From Ryuthela nishihirai (taxonomy: Eukaryota; Arthropoda; Arachnida; Araneae; Heptathelidae), in NCBI GenBank assembly GCA_038380435.1, contig JAWZYU010000006.1:36706501-36770500 (forward strand): DNA of 64,000 nt. Reading direction: 5' to 3'. Positions 1 to 64,000 of this stretch are shown here, one piece after another. The translations under genes were made by a program, and so were the position numbers. The notes below the pieces were generated by a model. It saw only the letters and a program-made list of their open reading frames with translations, searched no databases and had not been told where the DNA came from. Positions within the stretch are counted from its first letter, which is position 1; the number at the start of each line of letters is the position of its first letter.

Positions 1-590
1 AAGACTTCGAGGGCTCAGAAAAGACAGTGAAAGGAGTTGGGTTGGGTTGTTTTACCTCTGAGCGGCACTTTTTTGCACACCATGGGCTAAATGACCAGCT
101 CACATGGACCCGAATGCTAAGAGAAGGTTGGGGAAGGGAACCCACTGAAGCAGCTGTTGGGAGACAAATTGTAGTCTCCCGTTAAGGCCATCCAGTGTGT
201 TCCTTAGCGTGCACAGGGTATGGCTCTCCAGCACACGGGGCCACGGCTTAACGTCCCATCCGACGGACAGTGGCCTTTCTAAGGCCCATCGGTGTCCCCT
301 ACTGACCGTGGGCAGGGCGGGTAATTTTGCGGAGATAAATCTCAACGCTGACCCAGCTGGGACTCGAACCTGGGTGACTCAGTGAAAGGAGACTCATTGT
401 AGTTAGGAGACAAATGGTAGCCTCCTATCAAGGCCATCCAACGTGTTCTTTAACGTACACAGGGTATGCTCCCGCACAAGGGCCACGGCTTAATGTCTCA
501 TCCGAAGGACGGTGGTCTTTCCAAGCCTAACGGTGTCCCCTACTGACCGAGGGAAGGCCAGGGAGTGTTGCGGAGATAAATCTCAACGTT
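1..590 (-). mobile_element. SINE-A, old, interrupted
   Basis: Older diverged copy that enters from the window edge (1-36). A younger SINE-A (37-379) interrupts it and it resumes at 380-590 with the central domain and the start of the head. It stops at tctcaacg, before the tRNA-like part, where the next copy's tail begins. Confidence 0.7.
37..379 (-). mobile_element. SINE-A, 5'-truncated, nested
   Basis: Inserted into an older SINE-A with a perfect 12-bp TSD cagtgaaaggag (25-36 and 380-391). The 5' end is missing from within the tRNA-like head, just after the B box and before the A box. Confidence 0.88.
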
Positions 591-952
591 GGGTTAAGTT
601 GTTTTACCTCTGAGTGCACGTTTCTGCTCACAATGGGCTAAATGACAGGTTACAAGGATCCCGAAGGTTCAGAGAAGGTTGGCGACCCACTGGACACTGT
701 TGGGAGACAGGTAATAGCTTCAGATGAAGGCCATCCAGAGTCTTCATTAATATGCACAGGGTTTTCTGCCATACACGGGCTCATGGCTTTACGTTCCGAT
801 TCGACGGACAGCGGCCTTTCCATGCCCATCAGTGTCCCCTACTGACCGAAAGCATGGCTGGACGTTTTGCTAGATTTTTCTGAGAATAGAGAGTCTCAAA
901 CCTAAGAACCGCAGACTACGAGCCTGGCGTGCAACCGACTGAGCCATCCGCG
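588..952 (-). mobile_element. SINE-A, old diverged copy
   Basis: Tail (ttgggttaagttgttttacc) through the head (gagcctggcgtgcaaccgactgagcca), with many substitutions. No TSD visible. Confidence 0.75.
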
Positions 953-2199
953 TCAGTATCCCCGTCTTTGTTTCAAATTGCACGTGCATAAAATAGCAAA
1001 CACAGCATCCCTAAAGCAATGATCCTCTTCAGGATCTAAAAAATGTTAATAAACCTTTGTTCTAAGTTGCACACGGTCTCCACTCGCAAAACAACTGGCT
1101 CCTATAAATAAGAATTTTTATAGTATCATTCCCAGAGCTCACCTGAAGAGATGTAATCTCTGCTACGTAAATCTCATTTTTATGCTTTTTTCCCCCTTTC
1201 AAATATTTTAGAGCAACGAAACGACCTTTGATGTTGTGGGAGAACAAGATCGATAAGCGAAAACTAAATTGGGTTTTTCCATTATCTAATTTCTGTTCTC
1301 TTCCCATTTTATCTCCATGTCTACTTTCGTCACAATATATGATCTTATGATCGCAAAACCATGATTAAATATGCATCTTTATGTCCATTAATGATACACA
1401 CTTTGATAGTACCATATACGTTGTGATTTAATCGCTGTAGTAATTCTCTACGTTTACTCCATGATACAAGCATCAAAACAACGAAACGCTACTTCTTCTT
1501 TGGGGTTTTTTGGCTCACTTTTTGGTAAAATGCAACAGTTGGAACGAAAAACAAAACTGCATTCGCCACATTGTAATCCGAAAGAGTGAATTTACTTCAG
1601 GACCGTTGCTACACAAAAAAAAATGTTTTTCGTTCTTGGTGAATAAATTGCACGTAGCACCAGCACAAGTATTATGATTACTTTTTTCAATTTAGGAAAG
1701 TTGAATTCTTCTGGAAAACAAGCGAGAGACGTAAAAGTTTCCTCAACTTGTTTCGTTTCTACCTGCGCTATAAACCAAACAACTTGTGTGTATTTTATTT
1801 CCATGTTGGAACATCAAATTTTTATACTTAACAGCTGTAAGCTTACTGACTTAGAAAACAACTTTTTTTTCATTTGTAGAAGTATTTTAACAGGCAAAAG
1901 TACTTTCATTTAAAGTTTAATTACATGCCAACTGTTTCTGAAGCCACTTCAAAAATCATGTAATTGTAGAGAGAAAAAAACAAGAGATTAATATATTGCC
2001 TCTGGCGAATATCATTCGTCTTCAAAGAAAATGAAGTTTTTTATTACTCGATTTTATCACTCGTAACAGTGGAAACTGGAACAAAATGGATGATTGGGAA
2101 AATGCAGATAATAATATTTTATTACTATGTTAAAATGGAAAACAAAATTATTCTTTTCATACAACCTCTTAAAAACAAAGGCGAGAGGGATATTCGGTA
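953..2199. other. AT-rich stretch with no recognisable gene
   Basis: AT-rich non-coding sequence. The short open frames on either strand (for example about 80 codons near 1062-1307) show no recognisable motif, and I see no known repeat. Confidence 0.5.
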
Positions 2200-2583
2200 G
2201 GGGGGCGGGAGGGGGGCTCAGTCGGTAGCGCGCCAGGCTCGTAATCTGTAGTTCCCAGGTTCGAGTCCCAGCTGGGTTAGCGTTGAGACTTATCTCCGCA
2301 AAATCCCCGCCCTGCCCACGGTCAGAAGGGGCACCAATGGGCTTGGAAAGGCCGCTGTCCGTCGGATGGGACGTTAAGCCGTGGCCCCGTGTGTGGGAGA
2401 ACCATACCCTGTGCACGTTAAAGAACACGCTGGATGCCCTTGAAGGGAGGCTACCATCTCTCTCCCAACAGCTGCTCCAGTGGGTTTCTTCCCCCAAACT
2501 TCTCTGAGCCTTCGGGGTCCATGTGACCTGTCCATTTAGCCCATGGTGTGTAAGAAAGTGCCGCTCAGAGGTAAAACAACTCA
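2200..2583 (+). mobile_element. SINE-A, full length, first unit of a dimer
   Basis: Head with A and B boxes (from about 2215) through the tail aaaacaactcaa. It is followed directly by a second 3' partial unit at 2584, a full-plus-3'-part arrangement seen elsewhere in this window. Confidence 0.85.
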
Positions 2584-2754
2584 ACGTTAAAGAACACGCT
2601 GGATGGCCTTGACGGGAGGTTACCATCTCTCTCCCAACAGCTGCTCCAGTGGGTTTCTTCCCCCAAACTTCTCTGAGCCTTCGGGGTCCATGTGACCTGG
2701 CCATTTAGCCCATGGTGTGCAAAAATGTGCCTCTCACAGGAAAAACAACCCAAC
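2584..2754 (+). mobile_element. SINE-A 3' fragment
   Basis: Starts abruptly inside the central domain (cgttaaagaacacgctgg) and runs to a normal tail, caacccaaccc. It abuts the preceding copy without spacer. Confidence 0.8.
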
Positions 2755-2930
2755 CCACGGCTAACATCCCATCCGAAGGACGGCGGCCTTCCTAAGCCCA
2801 GCGGTGTCCCTTCTATCACCAAGGCAGGATAGGGGTTATCAGAGAAATTTCTCAGCCCAAGCAGAGTTAGAACTGGAACTTGAAAACTGCAGATTACGAG
2901 CCTGACGCGCTACAGGATGAAACACCGGTA
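2755..2930 (-). mobile_element. SINE-A 5' half, old
   Basis: Reverse-orientation central domain and head (ending gattacgagcctgacgcgctac) from an older, diverged copy. The two plus-strand units lie against it and may have inserted into it, but no clear TSD is left. Confidence 0.65.
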
Positions 2931-4591
2931 CCATATAAAGTTTTTGTCTCTTCGCATATTCAAGGTGCCTATCAACGTAACGCCTGCAACTATGCTTTTG
3001 TTTTCCACCCAATAAAAAAAGGAGCTAGTCTGACTGTAAAATCGAGGTCTATTTATCCTCAGGAAATGGGGAATTCTCTTCGACTGTGTTCCTTAAGCCG
3101 TGAAGAAAGCTATTTTCTGTCATTCCCTTTTTTCTCCTTTGTCCCAAATAAAAAAGACGAGGGGCTGGGTAACATTGGAAACAACCGCGTCCTGCTGATC
3201 GAAAGTGAAGGAAAGAAGATGTGAGAAGAAGCGCGGATTTAACTTTCCGAGTGACGTAAAAAAAAGATGTCCCGGACAGAGCGAAGCAACGTATGGATGC
3301 CAAAGAAACCATCCCGCTAGAGGATGCTGTTTTCTCTTGAAGCAGGGAGGTAGAAAGAGAGAGATAAAACTAAAAATAGAGAAAGAATACGAATCTTAGA
3401 AACATGGCTCTTCCATGCTAAGATGTCATCGATGCAGAAATGATGCGAGAGGAGTGAATAAGCGTATGGATGATGAGGATGATGCAGGAAGAAACTTTTT
3501 AGGACACTGTCTCTGTGAGGATGGGAAGAGGCATCCCGTCAAAAATTGCGCGCAAGTCAGGATTTTATCGCGGGAAAATACAGCACGTGGTCGCGATACC
3601 AACTTCAGCGAGAAGAGGAGGAAGGGGGAAGAACAAAAAACGCAGGATGGTGATGCTTAGACGAAGGGATGAGGCTTCAGGAATGATGCCTCAGGGTGAG
3701 GAAGCGTGTCACCTACGCTACGGTAAAATGCGATTCAAGAGAAGGCGTTCGAACGCGTTGAGCTTCTTGACACCATTTTGACGATATGAGAAGGGATTTG
3801 TTCGCTTGGCGTAATTCCTCGCTCGTGTTCTGATTTCGTGTTGGAAAAAATTCCCTTTGTAAAGTGCTTTTTTTTGGTATTTATTCTGAAGTTCAGGGAA
3901 AAGAGCGCATTGTTTGGATACGTTTCTATGGAAACGAATAGAGATGAGCTCGGGCTCAAAATAGCGAGGCGTCTTCCGTGTTCTGATGTGAAGCTGAAGC
4001 TCGAGCTGAGAATGATTTAAATCTCAAATAATTTAATGTAATTTTTAAAAAAAATGTAATAGTATAAAAAAATTTTATAATAATTCCAACTTTTTGTCAG
4101 TTTTTACTAATTTAAAACGATCCCCCATTTTTTTGCGTATTGTCTATTTTTAATAAACTATCGTCTCTTTCCATTTATAAAGATTTTACCCACAAAATTT
4201 TTGAAATTCATACCAATATTTCACGTATTTTTCTGTTCCAAAGAGTATCAACATTTAATTTTTTACATAAAATATTATAATTATGTAATACTGTAAGAAT
4301 AAAATAATTACTGAAAAAACATTTCTCTCCATATATCATACGATGCATAAGACAGATGTTTTCCTCAAATCGGACTCGTCAGACACAACAATTGTGAAAA
4401 TGGCTCGTGCATAAAAGGACTCGAGCTCAATAATTTTTGGACTTTGTGCTCGAAAAATCAGAACCGAAGTCATCTCTAGAAACGGACGTTCTACGGAACG
4501 AAAGTTTCTATGGTTTTAACTCAGAGAGGCGTTTTCGTTGCCCGCAATAGTCTAAATGGCCAGGCCATAAGAAATCCAAAGGTAGCATTGA
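2931..4591. other. Unassigned stretch; overlapping short open frames
   Basis: From 2931 to about 3780 the composition is more balanced, with several overlapping open frames of 80-115 codons on the plus strand (2880-3224, 3415-3660, 3515-3781). None shows a family motif, a signal peptide or a convincing splice context. From 3790 to 4590 the sequence is AT-rich with nothing recognisable. Confidence 0.4.
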
Positions 4592-4976
4592 TTTGGTTTG
4601 TTTTATCTCTGAGCGGCACTTTTTTGCACACCATGGGCTAAATGGCCATGTCACATGGACCCCGAAGGCTCAGAGAAGGTTGGGGGTGGGGACCCACTGA
4701 AACAGCTGTTGGGAGACAGATGGTAGCCTCCCGTCAAGGCCATCCAGCGTGTTCTTTAACGTGCACAGGGTATGGCTCTCCCGAACACGGGGCCACGGCT
4801 TAACGTCCCATCCGACGGACGGCGGCCTTTCCAAGCCCATCGGTGTCCCCTACTGACCGTGGGCAGGGCGGGGAATTTTGCGGAGATAAATCTCAACGCT
4901 GACCCAGCTGGGACTCGAACCTGGGAACTACAGATTACGAGCCTGGCGCGCTACCGACTGAGCCACCCCTGACCCA
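4592..4976 (-). mobile_element. SINE-A, full length
   Basis: Tail gtttgttttatctctgagcgg through a complete head ending actgagccacccctgaccc. The TSD is not clear. Confidence 0.88.
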
Positions 4977-5439
4977 TATCAATTTGTTAGTCTTGCATAT
5001 ATGAATCTAAATGTGGATTACATATTGTTTTTACGGTAAAAATATTTTTTTATTTTTTGTTGTACCAAAATTTAGCTGCTACAGAAACCGCTCTCTAAAA
5101 AGCAAAACTCTGACGAAATTAAAAATATATACATGAGAATCGATTGATTTGAATATACCTCGTATTGTGATATACAAGAAAGTGGCTGATGTTTAACTTC
5201 TATTCAAGAGAAGCTAGTTCAGAGCTCAAAAAGTTTCGGTTGTTGGTTGTTGACATGCGTTTTATGCAAAGAATCCTGCTGTGCAATAAGGAAGCGACTA
5301 CATCTTATTATGAACAGGGCGCTGCAAAAATCCTCTAGGAACAATTGACACGATTCCGAAAGGATCTAAGGAGAAACAAGTAGCTCAGCCATAAAGGAGG
5401 AATGAGTCAAGTGAACCCCGTGGAAGAGTTCTTCAGTCG
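4977..5439. other. AT-rich stretch, nothing recognised
   Basis: No gene, RNA or repeat recognised between two SINE-A copies. Confidence 0.5.
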
Positions 5440-5823
5440 AATGGGGCGGGGGTGGCTCAGTTGATAGCTCGCCAGGCTCGTAATCTGTACTTCCCAGTTT
5501 CGAGTCCCAGCTAGGTCAGCGTTGAGATTTATCTCCGCAATTTTTCCCGCCCTGCCCACGGTAAGTAGGAGACACCCATGGACTTGGAAAGGCCGCCGTC
5601 CGTTGGATGGGACGTTAAGCCGTGGCCCCGTGTGCGGAAGAGCCATACCCTGTGCACGTTAAAGAACACGCTGGATGGCTTTGACGGGAAGCTACCATCT
5701 GTCTCCCAACAGCTGTTCCAGTGGGTCTCCTCCCCCAACCTTCTCTGAGCCTTCGGGGTCCATGTGACCTGGTTATTTAGCCCATGGTGTGCAAAAAAGT
5801 GCCGCTTAGAGGTAAACAACCCA
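5440..5823 (+). mobile_element. SINE-A, full length, dimer with short tail unit
   Basis: Complete head (ggggcgggggtggctcag) to tail. A second partial 3' end of about 43 bp follows immediately. Confidence 0.87.
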
Positions 5824-5866
5824 ACCCAAAAAAGTGCCGCTGAAAGGTAAAACAACCCAACCCAAC
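5824..5866 (+). mobile_element. SINE-A terminal 3' fragment
   Basis: Repeats only the last part of the element (aaaaaagtgccgctgaaagg to aacccaaccc) directly after a full copy. Another full-plus-3'-part dimer. Confidence 0.75.
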
Positions 5867-6120
5867 CTATCTTGCACCACCAGCTTCATATTGGTCGGAA
5901 ATGGCGGTGCTTCAAAAGTACAGTAAGCAATCCTTCTTTGCAGTTTCGGTTATTCCTGGATTATTTTTGGAGGTACTTATTTCCTTTTTTTGCGCTCTTC
6001 GCAGATTTAATTCCTTCTTTAAATGACGTGGTGTGATTTGAAGCACGTGTTTGGCTGTCATTAACCACAGCTGCAATTGATTAGGGCACTTCAGCGTAAA
6101 ATTCGTTAAATACCGAACAA

Positions 6121-7110
6121 TTTTCAAATTTAATATTTAAGTTTTGTTGTCAATAGTTGCAAATGACTACAGATTTTTAGGGAACCTTCGCAAGCTTAAG
6201 ATGCACTTTGACGCATTTTAGATTGACAATTTTGGAAAACTTCTACTCTTTTTTTTTTCATAGTTGGTTAATACAATTAACTACTTATATGCTATAAACT
6301 ATTATTTTCCAGCAGGCTATTTGGGTTGGGTTGTTTTACCTCTGAGCGGCACTTTTTTGCACACCATGGGCTAAATGGCCAGGTCACATGGACCCCGAAG
6401 GCTCAGAGAAGGTTGGGGGAGGGGACCCACTGGAACAGCTGTTGGGAGACAGATGGTAGCCTCCCGTCAAGGCCATCCAGCGTGTTCTTTAACGTGCACA
6501 GGATATGGCTCTCCCGCACACGGGGCCACGGCTTAACGTCCCATCCGACGGACGGCGGCCTTTCCAAGCCCATCGGTGTCCCCTACTGAACGTGGGCAGG
6601 GCGGGGAATTTTGCGGAGATAAATCTCAACGCTGATCCAGCTGGGACTCGAACCTAGGAACTACAGATTACGAGCCTGGCGCGCTACCGACTGAACCACC
6701 CCCGCCCCTCCAGCAGGCTAATATGATGTTTTGCTACAAATAGTTGAAAATAACTGCACAATATTCGGAGAGTTAATATTAGGCTTTTTCATTTCCAATA
6801 GTTGCAAATGACTAATTTTTGAAAGTTAAATATTAGCAGCTAAACTTAATCTTACTAATGACTGCAGAATTTACAAAAGGTAAATATCAAGTTTTACTAC
6901 CATATAACTGAAAATGACCTGCACAATTTCTTAAGATTTAACATTACGTTTGATTGCCTTATGTGCAATTGACTTTTCATTTTCTAAATAAAGATTAATA
7001 TTGGGTTTTGCTGAAAATAGTTGCAAATGACTGCAATTTTTTTTTTCTCCTGTAGATTGATATTCGGTTTCTCTACTAAAAAGTAAAAATGACTGCCATT
7101 CACAAAATTC
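6121..7110. repeat. Degenerate ~54-bp tandem repeat, about nine units
   Basis: Outside the SINE at 6320-6708, units of roughly 50-60 bp recur. Each contains a start like ttaatatt, a TTTTGCT/TTTTACT segment, an AGTTGCAAATGACTGCA-like core and an AT-rich spacer. The core recurs with changes near 6160, 6740, 6805, 6855, 6910, 7020 and 7090. Unit boundaries were set by eye. Confidence 0.6.
6320..6708 (-). mobile_element. SINE-A, full length
   Basis: Perfect 12-bp TSD tccagcaggcta at 6308-6319 and 6709-6720. It is inserted in the 54-bp tandem repeat array. Confidence 0.92.
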
Positions 7111-7131
7111 ATCTCAAACATCCAAAAAAAA

Positions 7132-7524
7132 AAGTTGGTTGGTTGTTTTACCTCTGAGTGGCACTTTTTTGCACACAATGGGTTAAATGGCCAGGTCACC
7201 AGGACCGCGAAGGCTCAGAGAAGGTTGGGGGAGGAGACTCACTGGAACGGCTTTTGGGAAACAGATGGTAGCCTCCCGTCAAGGCCATCCAGTGTGTTCT
7301 TTAACGTGCAAAGGGTATGGCTCTCCCGCACATGGGGCCACGGCTTAACGTCCCATCCGACGGACGGCGGCCTTTCCAATCCCATCGGTGTCCCCTATTG
7401 ACCGTGGGCAAGACGGGGAGTTTTGCGGAGATAAATCTTAACGCTGACCCAGCTGGGACTCGAACCTGGGAACTGCAGATTACGAGCCTGGCGCGCTACC
7501 GGCTGAGCAATCCCCCCCCCCCCC
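7132..7524 (-). mobile_element. SINE-A, full length
   Basis: Complete copy in an A-rich target; the flanks ccaaaaaaaaaa and ccaaaaaaaaaaa may be its TSD. The outer head is eroded into a C tract. Confidence 0.85.
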
Positions 7525-7628
7525 CAAAAAAAAAAATAGCAATGCAAACTGAAGACAAGATATGTAGTTATAATCCGAGTTAGTAATATAGAATCAGTAT
7601 ACGTTTTTGAGTAATCCTTAAAAAAAAT

Positions 7629-7976
7629 AGGACTGGCTCAAGGGATAGAGCGCCAGGCTCGTAATCTGCAATTCCCAGGTTCGAGTCCCAGCTAGCGTTG
7701 ATATTTATCTCCACAAAATTCTTTGCCTTCAGTCAGAAGAGACACCGATGGGCTTGGAAAAGCAGCCATCCGTCGGATGGAACTTTAAGCCGTGGCCCTG
7801 TGAGACATAACCTGTGCACATTAAAGCATACACACTAGATGACCTTGACGGTAGGCTACCATCTGTCTTCCAAGAGCTGTTCAGTGTGTCCCAACCTTCT
7901 CGAGGTTCTTGTAACCTGGCCATTTTGCCCACTGTGTGAAAAAAAAAAAGTGCCGCTCAGAGGTAAAACAGCCCAA
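7629..7976 (+). mobile_element. SINE-A, old copy with deletions
   Basis: Head (ggactggctcaagggatagagcgcc), diverged central domain and tail are all recognisable, with several internal deletions. Confidence 0.75.
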
Positions 7977-8370
7977 TCTAAAAAAAATTATTTCTTTACA
8001 CAATATTTAAAATGCTTTCATTTCATATAATGTGACAAATAAAAAGTTTAGAGATAAAATTGTATTCAAAATATAGATTTTATTTTTAAAAATAAAATTT
8101 TTAACTTCCCAAAACTATATTTTTATATAAAATACGCAATTTTATTTTTGAATATGCTTCTGCAAGATTCCGCAATAACATTTTGAAGAACACCTTTTTT
8201 ATTCGTTTTATTTGGAAAAAAAACAAGGAAACTTTGAGACAACCTGAAATGTCACCGGCATTCAAAGTGAAGTGTGTATGTGTATAAAAACTTCATTGCA
8301 GGTGTGTAAAAAGCAGAACAGACAGCTAGAGGTATTTAACGAGCTTTATGCAGCAGTGCACTAAGCAACC
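7977..8370. other. AT-rich stretch, nothing recognised
   Basis: No coding or repeat signal recognised. Confidence 0.5.
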
Positions 8371-8637
8371 TCAGCTGTGCTTAATGATGACCAAGCACAT
8401 GCTCCAAATGGCACTAAGCCATTTAGAGAGAAAATTAAATCTCCGTAGATCGCGAATGGCAAAGAAGTGCCTCAAAACATTTTCCACGAATGTCAGAAAA
8501 TGCAAATAGGGATGGCTTACTGTACTTTTGAAGCACCGCAGAGTCTGCTCGTTACCAACCGAAGAATGAATTACAAATGTAAGAATAAAAGAGAATAATA
8601 CTGCAATGCATAAAATTTTACTTAATCTGTTCTTCAT
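8371..8637 (-). CDS. Hypothetical 88-codon frame with signal-peptide-like start
   Basis: Unrecognised. The frame begins with basic residues (MKNRLSK) followed by about 16 hydrophobic residues (ILCIAVLFSFILTFVI) and a plausible cleavage region (HSSVG), as secretory signal peptides do. The downstream part has three Cys and no family motif. A GTAAGC resembling a splice donor lies about 43 codons in, so only the first part might be exonic. A SINE-A abuts the ATG on its upstream side, so any promoter or upstream exon is not visible. In AT-rich DNA a hydrophobic frame of this size can arise by chance. Confidence 0.2.
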   Translation of the reverse strand: MKNRLSKILCIAVLFSFILTFVIHSSVGNEQTLRCFKSTVSHPYLHFLTFVENVLRHFFAIRDLRRFNFLSKWLSAIWSMCLVIIKHS

Positions 8638-9019
8638 TGGGGGTGGCTCAGTAGGTAGCGCGCCAGGCTCGTAATCTGTAGTTCCCAGGTTCGAGTCCCA
8701 GCTGGGTCAGCGTTGAGATTTATCTTCGCAAAATTCCCCACCCTGCCCACGGTCAGTAGGGGACACCGATGGGCTTGGAAAGGCCGCTGTCCTTCGGATG
8801 GGACGTTAAGCCGTGGCCCCGTGTACGGGAGAGACATACGCTGTGCACGTTAAAGAACACGCTGGATGGCCTTGACGGGAGGCTGCCATCTGTCTCCTAA
8901 CAGCTGTTCCAGTGGATCCCCTCCCCCAACCTTCTCTGAGCCTTCGGGGTCCATGTGACCTGGCCATTTAGCCCATGGTGTGCAAAAAAAGTGCCGCTCA
9001 GAGGTAAAACAACCCAACC
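8638..9019 (+). mobile_element. SINE-A, full length
   Basis: Head gggggtggctcagtaggtag through tail gtaaaacaacccaacc. No clear TSD; it lies between a hypothetical frame and a Tc1-like relic. Confidence 0.87.
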
Positions 9020-9029
9020 GACAAGGTGT

Positions 9030-9331
9030 AGTAGGGCTTCCTATTGAGGTGCGCCTATAGGGCGCATTCCTTGCCCCCGGCTCTAGATAGCACGGCTTTT
9101 CATAACTGGTAGTGTCGTATAGGCGGAATCGGGAATTGCCGTGGTTGCATAAGATCGCAACAAATAGAACGAATGTAGTACTACCCATGCGTTCCACAAT
9201 ATGTCTTGTAGTACCTGCACATTGCCTGTTTGGGTTGAGATCCGGAGAGTTGGGCGACCATGGGAAGATGGAGAATTCATTATTACGTTCCTGAAACCAG
9301 CTCACAACTTGCCTGACTGCGTCATATGGCC
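9030..9331 (-). pseudogene. Tc1-like transposase relic (C-terminal part)
   Basis: Reading the minus strand gives WFQERNNEFSIFPWSPNSP followed by DLNP. This matches the Tc1-family segment before the third catalytic residue (the usual context is SPDLNPIE). Here NP is followed by N-R-Q, so the catalytic Glu is absent. Downstream sequence falls in other frames. The upstream, N-terminal side is replaced by a SINE-A at 9332. Clearly non-functional. Confidence 0.65.
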
Positions 9332-9944
9332 GGTTTTTTTTCCTCTGAGCGGCACTTTTTTTGCACACAACGGGCTAAATGGCCAGGTCACAAAAACCCC
9401 GAGGGCTCAGAGATGATTGGGGGAGGGGACCCACTGGAACAGATGGTAACCTCCCATCAAGGCCACCAAGTGTGTTCTTTAATGTGAGCAGCGCATGGCT
9501 TAACGTCTCATACGACGGACGGCGCCCTTATCCAACCTCATCGGTATCCCCTACTGACCTATGGGCTTGGAAAGGCCGCCGTCCGTCGGATGGGACGTTA
9601 AGCCGTGGTCCCGTGTGCGGGAGAGCCATACCCTGTGCACGTTAAAGAACACGCTGGACGGCCTTGACGGGAGGCTATCATCTGTTTCCCAACAGCTGCT
9701 CCAGTGGGTCCCCTCCCCCAACCTTCTCTGTGCCATCGGGGTCCATGTGACCTGGCCATTTAGCCGATGGTGTGCAAAAAAATGCCGCTCAGAGGTAAAA
9801 CAACCCAATCCAACCCCTACTGACCGTGGGCAGAGCGGAGAGTTTTGCGGAGATAAATCTCAATGTTGGCCCAGCTAGGACTCGAACCTGGAAACTGCAG
9901 ATTACGAGCCTGGCGCGCTACCGATTGAGTCACCCTCCCTCCCC
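9332..9944 (-). mobile_element. SINE-A, old, interrupted
   Basis: The outer copy occupies 9332-9559 and 9814-9944. A younger opposite-strand SINE-A has split it. The central part of the left half has lost several tens of bases. Confidence 0.78.
9560..9813 (+). mobile_element. SINE-A, 5'-truncated, nested
   Basis: Inserted into the older copy with a perfect 12-bp TSD cccctactgacc (9548-9559 and 9814-9825). It starts at atgggcttggaaagg, so the whole tRNA head is missing: a clean 5' truncation. Confidence 0.9.
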
Positions 9945-10015
9945 TTATATGGGATCTTGTTATATAAACAACGAAATATGCTGGAATGCTTATGTCACAT
10001 TTCTAAAGAAAATGG

Positions 10016-10092
10016 TTAGTCTCTAATGGTATAGTGGTTACCATACCTGGCATGTTTCTTGGAGACGTGGGTTCGAATCCTATTCAGGACAA
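10016..10092 (+). tRNA. tRNA-like sequence, probably a pseudogene
   Basis: Contains a D-arm-like stretch (TATAGTGGTTACC) and a perfect B box (GGTTCGAATCC) with spacing close to an Asp- or Val-type tRNA. The anticodon stem is poorly paired and position 33 is A, not U (loop CATGTTT). The acceptor stem has at least two mismatches. More likely a tRNA pseudogene or the head of a third SINE family than a working tRNA. Confidence 0.35.
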
Positions 10093-10454
10093 AATCAAAT
10101 TGTTTTCAGTTAATCATTTCATGTGTTTCTTGTCTACGGGGCGTTTTCCTTTGATATTTTATTGCTGATTGAAAATAATAATTTTAAATCGAACATTTGT
10201 ATGTTTATTTATATAATAAAATAAAATATATTTATATGTTTATTATATTTACTAAACAAACAAATATTATTAAACAAAACAATTTTCTGTTTAGTTTTTA
10301 ATAAAACAATTTCGTTAAAACGACTACTACGCACTGGGTTTAAAGTGATACTTTAAAAAAACATGAGGCATCCATCATTTCATGTGATAATCTTATTCTT
10401 CGTTTTAAATAAAAAAAACCCTCAAATGGAGAAATTTCTTTCATTTTATGCTGA
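10093..10454. other. AT-rich stretch, nothing recognised
   Basis: Very AT-rich, with no coding or repeat signal recognised. Confidence 0.5.
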
Positions 10455-10816
10455 GTTGGGTTGGGTTGTTTTACCTCTGAGCGGCACTTTTTTGCACATC
10501 ATGGGGTAAATGGCCAGGTCACATGGACCCCGAAGGCTCAGAGAAGGTTTGGCGAGGGGACCCACTGGAACAGCTGTTGGGAGACAGATGGTAGCCTCCC
10601 GTCAAGGCCATCCAGCGTGGTCTTTAACGTGCACAGGGTATGGCTCTCCCGCACACGGGGCCACGGCTTAACGTCCCATCCGAAGGACGGCGGCCTTTCC
10701 AAGCCCATCGGTGTCCCCTACTGACCGTGGGCAGTGTGGGGAATTTTGCGGAGATAAATCTCAACGCTGACCTAGCTGCGACTCGAACCTGGGAACTACA
10801 GATTACGAGCCTGACG
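10455..10816 (-). mobile_element. SINE-A, 5'-truncated
   Basis: TSD ttttatgctga at 10444-10454 and 10817-10827. The 5' end stops within the tRNA-like head at gagcctgacg, so the A box is missing. Confidence 0.9.
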
Positions 10817-10827
10817 TTTTATGCTGA

Positions 10828-11656
10828 TGTTGGTTTATAGTTAAGAGATCATGCAAAAGAAGTCACATGTTTGTTACTTTAAACCACACTACATATAATC
10901 TGTCGCATATTGGGATCATGTACAAGTGTTGAAATATGATATTTTATAATTTTATTACAGTAAAATAATAAGTATCTATCAAATTTGTCGAGAAAAAGGA
11001 AAATAATTTCAGAAGCGAACAGTTTAGAAATCGTATATTTCTCGAGAATATACTCTAAAACACACAAAAAAGTTCACAGAATTCCTGAAACAACAACAAA
11101 AAAGTTCTTACGGCGTCACGTTGCTAATTTTACTCTGGGGACAAATGCCTCACCAGGGAAGGACAATATCTCTAGATAACAGTTTTATTATCGTTATTTA
11201 TTCCATGCCAACGAGTTACAGTACTTTTAGAGACTAGCTTAAATGCTGAAGTGGCTTGATGTCACAGTACATTTAGTAAATTGAAAAGAAATATTAAGGA
11301 TTAGACAAAAATATACAAAGATGTTTCATAAGTATTTGACTTGAAACGATGACAAAAGCAGCATAGACAGATACAAATATATAATATGATTATGATAGTA
11401 AAAGGAAAGGAAGAATATATAAAAGATATACGTCAGGAAAATAAAAAAAATGAAGAACAACAGAGCCTAACATTAAATGATAAACAGAGGAAAAAGGATT
11501 GTGAATAAGACATAAAAACAGCAAAGATGGAGAGGGGGAGGACTGGAGACGAGTTATTGTTGATCAAATGTTTCAATATTCTAATAGAAGTAGAGTAATA
11601 TAGTTTTGGAATTTTGTTTAGGAATTTTAAGAAGTGATATCTCTCGGTAAAGAGTA
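10828..11656. other. AT-rich stretch, nothing recognised
   Basis: No gene or known repeat recognised up to the foldback element at 11657. Confidence 0.5.
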
Positions 11657-12094
11657 CAGTCGCTCAAAAAAGTATCCGAACACTATGGTTGATTAGAGAA
11701 TTCAGAATAAATATCTGGCAACGATTTTTTTAGAAATTAGTGATCTGGCAACCTTCGTGTCATGTGATTACAGAATTCAGGAAAAATATCTGGAGCGTGT
11801 ACAGCAACTGTACACGCTCCAGTTACCGTTCACAGCAAACTGGAGCGTGTGCAGTTACTGCACACGCTCCAGTTTTGCTGTGAACGGTAACTGCACACGC
11901 TCAATATTTCTGTGAGTGGGCCCACACGATCCAGGTTTAGAAATTAGCGATCTGGCAACCTTCGTGTCAAAAAAAATATCCGAACAGTGACACGAAGGTT
12001 GCCAGATCACTAATTTCTAAAAAAAATCTTTGCCAGATATTTTTTCTGAAATCTCTAATCAACCATAGTGTTCGGATACTTTTTTGAGCGACTG
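11657..12094. mobile_element. 438-bp foldback element with long terminal inverted repeats and TA ends
   Basis: Begins CAGTCGCTCAAAAAAGTATC and ends with its reverse complement, flanked on both sides by TA (11655-11656 and 12095-12096). The terminal inverted repeats run about 105 bp with few mismatches. The interior holds two further hairpins: ggagcgtgtaca with its complement around 11792-11820, and a larger one from gttaccgttcacagcaaa to its complement around 11822-11890. No coding capacity. TA ends suggest a non-autonomous Tc1/mariner-type element. Confidence 0.85.
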
Positions 12095-12524
12095 TACCTA
12101 GTTGTGAGGTTCCCTGAAAAACAAAAGAAATTTAATCAGGGTTACTTTCGAAAATCTTAGGAATAGAAAACATTTTATTTTCAGAGTGAAGGATGTGGCG
12201 ATGTGATCGCGTGTAGGGTGTAAGAATTGAATGATGGGGTGAGACTTGTTATAAATTGTGTTGTGAATAAGGGTAATAAATTTCAAATTTCTTCAAGGTT
12301 CAAAAGTGGGATTTTGATAGTTGGAAAACTAATATTAAACAAGGTTTACAGATTCTCGTTTTGTTAAAATAGATTTTGCTAATGATTTTGAGAGCCTCAT
12401 TTTGAAGAATTCTTTTTGTTAATATCAAGAAAAATGGAAACACTGTATTCGAGATTCCATTTCGTTTGGTTGCAAATTTATTTCAACTTCCCCATTTTTT
12501 ATTTGAATAACCCTTATAAATGGA

Positions 12525-12736
12525 CGAGCCGTCCCATGGCCGAGTGGTTAGCGTGCTTGGCTACTGATCTAAGTTATCTGGGTTCCAGTCCCGGGCAAGG
12601 CATGGCTGTTTTTGTCGTTTTTCTGCTGAGGGCCTGCCATCCTCTCAGACCTTCTACTATGGCATATAAACTGACAGGCTCCTGTCAGACCTCTGTGGCA
12701 AGCTGCTGCTTGAGGGGGTATTTATTATTTATTTAT
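12525..12736 (+). mobile_element. SINE-B, full length
   Basis: Second SINE family. The tRNA-like head has ggccgagtggttagcg (A box, Ser/Leu-like by eye) and ggttccagtcc (B box). The body contains ctgacaggctcctgtcagac and the 3' end is a TTTA/TTTAT repeat. Perfect 11-bp TSD ttataaatgga at 12514-12524 and 12737-12747. Confidence 0.88.
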
Positions 12737-12747
12737 TTATAAATGGA

Positions 12748-13149
12748 GACAGATACATCAAAAACTACAAGCTAGCGAGGCTCAGCCAGATTTGAAAATC
12801 CTAGTGTTTTCAAAATAAGTCTGACTTGAGGAACAGCTGCTACATTGGACGTTTGTAATGGGACTGGATGGCATGGTCGTTTGCTTTGTCATAACCTGGA
12901 TATAAGCTCCGAAGAGCATTCAAAAAGTTCTTGACATGAGTCTGTGGATTTGCACTCGTTCCTCCAAAGTTAACGAGCTATGACTTGTTTGAAAGCTTGT
13001 CTAAACTTGTCATTACATGCTAAAAACAAAGACCGTATCGTCATTTCTCTCTTCGCTGGCAGCGCGTAAATTTCCGTCTGCGAATTCTGTGCGCTGTTGA
13101 TATGGAGCTTGCTAAAGACGGGAAAGATTTTACATTTTGCCCCCCCCCC
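12748..13149. other. Unassigned stretch
   Basis: No recognisable gene or repeat. A minus-strand open frame of about 115 codons overlaps the mariner foldback region and has no motif. Confidence 0.45.
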
Positions 13150-13278
13150 CCCCAACATTTGTTGCCATATTGTCCCAAGCTGCATCCTTCTGATGCATCT
13201 TGGACACATTTTTTTTCGCGTTATCCCCAAGCTACATCCTTCTGATGCAGCTTGGGGACAACGCGAAGAAAATGTATG
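13150..13278. repeat. Alternating inverted copies of the mariner 5' end
   Basis: A short unit around GATGCAGCTTGGGGACAA appears four times in alternating orientation: near 13170 (reverse), 13187 (forward), 13225 (reverse) and 13245 (forward). The last copy reads into the mariner-like frame. The outer pair extends through cgcgaagaaaatgt and its complement. A C tract at 13140-13154 lies beside it. Confidence 0.65.
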
Positions 13279-14450
13279 CCGATTTATCACAAGTATATGG
13301 GGATCATGCCTGTTCATACGGCACTGTTAAGGGATGGATGCGCAAATTCAGAGAAGGATGCCAGAGTTTCGAAGACCTCCCTCATGTAGGAAGACCGAAT
13401 GAGGCGTGAATGAGAGAACCATTGCTGCAGTTCGTGGACACATTAAGGAAAACCTACAAATAACCTTTGAGGTAATAAATTCAGGTGTCAGTGTGGAAAC
13501 AATTATTCATCAACGTTTAAAATTCCGAAAGAGTTGGGTTGGGTTGTTTTACCTCTGAGCGGCACGTTTTTGCACACCATGGGCTAAATGGCCAGGTCAC
13601 ACGGACCCCGAAGGCTCAGAGAAGGTTGGGGGAGGGGACCCATTGGAACAGCTGTTCGGAGACAGATGATCGTCTCCCGTCAAGGCCATCCAGCGTGTTC
13701 TTTAACGTGCACAGGGTACGGCTCTCCCGCACACGGGGCCACGGCTTAACGGCCCATCCGACGGACGGCGGATGGGCCGTTAAGCCGTGGCCCCGTGGTA
13801 AAGCCGCCATCCGACGGACGGCGGCTTTTACCAAGCCCATCGGTGTCCCCTACTGACCGTGGGCAGAGCGGGGAATTTTGCGGAGATAAATCTCAACGCT
13901 GACCCAGCTGGGAGTCGAACCTGGGAACTACAGATTACGAGCCTAGCGCGCTACCGACTGAGCCACCCCCGCCCCGGTCCCAATCGGTTAACAGGCATTG
14001 TCACAGGTAATGAGACTTGATTCTATTGTAACTCCCAGAAAGATCGATCACTATGTTTTGGTTGAAGAAGATGAAGCGTGTCTCCAAATCCTCCTACAAA
14101 ATTTTCGCACAAGAAAGAAGGTGTTCACAATTTTTTTTAACTCCCAAAGAGTTGTAGCCGTGGACAAACTTACCTGGAAAAATGACTATAAGCCAATTCC
14201 ATACCAGCATTGTTTTGCCTAAAATGGTTCGGGAGTTAAAGGATCCAACAACAAGTGTGTCAAGGGTTCTCCTTCTTCCTGACAATGCCAGTGCTCACAA
14301 AACCAGACAAGTCACAGCCTATCTAAAGCAGGAAATAAATCAAACAGCCTGCACATTCACCCGATCCTGCACCATGTGATTCTTGGTTATTTACAAAAAA
14401 TTAAAATGGAACTTGCCGTGATACCTTATTCAAGGATTCAAGACCGTGCA
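13240..14450 (+). pseudogene. Mariner-like transposase relic
   Basis: The first part reads MQLGDNAKKMYADLSQVYGD, then a helix-turn-helix-like region (TVKGWMRKFREG) to a stop at 13409, and continues to 13530. A SINE-A (13533-13976) splits it. It resumes at 13977 with LTGIVTGNET followed by a stop: in mariners this is TGDETW, so the first catalytic Asp has become Asn and the Trp a TGA. Further on come LLLPDNASAH (second catalytic Asp kept) and, after a frameshift, SPDPAPCD (third position). At least two frameshifts and several stops make it dead. Its 3' half is duplicated at 15894-16367. Confidence 0.72.
13533..13976 (-). mobile_element. SINE-A with internal palindromic insertion
   Basis: Longer than the family norm because the central domain has an inverted self-copy. 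Perfect 28-bp arms lie at 13732-13759 and 13770-13797 around a 10-bp loop. A smaller near-palindrome (ggtaaagccgcc and ggcggcttttacc) follows. Left end of the recombination described at 13674-17507. Confidence 0.88.
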
Positions 14451-14614
14451 AAATGTTTTCATTGAGTTGCGGAGTATTCCCCACCACTAAGCTTTCTAGA
14501 ATTGGCATAGACGTCTGCAACTTTGCATAAATGCTGGAGGGGAATACTTTGAAGGGAAGTAAAAGTCTTGTTGAAGTAAGTTCAATGGTATTTGTTCTGC
14601 AGATTCATGTCAGG

Positions 14615-15004
14615 GTTGGGTTGTTTTACCTCTGAGCGGCACTTTTTTGCACACCATGGGTTAAATGGCCAGGTTACATGGACCCCGAAGACTCATAGTA
14701 GGTTGGGGGAGGGGACCCACTGGAACAACTGTTGGGAGACAGATGGTAGCCTCCCGTCAAGGGACGGCCATCCAGCGTGTTCATTAACGTGCACAGGGTA
14801 TGTCTCTCCCGCACACGGGGCCACGGCTTAACGTCCCATCCGACGGACGGCGGTCTTTCCAAGCCCATCGTTGTCCCCTACTGACCGTGGGCAGGGCGGG
14901 GAATTTTGCGGAGATAAATCTCAACGCTGACCCAGCTGGGACTCGAACCTGGGAACTACAGTTTGCGAGCCTGGCGCGCTACCGACTGAGCCACCCCCGC
15001 CCCG
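14615..15004 (-). mobile_element. SINE-A, full length (unit 1 copy)
   Basis: TSD catgtcagg (14606-14614 and about 15008-15016), extendable to 12 bp with one mismatch. It carries a 5-bp extra ggacg in the segment gtcaagggacggccatcc. Duplicated at 16532. Confidence 0.9.
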
Positions 15005-15443
15005 ATGCATGTCAGGAACTTTTTGAACGCTCATCGTATTTCCACTAATTCAGGTAAGCTTAGATTAATTTCTCATAATTTCTTTTTGGTCACGAAAAAT
15101 ACTCATCGTTAATGTAGACTTTCACTTTCGGATTTAATGACGAAATTTGAAAGAAGGATGTTTGTGAACTGAATATAAAAATTCGAAATTAAGCATTTTT
15201 ACCAATACTTAGTGCGTTATTTTGTAAAATTATTATTCGTGTGAATACTTTACGAATAAACTGTATTTAACTTATATAATAGTCTACAAAGTTAAATTTG
15301 TTGTTAAAATGAAATAAAACTCAGGTTTTCCGTAGCCAGAAAGAATTCAATCGAGAAAAGTCTAATATCGATACCAACCCAAAACAAGTTTAATTTCATT
15401 AAAATGTCATGCGACAGAGTGCATTACAGTACCAAGAATACAA
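15005..15443. other. AT-rich stretch, nothing recognised (unit 1)
   Basis: Non-coding, AT-rich. Repeated identically at 16922-17360. Confidence 0.5.
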
Positions 15444-15455
15444 TTTCAGCGAAGG

Positions 15456-15893
15456 TTGGGTTGTTTTACCTCTGAGCGGCACTTTTTTGCACACCATGGG
15501 CTAAATGGCCAGGTTACATGGACCCCGAAGGCTCAGAGAAGGTTGGGGGAGGGGACCCACTGGAAGAGCTGTTAGGAGACAGATGATAGCCTCCCGTCAA
15601 GGCCATCCAGCGTGTTCTTTAACGTGCACAGGGTACGGCTCTCCCGCACACGGGGCCACGGCTTAACGGCCCATCCGACGGACGGCGGATGGGCCGTTAA
15701 GCCGTGGCCCCGTGGTAAAGCCGCCATCCGACGGACGGCGGCTTTTACCAAGCCCATCGGTGTCCCCTACTGACCGTGGGCAGAGCGGGGAATTTTGCGG
15801 AGATAAATCTCAACGCTGACCCAGCTGGGAGTCGAACCTGGGAACTACAGATTACGAGCCTAGCGCGCTACCGACTGAGCCACCCCCGCCCCG
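15456..15893 (-). mobile_element. Chimeric SINE-A at the duplication junction
   Basis: The left flank is tttcagcgaagg (15444-15455), which is the TSD of the SINE at 17373. The right flank is the mariner sequence that follows the SINE at 13533. Left-half variants (ggttacatgg, gaagagctgttaggagac) match the 17373 copy. The right half carries the palindromic insertion of the 13533 copy (arms 15649-15676 and 15687-15714). It therefore lacks its own matching TSD pair. Confidence 0.9.
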
Positions 15894-16367
15894 GTCCCAA
15901 TCGGTTAACAGGCATTGTCACAGGTAATGAGACTTGATTCTATTGTAACTCCCAGAAAGATCGATCACTATGTTTTGGTTGAAGAAGATGAAGCGTGTCT
16001 CCAAATCCTCCTACAAAATTTTCGCACAAGAAAGAAGGTGTTCACAATTTTTTTTAACTCCCAAAGAGTTGTAGCCGTGGACAAACTTACCTGGAAAAAT
16101 GACTATAAGCCAATTCCATACCAGCATTGTTTTGCCTAAAATGGTTCGGGAGTTAAAGGATCCAACAACAAGTGTGTCAAGGGTTCTCCTTCTTCCTGAC
16201 AATGCCAGTGCTCACAAAACCAGACAAGTCACAGCCTATCTAAAGCAGGAAATAAATCAAACAGCCTGCACATTCACCCGATCCTGCACCATGTGATTCT
16301 TGGTTATTTACAAAAAATTAAAATGGAACTTGCCGTGATACCTTATTCAAGGATTCAAGACCGTGCA
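15894..16367 (+). pseudogene. Mariner-like transposase relic, duplicated 3' part
   Basis: Second copy of the 13977-14450 segment, with the same TGNET-stop lesion and the same frameshifts. It has no 5' half because the duplication began inside the SINE. Confidence 0.7.
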
Positions 16368-16531
16368 AAATGTTTTCATTGAGTTGCGGAGTATTCCCCA
16401 CCACTAAGCTTTCTAGAATTGGCATAGACGTCTGCAACTTTGCATAAATGCTGGAGGGGAATACTTTGAAGGGAAGTAAAAGTCTTGTTGAAGTAAGTTC
16501 AATGGTATTTGTTCTGCAGATTCATGTCAGG

Positions 16532-16921
16532 GTTGGGTTGTTTTACCTCTGAGCGGCACTTTTTTGCACACCATGGGTTAAATGGCCAGGTTACATGGAC
16601 CCCGAAGACTCATAGTAGGTTGGGGGAGGGGACCCACTGGAACAACTGTTGGGAGACAGATGGTAGCCTCCCGTCAAGGGACGGCCATCCAGCGTGTTCA
16701 TTAACGTGCACAGGGTATGTCTCTCCCGCACACGGGGCCACGGCTTAACGTCCCATCCGACGGACGGCGGTCTTTCCAAGCCCATCGTTGTCCCCTACTG
16801 ACCGTGGGCAGGGCGGGGAATTTTGCGGAGATAAATCTCAACGCTGACCCAGCTGGGACTCGAACCTGGGAACTACAGTTTGCGAGCCTGGCGCGCTACC
16901 GACTGAGCCACCCCCGCCCCG
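16532..16921 (-). mobile_element. SINE-A, full length (unit 2 copy)
   Basis: Identical to the copy at 14615 including the 5-bp insertion and TSD. It arose by segmental duplication, not by a new insertion. Confidence 0.9.
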
Positions 16922-17372
16922 ATGCATGTCAGGAACTTTTTGAACGCTCATCGTATTTCCACTAATTCAGGTAAGCTTAGATTAATTTCTCATAATTTCT
17001 TTTTGGTCACGAAAAATACTCATCGTTAATGTAGACTTTCACTTTCGGATTTAATGACGAAATTTGAAAGAAGGATGTTTGTGAACTGAATATAAAAATT
17101 CGAAATTAAGCATTTTTACCAATACTTAGTGCGTTATTTTGTAAAATTATTATTCGTGTGAATACTTTACGAATAAACTGTATTTAACTTATATAATAGT
17201 CTACAAAGTTAAATTTGTTGTTAAAATGAAATAAAACTCAGGTTTTCCGTAGCCAGAAAGAATTCAATCGAGAAAAGTCTAATATCGATACCAACCCAAA
17301 ACAAGTTTAATTTCATTAAAATGTCATGCGACAGAGTGCATTACAGTACCAAGAATACAATTTCAGCGAAGG

Positions 17373-17756
17373 TTGGGTTGTTTTACCTCTGAGCGGCACT
17401 TTTTTGCACACCATGGGCTAAATGGCCAGGTTACATGGACCCCGAAGGCTCAGAGAAGGTTGGGGGAGGGGACCCACTGGAAGAGCTGTTAGGAGACAGA
17501 TGATAGCCTCCCGTCAAGGCCATCCAGCGTGTTCTTTAACGTGCACAGAGTATGGCTCTCCCGCACACGGGGCCACGGCTTAACGTCCCATCCGACGGAC
17601 GGCGGCCTTTCCAAGCCCATCGGTGTCCCCTACTGACCGTGGGCAGGGCGTGGAATTTTGCGGAGATAAATCTCAACGCTGACCCAGCTGGGACTCGAAC
17701 CTGGGAACTACAGATTACGAGCCTGGCGCGCTACCGACTGAGCCACCCCCGCCCCG
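17373..17756 (-). mobile_element. SINE-A, full length, right parent of the recombination
   Basis: Intact 12-bp TSD tttcagcgaagg at 17361-17372 and 17757-17768. It has a normal central domain without the palindromic insertion. Confidence 0.92.
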
Positions 17757-17768
17757 TTTCAGCGAAGG

Positions 17769-18296
17769 AACATAGTATAGTGATATAACATTTTGTATTT
17801 CAGTATCTTCTTTCATTCCTCATGTAGGAAGATTCAGATAAGAAAAATCATTTGACAATATCTCCTTGACTTGTGGGAGTGATGGATTTCTTTGTTACGA
17901 TATTTCTGCTACAAAGTCTGAACAGCTATTCAATTATCTCTCACTCCTTATACTCTACAACTATACAGTATGATACACGATTCTATCTCAAGGAAAAGTA
18001 ATTCCAATTTATTTTGCTGTCATCAAATATCAGAGAAAACACAGAGAAACATACAAAAAACAGAGAAATAAAATCAGCTGTGTATTGTTTCAAGCCTATT
18101 ATTCATTTCAGAGTTATTTTCAATTACCTGCGTTGAAACAAATGTTCGACATTAATTTAAATTCAATAATATGGATGCTTTTTTCTTTTCTCCAAAAATT
18201 TTGGATCAGTTTTCGTTTTGCACAGATTGCTTTAAATCATTTGATCATTTTTTCTGTGCTTTAACGATTTTATAACAACAAAATATTAAAAAAAAC
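17769..18296. other. AT-rich stretch, nothing recognised
   Basis: No gene or repeat recognised. Confidence 0.5.
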
Positions 18297-18365
18297 ACTC
18301 AAACAGTTGCTTGTCGTAGAGGTCTGACAAGAGCCTATCAGAACCCTGTGACAAGCTCTGTGACA
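18297..18365 (-). mobile_element. SINE-B fragment, old
   Basis: Matches the SINE-B 3' body (cagttgcttgtcgtagaggtc, then ctgacaagagcc) with divergence. Confidence 0.55.
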
Positions 18366-18427
18366 ACCCAGGTCTTTTTCCCCTTAGGTGAGCATGCTAA
18401 GGACTTGACCAGAGGAAGGACAAAATA

Positions 18428-18545
18428 AATTACCCCTGAAGCAGTTGCTTGCCAAGAGGTCTGACAGGAGCCTGTCAGTATAATAAGATGAGAGAGAAGA
18501 TATGGGAAAAAGGCGAGACCTCAAAAAGGCAGCACAAGACACAGT
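18428..18545 (-). mobile_element. SINE-B fragment, old
   Basis: Starts tacccctgaagcagttgctt, with gaggtctgacaggagcctgt, the same SINE-B 3' body. The head is not recognisable. Confidence 0.6.
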
Positions 18546-18581
18546 TCTCTCCAGAGCTTGACTGTTATGACCCCCCTAGAG

Positions 18582-18957
18582 TGGGGCGGGGGTGGCTCAG
18601 TCGGTAGCGCGCCAGGCTCGTAATCTGTAGTTCCCAGGTTCGAGTCCCAGCTGGGTCAGCGTTGAGATTTATCCCGTCCTGCCCACGGTCAGTATGGGAC
18701 ACCGATGGGCTTGGAAAGGCCGCCGTCCGTCGGATGGGACGTTAAGCCATGGCCCCGTGTGCGGGAGAGACATACCCTGTGCACGTTAAAGAACACGTTC
18801 GATGGCCTGACGGGAGGCTACCATCTCTCTCCCAACAGCTGTTCCAGTGGGTCCTCTCTCCCAACCTTCTCTGAGCCTTCGGGGTCCATGTGACCTGGCC
18901 ATTTAGCCCATGGTGTGCAAAAAAGTGCCGCTCAGAGGTAAAACAACCCAACAACCG
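18582..18957 (+). mobile_element. SINE-A with small internal deletion
   Basis: TSD ccctagag at 18574-18581 and 18958-18965. The segment after gagatttatc lacks about 15 bp (ctccgcaaaattcc in other copies). Confidence 0.9.
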
Positions 18958-18965
18958 CCCTAGAG

Positions 18966-20034
18966 CATATTTAGGCTGGTATAACTTTTTAGGCCGTGAT
19001 GCGTTCTTTGCTGCTAAAATCAAGACAAATTCCTGGATCAACAATCAAATTAATAGACATTTGTAATAATGAGAAATGAGCTGATTGTACAATTACAAAA
19101 ACACAACATTTATTAACGAAATTTAGTTTTTAGACATTTACTAATAACATAGTTCCCACTTTTGGGGCAAATTCAACAGCGCCTCTGGCGAGGCCCTTTT
19201 CAATCAAGGGAAACTTTGTGCGTAGTGAAGGACAGGTCGTAAAAGCAGATAAAGTTCATGATGAACGGAGCTACTTGCTCGTGACTTGACTAGTCCTTAA
19301 CAGTTAAGAAGATCTCAATCGGGACAACGTGACGGCAGTTCACAGGAAAACACACTCAGGTGGAAAAACGACCTCAGATTCAAGAAAGATCCCTCTACCT
19401 TATCAGTCCGATGTCTCTAGGGAAGAGCATTGCTGGCCACTGGCAAGCTGAAGGCACGGGCTACGTAGCACTCTCGCCACACATTCCTTGTTCACACCTC
19501 GGAGATTCGTTCACTGGAGCGGCTCGTTTTCTGTCACCACGCAGCCTGGATGAGAGGAAAAGACTGAGTTTTCCAAGAATGTTTTTCTCTTGCTTTTCAC
19601 TGGCCCCATCGTGGAGGTCACCTTTTGGATCCGGCGTGGATGATGCCTATTGGTTGAGCTGGTAGAGGTGAGAAAAAGCACCCATCTGGTGTTTTTCTGT
19701 TTTTCCACGCCGGTCACGAATTTCCGGTCCTGGTGCCTGAAGGGACCAACGGATCCATCGAATGTTCTATGCCGGCGGCAAGTCATCCTCAGCAAGAGCT
19801 GAACGCAGAGAAATGTCACAATTTAAAATGGAAGGCAATGTTTGCTGCTAGTCTTTCTTTCAAAAAGTCCTGTCCACGTTATAAAACCACGTGGGCATGA
19901 CATAACCTCTGTTCCTTCGATAATTTCCATAAGAAGTACATGAGTATTTACACACACTAAAATAATTAGAAAATTAAAAATATGAAAATCGAAAAAAATT
20001 AGTTATTTTTCCCACTCTAAAATAGTTAATTATT
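18966..20034. other. Unassigned stretch
   Basis: 19140-19850 is less AT-rich than its surroundings and has open frames of about 100 codons on both strands (19360-19665 plus, 19511-19819 minus). Neither has a motif or splice context I recognise. The rest is AT-rich. Confidence 0.4.
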
Positions 20035-20504
20035 TATTTGTTTTTGTGACACGACAGGTGAAATATATATTCCCCACGTCCAAAATTCCGATGCAAACAG
20101 AAACAGATTTTTTTTTCAGTTGTGTATGTAGTTGAAGAGTGCACCAAAGTTTTGTTCAGTTTATCATCCTCGATGCACGCAGTGGTATCGCGCTTTCTCG
20201 CGGTGATATTGCAACTGACTGGGTGTGGGTTCCAATCCCGAAAGTGCATTGTCGTTTGTTGTGTCATAGCCTTCAGAAAAGTTAGTAGCTTTGCCCTGAC
20301 CTCGATGCGACAAAAAAAGGTATTAACAAAAAAGTGGGCTCCGCATGCACATATTGAGAAACGTTGATTAATTGAATAGTTATTTGTTTTCATTTCGATA
20401 GAATTAGTGTCATAATTGCAATATCCGTTTATTACCAATGTCGTTTTTTTAAGTGGAATTGTTATCCGTAACATTGTATATTTCATATCTCTGCACTTAA
20501 CCAA
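20034..20504 (-). CDS. Hypothetical 156-codon frame, unlikely to be a gene
   Basis: The longest open frame not explained by a transposon. It has no recognisable domain, scattered Cys and no signal peptide. It overlaps a tRNA-like stretch on the other strand at 20165-20250. Most probably chance. Confidence 0.12.
   Translation of the reverse strand: MVKCRDMKYTMLRITIPLKKTTLVINGYCNYDTNSIEMKTNNYSINQRFSICACGAHFFVNTFFCRIEVRAKLLTFLKAMTQQTTMHFRDWNPHPVSCNITARKRDTTACIEDDKLNKTLVHSSTTYTTEKKICFCLHRNFGRGEYIFHLSCHKNK
20165..20250 (+). tRNA. tRNA-like stretch (possible third SINE head)
   Basis: An A-box-like GCAGTGGTATCGC and a B-box-like GGTTCCAATCC at suitable spacing. The stems do not pair well, so this is a decayed tRNA-derived sequence at best. 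Confidence 0.3.
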
Positions 20505-20547
20505 GTGTCATTTAATTTGTTTAAATGGGCCTTTGCATTGTGTTACG

Positions 20548-20773
20548 GGGCGGGGGTGGCTCAGTCGGTAGCGCGCCAGGCTCGTAATCTGTAGTTCCCA
20601 GGTTCGAGTCCCAGCTGGGTCAGCGTTGAGATTTATCTCCGCAAAATTCCCGCCCTGCCCACAGTCAGTAAGGGACACCGATGGACTTGGAAAGGCAGCC
20701 GTCCGTCGGATGGGACGTTAAGCCGTGGCCCCGTGTGCCACGGCTTAACGTCCCCCGCTTAACGTCCCCTGCT
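20548..20773 (+). mobile_element. SINE-A, 3'-truncated, ending in a foldback
   Basis: Normal head and central domain up to gccccgtgtg, then it folds back. A 17-bp inverted repeat (20712-20728 and 20738-20754, GGGACGTTAAGCCGTGG) is followed by another copy of cgcttaacgtcccc. The remaining third of the element is absent. Confidence 0.85.
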
Positions 20774-21097
20774 CCCCCCCCCCCCTGGAAAATTTTCTGC
20801 GGACGCCCATGGTGCAAAATATCCGCTATTACAGAAAAACGCTCTTAAAAAATGCTCCTCCCTTTTCCGACTAGCTATCTTTGTGAGGCGGATTTTCTCC
20901 ATACGCCTCAACCAAAACAAAAAAGCAGAAACAGACATGCAAAGACGACTGCCTTCTTTTAAGCCAGACATTAAACCGCTTCTCAAAAATATAAACAATG
21001 CCAGTGTTCTCACTAAAAATATTTTTGTCTTGGAAAAAATAAAAAAATACATTACGTTTAACAAGCAATGGTTTTATTTTTATTATTCATTAAAAAA
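20774..21097 (-). mobile_element. Possible DNA-transposon end, unclassified
   Basis: The C tract followed by ctggaaaattttctgcggac and gcccatgg resembles the ends of a DNA-transposon group seen in invertebrates (from memory). Nothing else in the stretch is diagnostic. Confidence 0.25.
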
Positions 21098-21298
21098 ATA
21101 ATAATAAATAAATACCCCCTCAAGCAGCTGCTTGCCACAGAGGTCTGACAGGAGCCTGTCAGTTTATATGCCACAGTAGAAGGTCTGAGAGGATGGCAGG
21201 ACCTCAGCAGAAAATCAACACGAACATCCATGCCTTACCCGGGACTCGAACCCAGGTCCCTTAGATCAGTAGCCAAACGCGCTAACCATTCGGCCATG
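21098..21298 (-). mobile_element. SINE-B, near full length
   Basis: Tail taaataaatacccc, body and head (B box gggactcgaaccc, A-box side gctaaccattcggccatg). The flanks tcattaaaa and tcatttaaaa may be a degraded TSD. Confidence 0.82.
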
Positions 21299-21861
21299 TC
21301 ATTTAAAATTAAAAATAAATGAATTGATAAATATATATTTACAAAATTTCGCAAAGTTTCGAACTCTAATGCTATAAACAGGTAGAACCCACACTGAACA
21401 ATTAAAATGTTTCAAGAAATGTATTTTTGTTTTTATCCAATGATAATGAATAAATAAAGTACATATATATATATAAGCTCATATATATGGAAATAACGTC
21501 GGACAGGGACTCAGCATAATTTTTCATCATTAAAAATGGCTCCGAGTTCAAAACGTTTTAAAACCGCTGATCTAACGCATCACATTAATATTGCTTTCTC
21601 AAAAATAAATATGCTATTCTCTATTCGAATTTACGGTCTACTTAACTCTGCACAGGATGTTATATATCAAAAATAATTGAAACTGAATTGTGTTCGTCAT
21701 GGCATTTGAGCAGGGATACTTTTAGGACACTTGCCAACTACAACCACATAGGTCACCATGGATTTATCGACTCGTTTTCCTTTACATATCAAACTATTTC
21801 ATCTAATGTTGGCCTTAAGCAAAGAAAATAAATATCGACAAGGTATGTAAAACTTCATTAA
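21299..21861. other. AT-rich stretch, nothing recognised
   Basis: Contains a short AT dinucleotide run near 21465-21490; otherwise featureless. Confidence 0.5.
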
Positions 21862-22130
21862 GGAGTTTGGGTTTGTTTAACCTCTGAGAGGTTTTTCGCA
21901 CACAATGGACTAAATGTCTGGTCACAAGGACCCCAAGAGCTCAGAGAAGCTTGGAGGAAGAGGACTTATTAGACAGCTGTTGGGAGATTGATGATAGCCT
22001 CCTTGCAATGCCACATAACTGTCCTTTAACGTGCACGGCTTTATTAAGATAAATTTCTACTGCGGCATAATTTTGACTCGAACTGTAGATCACAAGCCTG
22101 GCGTTCTACCGGTTAAGCCATCCCCCCACC
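21862..22130 (-). mobile_element. SINE-A, old, internally deleted
   Basis: Tail and head recognisable (gcctggcgttctaccggttaa). The central domain has lost about 110 bp. Confidence 0.68.
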
Positions 22131-22151
22131 CCATTAAATGCTACAAACCTT

Positions 22152-22232
22152 TCCCCTAAACTTCTCTGACCCCTCGGGGTCCTTGTGACCTGGCTATTTA
22201 ATCTATATTGTGCAAAAGAGTATCGCTCAGAG
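22152..22232 (+). mobile_element. SINE-A 3' fragment, old
   Basis: Only the last 80 bp (ccctaaacttctctgacccc to cgctcagagg). Confidence 0.6.
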
Positions 22233-22447
22233 GGTTAGTTTGTTTTACCTCTGAGCGGCACTTTTCTTGCAAAAAATGGGCTAAATGGCCAGGTCACAAG
22301 GACCCCGAAGGCTCAGAGAAGGTTGGGGAGAGGGGACCCTCTGAACAGCTGTTGGGAGATAGATGGTAGCCTCCAGTCAAAGCCATCCAGCGTGTTCTTT
22401 AACGTGTAAAGAGTATGGCTCTCCCGCACACGGGGACACGGCTTGAC
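22233..22447 (-). mobile_element. SINE-A 3' part of a dimer
   Basis: Tail through the central domain, stopping at acacggcttgacg where another tail starts. Confidence 0.75.
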
Positions 22448-22742
22448 GGGTTGGGTTGTTTTACCTCTGAGCGGCACTTTTTTGCACACCATGGGCTAAA
22501 TGGCCAGGTCATATGGACGCCGAAGGCTCAGAGAAGGTTGGGGAAGGGGACCCACTGGAACAGATGTTAGGATACAGATGGTACTCCCGTCAAGGCCATC
22601 GAACGTGTTCTTTAACGTGCACAGGGTATGGCTCTCCGCACACACAGTCACGGCTTAACGTCCCATCCGACGGACAACGGCCTTTTCTAGTCCATCGGTG
22701 TCCCCTACTGACCGAGGGCAGGGCGAGAAGTTATGCGGTTTA
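22448..22742 (-). mobile_element. SINE-A, 5'-truncated, second unit of a dimer
   Basis: A new tail ggttgggttgttttacc directly follows the previous unit. It ends at aagttatgcggttt without the tRNA head. Confidence 0.78.
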
Positions 22743-22847
22743 GAGCAGTAGAATCTTACATGTTCCTACGTTTTATAATATTATATATACAACTGAACAA
22801 TATAATATTACAAAAATATATTACATAAATATAATATTTTATATATA

Positions 22848-23275
22848 CAGGGTGAATCTGAAAAAGTGGGCAAAACTTTACGGGGTGGTAGAACGCAGCT
22901 ATACGAGCAATATTCGTCATAGAATGTATGGGTGGAACGCAAGCGGTGAGAAGTTAAAAGATAGTTTTCCACTGTCACATTTAAAGAATGAACACAAGAA
23001 GGAGAGGAGATACTCTGTGCCTCACTTGCATTCCCGTCCGCCGCACCGTACACAAAGTGCATATCCGCCATTTCGTGCTTAGTATAATCAGCCATCCTCT
23101 CGGCAATTCACGGTAGAAATGCCGTTGGGTGCGAGGACCGACCCTTTTACCATTTCCAACGCCACCTAGCGGCTCGCCGTTTGCGTTCCGCCCATACTTT
23201 CTATGACGAATATTGCTCGTATAGCTGCGTTCTACCACCCCGTAAAGTTTTGCCCACTTTTTCAGATTCACCCTG
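22848..23275. mobile_element. 428-bp foldback element with ~100-bp terminal inverted repeats, TA ends
   Basis: Begins CAGGGTGAATCTGAAAAAGT and ends with its complement, flanked by TA on both sides. The inverted repeats match nearly perfectly for about 75 bp and detectably to about 100 bp. The interior has no transposase. Probably a non-autonomous Tc1/mariner-class element. AT dinucleotide-rich DNA surrounds it. Confidence 0.85.
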
Positions 23276-23934
23276 TATATGTAATATTATATAATAAAAT
23301 TATATATATAATATTATATATATTATAGAATAATTATTTAACAATATAATTAAAAAATATTATATTTAAAAAAATAATTATATACAAAACCTTCTTACAT
23401 ATTATAATTTCAGTGGTGAAAAAAGAGCCAAACATGTCTGGCTCTTTTCCAAACACTGAAATTATAATTAACCTCTTCAAACACTCTTCATAATTCACTC
23501 TTAACGGAGAGTGATGCTATGACGAATCAAAATACTTAAAATATAACTTCCTTAAAATGATCCACATTATTCAAATACACTGAAAGGCAACAGAATTCGC
23601 CAGTAAATAATATTCTCAATCTAATTAGCGGCCTGAAAGACAGAGACAACATACGTAAATTACACACTCAACATCTGGTTAACATCAACACCCAAAGACC
23701 CTCTGGGCTTCCTGATAAGCAGATGTAATGTGCGTCGTGACTACTCGCAATAACTCCAATACTACATTTTCGAATTCATTTCGAAATAGATATATACAGG
23801 GTCATTATTAAACAACACCCATATCTCATAGTAGGTTGCTAGCTGCACTTTTTTGTACACAGTGGGTTGGTTGGTTGGTTGTTTGAGGTTTATTGGCGCA
23901 TTAGCAACTAAGGCTATAATGCGCCAAACATATG
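23276..23934. other. AT-rich stretch with one small hairpin
   Basis: A 70-bp imperfect palindrome lies at 23399-23468 (ttataatttcagtg against cactgaaattataa, with an inner aaaagagcca / tggctctttt pair). Nothing coding recognised. Confidence 0.5.
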
Positions 23935-23952
23935 TCCAAAAGGTAAAAGGAT

Positions 23953-24341
23953 TTGGGTTGGGTTGTTTTACCTCTGAGCGGCACTTTTTTGCACACCATG
24001 GGCTAAATGGCCAGGTCACATGGACCCCGAATGCTCAGAGAAGGTTGGGGGAGGGAACCCACTGGAACAGCTGTTGGGAGACAGATGGCAGCCTCCCGTC
24101 AAGGCCATCCAACGTGTTCTTTAACGTGCACAGGGTATGGCTCTCCCGCACACGGGGCCACGGCTTAACGTCCCATCCGACGGACGGCGGCCTTTCCAAG
24201 CCCATCGGTGTCCCCTACTGACCGTGGGCAGGGCGGGGAGTTTTGCGGAGATAAATCTCAACGCTGACCCAGCTGGGACTCGAACCTGGGAACTACAGAT
24301 TACGAGCCTGGCGCGCTACCGACTGAGCCACCCCCGCCTCA
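23953..24341 (-). mobile_element. SINE-A, full length
   Basis: The longest perfect TSD in the window, 18 bp: tccaaaaggtaaaaggat at 23935-23952 and 24342-24359. Confidence 0.94.
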
Positions 24342-24481
24342 TCCAAAAGGTAAAAGGATAAAAATCATGTTACCCCTTAACCAAAGTTGAAAATAAACTA
24401 CAAAGAACAACAAAATAATAGATTTCAGTGAAATAGAACATGTAGAGCAACAATGAACAAATGTAAAAATATGTTATACGT

Positions 24482-24738
24482 ACACAATGGGAAAAATGAT
24501 CTGATCGTAAAGTTGGGGATCCAGTGGATAGCTCTTAGGATACAAATGGAATCCTCCCCTCAAGGCCATCCAAAATGTTCTTTAACGTGCGCAGGGTATG
24601 GTTCTCTACTCACGGGGCTACGGTTTAACGTCCCATCGACGGATATCCTCACCGAGCCCATCGGTGTTCCCTACTGACTAAGGGAGAAGAGTTTTGCATA
24701 GATAAATCTCAACACTGGTCCAGATGAGCTCGACTTGG
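24482..24738 (-). mobile_element. SINE-A, old, both ends eroded
   Basis: Diverged central domain (ttctttaacgtgcgcagggt) and early head. The A and B boxes are missing. Confidence 0.68.
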
Positions 24739-24739
24739 G

Positions 24740-25515
24740 ATTGGGTTGTTTTGAGTTGTTTTAACTCTGAGCGGTACTTGTTTGCACAAAAAGGGTTAAA
24801 CGGGCCAGGTCACAAGTACCCCGACAACTCAGAGAATTGAGGGGCGGGTGAGGAAACCCACTTGATAGCTGTTGGAAAACAGATATTAGTTGCCTCCCGT
24901 CAAGACCTCCTTAATATTTCTTGTTCCTTGATGTTCTTTAAAGCGCACTAGGTATTTTTTGGGGTGGGGGTGGCTCAGTCGGTAGAGTGCCAGGCTCGTA
25001 ATCTATAGTTTCCAGGTTCGAGTCCCAGCTAGGTCAGCTTATCTCTGCAAAATTCCCGGCCCTGCCCACGGTCAGTATGGGACACCGATGGGCTTGGAAA
25101 GGCCGCCGTCCGTCGGATAGGACGTTAAGCCGTAGACCCTTGTGTGGGAGAGCCATACCCTGTGCACGTTAAAGAACACGTTGGATGGCCTTAGCGGGAG
25201 ACTACCATCTGTCTCCCAACAGCTGTCCCAGTGGGTCCCCTTCCCCCAACCTTCTCTGAGTCTCCGGGGTCCATGTGACCTGGCCATTTAGCCCATGGTG
25301 TGTAAAAAAGTGCCGCTCAGGGGTAAAACAACCTAACTCAACTAGGTATTTTCTTCCGCACACGGACCACGGTTTAACGTACCATCCGACGGACTGCGGC
25401 CTCACCAAACTCATCGATGTCCCTTATTGACCGAGGGCAGGGCCAGGTGGGACTGGAACCTGGGAACTGCAAATTAAGAGCCTGGCACGCTACCAACTGA
25501 ACAACCTCCACCCCA
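24740..25515 (-). mobile_element. SINE-A, old, interrupted
   Basis: Outer halves at 24740-24958 and 25341-25515, split by a younger plus-strand copy. Heavily substituted. Confidence 0.75.
24959..25340 (+). mobile_element. SINE-A, nested in an older copy
   Basis: Near full length, with a 12-bp TSD actaggtatttt (24947-24958 and 25341-25352) lying inside the older SINE-A. Confidence 0.9.
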
Positions 25516-26157
25516 GTAATAAAAATAATGGTGTGCCCATAATGTTAAGAAATTCTCAAAGAATCTTTGTAACGACGGCATGGAGTTACTATTAAAAGTT
25601 CTTAAATACTAAATTTCAACAATATGGCTGGATTGCTAGACATCGACCGATCTTATGGTGCCCTGAAAAATTGTATTTTTTTGGGGGGAAGGGATTTTGG
25701 GGGGATTGGAAACAGTTTATCCCAAAAAAAATTCGCAATTCACGATATTTAAAGGAATGAATGAACTGCAGCTGTTGAAAGTGTTGCTCAGACATGCTGA
25801 GCACAGTTGTGGGCGGAAGTGAAATATCACACCACCAATGGCGATCACAGTGAAGTCTGTTGAGCACAAAAAAACTTGCACTTAATTATTTTTACATAAT
25901 TATTTAGTAAAATATACACTTTCAAATATCAGTGTTCTTTTATAATCACCCTGTATATATCATTGCTTAAATATCAGTTGAAGTTTAATGGTATGGAAAA
26001 CAAAATATATATGTTCTGCAATACCAAAATATCAGAAGTTTCATGTTATACTTCAACTTTCAACTTTATTTTACAAATAAATATACATTTCTTTTCCTAT
26101 AAACAAACCACAAGCTAAGCTTTTCCGGGTTGTTATATTACATATTATATGTATAAT
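25516..26157. other. AT-rich stretch, nothing recognised
   Basis: The phrase caccctgtatatatc near 25949 resembles the end of the 22.8-kb foldback element, but no partner end is visible. Confidence 0.4.
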
Positions 26158-26622
26158 AGAGACCTAGGATTCGGTGGGCAGACAATGTCAAACAGGACCT
26201 TGTTAGAATTGATGTGCAGTGGCCGGATACAGCAGATGTAGCTCAGGGCAGACATGCTTGGAAAACTAAATTGCACGGTCTGGTTGGACCTCCGCAGCCC
26301 ATGGCTGCTTGAGGATGTTGTTGTTGTTGTTTTACCTCTGAGCGGCACTTTTTGGACACACCATGGGCTAAATGGCCAGGTCACATGGACCCCGAAGGCT
26401 CAGAGAAGGTTGGGGGAGGGAACCCACTGTAACAGCTGTTGGGAGACAGATGGTAGCCTCCCGTCAAGGCCATCCAGCGTGTTCTTTAACGTGCACAGAG
26501 TATGGCTCTCCCGCACACGGGACCACGGCTTAACGTCCCGTCCGACGGACGCCGACCTTTCCAAGCCCATCGGTGTCCCCTACTGACCGTGGGCAGGGCG
26601 GGCTTGAGGATGATGATATGTA
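26158..26622 (+). mobile_element. 5'-truncated LINE 3' end, split by a SINE-A
   Basis: 26158-26306 translates as RWADNVKQDLVRI, then VQWPDTADVAQ, ending GLVGPP. This is the same C terminus as the APE-RT LINE at 59.0-62.6 kb, on the opposite strand. The 3' UTR starts agcccatggctgcttgagga. A SINE-A is inserted within the terminal GAT-rich tail and the tail resumes as gaggatgatgatatg at 26606. Confidence 0.78.
26318..26601 (-). mobile_element. SINE-A, 5'-truncated, nested in a LINE 3' end
   Basis: TSD gcttgaggatg at 26307-26317 and 26602-26612. The copy ends at gggcagggcgg, so the tRNA head is absent. The tail here is a GTT repeat (gttgttgttgttttacc). Confidence 0.9.
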
Positions 26623-26639
26623 TAAAGATAACATAGAAT

Positions 26640-27211
26640 ACACAGAAATATATATAAGTTAGAATCCACCTTCGAATATGCATTTAATATAAGAATGTGA
26701 CTGAAGATAAATTAAAGATCACAATCAAATCTTTTTAAATATAGATTTTGGAAGTTTGCGTAATGATTATTTCAATATTAGAGAATCAGGAACGATTTCT
26801 ATAAAACAAAATTTAATGTTAAATATTCCAGTTTCCATGACTCTTTAAGTACCGAATGAATATTGTTGAAAATCGAGATTTAAATAGATTTTTGAATAAG
26901 ATCTCTATCTTTAGTCACATTTTTTCATTAAATGTCACTAAAATATGACGTTAGAGCTTCGAGGTTAGATTCGCATTGACATGAAAATTCCTTAATATTT
27001 CGGTATGCTTGTATATTAAAAGTACTGAATATTTAAATTACACTGCTTCCCATTTTTAATGCGAAATTAGGCACTTATTTTCCACCATGAATGAAAAAAT
27101 ATAGAGACTCGATTTGATTTGCATGTTCCATGTGCATTAAAACATCATCTTAAAATTAATGTCAAAATATTTTGTCTAAAATTATTTACAACAATTTAAT
27201 ATTATTTACTT
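26640..27211 (+). repeat. AT-rich interspersed repeat (shared with 54.3-56.4 kb)
   Basis: Stretches such as ggaagtttgcgtaatgatta, gaatgaatattgttgaaaat and gagcttcgaggttagattcg recur with changes at 54530, 54630 and 56390. About 400 bp of aligned similarity by eye. Class unknown and no open frame. Confidence 0.5.
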
Positions 27212-27518
27212 CTAGCAGATGTACCGGCGTTGCTCGGATCAAAAACTCCGTAAAGTGCATCTACAGTTGATGGCATTACATACTTCGCAAGCTATCAATT
27301 GGCATAACACTCATTACAATCATTGAATAGGTTGTTCCGTTGGATGGGACATTAAGTCGTGTCTCCCTGTTATGGTGGAGCCATAGCCTTAAACATTAAA
27401 AGAACACGCTAGATGGCCTTGATGGGAGGCATTCATCTGTCTCCTAATAGATGAAAGACCCCCTTCCCCCAATTTTATCCGAGTCCTAGGGGTCCTTGTG
27501 ACCTGATCATTTAGCCCA

Positions 27519-28331
27519 GCGCTGTCCAACTAGCGGCCGCGAACAAAATCAAGTTTTACTTGAAATTTTAAATAAATATCTTTAATCCACCTTATAATTT
27601 TTTGTCAACTTATATTACTTTACTTGATATGCAATCTTCAACTTACTCATTCTATTTAGGGGCGGGGGTGGCTCAGTCGGTAGCGCGCCAGGCTCGTAAT
27701 CTGTAGTTCCCAGGTTCGAGTCCCAGCTGGGTCAGCGTTGAGATTTATCTCTGCAAAATTCTCCGCCCTGCCCACGGTCAGTAGGGGACACCGATGGGCT
27801 TGGAAAGGCCGCCGTCCGTCGGATGGGACGTTAAGCCGTGGCCCCGTGTACGGGAGAGCCATACCCTGTGCACGTTAAAGAACACGCTGGATGGCCTTGA
27901 CGGGAGGCTACCATCTGTCTCCCAACAGCTGTTCCAGTGGGTCCTCTCCCCCAACCTTCTCTGAGCCTTCGGGGTCCTTGTGACCTGGCCATTTAGCCCA
28001 AGGTGTGCAAAAAAGTGCCGCTCAGAAGTAAAACAACCCAAAAAAACTCATTCTATTTGCAATTATTATTGCATATTTTCAACTTACTCATTTTATTCTT
28101 ATTGCCCAACAACTACGGCGACAATGCTCCCATTAAATTTATTAAATATTTGATAAGGTTTAGAAAATTTATATTGGTTTATTATTACTCATTATTTTTC
28201 GTATAAATAATTTTTTGAGGTGACATGAACTGACTTTTCAATTACCTATCCTCTCCTATTCTTTTTTTTTGGCCCGAGAAATATTGGCGAAAGAAAAATG
28301 GCCCGCTATCTTAGAGAAGTTGGACAGCACT
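27519..28331. mobile_element. hAT-like non-autonomous element
   Basis: The ends CAGCGCTGTCCAACTAGCGG and GAAGTTGGACAGCACTG form short terminal inverted repeats typical of hAT elements (CAG...GTCCAAC). The flanks tttagccc and attagccc give an 8-bp duplication with one mismatch. AT-rich interior with no transposase; it contains the SINE-A at 27658. Confidence 0.68.
27658..28045 (+). mobile_element. SINE-A, full length, innermost of a four-level nest
   Basis: Perfect 13-bp TSD actcattctattt at 27645-27657 and 28046-28058, inside the hAT-like element. Confidence 0.93.
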
Positions 28332-28495
28332 GATTAGCCCATTGTGTGCAAAAAAGTGCCCATCAGAGGTAAAACAACCCAACAATTTCCCCTAAGTGAA
28401 TTGAACGTTAATGCAAAGTTTGGTGGTTCTAGCTTTTCTTGGGGCCGTGTACATAAGCGAACAGACACACAAACTTTCTTCTTTATGTATTAGAT

Positions 28496-28771
28496 ATACT
28501 CTTTTATTTTGAAAATACATATAAATGTATTTTAATTGGAAATGACTTAAACCTGCGATGCAGTGATTCTAGCTCATTTGACTTCAAATACATCGGAATA
28601 TATTTCATTAAATATTTTATATCCAATAACTAGACGAATGTTGACAACGATAATATAATAATAAATGTCAAGAAGCAAGAGTGAGAGATATTTCTGGTTA
28701 TGAAGATTATTTTAAATGCCCGATGATTTTCTCCGAGCAGTAGTAAGTTAACTCTTAATATACCTGACATT
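28496..28771. other. AT-rich stretch, nothing recognised
   Basis: No gene or repeat recognised. Confidence 0.5.
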
Positions 28772-29091
28772 ATTTTTTGCACACCATGGGCTAAATGGCC
28801 AGGTCACCGAAGGCTCAGAGAAGGTTGGGGGAGGGGACCCACTGGAACAGCTGTTGGGAGACAGATGGTAGCCTCCCGTCAATGCCATCCAGCGTGTTCT
28901 TTAACGTGCACAGGGTATGGCTCTCCCGCACACGGGGCCACGGCTCAACGTCCCATCCGACGGATGGCGGCCTTTCCAAGCCCATCGATGTCCCCTACTG
29001 ACCGTGGGCAGGGCGGGGAATTTTGCAGAGATAAATCACAACGCTGACCCAGCTGGGACTCGAACCTGGGAACTACAGATTACGAGCCTGG
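28772..29091 (-). mobile_element. SINE-A, truncated at both ends
   Basis: Starts at ttttttgcacaccatgggct (terminal tail missing) and ends at gattacgagcctgg (A box missing). It has a small deletion, ggtcaccgaagg, where others have acatggacccc. Confidence 0.85.
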
Positions 29092-29375
29092 CCCTTTTGA
29101 AGATATAATTCGTTTATTACAAAGGACTTCTTTAAGATTAATATGTCTAATTATTCTCCACCATTCTTACCTCTATAGACACACGAAGGAATGGGAACAA
29201 AGGTGTACCTGTCTCCATTTCTCTGCTGTGTTTAAATATTGACATTTCTAGCTGCGATAAAGAAACACTATGGAGACTGGCTAGCATGAGACATTGGCAA
29301 AAAAAAGGGTAGGTAGCTGCCACATTATGTTTAATTCAAACTCCCTTGCAATCGGTAAGAAATTTTTGTTTGGAA

Positions 29376-29759
29376 GTTGGGTTGTTTTACCTCTGAACGG
29401 CACTTTTTTGCACACCATGGGCTAAATGGCCAGGTCACATGGACCCCGAAGGCTCAGAGAAGGTTGGGGGAGGGGACCCACTGGAACAGCTGTTGGGAGA
29501 CAGATGGTAGCCTCCCGTCAAGGCCATCCATCGTGTTCTTTAACGTGCATAGGGGATGGCTCTCCCGCACACGGGGCCACGGCTTAACGTCCCATCCGAC
29601 GGACGGCGGCCTTTTCAAGCCCATCGGTGTCCCCTACTGACCGTGGGCAGGGCGGGGAACTTTGCGGAGATAAATCTCAACGCTGACCCAGCTGGGACTC
29701 GAACCTGGGAACTACAGATTACGAGCCTGGCGCGCTACCGACTGAGCCACCCCCGCCCC
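29376..29759 (-). mobile_element. SINE-A, full length
   Basis: Perfect 12-bp TSD ttttgtttggaa at 29364-29375 and 29760-29771. Confidence 0.93.
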
Positions 29760-29771
29760 TTTTGTTTGGAA

Positions 29772-30163
29772 AGTTACAAAATTTTAACTCTGGGTAAAGG
29801 AAAACTGTTGCGAAGTTGAAACGGGAATAAGACGGAACTGTTTAGTATACATGAATTTGCTTTCTAGGGAATTTAACTGGCTTTCAAATGGTGATTCTTA
29901 AATTTCCGTTAACGTACTCGTTTCGTCATGAACTGCATTTAACTCTTCGGGAGGGCTATTTGTTAATTGAAACTGTGGAAATGTCAAGGTTGTGACTAAC
30001 GGTGAGGCATTAAGACGAAATTTCCGTGTTAAGAGTCGTCGTATAGGAATTGCAAAAGGTATTTGCAGTTGCTTTAGGTAGAGTTGGATATTTTAAAGAA
30101 TTTGGTTAACAGATCGGGTCTCATAAATATTTAGTTGAAAGTGGAAGGAGGTTGTTGCCGATA
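29772..30163. other. Unassigned stretch
   Basis: No gene or repeat recognised. Confidence 0.5.
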
Positions 30164-30498
30164 ACGAGCCAGGTACGAGTCCCAGCTGGGAGTGTTTAGA
30201 TTTAGCTCAGCAAAACTCCTCACCCTGCCCACGATTAGTAGGGGATACCGATGGACTTGGAAAGGCCGCCATCCGTTGGATGAGATGTTAAGCTTTGCCC
30301 CGTATGCGGGAGAGCCATACCATGTTCACATTAAAGAATACGCTGGATGGGCTTGACAGGAAGTTACCATCTCTCTCCCAACAGCTGTTCCAGTAGGTCC
30401 CCTTCCTCCAACTTTCTCTAAGTCTTCAGGGTCCTTGTGACCAGGTCATTTAACCCATTGTGTGCAAAAAAAGTGGCGCTCAGGGGTAAAACAACCCA
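30164..30498 (+). mobile_element. SINE-A, old
   Basis: Starts within the head (ataacgagccaggtacgagt) and runs to a normal tail. Confidence 0.75.
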
Positions 30499-30504
30499 AC
30501 CCCT

Positions 30505-30862
30505 CTCTCAGGCGGTAGCGCGCCAGGCTTGTAATCTGCAGTTTCCAGGTTCGAGTCCCAGCTGGGCCAGGATTGAGATTTATCTCCTGAAAACTCTCGC
30601 CATTTTCACGGTCAATAGGGGACACCGATGGGTTTGGAAAGGCTGCCGTCCGTCGGATGGGATGTAAAGCCTTTGGTCCGTGTACTGGAGAGCCATACCC
30701 TCTGCACGTTAAAGAACAGGCTTGACGGGAGGCTACCATCTGTCTCCTAACAACTGTCCAGTGGGCCCCCTCTCTCCAACCTTCTCTGTTCCCTTGGGGC
30801 CCTTATGACCTGACCATTTATACCATTGTATGCAAAAAAAGTGCCGCTCAGAGACAATGGGA
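30505..30862 (+). mobile_element. SINE-A, old, head to tail with the previous copy
   Basis: Head from ctcaggcggtagcgcgcc and tail to gtgccgctcagag. It is cut just before the terminal CAACCC and followed by a stray tgggactcgaacatggga, another head fragment. Confidence 0.75.
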
Positions 30863-30901
30863 CTCGAACATGGGATCAATAAATTCCCATCCGAAGAAAA
30901 G

Positions 30902-31289
30902 ATTGGGTTGGGTTGTTTTACCTCTGAGCGGCGCTTTTTTTGCACACCATGGGCTAAATGGCCAGGTCACATGGACCCCGAAGGCTCAGAGAAGGTTGGG
31001 GGAGGGGACCCACTGGAACAGCTGTTGGGAGACAGATGGTAGCCTCCCGTTAAGGCCATCCAGCGTGTTCTTTAACGTGCATAGGGTATGGCTCTCCCGC
31101 ACACGGGGCCACGGCTGAACGTCCCATCCGACGGAAGGCGGCATTTCCAAGCCCATCAGTGTCCCCTACTGGACCGTGGGCAGGGCGGGGAATTTTGCGG
31201 AGATAAATCTCAACGCTGACCCAGCTGGGACTCGAACCTGGGAACTACAGATTACGAGCCTGGCGCGCTACCCACTGAGCCCCTCCCCC
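30902..31289 (-). mobile_element. SINE-A, near full length
   Basis: Short TSD aagaaaag at 30894-30901 and 31290-31297. Confidence 0.88.
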
Positions 31290-31297
31290 AAGAAAAG

Positions 31298-31737
31298 GTA
31301 TCAACATTTGGGAAACAATTTCAAGAGAAACAAACTATTGTCATAAAAACAGAACAAGATCATCCAAGAGCTGCTTTAACTCAAGGCTGCTGATATCTTG
31401 ATCTAATGACCCAGAGAGATAACATCACGCCAACAGTCTTCAAAGCTCTCTGCTATGTCGGGAAAATCGATTTCGTGGTGAACAGTTGAGCTAAAGATTA
31501 ATGAGAGCGAATTCCATGCCAGGAGGACAGTAGTCTCTGCACCATTTAGCAACACCCGCTAGAGAACACGTCTCACTCGGTGTCAGCAATGTGTCACTTG
31601 CAGCCTAGAGCATTAGGCTATCTTACTCTCCTTTAATGAGTCTCGATTCAGCCTGGAGCAAAGATCCATTTCAGAGCAAGCAGAAATCCGATGCGATCCT
31701 TCCATTATCAAGGAAAAGGGATAGCTGTGATGTTGGT
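31298..31737. other. Unassigned stretch
   Basis: No gene or repeat recognised. Confidence 0.5.
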
Positions 31738-32306
31738 GAGTTGGGTTGTTTCACCTCTGAGCATCATTTTTGCTCACACAATGGGCTAAATGGCCAAGTC
31801 ACAAGGACCTCTAGGCCTCAGAGAATATTTCGGGAAGGGTTGGAGTAAAACATTGGGTTGTTTTACCTCTGAGCGGCACTTTTTTGCACACCATGGGCTA
31901 AATGGCCAGGTCACATGGACCCCGAAGGCTCAGAGAAGGTTGGGGGAGGGGACCCACTGGAACAGCTGTTGGGAGACAGATGGTAGCCTCCCGTCAAGAT
32001 CATCCAGTGTGTTCTTTAACGTGCACAGGGTATGGCTCTCCCGCACACGGGACCACGGCTTAACGTCCCATCCGACGGACGGCGGCCTTTTCAAGCCCAT
32101 CGGTGTCTCCTACTGACCGTGGGCAGGGCGGTGAATTTTTCGGAGATAAATCTCAACGCTGACCCAGCTGGGACTCGAACCTGGGAACTACAGATTACGA
32201 GCCTGGCGCGCTACCAACTGAGCCACCCCCGCCCCTTCGGGAAGGGGACCTACTAGAGATTTGTTACAGGACACATGATAAGCTTCCATCAAGGCTATTC
32301 ATCCTG
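31738..32306 (-). mobile_element. SINE-A, old, interrupted
   Basis: Outer parts at 31738-31839 and 32236-32306, split at ttcgggaaggg. Confidence 0.7.
31840..32235 (-). mobile_element. SINE-A, nested in an older copy
   Basis: TSD ttcgggaaggg (31829-31839 and 32236-32246). Full-length head. The 3' end carries an unusual extension, ttggagtaaaacattggg. Confidence 0.88.
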
Positions 32307-32309
32307 CAC

Positions 32310-32600
32310 CCGGGGGATGGATCAGTCCGTAGCGCGCTAGGCTCACAATCTCCAATTCTCATTTTCGAGTCCCACCTGGGCCAGCATTTGAGATTTATCT
32401 CCGCAAAGCTCCGAGCCCTCGGTCAGTAAAGACATCGATGGGATTGGGAAAGCCGCCGTCCATCTGATGGGTTGGGTTGTTTTACCTGTGAGCGACACTT
32501 TTTTGTACACTGTGGAATTTTGGTACACTATCATCTGTCTCCCAACAGCTGTTCCAGTGGGAGGAGATCCACTGGAACAGCTGTTGGGAGACAGATGGTT
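32310..32600 (+). mobile_element. SINE-A, rearranged, with a 29-bp palindrome
   Basis: A head and central domain (plus) run to catctgatggg. A reverse-orientation tail follows (gttgggttgttttacctgtg to 32520). After that comes a perfect inverted repeat with arms 32532-32560 and 32569-32597 around an 8-bp spacer. Confidence 0.78.
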
Positions 32601-32863
32601 CTACATAAGAATTTTCTCTATATCAGTATACACTGGTATCAACAACAATGGTTTTTAACACTGTTTCAATATGTTGACTGTAAGAGTATTTTAATCCAGT
32701 TGTTTCAGATAAACATTCACATAGCTATTAATAAATATCGTTCTAAACTAGTTTTTTAATATTAAAGAAACATCAAACATTCATAAACTTTCTTGAAAAT
32801 TATTTACTTTACTAGAGGAAAAAGTAAATATTTAACAGCAACAATACTGTTTCATTTCTATAT

Positions 32864-33207
32864 GGGTCGGGGATGGCTCAGTCGCATCATCTGCAGATTG
32901 CACGCCAGGTTCGCAATCTGCAGTTCCCAGGTTCGAGTCCCAGCTGGGCCAACATTTAGATTTATCTCCCCGCCCTGTCGTCAGTCAGTAGCGGACACCG
33001 ATGAGCTTGGAATAGCCGCTGTCCGTCGGATGGGACGTTAAACCGTAGCTCCGTGTGCTGGAGAGCCATACCCTATGCACTTCAAAGAAGGCACTGGAGA
33101 CCACCATATGTCTCCTAACAGCTATCCAGTGAGTACCCTCCCCTCAATCTTCTCTGAGCCTTCGAGGTCCTTTTGACCTGGCCATTTAGCCCAAACAACC
33201 TAACTGT
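32864..33207 (+). mobile_element. SINE-A, old, with duplicated anticodon segment
   Basis: The head contains an extra gcatcatctgcagattgcac before the usual cgccaggttcgcaatctgca, a local duplication. The central domain and tail are recognisable. Confidence 0.75.
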
Positions 33208-33954
33208 ATATTCTGTTCTGTTCACGCCTGCTATATCCTAATTGTAAACTTCATATTTTTCAGTCAAAATTATTTCAGCTCCCCTAATAAACCTCAGTAT
33301 TATGCAGTTTATTATTATACAAACTCCCTTCCGTACCACGACACTCCGTCAAGCTCAAAACTATTAAAGTAATAAGACGCAGACCCCGATTACCAGATAT
33401 TCCAGCTAAATATTCCGCTGCGAAAGACCGCAACTTCATGCAATCAGCTCCATACGGATAACCCAAATTTGCTGTAATCCCCTTGTGAATTAAGCCAACT
33501 GACCACAGGATTTAAGCGACTATTGAACAGTATGTTCCCTAATCGTCATGGTCAGCAAAATTGAATCATTCATCAAGAACACAATCCTCAAGAGGGAAAA
33601 GCTTAAGGTTTGTAATTACTGCGTATTGGATTCGTCGGAATTATCGAGCAGGCTTTCCCATCCACCACAGGTGTTTCTTCCTCGACATCCTCATCCACGA
33701 TGAACCTACGATGCAAAGGATGTACATTCAAATCGGATGTAATGAATGGTGCTTCTAGTGTATTCCACGGAGGTTTTGCTTCGCTAGTTTAGAGCTCTAA
33801 TTTGTGTGGCTAACAGTGATTTGATTACAACTTTATGGTAAATGGTCTTTTAAGATCAGATTAAACGAGATTCATTCTGTTCTCTCTAACAGGAGGAAGA
33901 ACTGATATTTATAGATAACGTTGAGAGTATTGTTGCAAATTTGAAATAGATGAG
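33208..33954. other. Unassigned stretch
   Basis: No gene or repeat recognised. Confidence 0.45.
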
Positions 33955-35050
33955 CACTGAGCGTGAATATAAATAAGTATATTTTACAATACAAATTACA
34001 ATACAATGCAAATTATTACAAAAGTATGGATGAAATAACTGAAAAACAAACTAAATACCATCGTACATAAAGTAACTTTTTCCTATAGAACAGTTAAGAC
34101 TAGCTCTGTCCGACTAAATTACTTTTATTACTCTTCACTTTGATTGTCATGTCTCGTGAATATCTGGGGTGGGGGTGGCTCAGTCGGTAGCGCGCCAGGC
34201 TCGTAATATGTAGTTCTCAGGTTCGAGTCCCAGGTGGGTCAGCGTTTAGATTTATCTCCGCAAAATTCCCCTCTCTGCCCACGGTCAGTAGGGGACACCG
34301 ATGGGCTTTGAAAGGCCGCCGTCCGTCGGATGTGATGTTAAGCCGTGAATGGGGCGGGGGTGGCTCAGTCGGTAGCGCGCCAGGCTTGTAATCTGTAGTT
34401 CCCAGGTTCGAGTCCCAGCTGGGTCAGCGTTGAGATTTATCTCCGCAAAATTCCCCTCTCTGCCCACGGTCAGTAGGGGACACCTATGGGCTTGGAAAGC
34501 CCACCGTCCGTCGGTTGGGATGTTAAGCCGTGCCCCCGTATACGGGAGAACGATACTCTGTACACGTTAATGAACACGCTGGATGGCCTTGACGGGAGGC
34601 TACCATCTGTGTTCCAACAGCTGTTCCAGTGGGTCCCTCAACTTTCTCAAACTCCTCAAACTTTCTCTGAGTCTTCGGGGTCCATGTGACTTGGCCATTT
34701 AGCCCATTGTGTGCAAAAACGTCCCGCTCAGAGGTAAAACAACCCAACTCTTGAATATCTTTCGGCGTAAACAATCCTTTTATATCACTGGATTTCACAC
34801 TAAACAACCACCCACGCACTCACCAGATAAAAATATATCTTCTTTTTGACTATCGTGCACTGACTAAGACTATTTATGCCTCCTTTTAGATCTCCACAAC
34901 TTTAACATTGTAGTTCTGTCATTCTTATCTTCAGATCGGTTTTATGTTCAAATTCGTTTGTTTACATAAATCTCACGCAGAAGCATAGGCAAGCGTTCAT
35001 GTCACGTTTTTCATAAAGTCACTGCAACACGTTCGTAACAATGTGAATCG
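33955..35050 (+). repeat. Interspersed repeat copy 1 (related to 49130-50430)
   Basis: Outside the SINE dimer, shared phrases with the 49-50 kb copy occur in the same order: gcaaattattacaaaagtat, aacaaactaaatac, cactcaccagataaaaatat, cgcagaagcata, gcgttcatgtcacgttttt and acacgttcgtaacaat. No open frame or terminal repeat seen. Confidence 0.6.
34166..34751 (+). mobile_element. SINE-A dimer inside one TSD
   Basis: A first unit of about 180 bp (head plus half the central domain, 34166-34348) is fused to a second full-length unit (34349-34751). One 9-bp TSD, tgaatatct (34157-34165 and 34752-34760), flanks the whole dimer, and none separates the units. Confidence 0.85.
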
Positions 35051-35151
35051 ATGTTTGTTGAGGAGAAGAATTGATAATTCTAGATCACTATGAAAATGCG
35101 AATTATTATTTGTAGATCAGTACGAGTTCTTTTTGGGTCACCTTTTCTCGG

Positions 35152-35536
35152 GGGGCGGGGGGGGGCTCAGTCGGTAGCGCGCCAGGCTCGTAATCTGTAG
35201 TTCCCAAGTTCGAGTCCCAGCTGGGTCAGCGTTGATATTTATCTCCGCAAAATTCCCGGCCCTGCCCACGGTCAGTAGGGGACACCGATGGGGCTTGGAA
35301 AGGCCGCCGTCCGTCGGATGGGACGTTAAGCCGTGGCCCCGTGTGTGGGAGAGCCATACCCTGTGCACGTTAAAGAACACGCTGGATGGCCTTGAAGGGA
35401 GGCTACCATCTGTCTCCCAACAGATGTTCCAGTGGGTCCCCTCCCCCAACCTTCTCTGAGCCTTCGGGGTCCATGTGACCTGGCCATTTAACCCATGGTG
35501 TGCAAAAAAGTGCCGCTCAGAGGTAAAACAACCCAA
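35152..35536 (+). mobile_element. SINE-A, full length
   Basis: TSD ccttttctcgggg starting at 35141 and 35537. Confidence 0.92.
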
Positions 35537-35549
35537 CCTTTTCTCGGGG

Positions 35550-36040
35550 AGAGAGTGTGGATCGTATTAAACTTTTTGTGAGCGATGTCCTTCTACAAAC
35601 ATTTTGTTTTACATCGTATAAAGTGGACATGTAGTCAGAGAATTTGGGTATCGATTATACAGACTCCAGTTCCTAATGTAGATTTGTGCTGGAATAATTT
35701 CCTTATCATTGTAATATATTTCTGCAAAAATTATCTTTCGTGAATTGCCATAACTTTTTCTCTGTGGAATAAATAATTTTCTTTTGCCGCTGTTTCATTT
35801 GGAACAATGAGGAATCTGATTAATTTAAGACAAATAGATTTCCCAGAATGGGTCATTTAATTCGTGGACACGCCATCGCGAAAAATTTGCATATTTTCAT
35901 ACGAGTAATACATGATACGTTTGAACAAGTAATAGTTTACATGTTCGCAGAACTGGCTCAAGAGAATTACTCAGATCTTGGGTCGTTTCCACAGAAAATC
36001 TCTCTTTGTTTGAAGGGCACTGTTCTCTATGCATTTGATT
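35550..36040. other. AT-rich stretch, nothing recognised
   Basis: No gene or repeat recognised. Confidence 0.5.
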
Positions 36041-36052
36041 CATTTCTGCAAC

Positions 36053-36400
36053 GTAATCTGTAGTTCCCAGGTTCGAGTCCCAGCTGGGTCAGCGTTGAGA
36101 TTTATCTCCGCAAAATTCCCCGCGCTGCCCACGGTCAGTAGGGGACACCGATGGGCTTGGAAAGGCCGCCGTCCGTCGGATGGGACGTTAAGCCATGGCC
36201 CCGTGTGCGGGAGAGCCATACCCTGTGCACGTTAAAGAACACGCTGGATGGCCTTGACGGGAGGCTACCATCTGTCTCCCAACAGCTGTTCCAGCGGGTC
36301 CCCTCCCCCAACCTTCTCTGAGCCTTCGGGGTCCGTGTGACCTGGCCGTTTAGCCCATGGTGTGCAAATAAGTGCCGCTCAGAGGTAAAACAACCCAACC
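36053..36400 (+). mobile_element. SINE-A, 5'-truncated in the anticodon region
   Basis: Perfect 12-bp TSD catttctgcaac (36041-36052 and 36401-36412). The element starts at gtaatctgtagttcccagg, so the A box is gone but the B box remains. Confidence 0.93.
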
Positions 36401-36412
36401 CATTTCTGCAAC

Positions 36413-38032
36413 TGTCTCGTCACAACTTAAGCCTCGCCGAACACAGTAGCTTATCACACTTATCGCTGTTGAATTTCCAGATCAGCCATAGCTGGCAAAC
36501 TCTCAAAACACACAAAAACACCTTTTCAAAGCGAGAAAACGACAGAGCTGACTGGGTACTATTCTGCTGTTAGTTACGATTGTAATGCAACCTGTTTCAA
36601 CTTGCACACATTGCTGCTTTCCCTAGAAGAGCTGCTGTGCTGCCACATATCACACATTAACTCGTACGAATATCTGCTAATTACTGGTCCGGAAATTAAA
36701 TAATCAGTATAAAGTAATTACTGGTTCGGAAATTAAATAAACTATATACTTCGTATAAAGCATTTATAGCAATTGAAACTTGTAACCAAAATCTGTGGTT
36801 TCAATCTAAGTTGATAAATTTAATTTCAAGTTTCCTCCACATTTCTTCAGATTCTAAACACAACAACAGTTAGTTCCAAATCGTTTCATTACACAATTTT
36901 CAAGAGAAGCTTTCCAGACAAACTAAATTCATCAAATATGCATTTACTCCCAAGTCTTTCCGATTGCTTCGACTTTAATAAACAACTTTATACCTGATTT
37001 AAAGCTCTTTGGAACGTGATTCATCTTACAAGTCAAAATCCACATCAATGTAAATTAGTTGGAGTAAAGGTTAATTTACACTCAAGCATTCTAATATCAA
37101 CAGTGTGCAATCCAACATTTCTGTAAGTTAGGAATTTGATGTAGAAACTCTAGTTGTACAAGCACGTTTACAGTAATGCCAAATCAAACTACAAATTGTT
37201 TACCTGAAACTGTATTCTTATCGTATTTATAACTCTGGACAAACCCATTAAACTTAGAATTCTGTCTGCAGATTTCATCGTAACTTCTGCATTTCTGTAA
37301 GAGGCAAAGAAATTTTATTCAGTCATATTAAGGCGTTATCCCCATTAAAATATTGTTTTCTAAAATTGAGATATTTCGAAAGCATTCTTACTTTTTTTCT
37401 ATGCATTAATTTAGGAAATGTATCTCTGCTCACTTCAAAAAACATTTTGTAAACAAAACTCTTTCTCTTTTGTGATAGAGTGCGTTTTTGAAATATTTTC
37501 AGACAATTGTAAAAAGAGCAAAAATTATTAATGAATAAATCTTTATATGTGATACATATCTTCGTTGTTTGATTAATGGAATCAATATATACTTCAAAAA
37601 AAATTGTTTATGTAGATGCTCTTTGTTGCAAAACAGCAGAATTTTTGCAAAAGCATAAAGAAATTAAAAAATTGCGTTTTAAGTTTGCTTAGCGATACTT
37701 GTTATTAAGAAATATTTTTGAATTCAGAAAACTAGATAAAATATAATGGCTGTTTCAAATCTGATGCTTTCTCAATAATTATATTTAAGCTTGAAGGAGA
37801 GAAAGTTTTATCCATTCAGTTTTTTTTTATGATCAAATAATCGACTGATTGACAAAATGTAACAAATCTTACTATATACATTTGTTAAATTTCAAAATTT
37901 TTGATATATCTCTATTTTTTATTTATTACTTACTTTTCACTTTTTTTTTAATGTTGGGATTTCCCCAAAGAGATATTACACCGAGAAAGGCCGGATTTTG
38001 AAAAAAGTAAAGTGTGGACTTAGTGACCGGAT
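36413..38032. other. Long AT-rich stretch without genes
   Basis: The only structure I see is a short direct repeat at 36679-36741: taattactggtccggaaatt and taattactggttcggaaatt, each followed by aaataa. Confidence 0.5.
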
Positions 38033-38044
38033 GGATGCAGGAAG

Positions 38045-38432
38045 TTGGATTGGATTGCTCTACCTCTGAGCGGCACTTTTTTGCACACCATGGGCTAAAT
38101 GGCCAGGTCACATGGAACCCGAATGCTCAGAGAAGGTTGGGGGAGGGGACCCACTAGAACAGCTGTTGGGAGACAGATGGTAGCCTCCCGTCAAGGCCAT
38201 CCAGTGTGTTCTTTAACGTGCACAGAGTATGGCTCTCCCGCACACGGGGCCACGACTTAACGTCCCATCCGACGGACCGCGGCCTTTCCAAGCCCATCGG
38301 TGTCCCCTACTGACCGTGGGCAGGACGAGGAATTTTGCGGAGATAAATCTCAACGCTGACCCACCTGGGACTCGAACCTGGGAGCTACAGATTACGAGCC
38401 TGGCGCGCTACCGACTGAGCAACCCCCGCCCC
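38045..38432 (-). mobile_element. SINE-A, full length
   Basis: TSD ggatgcaggaag / ggatccaggaag (38033-38044 and 38433-38444), one mismatch. Confidence 0.9.
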
Positions 38433-38565
38433 GGATCCAGGAAGAAATTGTAAAATATTGGGAGGGGGAGGAAACATTCCAGGATAAAAATTTCCCTCGG
38501 TATTAGTACTGTTTAAAATAAACTTAATTCTTAAAATACATATATGCTTAATAATTTTTCGTTTC

Positions 38566-38745
38566 CAGGAGGGGAGGGATTGAAACAGTTAGTAGCGCAC
38601 TAAGTTCGCAATATCCTAGTTTCAAAGTTCTACTCCCATCTGGGTCCGAGTTGAGTTTTTTTTTTTAATCTCCGCCCTCCTTTCCCCGATCAGAAAGGGG
38701 ACGCAGATGGATTTGGAAAGACCACCTTTCGTCGGATGGAACAAC
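38566..38745 (+). mobile_element. SINE-A relic
   Basis: Diverged head and part of the central domain (gtagcgcactaagttcgcaa to cgtcggatgg). Confidence 0.6.
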
Positions 38746-38929
38746 AACAAAAATCAATTAATGCTTCAAACATATTCGTTAAATTGATGGTGATGACAAA
38801 CATTCGCATTCAACAAGGTTGTTTCGACTGTTTTACTTAAATTTACCAGTTGAAAATTTTAATCCCTGTAGGAATAACAATAATTATTATTGCTGCTATA
38901 ACATAGGCTCGAGTATCTACATCTATTCC

Positions 38930-39309
38930 CGGGCGGGGGTGGCTCAGTCGGTAGCGCGCCAGGCTCGTAATCTGTAGTTCCCAGGTTCGAGTCCCAGCTG
39001 GGTCGGCGTTGAGATTTATCTCCGCAAAATTCCCCGCCCTGCCCACGGTCAGTAGGGAACACCGACGGGCTTGGAAAGGCCGCCGTCCGTCGGATGGGAG
39101 GTTAAGCCGTGGCCCCGTGTGCGAGAGAGCCATACCCTGTGCACGTTAAAGAACACGTTGGATGGCCTTGGCGGAAGGCTACTATCTGTCTCCCAACAGC
39201 TGTTCCAGTGGGTCCCCTCCCCCAACCTTCTCTGAGCATTCGGGGTCCATGTGACCTGGCCATTTAGCCCATGGTGTGCAGAAAAGTGCCGCTCAGAGGT
39301 AACACAACC
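38930..39309 (+). mobile_element. SINE-A inserted in the COX1 NUMT
   Basis: Perfect 13-bp TSD ctacatctattcc (38917-38929 and 39310-39322), made of COX1 sequence. Full length. Confidence 0.94.
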
Positions 39310-39772
39310 CTACATCTATTCCTACAGTGAATATACGATGGACTCAAACAACAAAACCTAATAAACCAATACCTGCTATAGCATAGATTATTCCTAAAGT
39401 ACCAAACGTCTACCTTTTTCCTGCGTAATGTCTTACAATATGAGAGATCATACCGAAGCCTGGAAGAATAAAGATGTAAACTTCAGGATGTCCAAAAAAT
39501 CAAAATAAGTGTTGGAAAAGGATAGGGTCCCCCACTATCAGCTGGGTTAAAGAAATATGTATTGAAGTTTCCGTCGGTTAATAGTATAATAATGGCACCT
39601 GCTAATACAGATAGAGAAAGGAGGAGGAGGAGGAAGAAGAGGATAGCGGTAATTAAAACAGACCAAACAAATAGGGCATACGTTCTAAATATACTTCTTG
39701 ACCACATATTAAAAATTGTGGTGATGAAGTTAATAGCCCATAGGACTGAGGACGCCCCAACCAAGTAAAGAG

Positions 39773-40158
39773 GGTTGTTGGGTTGTTTTACCTCTGAGCG
39801 GCACTTTTTGCACACCATGGGCTAAATGGCCAGGTCACAAGGATCCCGAAGACTCAGAGAGGGTTGGGGGAGGGGACCCACTGGAACAGCTGTTTGGAGA
39901 CAGATGGTAGTCTCCCGTCAAGGCCATCCAGCGTGTTCTTTAACGTGCACAGGGTATGGCTCTCCCGCACAAGGGCCACGGCTTAACGTCCCATCCGACG
40001 GACGGCGGCCTTTCCAAGCCCATCGGTGTCCCCTACTGACCGTGGGCAGGGTGGGGAATTTTTGGGAGATAAATCTCAACGCTGACCCAGCTGGGACTCG
40101 AACCTGGGAACTACAGATTACGAGTCTGGCGCGCTACCGAGTGAGCCACCCCCGCCCC
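39773..40158 (-). mobile_element. SINE-A inserted in the COX1 NUMT
   Basis: 12-bp TSD ccaagtaaagag / ccaaataaagag (39761-39772 and 40159-40170), one mismatch, made of COX1 sequence. Confidence 0.92.
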
Positions 40159-40205
40159 CCAAATAAAGAGAAAAGATGGTAAAGTCTACTGATGCTCCTG
40201 GATCT

Positions 40206-40359
40206 GGATCTGAGAGTCACTTTTTAGCCCACAATTGGCTTAGTCAAGTGATAAGGACCCCGAGAGATCAGAGAATGTTGTGGGAGGGACTCACAGGACA
40301 GCTGTTAGAGGAGGCATTACGAGCCTGGCGCCTACCGAATGAGCTAATCTCCGCCCCAA
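40206..40359 (-). mobile_element. SINE-A, old, internally deleted
   Basis: A tail-side block (gagagtcactttttagccc to acagctgttagagg) is joined straight to the head block (ttacgagcctggcgcctacc). Confidence 0.68.
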
Positions 40360-41340
40360 ACACAAAAGTGTAAACTATTATTATCTTAATAATTTCATTC
40401 TTATATTATTACGTTCATAAAATTTCTAACACTTATATTGGTCAAAAAGTGAATTTGCGAACGAATAATTCTGTATACTTTAAAAAAAGATAAAAGTGCA
40501 ATAAAAAGCATATCCTCAAAAAAAGTAATCAAATATTTAATTATATTTGGAGGCAGAAAATAATCAGACTGGCATTGAATTGTGATCGTGTTCTTTGAAA
40601 CTCATTTTTTTTTTTTAAAGATCATCCCGGTTCGAAAAGAAAAAGCTTTCCATGGCGATGAACATTGAATTTAAATTAATCTAAACCTATTCATTTAAAC
40701 TACTTGAAGTCGTTGCTAAGATAGTTGTGAAATGTTGACAGGCGAGATTAATTAAAAGAATGATCTCTAAACTCGATTTGAAAAGGTAAAAAAAAATTCC
40801 GTTTTAAATGGCCTTTTTTTTCCCTACAGATGTTGGCGTAGATGATTTATAAGACTTCGAAATGCTGTTAAACAGCTTTTAATTTTATTTTCCAATTTAG
40901 TTTTTTGCATCTTGTTTCTTCAGTTCCTCTGTGGTGGAGTAGAATTGATATGGAAAGTCATTTACATATCTGGTATTTGTCTATAACTGCTTAAGCGTTT
41001 TTATTTATCGAAGGAGTGAAATTATTTTATGTGAAAGAGTTTCTGAACTTATACATATATTATTTGTTGAGTTTTTATTAGCATTATCTTTATGTTGGTC
41101 AAGGGGATAAAAACTCATTTGATGACCTTATAACCTTAAAAAAAAGTAATATCCAAATTATATTTCACCCATAAAATTTCCGCACATTTTTAAACCTTTC
41201 AGACCTTGTGCACATTATAAAGTATAATCATATTTTAGAATCTTTTTCAAACACAAGAAGAGGAGTCTGTGGTCTTGTAATGCTTGCAAATTGTAGACCA
41301 GTCTTTAGTCTACAGGAATAGACTAGAATTTGGTGTCATC
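40360..41340. other. AT-rich stretch, nothing recognised
   Basis: No gene or repeat recognised. Confidence 0.5.
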
Positions 41341-41345
41341 TATAT

Positions 41346-41528
41346 TAGGGGTTCTCAACGTGGGGTACTCGGTAAAATTTTTGGTGGTACGCCGTGAGAG
41401 CTCAAAAGTAGTTAGATCTAGTAACAAAGTCAGTGTTATTATATTCCCATAGATAAAACTATATTTATAGTATAACAATCTATATAAGGAGTACGCCAGT
41501 TACATACATGAAAGGTTGAGAATCACTG
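41346..41528. mobile_element. Short hAT-like non-autonomous element
   Basis: The ends TAGGGGTTCTCAAC and GGTTGAGAATCACTG pair as short inverted repeats of the CAGTGGTTCTCAAC type found in hAT elements. The flanks atctatat and atctgtag match at 6 of 8 positions. About 180 bp, non-coding. Confidence 0.55.
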
Positions 41529-41589
41529 ATCTGTAGATATAATACAAACCACATACATTGTAAACAACGCACCAGGCTTGTAATCTATA

Positions 41590-42055
41590 TAAGATGTGTG
41601 TGTGTGTTTGGCAGCCATAACTCATCGGCAAATCAACGTACACGCTCCAAATTTTCCGAGAATGTTTCAGACTATGGTCCGGATTGCAGTGCCGAATTTC
41701 AGATGGAAAGTCCAAAAGGGGGGCTCGCTAGAAGCAAAACTATTTACCAACCAACCTACGGAAACGAGAAGCGCTGTCAAATTTATTGTTGCCATTTACT
41801 GCTCCCTAACTCTGAAAGTAAAGAGTTAAATAGCATTTAAATCTGTTGCCGTTGCCAGATTTCCCACGTTTCCAAAGGCATTATTGAAGCGTTCCATTGC
41901 AGCATTAAACACATTGAAACATAAAAAAGAATTAAAAAAAGTACCTAATAATAATGTACCCCATGTACCTAATAATAATACTACTATTATTAGGAAATAT
42001 TACGATTTAATTGTGCCAGTATTCGTGCAAAACATTCACATATACGATGTCAACT
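41590..42055. other. Unassigned stretch
   Basis: A SINE-A head scrap (caccaggcttgtaatct) lies at about 41570-41586 just upstream, and a short palindromic run (cctaataataatac with ctattattagg) at 41965-41995. No gene recognised. Confidence 0.4.
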
Positions 42056-42067
42056 CACCTTTCAGCG

Positions 42068-42372
42068 TTGAGATTTATCTCCGCAAATTTCCCCGCCCTG
42101 CCCACGGTCAGTAGGGGACACCGATGGGCTTGTAAAGGCCGCCGTCCGTCGGATGGGACGTTAAGTCGTTGCCCGTATGGGGGAGAGCCATACCCTGTGA
42201 ACGTTAAAGAACACGCTGGATGGCCTTGACGGGAGGCTGCCATCTGTCTCCCAACAGCTGTTCCAGTGGGTCCCCTCCCCTAACCTTCTCTGAGCCTTTG
42301 GGGTCCTTGTGACCTGGTCATTTAGCCCATTGTGTGCAAAAAAGTGCCGCTCAGAGGTAAAACAACCCAACC
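42068..42372 (+). mobile_element. SINE-A, 5'-truncated
   Basis: Perfect 12-bp TSD cacctttcagcg (42056-42067 and 42373-42384). It starts at ttgagatttatctccgc, so the entire tRNA head is absent. Confidence 0.93.
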
Positions 42373-42384
42373 CACCTTTCAGCG

Positions 42385-43086
42385 CGACTCTCAGGGTACG
42401 AGCATCATGGCAGTTTCGACTAACTAGCCAACTGTGCTAACTGATAGTAAGGGAATCTCCTTCTATTCCTACGTCCATGGGGGAACCCGCCTATGAAATT
42501 TGGGACCTTTCGGTGAAGTACGTCGGTAACAACAGAATGCCAAAATCTGACGAAATAAATATCTCGATCGTTTGCCACGGGCTCTGAGAGCGTGCGCCGA
42601 ATCAGCAATGACCTTTGACACACCGGGAAATTCTTCGTATTCAAACTGTGTAAAACGTCTGTGGGGATACTCACAAAACTAACCATTAGTGCAGGAAACA
42701 CAGAATATGCAGATTGAAAGTGAGACACAAGTTGTCACAATTTGTGTAGAAACGAAACCACGGGTCAAATGGGAACCTGATTTTTAAGCCAAACACTGGG
42801 GCACACTGGGGACGTTGTGCAAGAAATTTGGACCGTGCGGACGAATACTACAGGAGCCGTAGGTCGGCAAAATCTCGATAGCTTACGCAGAAACTAAGCC
42901 ACGGGCTATGAGAGAGCTTGCTGACATCAACAACGATACAAACCAACACTGGGAAAATTTCTTCCTGTTGAAAATCTGTGCTAAGTGTAGGGGAGGGGAT
43001 ACTTACAAAACTTACCTTTAGTGCACTGAAAATAAAATTGTACAGATTAAAAGTGACACCCGGCTAGCGCCGGGTACGTTCAGCTA
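42385..43086 (-). mobile_element. Unclassified repeat with two diverged ~300-bp units
   Basis: Blocks around 42500-42720 and 42825-43055 are diverged copies. Each has atttggacc-like, aaaatct-gacg/cgat, ccacgggct-tgagag, cgggaaattcttc / tgggaaaatttcttcc, atactcacaaaac / atacttacaaaac and accattagtgca / acctttagtgca. On the minus strand it begins actagctgaacgtacccggc, as do relics near 27212 and 49209. The class is uncertain. Confidence 0.55.
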
Positions 43087-43227
43087 GTTTGTAATAAAGA
43101 ATCACAGATGGTCTTATAGACATACTCATGAAATAATAAGCTGAAGGAAATTGGTTTTGCCGTGAATGGGATATAGTCACGGCAATTATTAATAAGAAAG
43201 ATTTTTAATTTTTTCAGCTTATTATAT

Positions 43228-43324
43228 CATGAGTTGTAATTTGTAATTCCAGGTTCGAATCCACCTATGCCAGCGTTAAGATTTAAGATTTGTCACCGGT
43301 AACACACCGACCATGTGGGCTGGG
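43228..43324 (+). mobile_element. SINE-A relic
   Basis: Only the B-box side of the head (ccaggttcgaatccacctat) and a scrap of central domain (accgaccatgtgggct). Confidence 0.5.
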
Positions 43325-43589
43325 CATTGGCGTAGCGAAGGACTGTGTTTTGTGGGGGGGGGGGGGTGTATGGGGGGAAAATAAAAAAAATGTCGAACTC
43401 GGACTCGGGAATATAAAATTTTGCCAACTGAGCAAATAATGTCTAAATTTACGCTCCGTGGGGGTGGGGGGTTGAGACAATTTTTCACAGCTATCTTGCG
43501 TTTTGCCATTTCAATTTCGATTATGACTACATGGGATAATTTCTGTGATTATATTTACATCTTGTTTTGTTTGAACAATATTTACTTCT

Positions 43590-45262
43590 TGTCTGAATTG
43601 TGGCAAGTCAGTGTTAATTTTCCCTTGAATTGGCCAACTCTCCTTAATTTCACAAAACCAATCGCAATCGTTACATCTCTCCTAAATTTACCAAGTTACT
43701 TCAAAATTATCAAAATCCCCAATATTTTGCCAGGGTGTCTCGATTTTCGTCTACTCTCCTTAATTTCACAAACTCAGTCATCACACCTCACCTATCACCA
43801 AGTGGATTCGAATTTTGCCAACTCCCTTACATTTTGCCACTCTCCGTAATTTTACAGAAAAAAATTGCAATTTTTACATCTTCTCTGAATTTCCCAAGTC
43901 ACTTCGAATTTTATCAACTCTCCTTAATTGCACAAGAAACGCACAATTTTCACAACTCCCCTGTATTTTACCAAGTGGATTCAAATTTTGCCAAGTTTTC
44001 TCGATTTTGTCAACTCTTCTTAATTTCACAAAAACAATCCCAATTTACTCAAATCGCCCGTATTTTACCAAGTGGATTCGAATTTTGCCAACTCCACTAG
44101 ATTTTGCCAAGTTTCCTCGATTCTGCCATCTCGCCACAATTTAACAGAAAAAAAATCCAAATTTTTACATCTCACCTGATTTTTGCAATGTCACTCTGAA
44201 TTTTGCCAGATCCCCCAAGATTTGCGAACTCTCCTAGATATTGCGAAGTTGATTCGATTTTTCCAACACGCCATAATTTTACGGAAAAAAAGACTGCAAT
44301 TTTTACATCTCACCTGAATTTTGTCAACTCCCCACAATTTTGTCAAGTCACTCCGAATTTCGCCAACTTCTCCTAGATTTTCGGGGCGGGGATCGCTCAG
44401 TCGGTAGCGCGTCAGGCTCGTAATCTGCAGTTCCCAGGTTCGAGTCCCAGCTGGGTCAGCGTTGAGATTTATCTCCGCAAAATTCCCCGCCCTGCCCACG
44501 GTCAGTAGGGGACACCGATGGGCTTGGAAAGGCCGCCGTCCGTCGGATGGGACGTTAAGCCGTGGCCCCGTGTGCGGGAGAGGCATACCCTGTGCACGTA
44601 AAAGAACACGCTGGATGGCCTTGACGGGAGGCTACCATCTTTCCCAACAGCTGTTCCAGTGGGTCCCCTCCCCCAACCTTCTCTGAGCCTTCGGGGTCCA
44701 TGTGACCTGGCCATTTAGCCCATTGTGTGCAAAAAAGTGCCGCTCAGAGGTAAAACTACCCAACCTTAGATTTTGCCAACTCGCTAAGTTTTGCCAAGTC
44801 ACTCCGCAACTCCCCACAATTTTGCCAACTGTCCCTAGATTTTGCCAACTCAACCCGCAACTCCCCACAATTTTGCCAACTGTCCCTAGATTTTGCCAAC
44901 TCAACCCGCAACTCCCCACAATTTTGTCAACTGTCCCTAGATTTTGCCAACTCCCTAAGTTTTGTCAACGTGACATAATTTTACAGAAAAAAAATCAAAA
45001 TTTTTACATCTCACCTGAATTTTGCCAACTCCCCAAGATTTTGCCAAGTTGTCCCAATTTTGCAAACTCACCTGTTTTTACTAAGTGGCTTCGAATTTTG
45101 CCAACTGCTCTAAATTTTGCCGTCTCTCCATTTTCCATACTGCCTTAGATTTGCCAAGTTGCCTCGATTTTGACAACTCCCCTTAATTTTGCAAAATAAA
45201 ATATTACAAATTTTCACAACTCATCTAGATTTTACCAAGTCGCTTCGAATTTTGCCAACTCC
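43590..45262. repeat. Degenerate minisatellite, TTTTGCCAA-based
   Basis: Outside the SINE at 44382-44766, a unit of about 20-28 bp recurs dozens of times, with a core like aattttgccaactcccctag. There are higher-order blocks: taattttacagaaaaaaa followed by ttttacatctcacctgaatt recurs near 43850, 44130, 44275 and 44970. About 51-bp repeats (cgcaactccccacaattttg and following) run three times at 44812-44960. Confidence 0.8.
44382..44766 (+). mobile_element. SINE-A in the minisatellite
   Basis: Full length. TSD tagatttt (44374-44381 and 44767-44774), drawn from a minisatellite unit. Confidence 0.9.
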
Positions 45263-45309
45263 GAGTTGCTTTGGGGGGAGCCCCCCATGCCCCCATGGCT
45301 ACGCCCCTG

Positions 45310-45696
45310 GGGGCGGGGGTGGCTCGATCGGTAGCGTTCCAGGATCGTAATCTGCAATTCCCAAGTTCGATTCCTAGTTGGGCCAGCATTGAGATGTACC
45401 TCCGCAAAACTCTCCGCCCTGCCCTCGGTCAGTAGGGAACACCGATGGGCTTGGAAAGAACTTCCCATCCGACGGACGGTGGCAAGCCGTAGGCTCGTAA
45501 GCGGCAGAACTATACCATGTGCACGTTAATGAACACGCTGGATGGCCTTGACGGGAGGATACCATTTGTCTCCCAACAGCTCTCCATTGGGTCCCCTCCC
45601 CTCAACCTTTTGTGAGCACTCGGGGTCCGTGTGACCTGACCATTTAACTCATTACCTGCAGAAAAGTGCCTCTCAGAGGTAAAACAACACAACCCC
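45310..45696 (+). mobile_element. SINE-A, old, with in-place 25-bp micro-inversion
   Basis: Complete head and tail. At 45459-45483 the usual gccgccgtccgtcggatggg segment is present as its reverse complement (starting aacttcccatccgacgg) with the flanks ggaaag and aagccg in normal orientation. Confidence 0.82.
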
Positions 45697-45791
45697 ACTA
45701 TGCCCTCAGTCAGAAAGAGGACACCGATGGGCTTGGAAAGGCTGCTGTCCGTAGGATAGGACGTTAAGCGTGCCCCGTGTGCGGGAGAGCC
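45697..45791 (+). mobile_element. SINE-A central fragment
   Basis: From gccctcagtcagaaagagga to gcgggagagc, fused to the head of the next copy. Possibly the partial unit of a dimer like that at 34166. Confidence 0.65.
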
Positions 45792-46572
45792 GGGGCGGGG
45801 TGGCTCAGTCAGTAGCGCGCCAGACTCGTAATCTGTAGTTCCCAGGTTCGAGTCCCAGCTGGGTCGGCGTTGAGATTTATCTCCGCAAAATTCCCCGCCC
45901 TGCCCACGGTCAGTAGGGGACACCGATGGGCTTGGAAAGGCCGCCGTCCGTCGGATGGGGTGTTAAGCCGTGGCTGCGTGTGCGGGAGAGCTATACCCTG
46001 TGCACGTTAAAGAACACGCTGGATGGCCTTGACGGGAGGTTACCATCTGTCTTCCAACAGCTGTTCCAGTGGGTTGGGTTGTTTTACCTCTGAGCGGCAA
46101 TTTTTTGCACACCATGGGCAAAATGGCCAGGTCACATGGACCCCGAAAGCTCAGAGAAGGTTGGGGGAGGGGACCCACTGGAACAGCTGTTGGGAGACAG
46201 ATGGTAGCCTCCCGTCAAGACCATCCAGCGTGTTCTTTTACGTGCACAGGGTATGCCTCTCCCGCACACGGAGCCACGGGTTAACGTCCCATCCGACGGA
46301 CGGCGGCCTTTCCAAGCCCATCGGTGTCCCCTACTGACCGTGGGCAGGGCCGGGAATTTTGCGGAGATAAATCTCAACGCTGACCCAGCTGGGACTCGAA
46401 CCTGGGAACTACAGATTACGAGCCTGGCGCGCTACCGACTGAGCCACCCCCGCCCCTTGTTCCAGTGGGTCCCTTCCCCTAACCTTCTCTGAGTCTTCGG
46501 GGTCCATGTGACCTGGCCATTTAGCCCATGGTGTTCAAAAAAGGCCGCTCAGAGGTAAAACAAACCAAACCA
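45792..46572 (+). mobile_element. SINE-A, interrupted
   Basis: Outer halves at 45792-46073 and 46458-46572. A minus-strand SINE-A is inserted at tgttccagtggg. Confidence 0.85.
46074..46457 (-). mobile_element. SINE-A, nested in another SINE-A
   Basis: TSD tgttccagtggg (46062-46073 and 46458-46469). Full length, with opposite orientation to its host copy. Confidence 0.92.
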
Positions 46573-46772
46573 AAGCGGGAGAGTTACACCCTGTGCACGT
46601 CAAAGAACACTTTGAATGGTCTTAACGAGAGGCTACCATCTGTATCCCAACAGTTGCCCATCGAATTCCTTTCCCCCGATCTTCACAGACTCCTTTGGGT
46701 CCTTATGACTTGGCCATTTACTCCCTTATGTGCGGAAATAAAATGCAGCCCAGATTTAAAACAACCCAATCT
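46573..46772 (+). mobile_element. SINE-A 3' fragment, old
   Basis: Starts within the central domain (gcgggagagttacaccctgt) and reaches the tail (tttaaaacaacccaat). It directly follows a full copy. Confidence 0.72.
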
Positions 46773-47617
46773 GGACAAACAGAAACGATTTTCAAAACTC
46801 TTGTACTATTGACCGTTCACCACAGACAACTAACCTAAATCTCCATCCGACACTTAGTTTTGGAGACTTCTTTTTCCTGGTAAAAGTAAAAAAAATTCCA
46901 TCTTTCCATTTTCTTGACGAAACCGAAAAGGAACTGCAGAGAATTTTCTGCGTCGGAGGGAAAACCTGTTTCTCCTACATATAGTTGATTTGCAAATTTC
47001 GACTTTTTATTCTTGTCACCGGCTTTATATGCTTGTTTTCTCTCCGCAACTGGCTTCGATAATGCAAAAAAGTAAACTTTCCGACTTCACGATGAATTCA
47101 CGCAGTGTTTTTCGCTTTAAATTTGTGTTATGCTAGTCCGGTTAAGAATCAAATCAGCATCTAGGCCACCTGCATAATTCGCACAAACTTACCTTACTTT
47201 TTCCTCCCATTTTTTTTGTCCTCTCTGGTGGAAGCCATGATCTGCTGATAACAAAGACCCTGGTATTTCATCATGTGGTGGAATGTTCATTTTTCAACCG
47301 GGGTAAAGACAGTTTTTTTTTTTTCTAACTTTGAGTTTGATGTCAGGAATAGTTTAATTGAATCAATGCAAGATATTTATTTAAAAATGCAGGGAATGAA
47401 CAGAAAAATGGAAACATCTTTATCTTACGTGAATTTAGAATCAAATTCGAGGCTGTGTAACTGGTTAAATAAATTTTTATTGAAACATATGGCTGAAAAT
47501 TAATATAAGATGTCAATTAAACTGTCAAATTTTCGATTTTGAACAATATCTGTTCAGTACTTAAAGAGTTCTTACAGAAATTTGAATATTGAATAACAGA
47601 ATGTCAATGATAACGTT
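46773..47617. other. AT-rich stretch, nothing recognised
   Basis: An open frame of 76 codons at 47273-47503 has no motif. Confidence 0.45.
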
Positions 47618-48230
47618 TGGATTGTTTTACCCTGAGCAACAATTTTTTTTATACAATGGGCTAAAGACAAGGTCAAAAAGATCCCGAGGGCTCAGAGATG
47701 GGTTGGGTTGTTTTACCTCTGAGCGGCACTTTTTTGAACACCATGGGCTAAACGGCCAGGTCACAAGGACCCCAAAGGCTCAGAGAAGGTTGGGGGAGGG
47801 GAACCACTGGAAGAGCTGTTGGGAGACAGATGGTAGCCACCCGTCAAGGCCATCCAGCGTGTTCTTTAACGTGCACAGGGTATGGCTCTCCCGCACACGG
47901 GGCCACGGCTTAACGTCCCATCCGACGGACGGCGGCCTTTCCAAGCCCATCGGTGTCCCCTACTGACCGTTGGCAAGGCGGCGAATTTTGCGGAGATAAA
48001 TCTCAACGCTGACTCAGCTGGGACTCGAACCTGGGAACTACAGATTACGCGCCTGGCGCGCTACCGACTGAGCCACCCCCGACCCGAGGGCTCAGAGAAG
48101 AATTGGGGAAGGGGATCCACTGGATAGCTGTTAAGAGAGACTGTAGCCTTCTCACAAGGACATCCGGGTTGTTCTTTAACGTGCACAGGTATATTCTTAT
48201 TATGACTCTCCTGCACACGGAGACATAAAT
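47618..48230 (-). mobile_element. SINE-A, old, interrupted
   Basis: Outer parts at 47618-47698 and 48083-48230, highly diverged, split by a younger copy. Confidence 0.7.
47699..48082 (-). mobile_element. SINE-A, nested in an older copy
   Basis: 16-bp TSD cccgagggctcagaga (47683-47698 and 48083-48098), itself SINE sequence. Full length. Confidence 0.92.
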
Positions 48231-48389
48231 TTCTTTAAAAAAATGTGGGTAATATTTATAGGTGTAATATTTTTTCACTCCGTTTCGGAGGGAAATTTTT
48301 TTTATTAAGCACTATTTTATTAGGCACAGTTTCATTTTGTTCAATAATAACTCAGATGCAACACTCAGTAACTTCTTAAATAAACTTTA

Positions 48390-48775
48390 GGGGGCGGGGG
48401 TGGCTCAGTCGAGCGCGCCAGGCTCGTAATCTGTAGTTCTCTGGTTCGAGTCCCAGCTGGGTCAGCGTTGAGATTTATCTCCGCAAAAATTCCCCGCCCT
48501 GCCCACGGTCAGTAGGGGACACCGATGGGCTTGGAAAGGCCGCCGTCCGTCGGATGGGACGTTAAGCCGTGCCCCAGTGTGCGGGAGAGCCATACCCTGT
48601 GCACGTTAAAGTACACGCTGGATGGCCTTGACGGGAGTCTACCATCTGTCTCCCAACAGCTGTTCCAGTGGGTCCCCTCCCCCAACCTTCTTTGAGCCTT
48701 CGGGGTCCATGTGACCTGGCCATTTAGTCCATGGTGTGCAAAAAAGTGCCGCTCAGAGGTAAAACAACCCAACCC
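48390..48775 (+). mobile_element. SINE-A, full length with a small A-box deletion
   Basis: Perfect 13-bp TSD taaataaacttta (48377-48389 and 48776-48788). The A-box side reads gctcagtcgagcgcgcc, missing gta. Confidence 0.92.
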
Positions 48776-49237
48776 TAAATAAACTTTAAATTATCTTTAG
48801 TCGCATTTTTTCATATAAAGATCTCAATCAAATCTATTTCAACCTCGATTTTAAATAATTTTTTTTCGGTATTTAGAGTTACCAAAATTGGATTATTTAA
48901 CAGCAAAAATAATACTTTAATAATTCCTCTGAAAAGTTAATAAAAAAACAACGAAAGCAATTATGTTATATTAAACTTTACTGACATATGTAGTAAGTTC
49001 CCGTGATAATTGCGTTAATTTTCCCCAATTTTGAATGATAAATTTCAGAACGAGCTGAGCTATTAAATGTTTTAGCTTCCATAACCTTTTAATTGCTGTT
49101 ACAAATTAAGTGGACTTTTTCACTGAACGTGAGTTCAAGTAAATATTTTACAATGTTAATTACAAAACAATGCAATTTATTATAAAAGAATGAATGAAAT
49201 TATATATACTAGCTAAGTCAACCGGCACGAAACTCTA

Positions 49238-49495
49238 TAACAATACAAAGATGAACTTTTTACAAATACAAAGATGAAATTTCAGATTTTTCTTTGTAAT
49301 TCAGATTTCATCTTTGTATTGTTCTTAAACAATACAAAGATGAAATTTCAGAAGAAAGATGTAACAATGTAAACAATACAAGAATAACAATACTTGTAAA
49401 CAATACAAAGATGAAATTTCAGATTTTTCTTTGAAATTTCAGATTTCACCTTTGTATTGTTCTTAAACAATACAAAGATGAAATTTCAGAAGAAT
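49238..49495. repeat. Tandem array of hairpins
   Basis: The motif caatacaaagatgaaatttc (or a close variant) occurs five times forward and about twice as its complement. A unit of about 137 bp holding one hairpin is repeated (49265-49355 and 49400-49493). Confidence 0.75.
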
Positions 49496-49855
49496 CTATT
49501 ATTTTAATTCTATTCACACCCAAATCACAAAACAAAGTAACACCATTCAATGAACAATAAAATCATGTTGGTAAATAAATATTCAATCTAACGAGAATAT
49601 CCTTACCATTTCCTAAACAAACTAAATAACTATATACTAAATGACTTCCTTCTTGGGTTTTAATCCTTAAATACTCCAAAACTGCGGCTAAGTGTACTGG
49701 TTTCTCAGAACCAATTCTTTTCAGACGTTGATCACCATGCATAAGACAACGAATTCTTCTTTTCCTTTACCAGCTTACCAACATGATCCACACAAATAAA
49801 CTAGTCAACCTTCCGCGCACTCACCATATAAAAATATTTCTTCACTTTATACACC

Positions 49856-50241
49856 TGGGGCGCGGGTGGCTCAGTCGGTAGCGCGCCAGGCTCGTAATCT
49901 GCAGTTCCCAGGTTCGAGTCTCAGCTGGGTCAGCGTTGAGATTTATCTCCACAAAATTTCCCCGCCCTGCCCACGGTCAGTAGGGGACACCGATGGGCTT
50001 GAAAAGGCCGCCGTCAGTCGGATGGGACGTTAAGCCTTGGCCCCGTGTGCGGGAGAGCCATACCCTGTGCACGTTAAAGAACACGCTGGATGGCCTTTAC
50101 GGGAGGCTACCATCTGTCTCCCAACAGCTGTTCTAGTGGGTCCCCTCCCCCAACCTTCTCTGAGCCTTCGGGGTCCATGTGACCTGGCCATTTAGCCCAT
50201 GGTGTGCAAAAAAGTGTCGCGCAGAGGTAAAACAATCCAAT
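49856..50241 (+). mobile_element. SINE-A, full length
   Basis: 11-bp TSD ctttatacacc (49845-49855 and 50242-50252). Confidence 0.92.
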
Positions 50242-50399
50242 CTTTATACACCATAATCTTTATACACATAACAATTCTATCTTTTCTATTTTTCAAATAG
50301 GTTCTGCATTTCAATTAGTTGGTTACATAATTCTCACGCAGAAGCATACGCGAGCGTTCATGACACGTTTATCATAAATTCACTGTAGCACGTTCATCT

Positions 50400-50622
50400 G
50401 TCGTAACAATACCAATCGAATATTGTTGACTAACGATTTCCTCCATAGGTCAATCCGCCCTTGCTGAAGATAGTTTAAAGACCTCTATAAAATCTCATTA
50501 AAACTTGATTTTTAACAATATTCGATTGGTATTGTTACGACAAATCAAGTTTTAATGAGATTTTATAGAGGTCTTTAAACTATCTTCAGCAAGGGCGGAT
50601 TGACCTATGAAGGAAATCGTTA
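50400..50622. repeat. Two interlocked inverted repeats (A-B-A'-B')
   Basis: A is 50400-50427 and its complement A' is 50514-50541. B is 50431-50510 and its complement B' is 50543-50622, with one mismatch in 80 that I can find. The pairs overlap rather than nest. No open frame. Confidence 0.9.
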
Positions 50623-50647
50623 GGTGAGCCGATGGGGTAATGTGTTT

Positions 50648-51027
50648 GGTTGGGTTGTTTTACCTCTGAGCGGCACTTTTTTGCCCACAATGGGCTAAAT
50701 GACCAGGTCACATGGACCCCGAAGGCTCAGAGAAGGTTGGGGGAGGAGACCCGCTGGAACAGCAGTTGTGTGACAGGTGGTAGCCTCCAGTCAAGGCCAT
50801 CCAGTGTGTTCTTAAAATAGGGTATGACTCTCCCACACACGGGACCACGACTTAACATCCCATCCGACGGGCGGCGGTCTTTCCAAGCCCATCGGTGTCC
50901 CCTACTGACCGTAGGCAAGGAGGGGAATTTTGCGGAGATAAATCTCAAAGCTGACTCAGCTGGGACTCGAACCTGGGTACTGCATATTACGAGCCTGGCG
51001 CGCTACCGACTGAGCCACCTCAGCCCC
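50648..51027 (-). mobile_element. SINE-A, full length
   Basis: The flanks ggggtaatg and agggtagtg may be a degraded TSD. It lacks about 12 bp in the central domain (ttcttaaaatagggtatgac). Confidence 0.87.
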
Positions 51028-51398
51028 AGGGTAGTGGGCCACCATTATTTTCTGCTTCATAAAGAGCATAATTTTAAAACTATTATTGTAACCAAATAAA
51101 TCCGCAGCCTATTTTACTGGTGTTATTTCAAATTAGTATAATTTTGCACGAATTAATAAGACAGTTTGTTCTGGACTGATTTTTCGAATTTTTTTCTGTA
51201 AGATTATTTCTGATGATCAAATAATCGATACCTTAGCAAATAAAAATAAAATATTAAAAAAGTACAAGCTATTGTTGAGAAACATTACATTTATTTGGCG
51301 CCAAAGTTTTTTAACTGTTTATCAGAGTGCATTAAAAGAATAAGGAGTGATAACATTTTCTTTAAGGGTTTAAGAAAATGATTTTAAATATGGAAAAT
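51028..51398. other. AT-rich stretch, nothing recognised
   Basis: No gene or repeat recognised. The similar gap at 51814-52113 is equally featureless. Confidence 0.5.
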
Positions 51399-51410
51399 AT
51401 TGAGACTATG

Positions 51411-51801
51411 GGTTGGGTTGGGTTGTTTTACCTCTGAGCGGCACTTTTTTGCACACCATGGGCTAAATGGCCAGGTCACAAGGACCCCGAAGGCTCAGAG
51501 AAGGTTGGGGGAGGGGACCCACTGGAACAGTTGTTGGGAGACAGATGGTAGCCTCCCGTCAAGGCCATCCAGCGTGTTCTTTAACGTGCACAGGGTATGG
51601 CTCTCCCGCACACGGGGCCACGGCTTAACGTCCCATCCGACGGACGGCGGCCTTTCCAAGCCCATCGGTGTCCCCTACTGACCGTGGGCAGGGCGGGGAA
51701 TTTTTGCGGAAATAAATCTCAACGCTGACCCAGCTGGGACTCGAACCTGGGAACTACAGATTACGAGCCTGGCGCGCTACCGACTGAGCCACCCCCGCCC
51801 C
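51411..51801 (-). mobile_element. SINE-A, full length
   Basis: Complete copy, tail first on the plus strand. Perfect 12-bp TSD attgagactatg at 51399-51410 and 51802-51813. Close to the inferred consensus, so probably young. Confidence 0.92.
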
Positions 51802-52113
51802 ATTGAGACTATGTTTTAGAAATGAAAACGAAGAGAATAAAATGTAATATAAATTCATTAGACGCAGAGTTGCTATTAAAGTGCTCAATTTGACCATTTA
51901 TTAACGTACAAAATCAATATAGTATTTTATTTCTATTTTCTATCCAGTAAAGTCTTTTTTTTTATTCTTAACTGTAATTTTTGAACTTATAAATTGGTGA
52001 ATATTTACTTTTATTTTTATTAACAAGCTAGTACAATGTGAAGAAATGTGAAACGGAAGCATGTTGCCTTTTCATTTTCATTACAACATAACTATTAATT
52101 TTCTTCCACAAAC

Positions 52114-52393
52114 GGGGCGGGGATGGCTCAGTCGGTAGCGCGATGGGCTTGGAAAGGCCGCCGTCCGTCGGATGGGACGTTAAGTCGTGGCGCCGTGTGC
52201 GGGAGTGTCATACCCTGTGCTCGTTGAAGAACACGCTGGATGGCCTTGACGGGAGGCTACCATCTGTCTCCCAACAGCTTTTCCAGTGGGTCCCCTTCCC
52301 CAACCTTCTCTGAACCTTCCGGGTCCATGTGATCTGGTCATTTAGCCCATGGTGTGCAAAAAAAGTGCCTCTCACAGGTAAAACAACCCAACT
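52114..52393 (+). mobile_element. SINE-A with large internal deletion
   Basis: The head gtagcgc is joined directly to gatgggcttgg, deleting about 110 bp including the B box. Short TSD candidate tcttcca on both sides. Confidence 0.82.
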
Positions 52394-52813
52394 CAATCTT
52401 CCATAAGCAAGTTTTTACTCTCGTGGAAGACATTTTTTTTCTCAGACTTCTACAGAAAATATAGGTAAAATTATAAAACACTAATGAAATATATTAAGAT
52501 TTTATATACACTGGTACGAATAAAATATGAATTTTACTAGAAAAACTATGTATAAAGAAGAATATTTTACACAAATTTAACCCATTACATTTTTTATCTA
52601 GATATACAAGATTGCGTATATTTCGTTGTAATGCGAATTCTGAGGTAAAAACATGTAAACATAAATGTAATGATAATGCATATTCTGAGAATAATCTATC
52701 TATATATATATATGGAAGGTTTTCAAATTTATTCGCAATATAATCAAATAAATAACATTTTATATAATATGGGTCATTTAAACACTCCCCCTGGGCGTCC
52801 AGAATCTTCAATG
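52394..52813. other. AT-rich stretch, nothing recognised
   Basis: A 105-codon minus-strand frame (52494-52811) shows only AT-driven residues and no motif. Confidence 0.45.
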
Positions 52814-52822
52814 CTCTCCTGA

Positions 52823-53216
52823 GTTGGGTTGGGTTGTTTTACCTCTGAGCGGCACTTTTTTGCACACCATGGGCTAAATGGCCAGGTCACATGGACCCCG
52901 AAGGCTCAGAGAAGGTTGGGGGAGGGGACCCACTGGAACAGCTGTTAGGAGACAGATGATAGCCTCCCGTCAAGGCCATCCAGCGTGTTCTTTAACGTGC
53001 ACACGGTACGGCGCTCCCGCACACGGAGCCACGGCTTAACGTCCCATCCGACTGACGGCGGCCTTTTCAAGCCCATCGGTGTCCCCTACTGACCGTGGGC
53101 AGGGCGGGAGAATTTTTGCGGAGATAAATCTCAACGCTGACCCAGCTGGGACTCGAACCTGGGAACTACAGATTACGAGCCTGGCGCGCTACCGACTGAG
53201 CCACCCCCGCCCCATA
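52823..53216 (-). mobile_element. SINE-A, full length
   Basis: TSD ctctcctga (52814-52822 and 53217-53225). Confidence 0.91.
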
Positions 53217-53225
53217 CTCTCCTGA

Positions 53226-53870
53226 TCTTCAGTCACTTTACTGAAAGTAAAAAAAGCATATTAAAGAAGTTAGTCAGTTCTGTTTCTGAGATACTAATGA
53301 CATAGCATGAAACTCTACCTAATTAAGTGCTAGCTAAGTGAATATTTTTATTTACAATGAATTATTTTGAAAGTTCTTCGAATGTTTCTTCCTTCAATTA
53401 TAAACGCTATAAAAAAACTCATTTTTGTTATCGACATAATTACTACGTTTCATTTTGATTATAAGTTCTCGTAGGACGATTTCTTTTTAAATAAAAAGCA
53501 TCTTTTGATGCATGAATCGAGTCATACTGATATAAAAAGCGAAGTAAGAAAATGATGACTTAACGTTGAATGAAATTCAAAAGTTTTATAAAGAATGAGA
53601 AAGCTAAATACAACATGCGGAGGAATGTCAAATCAGTCATCAATGGCTTCTTGTTAACGATATTTTTAATTTTTTAATAAAAAAAGGCTTGAAATGGCAG
53701 TTAATGTAATAAATTATCTTTTTATACTGATAATTAGAGTGTTCAAACCTCAAACAATAAACAGAGTAAAGTACTGTAATTAGTTAATTTAGATATGCTA
53801 GGTTAGGACTGTTGCAAGAGCCAGCCACTATTATTTTAACTATACACAGCTCTACCAAAAATTAGAAAAT
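53226..53870. other. AT-rich stretch, nothing recognised
   Basis: No gene or repeat recognised. Confidence 0.5.
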
Positions 53871-53882
53871 TTTCATGTTATG

Positions 53883-54273
53883 GTTGGGTTGGGTTGTTTT
53901 ACCTCTGAGCGGCACTTATTTGCACACAATGGGCTAAATGTCCAGGTCACATGGACCCCGAAGGCTCAGAGAAGGTTGGGGGAGGGGACCCACTGGAACA
54001 GCTGTTGGGAGACAGATGGTAGCCTCCCGTCAAGGCCATCCAGCGTGTTCTTTAACGTGCACAGGGTATGGCTCTCCCGCACAGGGGGCCACGGCTTAAC
54101 GTCCCATCCGACGGACGGCGGTCTTTTCAAGCACATCGGTGTCCTCTACTGACCGTGGGCAGGGCGGGGAAATTTTGCGGAGATAAATCTCAACACTGAC
54201 CCAGCTGGGACTCGAACCTGGGAACTACAGATTACGAGCCTGGCGCGCTACCGACTGAGCCATCCCCACCCCA
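53883..54273 (-). mobile_element. SINE-A, full length
   Basis: Perfect 12-bp TSD tttcatgttatg (53871-53882 and 54274-54285). Confidence 0.93.
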
Positions 54274-54289
54274 TTTCATGTTATGTTAA

Positions 54290-54654
54290 TGGGAATCTAT
54301 CATTGAAGCTCTATAATTTTTAAAATATGCATTTAAGTAGAAAATAAGACAGAAGAAAAAAATCATAAACAATCTTATTAAGATCTGGATTTTCAATAAT
54401 ATTCATTCAATGTTTACAGCGTTATGGAGACTAGGACATTTCACAACAAAAAATACATATCAAGACTATATGGAAAAACAATTTAAACTTTATTAAATGG
54501 CTTGAAATATTTTTTTTAAAATATACATTTCAGAAGTTTGCGTTAGGATCATTTCCATTACAGACGATTTTTATAAAATAAATTGTTGTTAAATATTTCA
54601 GCTTCCGTAACTTTCCAAATGCTGAACAAATATTGTTGAAATTGAAATTTAAAT
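54290..54654 (+). repeat. AT-rich interspersed repeat (shared with 26.6-27.2 kb)
   Basis: The block at 54525-54650 matches 26740-26890. Within it, ttttcaataatattcattca (about 54393) is roughly complementary to a later stretch, giving an imperfect foldback. The repeat appears to continue beyond the Tc1 element at 56310-56430. Confidence 0.45.
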
Positions 54655-56315
54655 ACATCGAAGAGACAAAACATTATGACCAGCACGTCTTTATGCAAAT
54701 CGAAGCAACTGCATGTAAACGACGGCGCGTGTGAAGGTCATGAAACGGTATAAATAATACCTGATACTGAGCTCTGTTAATAGGTATTATTCTTGTTCTT
54801 CAGATGGGAAAGGCAGCGGACTTAAGTGTTCGGTTAAGTTGTTTTACCTCTGAGCGACACTTTTTTGCACACCATGGGCTAATTGGCCAGGTCACAAGGG
54901 TTGGGTTGTTTTACTTCTGAGCGGCACTTTTTTGCCCACCATGGGCTAAATGGCCAGGTCACATGGACCCCGAAGGCTCAGAGAAGGTTGGGGGAGAGGA
55001 CCCACTGGAACAGCTGTTGGGAGACAGATGGTAGCCTCCCGTCAAGGCCATCCAGTGCGTTCTTTAACGTGCATAGGGTATGGCTCTCCCGCATACGGGG
55101 CCATGGCTTAACATTCCATCCGACAGACGTCGGCCATTCCAAGCTAATCGGTGTCTCCTACTGAGGATTTCAAGGCAGGGAGTTTTGCGGAGATAAATCT
55201 CAAAGCTGACCCAGGTGGAACTCGAACCTGGGAACTACAGATTACGAGCCTGGCGCGCTACCGACTGAGCCACCCCCACCCCATACGGACTTAAGTGAGT
55301 TTGACAAAGGCCAAATTGTAATGGCCAGACGACTGGGTCAGAACATTTTCGAAATGGCAAGGCTTGTGGGGTGCTTACGGTCAACCGTGGTTAGTACTTC
55401 AAAAAGTGGTCAGAGGAGGGAAAGACCACGAATCGCCGGCAAGGTATGGGTCGACCACGACTCTTCGATGCCAGAAGTGAGCGAAGGCTATCCTGTATGG
55501 TACGAGCCACCAGAAAAGATACTATGGCGCAACTAGCCCGTAATTTGAATGCTGGTAATGGCAGTAATGTGTCGCAACACACACTACATCGAACCCTGCT
55601 GAAAATGGCGCTGCGTAGCTGCAGGCTGCTCGGATGCCCATGCTAACCTCGGTTCACCGTTGAAAGCGCCTACAGTGGGCACAGAGCATCAAAACTGGAC
55701 CTTGAATAATTGGAAGAAGGTCGTCTGGTCCGATGAATCTCGTTTCCTGTTGCGCCATGTGGATGGCCGGGTACGTTTACTGGGGAACCAGGATGCACTG
55801 TGAGAAGAAAACAAGCCGGTGGAGGAAGTGTATTACTTTGTGCAATGTTCTGCTGGGAAACTCTGGGTCCAGTCATTAATGTGCAGGAAACTATGATGTC
55901 TACCACCTACCTAAGCATCATTGCAGACCAGGTACATCCTTTTATGACAACGGTATATCACTCTGTAGCGACTTCTTTTAGCAGGTTAATGCGCCATGCC
56001 ACACTGCCCGGATTGTTCAAGAATGGTTTGCGGAACATGAGGAAGACTTCCAGGTATTGCCCTGGACTCCAAATTCCCCAGACATCAATCCAATCGAGCA
56101 TCTGTGTGTTGGAACAGCAAATCCGATCTAGGAGGGCTCAACACGTAATTTAGAAGAGTTAAAGGATCTGCTGTAACGTGTTGGTACCAGATACCACAAG
56201 ACAACTTTAGAAAATCTTATAGCATCCATGCCTCGCCGGGTAAGAGCTATTTTGGCAGCACGTGGAGGACCAACATCAAATGAGGCAGGTGGTCATAATG
56301 TTTTGGCTTTTTAAT
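54655..56315 (+). mobile_element. Tc1-like element, dead, split by a SINE-A dimer
   Basis: The terminal inverted repeat core caaaacattatgacca (54667-54682) has its complement at 56290-56305. The transposase frame starts MGKAADL, then [15 protein letters not shown] after the SINE insertion. Further on it contains VVWSDESRF (first catalytic Asp present). The second catalytic Asp is replaced in QVNAPCHTA (normally QDNA), and WFAEHEEDFQVLPW then SPDINPIEH holds the catalytic Glu. There are several frameshifts, for example after 55640 and around 55800. Not functional. Confidence 0.85.
54829..55285 (-). mobile_element. SINE-A dimer inside one TSD
   Basis: A roughly 70-bp 3'-end unit (54829-54899) is fused to a full-length unit (54900-55285). 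One perfect 12-bp TSD, cggacttaagtg (54817-54828 and 55286-55297), flanks the pair. In element orientation it is full copy then partial 3' end. Confidence 0.9.
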
Positions 56316-56496
56316 GTAAATTTGATTTTGATCTTTAATTTATCTTGAACCACATTTTCCCCTTAAATGCATATTTTAGTGTTACAAGAGCTTCAAAGTT
56401 AGATTACCATATCCATAACATGGAAATTCTAGGGCTGAACAGCAGCAGAATAGCTGCTAATAACGCTAGACTGAATAAAAGGCTGAATAGCAGCAG

Positions 56497-56887
56497 TGGG
56501 GCGGGGGTGGTTCAGTCGGTAGCGCGCCAGGCTCGTAATCTGTAGTTCCCAGGTTCGAGTCCCAGCTGGGTCAGCGTTGAGATTTATCTCCGCAAAATTC
56601 CCCGCCCTGCCCACGGTCAGTAGGGGACACCGATGGGTTTGGAAAGGCCGCCGTCCGTCGGATGGGACGTTAAACCGTGGTCCCGTGTGCGGGAGAGCCA
56701 TACCCTGTGCACGTTAAAGAACACGCTGGATGGCCTTGACGGGAGGCTACCATCTATCTCCCAACAGCTGTTCCAGTGGGTCCCCTCCCCCAACCTTCTC
56801 TGAGCCTTCGGGGTCCATGTGACCTGGCCATTTAGCCCATGGTGTGCAAAAAAGTGCCGCTCAGAGGTAAAACAACCCAACCCAACA
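56497..56887 (+). mobile_element. SINE-A reference copy, full length
   Basis: A complete copy of the dominant repeat in its own orientation, and the one used here to define the family. The A box lies at 56508-56519 and the B box GGTTCGAGTCC at 56552-56562, giving a tRNA-like head. The head resembles Lys or elongator-Met tRNA by eye; the anticodon-loop position reads CGT. A GC-rich central domain follows (about 56600-56740) containing GGGACGTTAAACCGTGG and GTGCACGTTAAAGAACAC. The 3' end is TAAAACAACCCAACCC without a poly(A) tract. It is flanked by a perfect 14-bp TSD, ctgaatagcagcag (56483-56496 and 56888-56901). The central domain recalls conserved domains of animal SINE superfamilies such as Nin-DC or Meta types, but that is from memory and not tested. 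The element encodes no protein and would depend on a LINE partner. Confidence 0.92.
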
Positions 56888-56901
56888 CTGAATAGCAGCA
56901 G

Positions 56902-57170
56902 ATAACCCTAGCTGTTGCTGAAAGGCCACTGAAGCACCTTCAGTAGCCTTTCAGTAACAATCTTTAGCAACAAGTTGCTTTAAACCTGCTGCTATTCAGT
57001 AAACAATCGCAGCAGGTGGTAAAATTATGCAAGAAAGCGAATATAGAAGCTCCAAGAAACCTAATGTTTTGTCTTCTTAAAGTCTAAAGTCAAGGCAGAA
57101 ACCGAGCTTTAATCAGAAGTTTTAGTTTCTGAAATTTTATGGTGCAGAGTCGATTACATCGACGCTAAAA
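56902..57170. other. Short stretch with a small inverted repeat
   Basis: Around 56910-57005, ggccactgaagcaccttcag and complementary phrases (cagtagcctttcagtaac; tgctgctattcag) hint at a small foldback. Nothing else. Confidence 0.35.
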
Positions 57171-57737
57171 AATTGCTACAATCAAATTCAATTCAAATAC
57201 ATAACAGGGATTGGGAGGTCCTTCTTCAGACTTTCCCATGTAGATTTTGTTTTCTTAAAGGTTATATATGTGTTTTTTTTTTCCAGAGGTTTTTTTTTTT
57301 TCTCTTATTCTTTAAGAGAGTAATTTTTTAATATTTTTTTTCCTCTTTTCATATATTTTTTTCCCATTTTTCATAGTTTTTTTTCTTTCATATTTCATCT
57401 TTTTTTTTAAGTATTTTTGTATAGATTATTCCATATGTTTGTTGTTTTAAGGAAGTCAAGCAAAAAGCCAAATATTTCGATTTGAGTATGTGAGTTAGGA
57501 TGGTTTAAAATAGAGTTTAAAGTGAAGTCCTTTATATCTATACTTTCAAGATTTTCAAAAAACTTTTTTCTTTGAATATTGTATTCTTCACAATTTACAA
57601 TTATGTGGGAAGAATTTTCAATTAGATTACATTTTGAACATTTGGGGGAGTTGCTTAAATTAAGTAAAAATTTTGATTTCTTTAAGAATATAATATCAGT
57701 TCTTAGCCGAAAAAAAGTTTTGGATTCATGTCTTGAA

Positions 57738-57952
57738 AAAAAATAAAAAAATAAATACCCCCTCAATCAGCTGCTTGCCACAGAGGTCTGACAGGAGCCT
57801 GTCAGTTTATATGCCATAGTAGGAGATCTGAGAGGATGGCAGGACCTCAGCAGAAAAACGACACACACATCCATGCCTTAACCCGGGGCTCGAACCCGGT
57901 CCCTTAGATTAATAGCCAAGCGTGCTAAGCACTCGGCCACGGGACGGCTGTC
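57738..57952 (-). mobile_element. SINE-B inserted in the LINE
   Basis: Full-length SINE-B with a taaataaatacccc tail and a head ending actcggccacggga. The flanks tgtcttgaaaa and tgtcttaaaat are a probable degraded TSD. Confidence 0.85.
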
Positions 57953-58179
57953 TTAAAATGGGAAGTTTTAATATAGTATTAATTTTGTTGGAAAGTTCTG
58001 ATCTAAAATTTGGTTTGAAAAAAGAATATAATTGAAAATATTTTTCTGATAAACTAAATTCTAAATTTTTTATCTCTTTATTTGAATTAATGTAAAAATC
58101 ATGAATAGGGGTAATTGTATTATAAGTATGTGCTGATTTTGCAATTTTATCAACCTCTTCATTTTCTTTAATTCCAGAG

Positions 58180-58565
58180 TTTTGGATTGTTTTACCTCTG
58201 AGCGGCACTTTTTTGCACACCATGGGCTAAATGGCCAGGTCACAAGGACCCCAAAGGCTCAGAGAAGGTTGGGGGAGGGGAACCACTGGAAGAGCTGTTG
58301 GGAGACAGATGGTAGCCTCCCGTCAAGGCCATCCAGCGTGTTCTTTAACGTGCACAGGGTATGGCTCTCCCGCACACGGGGCCACGGCTTAACGTCCCAT
58401 CCGACGGACGGCGGCCTTTCCAAGCCCATCCGGTGTCCCCTACTGACCGTGGGCAGGGCGGGGAATTTTGCGGAGATAAATCTCAACACTGACCCAGCTG
58501 GGACTCGAACCTGGGAACTACAGATTACGAGCCTGGCGCGCTACCGACTGAGCCACCCCCGCCCC
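58180..58565 (-). mobile_element. SINE-A inserted in the LINE RNase H region
   Basis: TSD taattccagag / taattccaaag (58169-58179 and 58566-58576), one mismatch. It separates WTPGHFGI from KENEEVDK. Confidence 0.9.
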
Positions 58566-58684
58566 TAATTCCAAAGTGTCCTGGAGTCCAACATAAGTGA
58601 ATAATATCATTCTTTTCTTTCAAGTTTTCATTGTTAAGTTTGAGTAGAGAGTATATGTAAAATGAGTATGGAATTGCTACAATC

Positions 58685-58912
58685 GATGAGAATAATTCTT
58701 ATATTTCACATGCAATTTTTTAAAAAAATTATTTTAAAAATCATGTGATGTCATGAATGTATAAGAACCAGGTTCCGGTCTAGAGAAAAATAAAAAGTTG
58801 GGGGGAGCTGGATTGAGATACTAGTATAGCATTCCCCCCACTCTGTTTTAGGGTTATTTAATATTTTCTTCAAAAAACCATGAAACACACTACATACATA
58901 CAAAAATACATA
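58685..58912. other. AT-rich stretch, nothing recognised
   Basis: No gene or repeat recognised. Confidence 0.5.
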
Positions 58913-59010
58913 CAAAATCCTCATGCAGCCATGGGCTACGGAGGTCCAACCAGACTGTGTAATTTTCCTCTCCAGACGTGTCTCTTTTGAGCAACAGCTG
59001 CTGCAAACAC
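58913..59010 (-). mobile_element. Extra 3' end of the APE-RT LINE
   Basis: Reads AAVAQKRHVWRGKLHSLVGPP (roughly the last 20 codons) and a stop, then the 3' end tagcccatggctgcatgagg. It directly follows the 3' end of the larger copy in the same orientation. Confidence 0.78.
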
Positions 59011-62000
59011 ATCTTCATCATCATAATCCTCAAGCAGCCATGGGCTACGGAGGTCCAACCAGACCGCGCAGTTTAATTATCCAAGCATATCTGTCCTGAG
59101 CTACATCTGCTGCATCCGGCCACTGCACACCAATTCTAACAAGGTCCTGTTTGACATTGTCTGCCCACCGCATCCTAGGTCTCCCCCTCCTTCTGAGGCC
59201 TCTAGGCACACTGTTCATAACGCTATTCGCCAATCTATAATTATCCATACGGGCAACTTGTCCAAACCAGCGGATTCTCTGTCTGCACAATATGCTGTTT
59301 AAAGGATGTTGCGACTCCTTTGCCTAACCTTATCATTACTTGCAAAGCTGAACCACCTAATGCCCAAGATACTGCGTAAGCATCTAGAATCAAAAACATC
59401 TAGTTACCTGTTATCTTGTTTACAAAGTGTCCACATTTCACTACCATAACTAACCCTAGAAAGAACCAAACTATTATACAGTCTAATTTTAGTCTTTAGG
59501 TGTATACGCCTATTTCTCCACACTCTCCATAGATTCTTAAAAGTCCCGGCAGCAATCCCTATTCTTCTCTTAATCTCATGCCGCACATCACCATTATCTG
59601 TTACATAGCTCCCAAGATAATTAAACTTTGACACCTGTTCAAGATTGCAACCATTCAGATTAACTGAATCACAGCTTGCTTGACCAATTTTCATCATTTT
59701 AGTTTTCTCTCTGTTTATAACCAACCCTACTCTAGTGCCAGTTTCATCAACAGCTCGAATGAAAGAGTTCATCTCATCAACATCATCTGCCAAAATGGCT
59801 ATATCATCAGCACAATCTAAATCAGAAATTTTCGTATCTCCAGCCCATTTAAGGCCAAAATCTTTCCCTTGAAGTGAATTTCGCATAACATAATCAATAA
59901 TCAAACTAAAGAGAAAAGGAGACAAAATTCACTCTTGTCGAACACCAGAAGTAATGCTAAACCAATTGCTACAAGACTTACCAACTCTCACACTTATTAT
60001 AGAGAACTTTCATTATGTTAACTAACTTGTCTGGTATACCTTATGATCACACAATCAACCACAAATTATGACGATCAACAGAGTCGAAAGCCTTTTTGAA
60101 ATCAACAAAGCTAGCAACCAAAGGTTTCTGAAACTCTAAACATTTCTCAAGAATCTGCCTAAGTGAAAATATCTGATCTACACATCCCCTACCACTTCTG
60201 AATCCATATTGCTCATCACGCAATTGACTGTCAACCAGATTCTTAATTCTATTAAGCACAATCATGGAAAGAACTTTACCAGGAACAGAGAGTAAGCTGA
60301 TACCCCTATAGTTATCACAAGAACTACGATCACCTTTTTTGAAAATAGGGATAATAATAGCGCTGGTAAAATCTTTAGGAACCACATCTTTATTATAAAA
60401 GTTACTCAAAATTTCAGTCATCCAAGTGGTAACCGAAACATTCCTAGCTCTGAGCATTTCTGTAGCAATTTCATCTACCCCTGAGGATTTATGAAGTTTA
60501 AGTTTAGAAATAGCCAAAATAACTTAAAATTGTGTTATAGGGACAATATTAAAGCCAGTAATGCATCTATCATCATTGCAAACAATGGGAGTAGAACCAA
60601 CTACACTGTTTAGAACATCAGTGAAATGCTCAGCCCACCTAGCCATGACAGAATCTTCCCCTTCTATAACTTTACCTTGTTTATCCTTCAATCCCTGTAT
60701 AGCTGTCCGTTTTCTACCACATAAAACATTAACTATCTGGTACAGCTCTCTGCTGTTGTGCTGCCTAACTGCTTCCTCAGCTTCGTCAGCCAAGTCATCA
60801 AGCCAACGATTCTTATCAGTATAGTCTGTAATCCTTTCTATTAGGACTAGTAGGGTACTGATTAAGGACATTCCTGCAGTTCCTTCTTTCTGAAATAAGC
60901 TCAAGTGCCTTATCACTTAAATAAATCTGGCTCCTCTCCTCCTTTTTTCCTAAAAGAGTACTGTTAGTGTCCAAAAAAGCCTGTTTAAAATGATCCCATT
61001 CTTCCTCAACTTCAGTAGTAAGCAAACCATGGTTCTCATGATGACTAAGTAACCTATCATGGTAAGCTTTAGCTATAACTGGATCTTTCAGAGCTTCAGT
61101 ATTAAAGGTAAATTTTTTAAATTTAGCACAACACTCTTTAAGTTTAAGTTGCAAGACACTTTTAACAAAGTAAGGGTCAGATCCAATTTCAGCTCCCCTA
61201 TATGCCCTGGTATTTCTAACAGAACTAGCCCATTTGCTGATGATTAATATATAATCGATCATATTTTTATTCAGCCCATCAGGTGAAACCCATGTGTACT
61301 TATGCATGTTGCGGTGTTTGTAATAAGTGTTAGTTATTATGAAGCCATTGAGTTTAATTACCTGTAGGAGATGTTGCCCATTGCCATTGCAGCTGCCAAT
61401 ACCAAAAGGACCTATCACCCCTCCCCAAAGGTCAGAGTCAGTACCAACTTTGGCATTGAAGTCACCTAGAACAAGGGTAATATCTCCTTTCTTGACAGAA
61501 TTCAAAATATCCTGAAGTTGTCCGTAAAAAACGTTTCTCTCATCATCATCAGCATACTCAGTGGGGGCATAACAGCAGATAACATTCAAGTCTTTAATGC
61601 TTGTCTGAAATTTTGCTGTAAGAAACCTTTCATATCCTAGAAGAGCATCACCAGCATGTCTGCTGAGCAGCAGATCTACGCCTTGGTGATGCTTTCCATC
61701 CTCCCTCCCTCCCTGTGTAGAGAATTTTAAAGTTATTTTTAAGTATCTCACTTTTACCTGTCCATCTGGTCTCTTACAAGCCTAGAATATCTAGGTTATA
61801 GCGCTGGAATTCCTGCGTGAGGACATCAAGAGAATAATCTCTATGTAATGTCCTCTCGTTCCTGCAGAGAGAAAATGATTAGTAGGATTTTTAAAGAAAT
61901 TAGGTTTATTGAGATTGGTAGGGCCAACAATATCAAACAGCCTCCTGATTGCAGGCATGGGGCAAAGACCTGTTCCTCCTCCGCTAAAGGCTGAAGTCAC

Positions 62001-62612
62001 CGATGCTGGTAGGAACTTCAGGCACCATCTTTTCAAGTGGATATATGGCTTGCCTGAGATACATTACTCGAGTTTAGGCTTGACGATGCCCAACTAGCTA
62101 CGTAAGGTTCAAGTACCTGCGATGGCCTCTGATTAGGATTATCCACCAGCTAATATAAGGTATCCCACGCCTCTGTTCACTTAGGGCTGGCAACCCAGAA
62201 GCAAACAGAAAACACAGCAGCAGATTCTCCCTCAACAGAGGCCCACCAGTGCAGCAAGTCCAGGATCCATAATCAAGCTCAAATCCATAAACAAGTCCAG
62301 TCTAGTAGGTATAAATGGTCAGCACCAGGACCCTGTGAAGTTGACCACTCCTCAGCAGGGTTGAAAAAAAAGAAAAAAGTGACCATAGATGACCAGATCA
62401 GTAGGCCATACTGAACTGGCAGCCCTCCCCTTCCGTTCCCTTCTAAAAGAGAATATATCTTTTGAAAGGTACTAACGGCCTGCACCATGAGAAGGCGGGG
62501 TCGGACATTTGGTGCTAGACCTGGCCGGTTCTGTGTATCATCACTAGGGATTGGTACACAGCTCTCCTTCCAGTTTACGCCTAGCCACCATTTACAGACT
62601 CTGCAAACACAC
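59011..62612 (-). mobile_element. APE-type LINE (RTE/RTE-X-like), degenerate
   Basis: An almost complete element. 62040-62612 is a non-coding 5' region. A single ORF would run from about 61990 to 59045 with endonuclease then reverse transcriptase and a C-terminal tail. The 3' end is the GAT-rich agcccatggctgcttgagga. A Tc1-like element starts at 62615, just upstream, so the true 5' end may be cut. The RTE-X assignment rests on remembered RT and tail motifs and is tentative. Confidence 0.82.
59045..61870 (-). pseudogene. LINE endonuclease-reverse transcriptase, multiply disabled
   Basis: Endonuclease: TLHRDYSLDVLTQEFQRYNL, then DILGL-stop-ETRWTG near 61780, a stop just before the catalytic Glu. 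ICCYAPTE, VLGDFNAKVG and YTWVSPDG follow. EIGSDPYFV has Pro where the catalytic His of the SDH motif should be. RT: KLHKSSGVDEI, PIFKKGDRSSCDNYRGISLL, DEQYGFRSGRGCVDQIF, VDFKKAFDSVDR, RQE-stop-ILSPFLFSLIID (59925 region), then DCADDIAIL (the F/YxDD box as CADD), LVINREKTK and FNYLGSYV. Tail: RIRWFGQVARMD, RRRGRPRMRW, GLVGPP. There are frameshifts near 61700 and 60850 and between 60047 and 59945, and a stop at 60521. It cannot encode an active protein. Confidence 0.85.
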
Positions 62613-62614
62613 TA

Positions 62615-64000
62615 CAGGAAATAAAAAATGCAACACTTGCAAGAAGTTAAGCAAATGTGACGAAATTTAGGGAGGCGATAGTAATGCAGATGCATGAAAA
62701 TGATTAGGTTTGCAGGATGATCGAAACGATTGGACAGACGCGAGCTGACGTCACAGGTGAGGAGCAGTCAAACACAGATAAAGGCAAGCAAAACTCCCTG
62801 GTTGACAAAACGTTGTGGAAATTGTTCTAAACCGATAAAGATGCCGTTCCAACATTTAACAGACTTTGAGCATGGAAGAATCATCGGCCTTAGGGAAGCT
62901 GGTTTGTCGTACAGAGATATGGCCAACCTTGCTCAACCTTTGTCAACCTTGCTGGCCGCCATCCCAGTACCATCGTATACATATGGCGCCAGTGGGTTCA
63001 AGAAAGGATCCAGCACACGCGACAAGGATCAGGAAGACGAGGTATGACCACGGAGAGACAGGAACACCATTTGCGAGCATGGCATTGCGTGACAGATTCT
63101 CGACTACAACGCAACTACAAAGGGACTGGCAACAGGTAACACATCGAATACCTACCAGGCGGATGGTGAACAAGCTTTTACAGTTTTCACTGAGAGACTA
63201 TCGCCTGGCATTGCGTTTTGCCCCTCACATGTGCCCACATGCAAGCACGTCTTCAGTGGTGTCGCCTCAGACAGAACTGGAACGAAGAAGAGTGGAGTAC
63301 CGTGGTGTTAAGTGACGAATCTCATTTTTGTCTGGTCAGCACGATCGATAGACAATGTGTTCGCCGTCATCCAGGGTTGGGTTGTTTTACCTCTGAGCGG
63401 CACTTTTTTGCACACCATGGGCTAAATGGCCAGGTCACATGGACCCCGAAGGCGCAGAGAAGGTTGGGGGATGGGACCCACTGGAACAGCTGTTGGGAGA
63501 CAGATGGTAGCCTTCAGTCAAGGCCATCCAGCATGTTCTTTAACGTGCACAGGGTATGGCTCTCCCGCACAGGGGGCCACGGCTTAACGTCCCATCCGAC
63601 GGACGGCGGCCTTTCCAAGCCCATCGGTGTCCCCTACTGACCGTGGGCAGGGCGGGGAAATTTTGCGGAGACGTCATCCAGGTGAAAGGAACGCCACCCA
63701 CTGCATGCGACATCTTCACACAGCTCTGGAAGTTAATGCTCAAAGTCTGTTAACTGTTGGAACGGCTGTCGACGTCAGCGTAACGACAACTTTAGCGGTT
63801 TAGAATAATTTCCACAACAGCTGGTGTCTTGGTGTAGGGTACCATTAGTCGGACATCTCGGTCAGAACTGATCATCATAAAGAATATCTAACTGCCCAAC
63901 GATATGTTACCAACATTTTGCATCCAGTGGCTGTACCATTTGTTCAGCAGCAAGGAACCTTTTACCAGCAAGATAACGCCCATCCCCACACAGTCCGCAT
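62615..64000 (+). mobile_element. Tc1-like element, truncated by the window edge, split by a SINE-A
   Basis: Follows a TA (62613-62614) and begins CAGGAAATAAAAAATGCAAC. The transposase frame starts at 62841, MPFQHLTDFEHGRIIGLREA, then a helix-turn-helix region disrupted by a local duplication (acctt gctcaacctttgtcaacc). TQLQRDWQQVTHR, QWCRLRQNWNEEEW and VVLSDESHF (first catalytic Asp) follow. After the SINE, QDNAHPHTVR (second catalytic Asp) ends the window at 63999; the catalytic Glu and right end lie outside. Frameshifts near 62980 and 63230 indicate a relic. Confidence 0.82.
63376..63671 (-). mobile_element. SINE-A, 5'-truncated, nested in Tc1
   Basis: Perfect 11-bp TSD cgtcatccagg (63365-63375 and 63672-63682). 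The element ends at ttttgcggaga, so the tRNA head is absent. Confidence 0.93.

What the first reader, a model, noticed from the sequence alone, without database searches (positions are those of the whole stretch)
13674..17507. Unequal recombination between two SINE-A copies, breakpoint resolved to about 40 bp
Seen directly: two 1,917-bp units in tandem. The SINE at the junction is a chimera. Its left half and left flank (including the TSD sequence tttcagcgaagg) match the SINE at 17373. Its right half (including a private 28-bp palindromic insertion) and right flank match the SINE at 13533. Diagnostic bases switch between 15590 and 15632. This is the expected product of non-allelic homologous recombination. 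The near-perfect identity between units implies a very recent, perhaps still polymorphic, event.
Basis: partly seen in the sequence, partly recalled or inferred. Interest (0 to 1): 0.82.

Follow-up and report, generated by a model that had tools for sequence, protein, structure and literature searches.

The report
Recent SINE-mediated tandem duplication, 1.9 kb
Two neighbouring copies of an abundant mobile element, probably in an animal genome, recombined out of register and left a perfect 1.9-kb tandem duplication; this is a clean example of a known kind of accident, not a new mechanism.

Summary
Positions 13674-15631 and 15591-17548 are identical over 1,958 bp, giving two head-to-tail units of exactly 1,917 bp. 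The SINE at the junction (15454-15893) is a one-switch chimera. All 8 diagnostic substitutions on its left match the right-hand SINE (S5, 17371); all 10 on its right, plus a 54-bp insertion, match the left-hand SINE (S1, 13537). The switch lies in a 41-bp tract, 15591-15631. A second marker gives the direction: S1 sits inside a mariner whose 5' part matches once and whose 3' part matches twice. S5 has a 12-bp target-site duplication on both sides; the chimera has none. Best explanation: homology-directed unequal exchange between two same-orientation SINEs. Crossover and replication template switching cannot be told apart from the junction. One detail was wrong: the insertion is 54 bp, not 28. 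Recency is supported (0 differences in 1,917 bp); polymorphism was not testable. Assembly error is unlikely on sequence grounds but only reads can exclude it. Size, junction homology and element similarity resemble human Alu-mediated rearrangements (PMC9675761, passages). Ordinary in kind.

The parts
13674..15590 (.). Tandem unit 1 (1,917 bp; boundary free to slide within the 41-bp shared tract)
   Evidence: 0 mismatches to unit 2
15591..17507 (.). Tandem unit 2 (1,917 bp)
   Evidence: 0 mismatches to unit 1
13537..13976 (-). S1, left parental SINE, carrying a 54-bp insertion; no TSD found; inside a mariner copy
   Evidence: Sense strand inferred from the tRNA-like head of another copy
14614..15004 (-). 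S2, passenger SINE in unit 1, TSD GATTCATGTCAGG/GATGCATGTCAGG
   Evidence: the same TSD mismatch is in both units
15454..15893 (-). Chimeric junction SINE: S5-type left of 15591, S1-type right of 15631
   Evidence: 8 of 8 left and 10 of 10 right diagnostic substitutions, plus the 54-bp insertion
15591..15631 (.). 41-bp tract in which the exchange took place
   Evidence: Identical in S1, chimera and S5; second longest of 11 S1/S5 exact tracts of 12 bp or more
16531..16921 (-). S2', copy of S2 in unit 2
   Evidence: 100% to S2 over the two reported pieces
17371..17756 (-). S5, right parental SINE
   Evidence: 12-bp perfect TSD TTTCAGCGAAGG on both sides
15444..15455 (.). TSD sequence of S5 at the left edge of the chimera, with no partner on its right
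13732..13828 (.). Two adjacent hairpins made by the 54-bp insertion in S1 (arms 32 and 14 nt; the first arm is ordinary SINE sequence)
   Evidence: -56.8 kcal/mol as ssDNA over 13730-13840, z -12
15649..15745 (.). Same hairpins in the chimera
   Evidence: offset 1,917
13245..13530 (+). Mariner 5' part (about residues 16-116 of P0056), matched once
   Evidence: HTH_48 E=1.2e-07; tblastn E 2e-21 and 5e-06
13976..14556 (+). Mariner 3' part (about residues 149-352 of P0056) in unit 1, frameshifted and with stops
   Evidence: tblastn, best piece E=1.5e-25
15893..16473 (+). Mariner 3' part, second copy, in unit 2, with no 5' part beside it
   Evidence: tblastn

Best explanation
A single locus originally held, in order, a mariner remnant split by SINE S1, passenger SINE S2, about 0.45 kb of other sequence, and SINE S5. 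S1 and S5 have the same orientation and lay 1,917 bp apart, start to start, before the event. They paired in register on sister chromatids or homologues and exchanged within a 41-bp identical tract. One product is the tandem duplication seen here, with a chimeric SINE at the junction; the reciprocal product would be a 1,917-bp deletion. Shown from sequence: the duplication, the chimera, the 41-bp interval and the direction. Inferred: that the exchange was a crossover, and when it happened.
For: 1,958-bp perfect repeat. Single switch, 8/8 and 10/10 diagnostic substitutions plus the 54-bp insertion. Left half of the chimera is 100% S5 (next best of the other aligned copies 98.5%), right half 100% S1 (next best 75.6%, insertion counted). 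S5 has a 12-bp TSD (score 12) while the chimera scores 0; the 99th percentile of 1,332 swapped flank pairs is 6. Mariner 5' part matched once, 3' part twice. Parameters resemble human TE-mediated rearrangements: duplication median 1,085 bp, 91% of deletions and duplications between same-orientation TEs, TE similarity median 82.6% for homology-driven events (PMC9675761, passages). S1/S5 identity is 83.6% counting the insertion.
Against: The 41-bp tract is short: a passage of PMC9675761, cut at its start, speaks of more than 100 bp of perfect identity being needed and favours RAD51-independent routes for most such events. S1 and S5 were not the best-matched pair: of 16 same-strand full-length pairs within 2 kb before duplication (S1/S5 among them), 12 share an exact tract longer than the 42 bp of S1/S5. 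S1 itself scores 0 for a TSD. No reads, no second individual and no related genome could be examined.
Confidence: 0.62

Rival explanations
1. Replication-based template switching (break-induced replication, MMBIR or serial slippage): a stalled or broken fork at one SINE restarted in the homologous position of the other, copying the unit a second time.
For: Gives the same junction. The exact tract is short, and the majority of human homology-driven TE rearrangements have under 40 bp (PMC9675761, passages). A strong hairpin begins 18 bp beyond the tract in S1.
Against: No inserted bases or extra templates at the junction; the switch is clean and in register. This does not exclude the rival.
Confidence: 0.24
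2. Assembly artefact: one real unit was traversed twice, or two haplotypes were laid in tandem.
For: The copies are perfectly identical, as a doubled graph path would be. The switch tract is an exact repeat, where a short-word graph could loop.
Against: No N in the window, whereas gaps between copies and, for the main class, haplotype differences are named as marks of false duplications (PMC9516828, passages). The window holds 34 of 45 same-strand full-length SINE pairs within 5 kb that share 41 bp or more (this count includes pairs made by the duplication itself); with the chimera and S2' removed, 26 of 38 share more than 42 bp. Exact repeats outside the duplication reach 146 bp. It is an inference that a short-word assembler would have broken at many of these.
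Confidence: 0.11
3. Excised circular DNA (a 1.9-kb circle made by S1 x S5 recombination) reintegrated by homology next to an intact locus.
For: Would give the same tandem structure and the same chimera (reasoning, no call).
Against: Needs two events where one suffices; no sequence trace distinguishes it.
Confidence: 0.03

Closest known systems
Human Alu/Alu transposable-element-mediated rearrangements (TEMRs), duplication class (PMC9675761, passages read)
   Same: Same-orientation SINEs, chimeric SINE, kilobase-scale duplication, tens of bp of exact junction homology, comparable element similarity (83.6% here with the insertion counted)
   Different: Different SINE family (tRNA-headed, about 386 bp) in an unidentified organism; the junction SINE carries a private hairpin
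Alu/Alu recombination reporter products (PMC4356517, abstract and passages)
   Same: Single chimeric element formed in register between diverged copies
   Different: Those are induced deletions in cultured cells; here it is a duplication found in a genome sequence
LINE-LINE non-allelic homologous recombination (PMC4344489, abstract and passages)
   Same: Ectopic exchange between dispersed repeats; breakpoints mapped to 80 +/- 53 bp there, 41 bp here
   Different: Longer substrates there (1 kb of homology or more discussed), enriched at 96% identity

Membership tests
SINE-SINE mediated tandem duplication (NAHR/TEMR-HR) | Direct tandem copies whose boundaries fall at the homologous position in two same-orientation repeats | tested here: met
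SINE-SINE mediated tandem duplication (NAHR/TEMR-HR) | Junction element is a single-switch chimera of the two outer elements | tested here: met
   8/8 and 10/10 diagnostic substitutions plus insertion
SINE-SINE mediated tandem duplication (NAHR/TEMR-HR) | Outer contexts are ancestral, junction context is derived | tested here: met
   Mariner 5' part once, 3' part twice; S5 TSD. Caveat: S1 itself has no TSD and about 32-35 mariner residues are missing there relative to P0056
SINE-SINE mediated tandem duplication (NAHR/TEMR-HR) | Reciprocal deletion allele, or pre-duplication allele, in the population | not testable with these tools
   No reads or other individuals; the search of the own genome did not complete
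False (assembly) duplication | Gap between copies | tested here: not met
   No N in the window
False (assembly) duplication | Reduced read depth | not testable with these tools
   No reads held
tRNA-derived SINE (the elements) | tRNA-like head | tested here: met
   By tool in two copies only: ARAGORN tRNA-Thr at 49859-49932 and Rfam tRNA at 45794-45866, exactly at its threshold. The other copies share the head by sequence similarity
tRNA-derived SINE (the elements) | Many copies with target-site duplications | tested here: met
   84 HSPs, 37 full-length, 35.6% of the window; TSD in 24 of 37 by an automatic rule, S2 and its duplicate both counted
tRNA-derived SINE (the elements) | Mobilised by a partner LINE with a shared 3' end | not tested
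   A broken LINE lies at 59404-61781 but its 3' end was not compared

The most novel reading that the evidence does not exclude
The 54-bp hairpin-forming insertion in S1 made that SINE fragile, and a break there, not sequence identity, chose this poorly matched pair. The 1.96-kb perfect repeat now seeds a copy-number-variable array: a nascent satellite unit born from dispersed SINEs and still polymorphic.
Probability: 0.1. Interest if true: 0.45.

Novelty: new member of a known kind. Interest (0 to 1): 0.22.

Why it matters
It is a clean worked example of how dispersed SINEs produce tandem duplications, in a SINE-packed window of an unidentified genome. Both parents, the direction and a 41-bp interval are readable from one window. 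If polymorphic, it would be a handy marker of ectopic exchange. The hairpin beginning 18 bp beyond the exchange tract makes a small testable case for structure-provoked recombination between repeats. No ORF of 150 aa or more lies in the duplicated segment, so no functional consequence is claimed.

Tried and rejected
Organism: not identified. A 29-base SINE pattern had 0 exact matches in viral contigs and 0 in genome contigs. An endonuclease ORF of a LINE in the window returned 55 relatives; those with organism names are from several animals (fish, nematode, sea cucumber, insects), and the identities listed run from 29 to 45%. This suggests an animal but no taxon.

Own genome: the request did not complete, so copy number elsewhere and any unduplicated allele were not examined.

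Mariner flanks: Pfam matched only the left HTH piece; the second left piece and the right-flank pieces had no family (1 of 4 pieces matched at or above its cut-off; 0 of 4). Solved-structure sequences gave nothing useful (3 hits: 41 hits, mostly antibody light chains, both judged chance; none). The link rests on P0056, the one protein found, with three pieces compared singly and tblastn. Weak tblastn matches of P0056 elsewhere in the window (E 0.36 or more) were treated as chance.

Hairpin-triggered break: kept only as the novel reading. The paper on quasi-palindrome fragility speaks of inverted repeats of about 100 bp or more each (PMC3855049, passages); here the longer arm is 32 nt. The scan of palindromes (arms of 18 or more, spacer up to 20) ranks one other place higher, 11936-12021, with a wider spacer. 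That S1 is one of the two SINEs involved is a post hoc coincidence of roughly 2 in 35 full-length copies (my arithmetic).

TSD rule: automatic, and it misses at least one evident case by eye (52827, CTCTCCTGA), so 24 of 37 is a low count. Divergence figures used 34 of 37 full-length copies: one below 82% identity, the chimera and S2' were dropped.

Literature: seven searches were answered (two returned no paper) and one was rejected for a term. No claim is made that anything is absent from print.

Full report
Observation. Comparing the window with itself at an offset of 1,917 shows no mismatch from 13674 to 15631. The two copies, 13674-15631 and 15591-17548, overlap by 41 bp, giving two head-to-tail units of exactly 1,917 bp. 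The next longest direct exact repeat found is 146 bp, and the longest inverted one 145 bp, so chance or ordinary SINE similarity is excluded.

The elements. A SINE of about 386 bp gives 84 HSPs covering 35.6% of the window, 37 of them full-length by the rule used. The 34 copies used for divergence lie 0.8% to 20.5% from their consensus, with a median pairwise substitution difference of 6.5%. By an automatic rule 24 of 37 (S2 and its duplicate both counted) have a target-site duplication scoring above the 99th percentile of 1,332 swapped-flank comparisons. The rule misses at least one copy by eye.

The chimera. Thirty-six full-length copies were aligned. S1 (13537) and S5 (17371) differ at 18 substitution columns plus a 54-bp insertion in S1. 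The junction SINE (15454) carries the S5 base at all 8 columns up to 15590, and the S1 base at all 10 columns from 15632, with the insertion. Its left half is 100% S5 (next best copy 98.5%), and its right half 100% S1 (next best 75.6%, the insertion counted). The exchange lies within 15591-15631. That tract is the second longest of 11 exact S1/S5 tracts of 12 bp or more (41 bp; the longest is 42).

Direction. S5 has the same 12-bp TSD on both sides, while the chimera has that sequence on the left only. S1 scores 0 for a TSD, so its status needed a separate test. Its left flank holds a Mos1-type HTH_48 domain (E 1.2e-07); Pfam matched none of the right-flank pieces. A search with the broken transposase pieces, joined with X, found one relative, P0056 (353 aa, 42% identity, 99% of the query covered). 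By tblastn, residues 16-116 of P0056 lie left of S1 and match significantly once in the window (E 2e-21 and 5e-06), whereas about residues 149-352 lie right of S1 and again right of the chimera (best piece E 1.5e-25 each). S1 therefore sits inside one mariner copy, with about 32-35 residues missing at the site, and the second 3' part is derived. The passenger SINE S2 carries the same TSD mismatch in both units, so that mutation predates the duplication.

Age. With 0 differences in 1,917 bp, the 95% upper bound on divergence is 0.16%. Twenty-three detected TSD pairs differ at 12 of 299 bp, 4.0%, so the duplication looks far younger than typical insertions. The TSD figure is shaped by the detection rule, and gene conversion could also keep the units identical. 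Whether the duplication is polymorphic was not testable.

Artefact. There is no N in the window. With the chimera and S2' removed, 26 of 38 same-strand full-length SINE pairs within 5 kb share an exact tract longer than 42 bp, yet no other exact repeat found in the window exceeds 146 bp. A short-word assembler loop is thus a poor explanation, by inference. False duplications as described in PMC9516828 (passages) show gaps between copies, haplotype differences in the main class, or low depth. The first two are absent here; depth could not be seen.

Mechanism. Same-orientation elements, an in-register chimera and tens of bp of exact homology fit the homology-driven class of human TE-mediated rearrangements: duplication median 1,085 bp, 91% of deletions and duplications between same-orientation TEs, TE similarity median 82.6%, the majority with under 40 bp of homology (PMC9675761, passages). 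That paper argues most such events are RAD51-independent, so a replication template switch remains a real rival. In reporter cells divergence lowers Alu/Alu exchange (PMC4356517, abstract and passages). Against a simple rule of best match, 12 of the 16 same-strand full-length pairs within 2 kb (S1/S5 among the 16) shared longer exact tracts than S1/S5.

The insertion. The S1 insertion is 54 bp net. It forms two adjacent hairpins with arms of 32 nt (97%) and 14 nt (93%). The stretch 13730-13840 folds at -56.8 kcal/mol as single-stranded DNA (z -12), against -10.8 for the shorter homologous stretch of S5 (65 against 111 nt). The first hairpin arm begins 18 bp beyond the end of the exchange tract; that arm is ordinary SINE sequence, and the inserted bases lie further right. 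The insertion predates the duplication, because both S1 and the chimera carry it. That it provoked the exchange is speculation: its arms are far shorter than the roughly 100 bp or more described as a threat to stability (PMC3855049, passages).

Verdict.

Noticed in passing
13732-13828 and 15649-15745: A 54-bp insertion makes two adjacent hairpins inside a SINE. By eye, four substitutions of S1 from consensus (chimera positions 15669, 15743, 15744, 15747) improve the palindromes, suggesting template-switch or foldback copying; the alignment there is not unique.
   Followed up: partly
1-64000: One SINE family covers 35.6% of 64 kb with 37 full-length copies. My impression is that this is very dense; no other genome was compared and the species was not identified.
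   Followed up: partly
46072-46456 and 47701-48086: SINEs apparently inserted into SINEs: by eye their TSDs (TGTTCCAGTGGGT and CCCGAGGGCTCAGAGA) resemble the SINE consensus.
   Followed up: partly
2202-2755, 22233-22738, 34166-34748, 54832-55282: Head-to-tail full or partial SINE pairs; nested insertion and older unequal exchange were not separated.
   Followed up: no
43811-45192: Diverged tandem arrays built on ATTTTGCCAACTC-like words, units of about 18 to 137 bp, with a SINE at 44382-44765 among them.
   Followed up: no
59404-61781, minus strand: Broken LINE with endonuclease (just under Pfam's cut-off) and reverse transcriptase pieces; whether it is the partner of the SINE was not tested.
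   Followed up: partly
49859-49932 and 45794-45866: ARAGORN tRNA-Thr (cgt) and an Rfam tRNA match at threshold coincide with ends of SINE copies, so they are probably SINE heads and not tRNA genes.
   Followed up: partly
11936-12021 and 32530-32599: Other palindromes with 34-nt and 32-nt arms.
   Followed up: no
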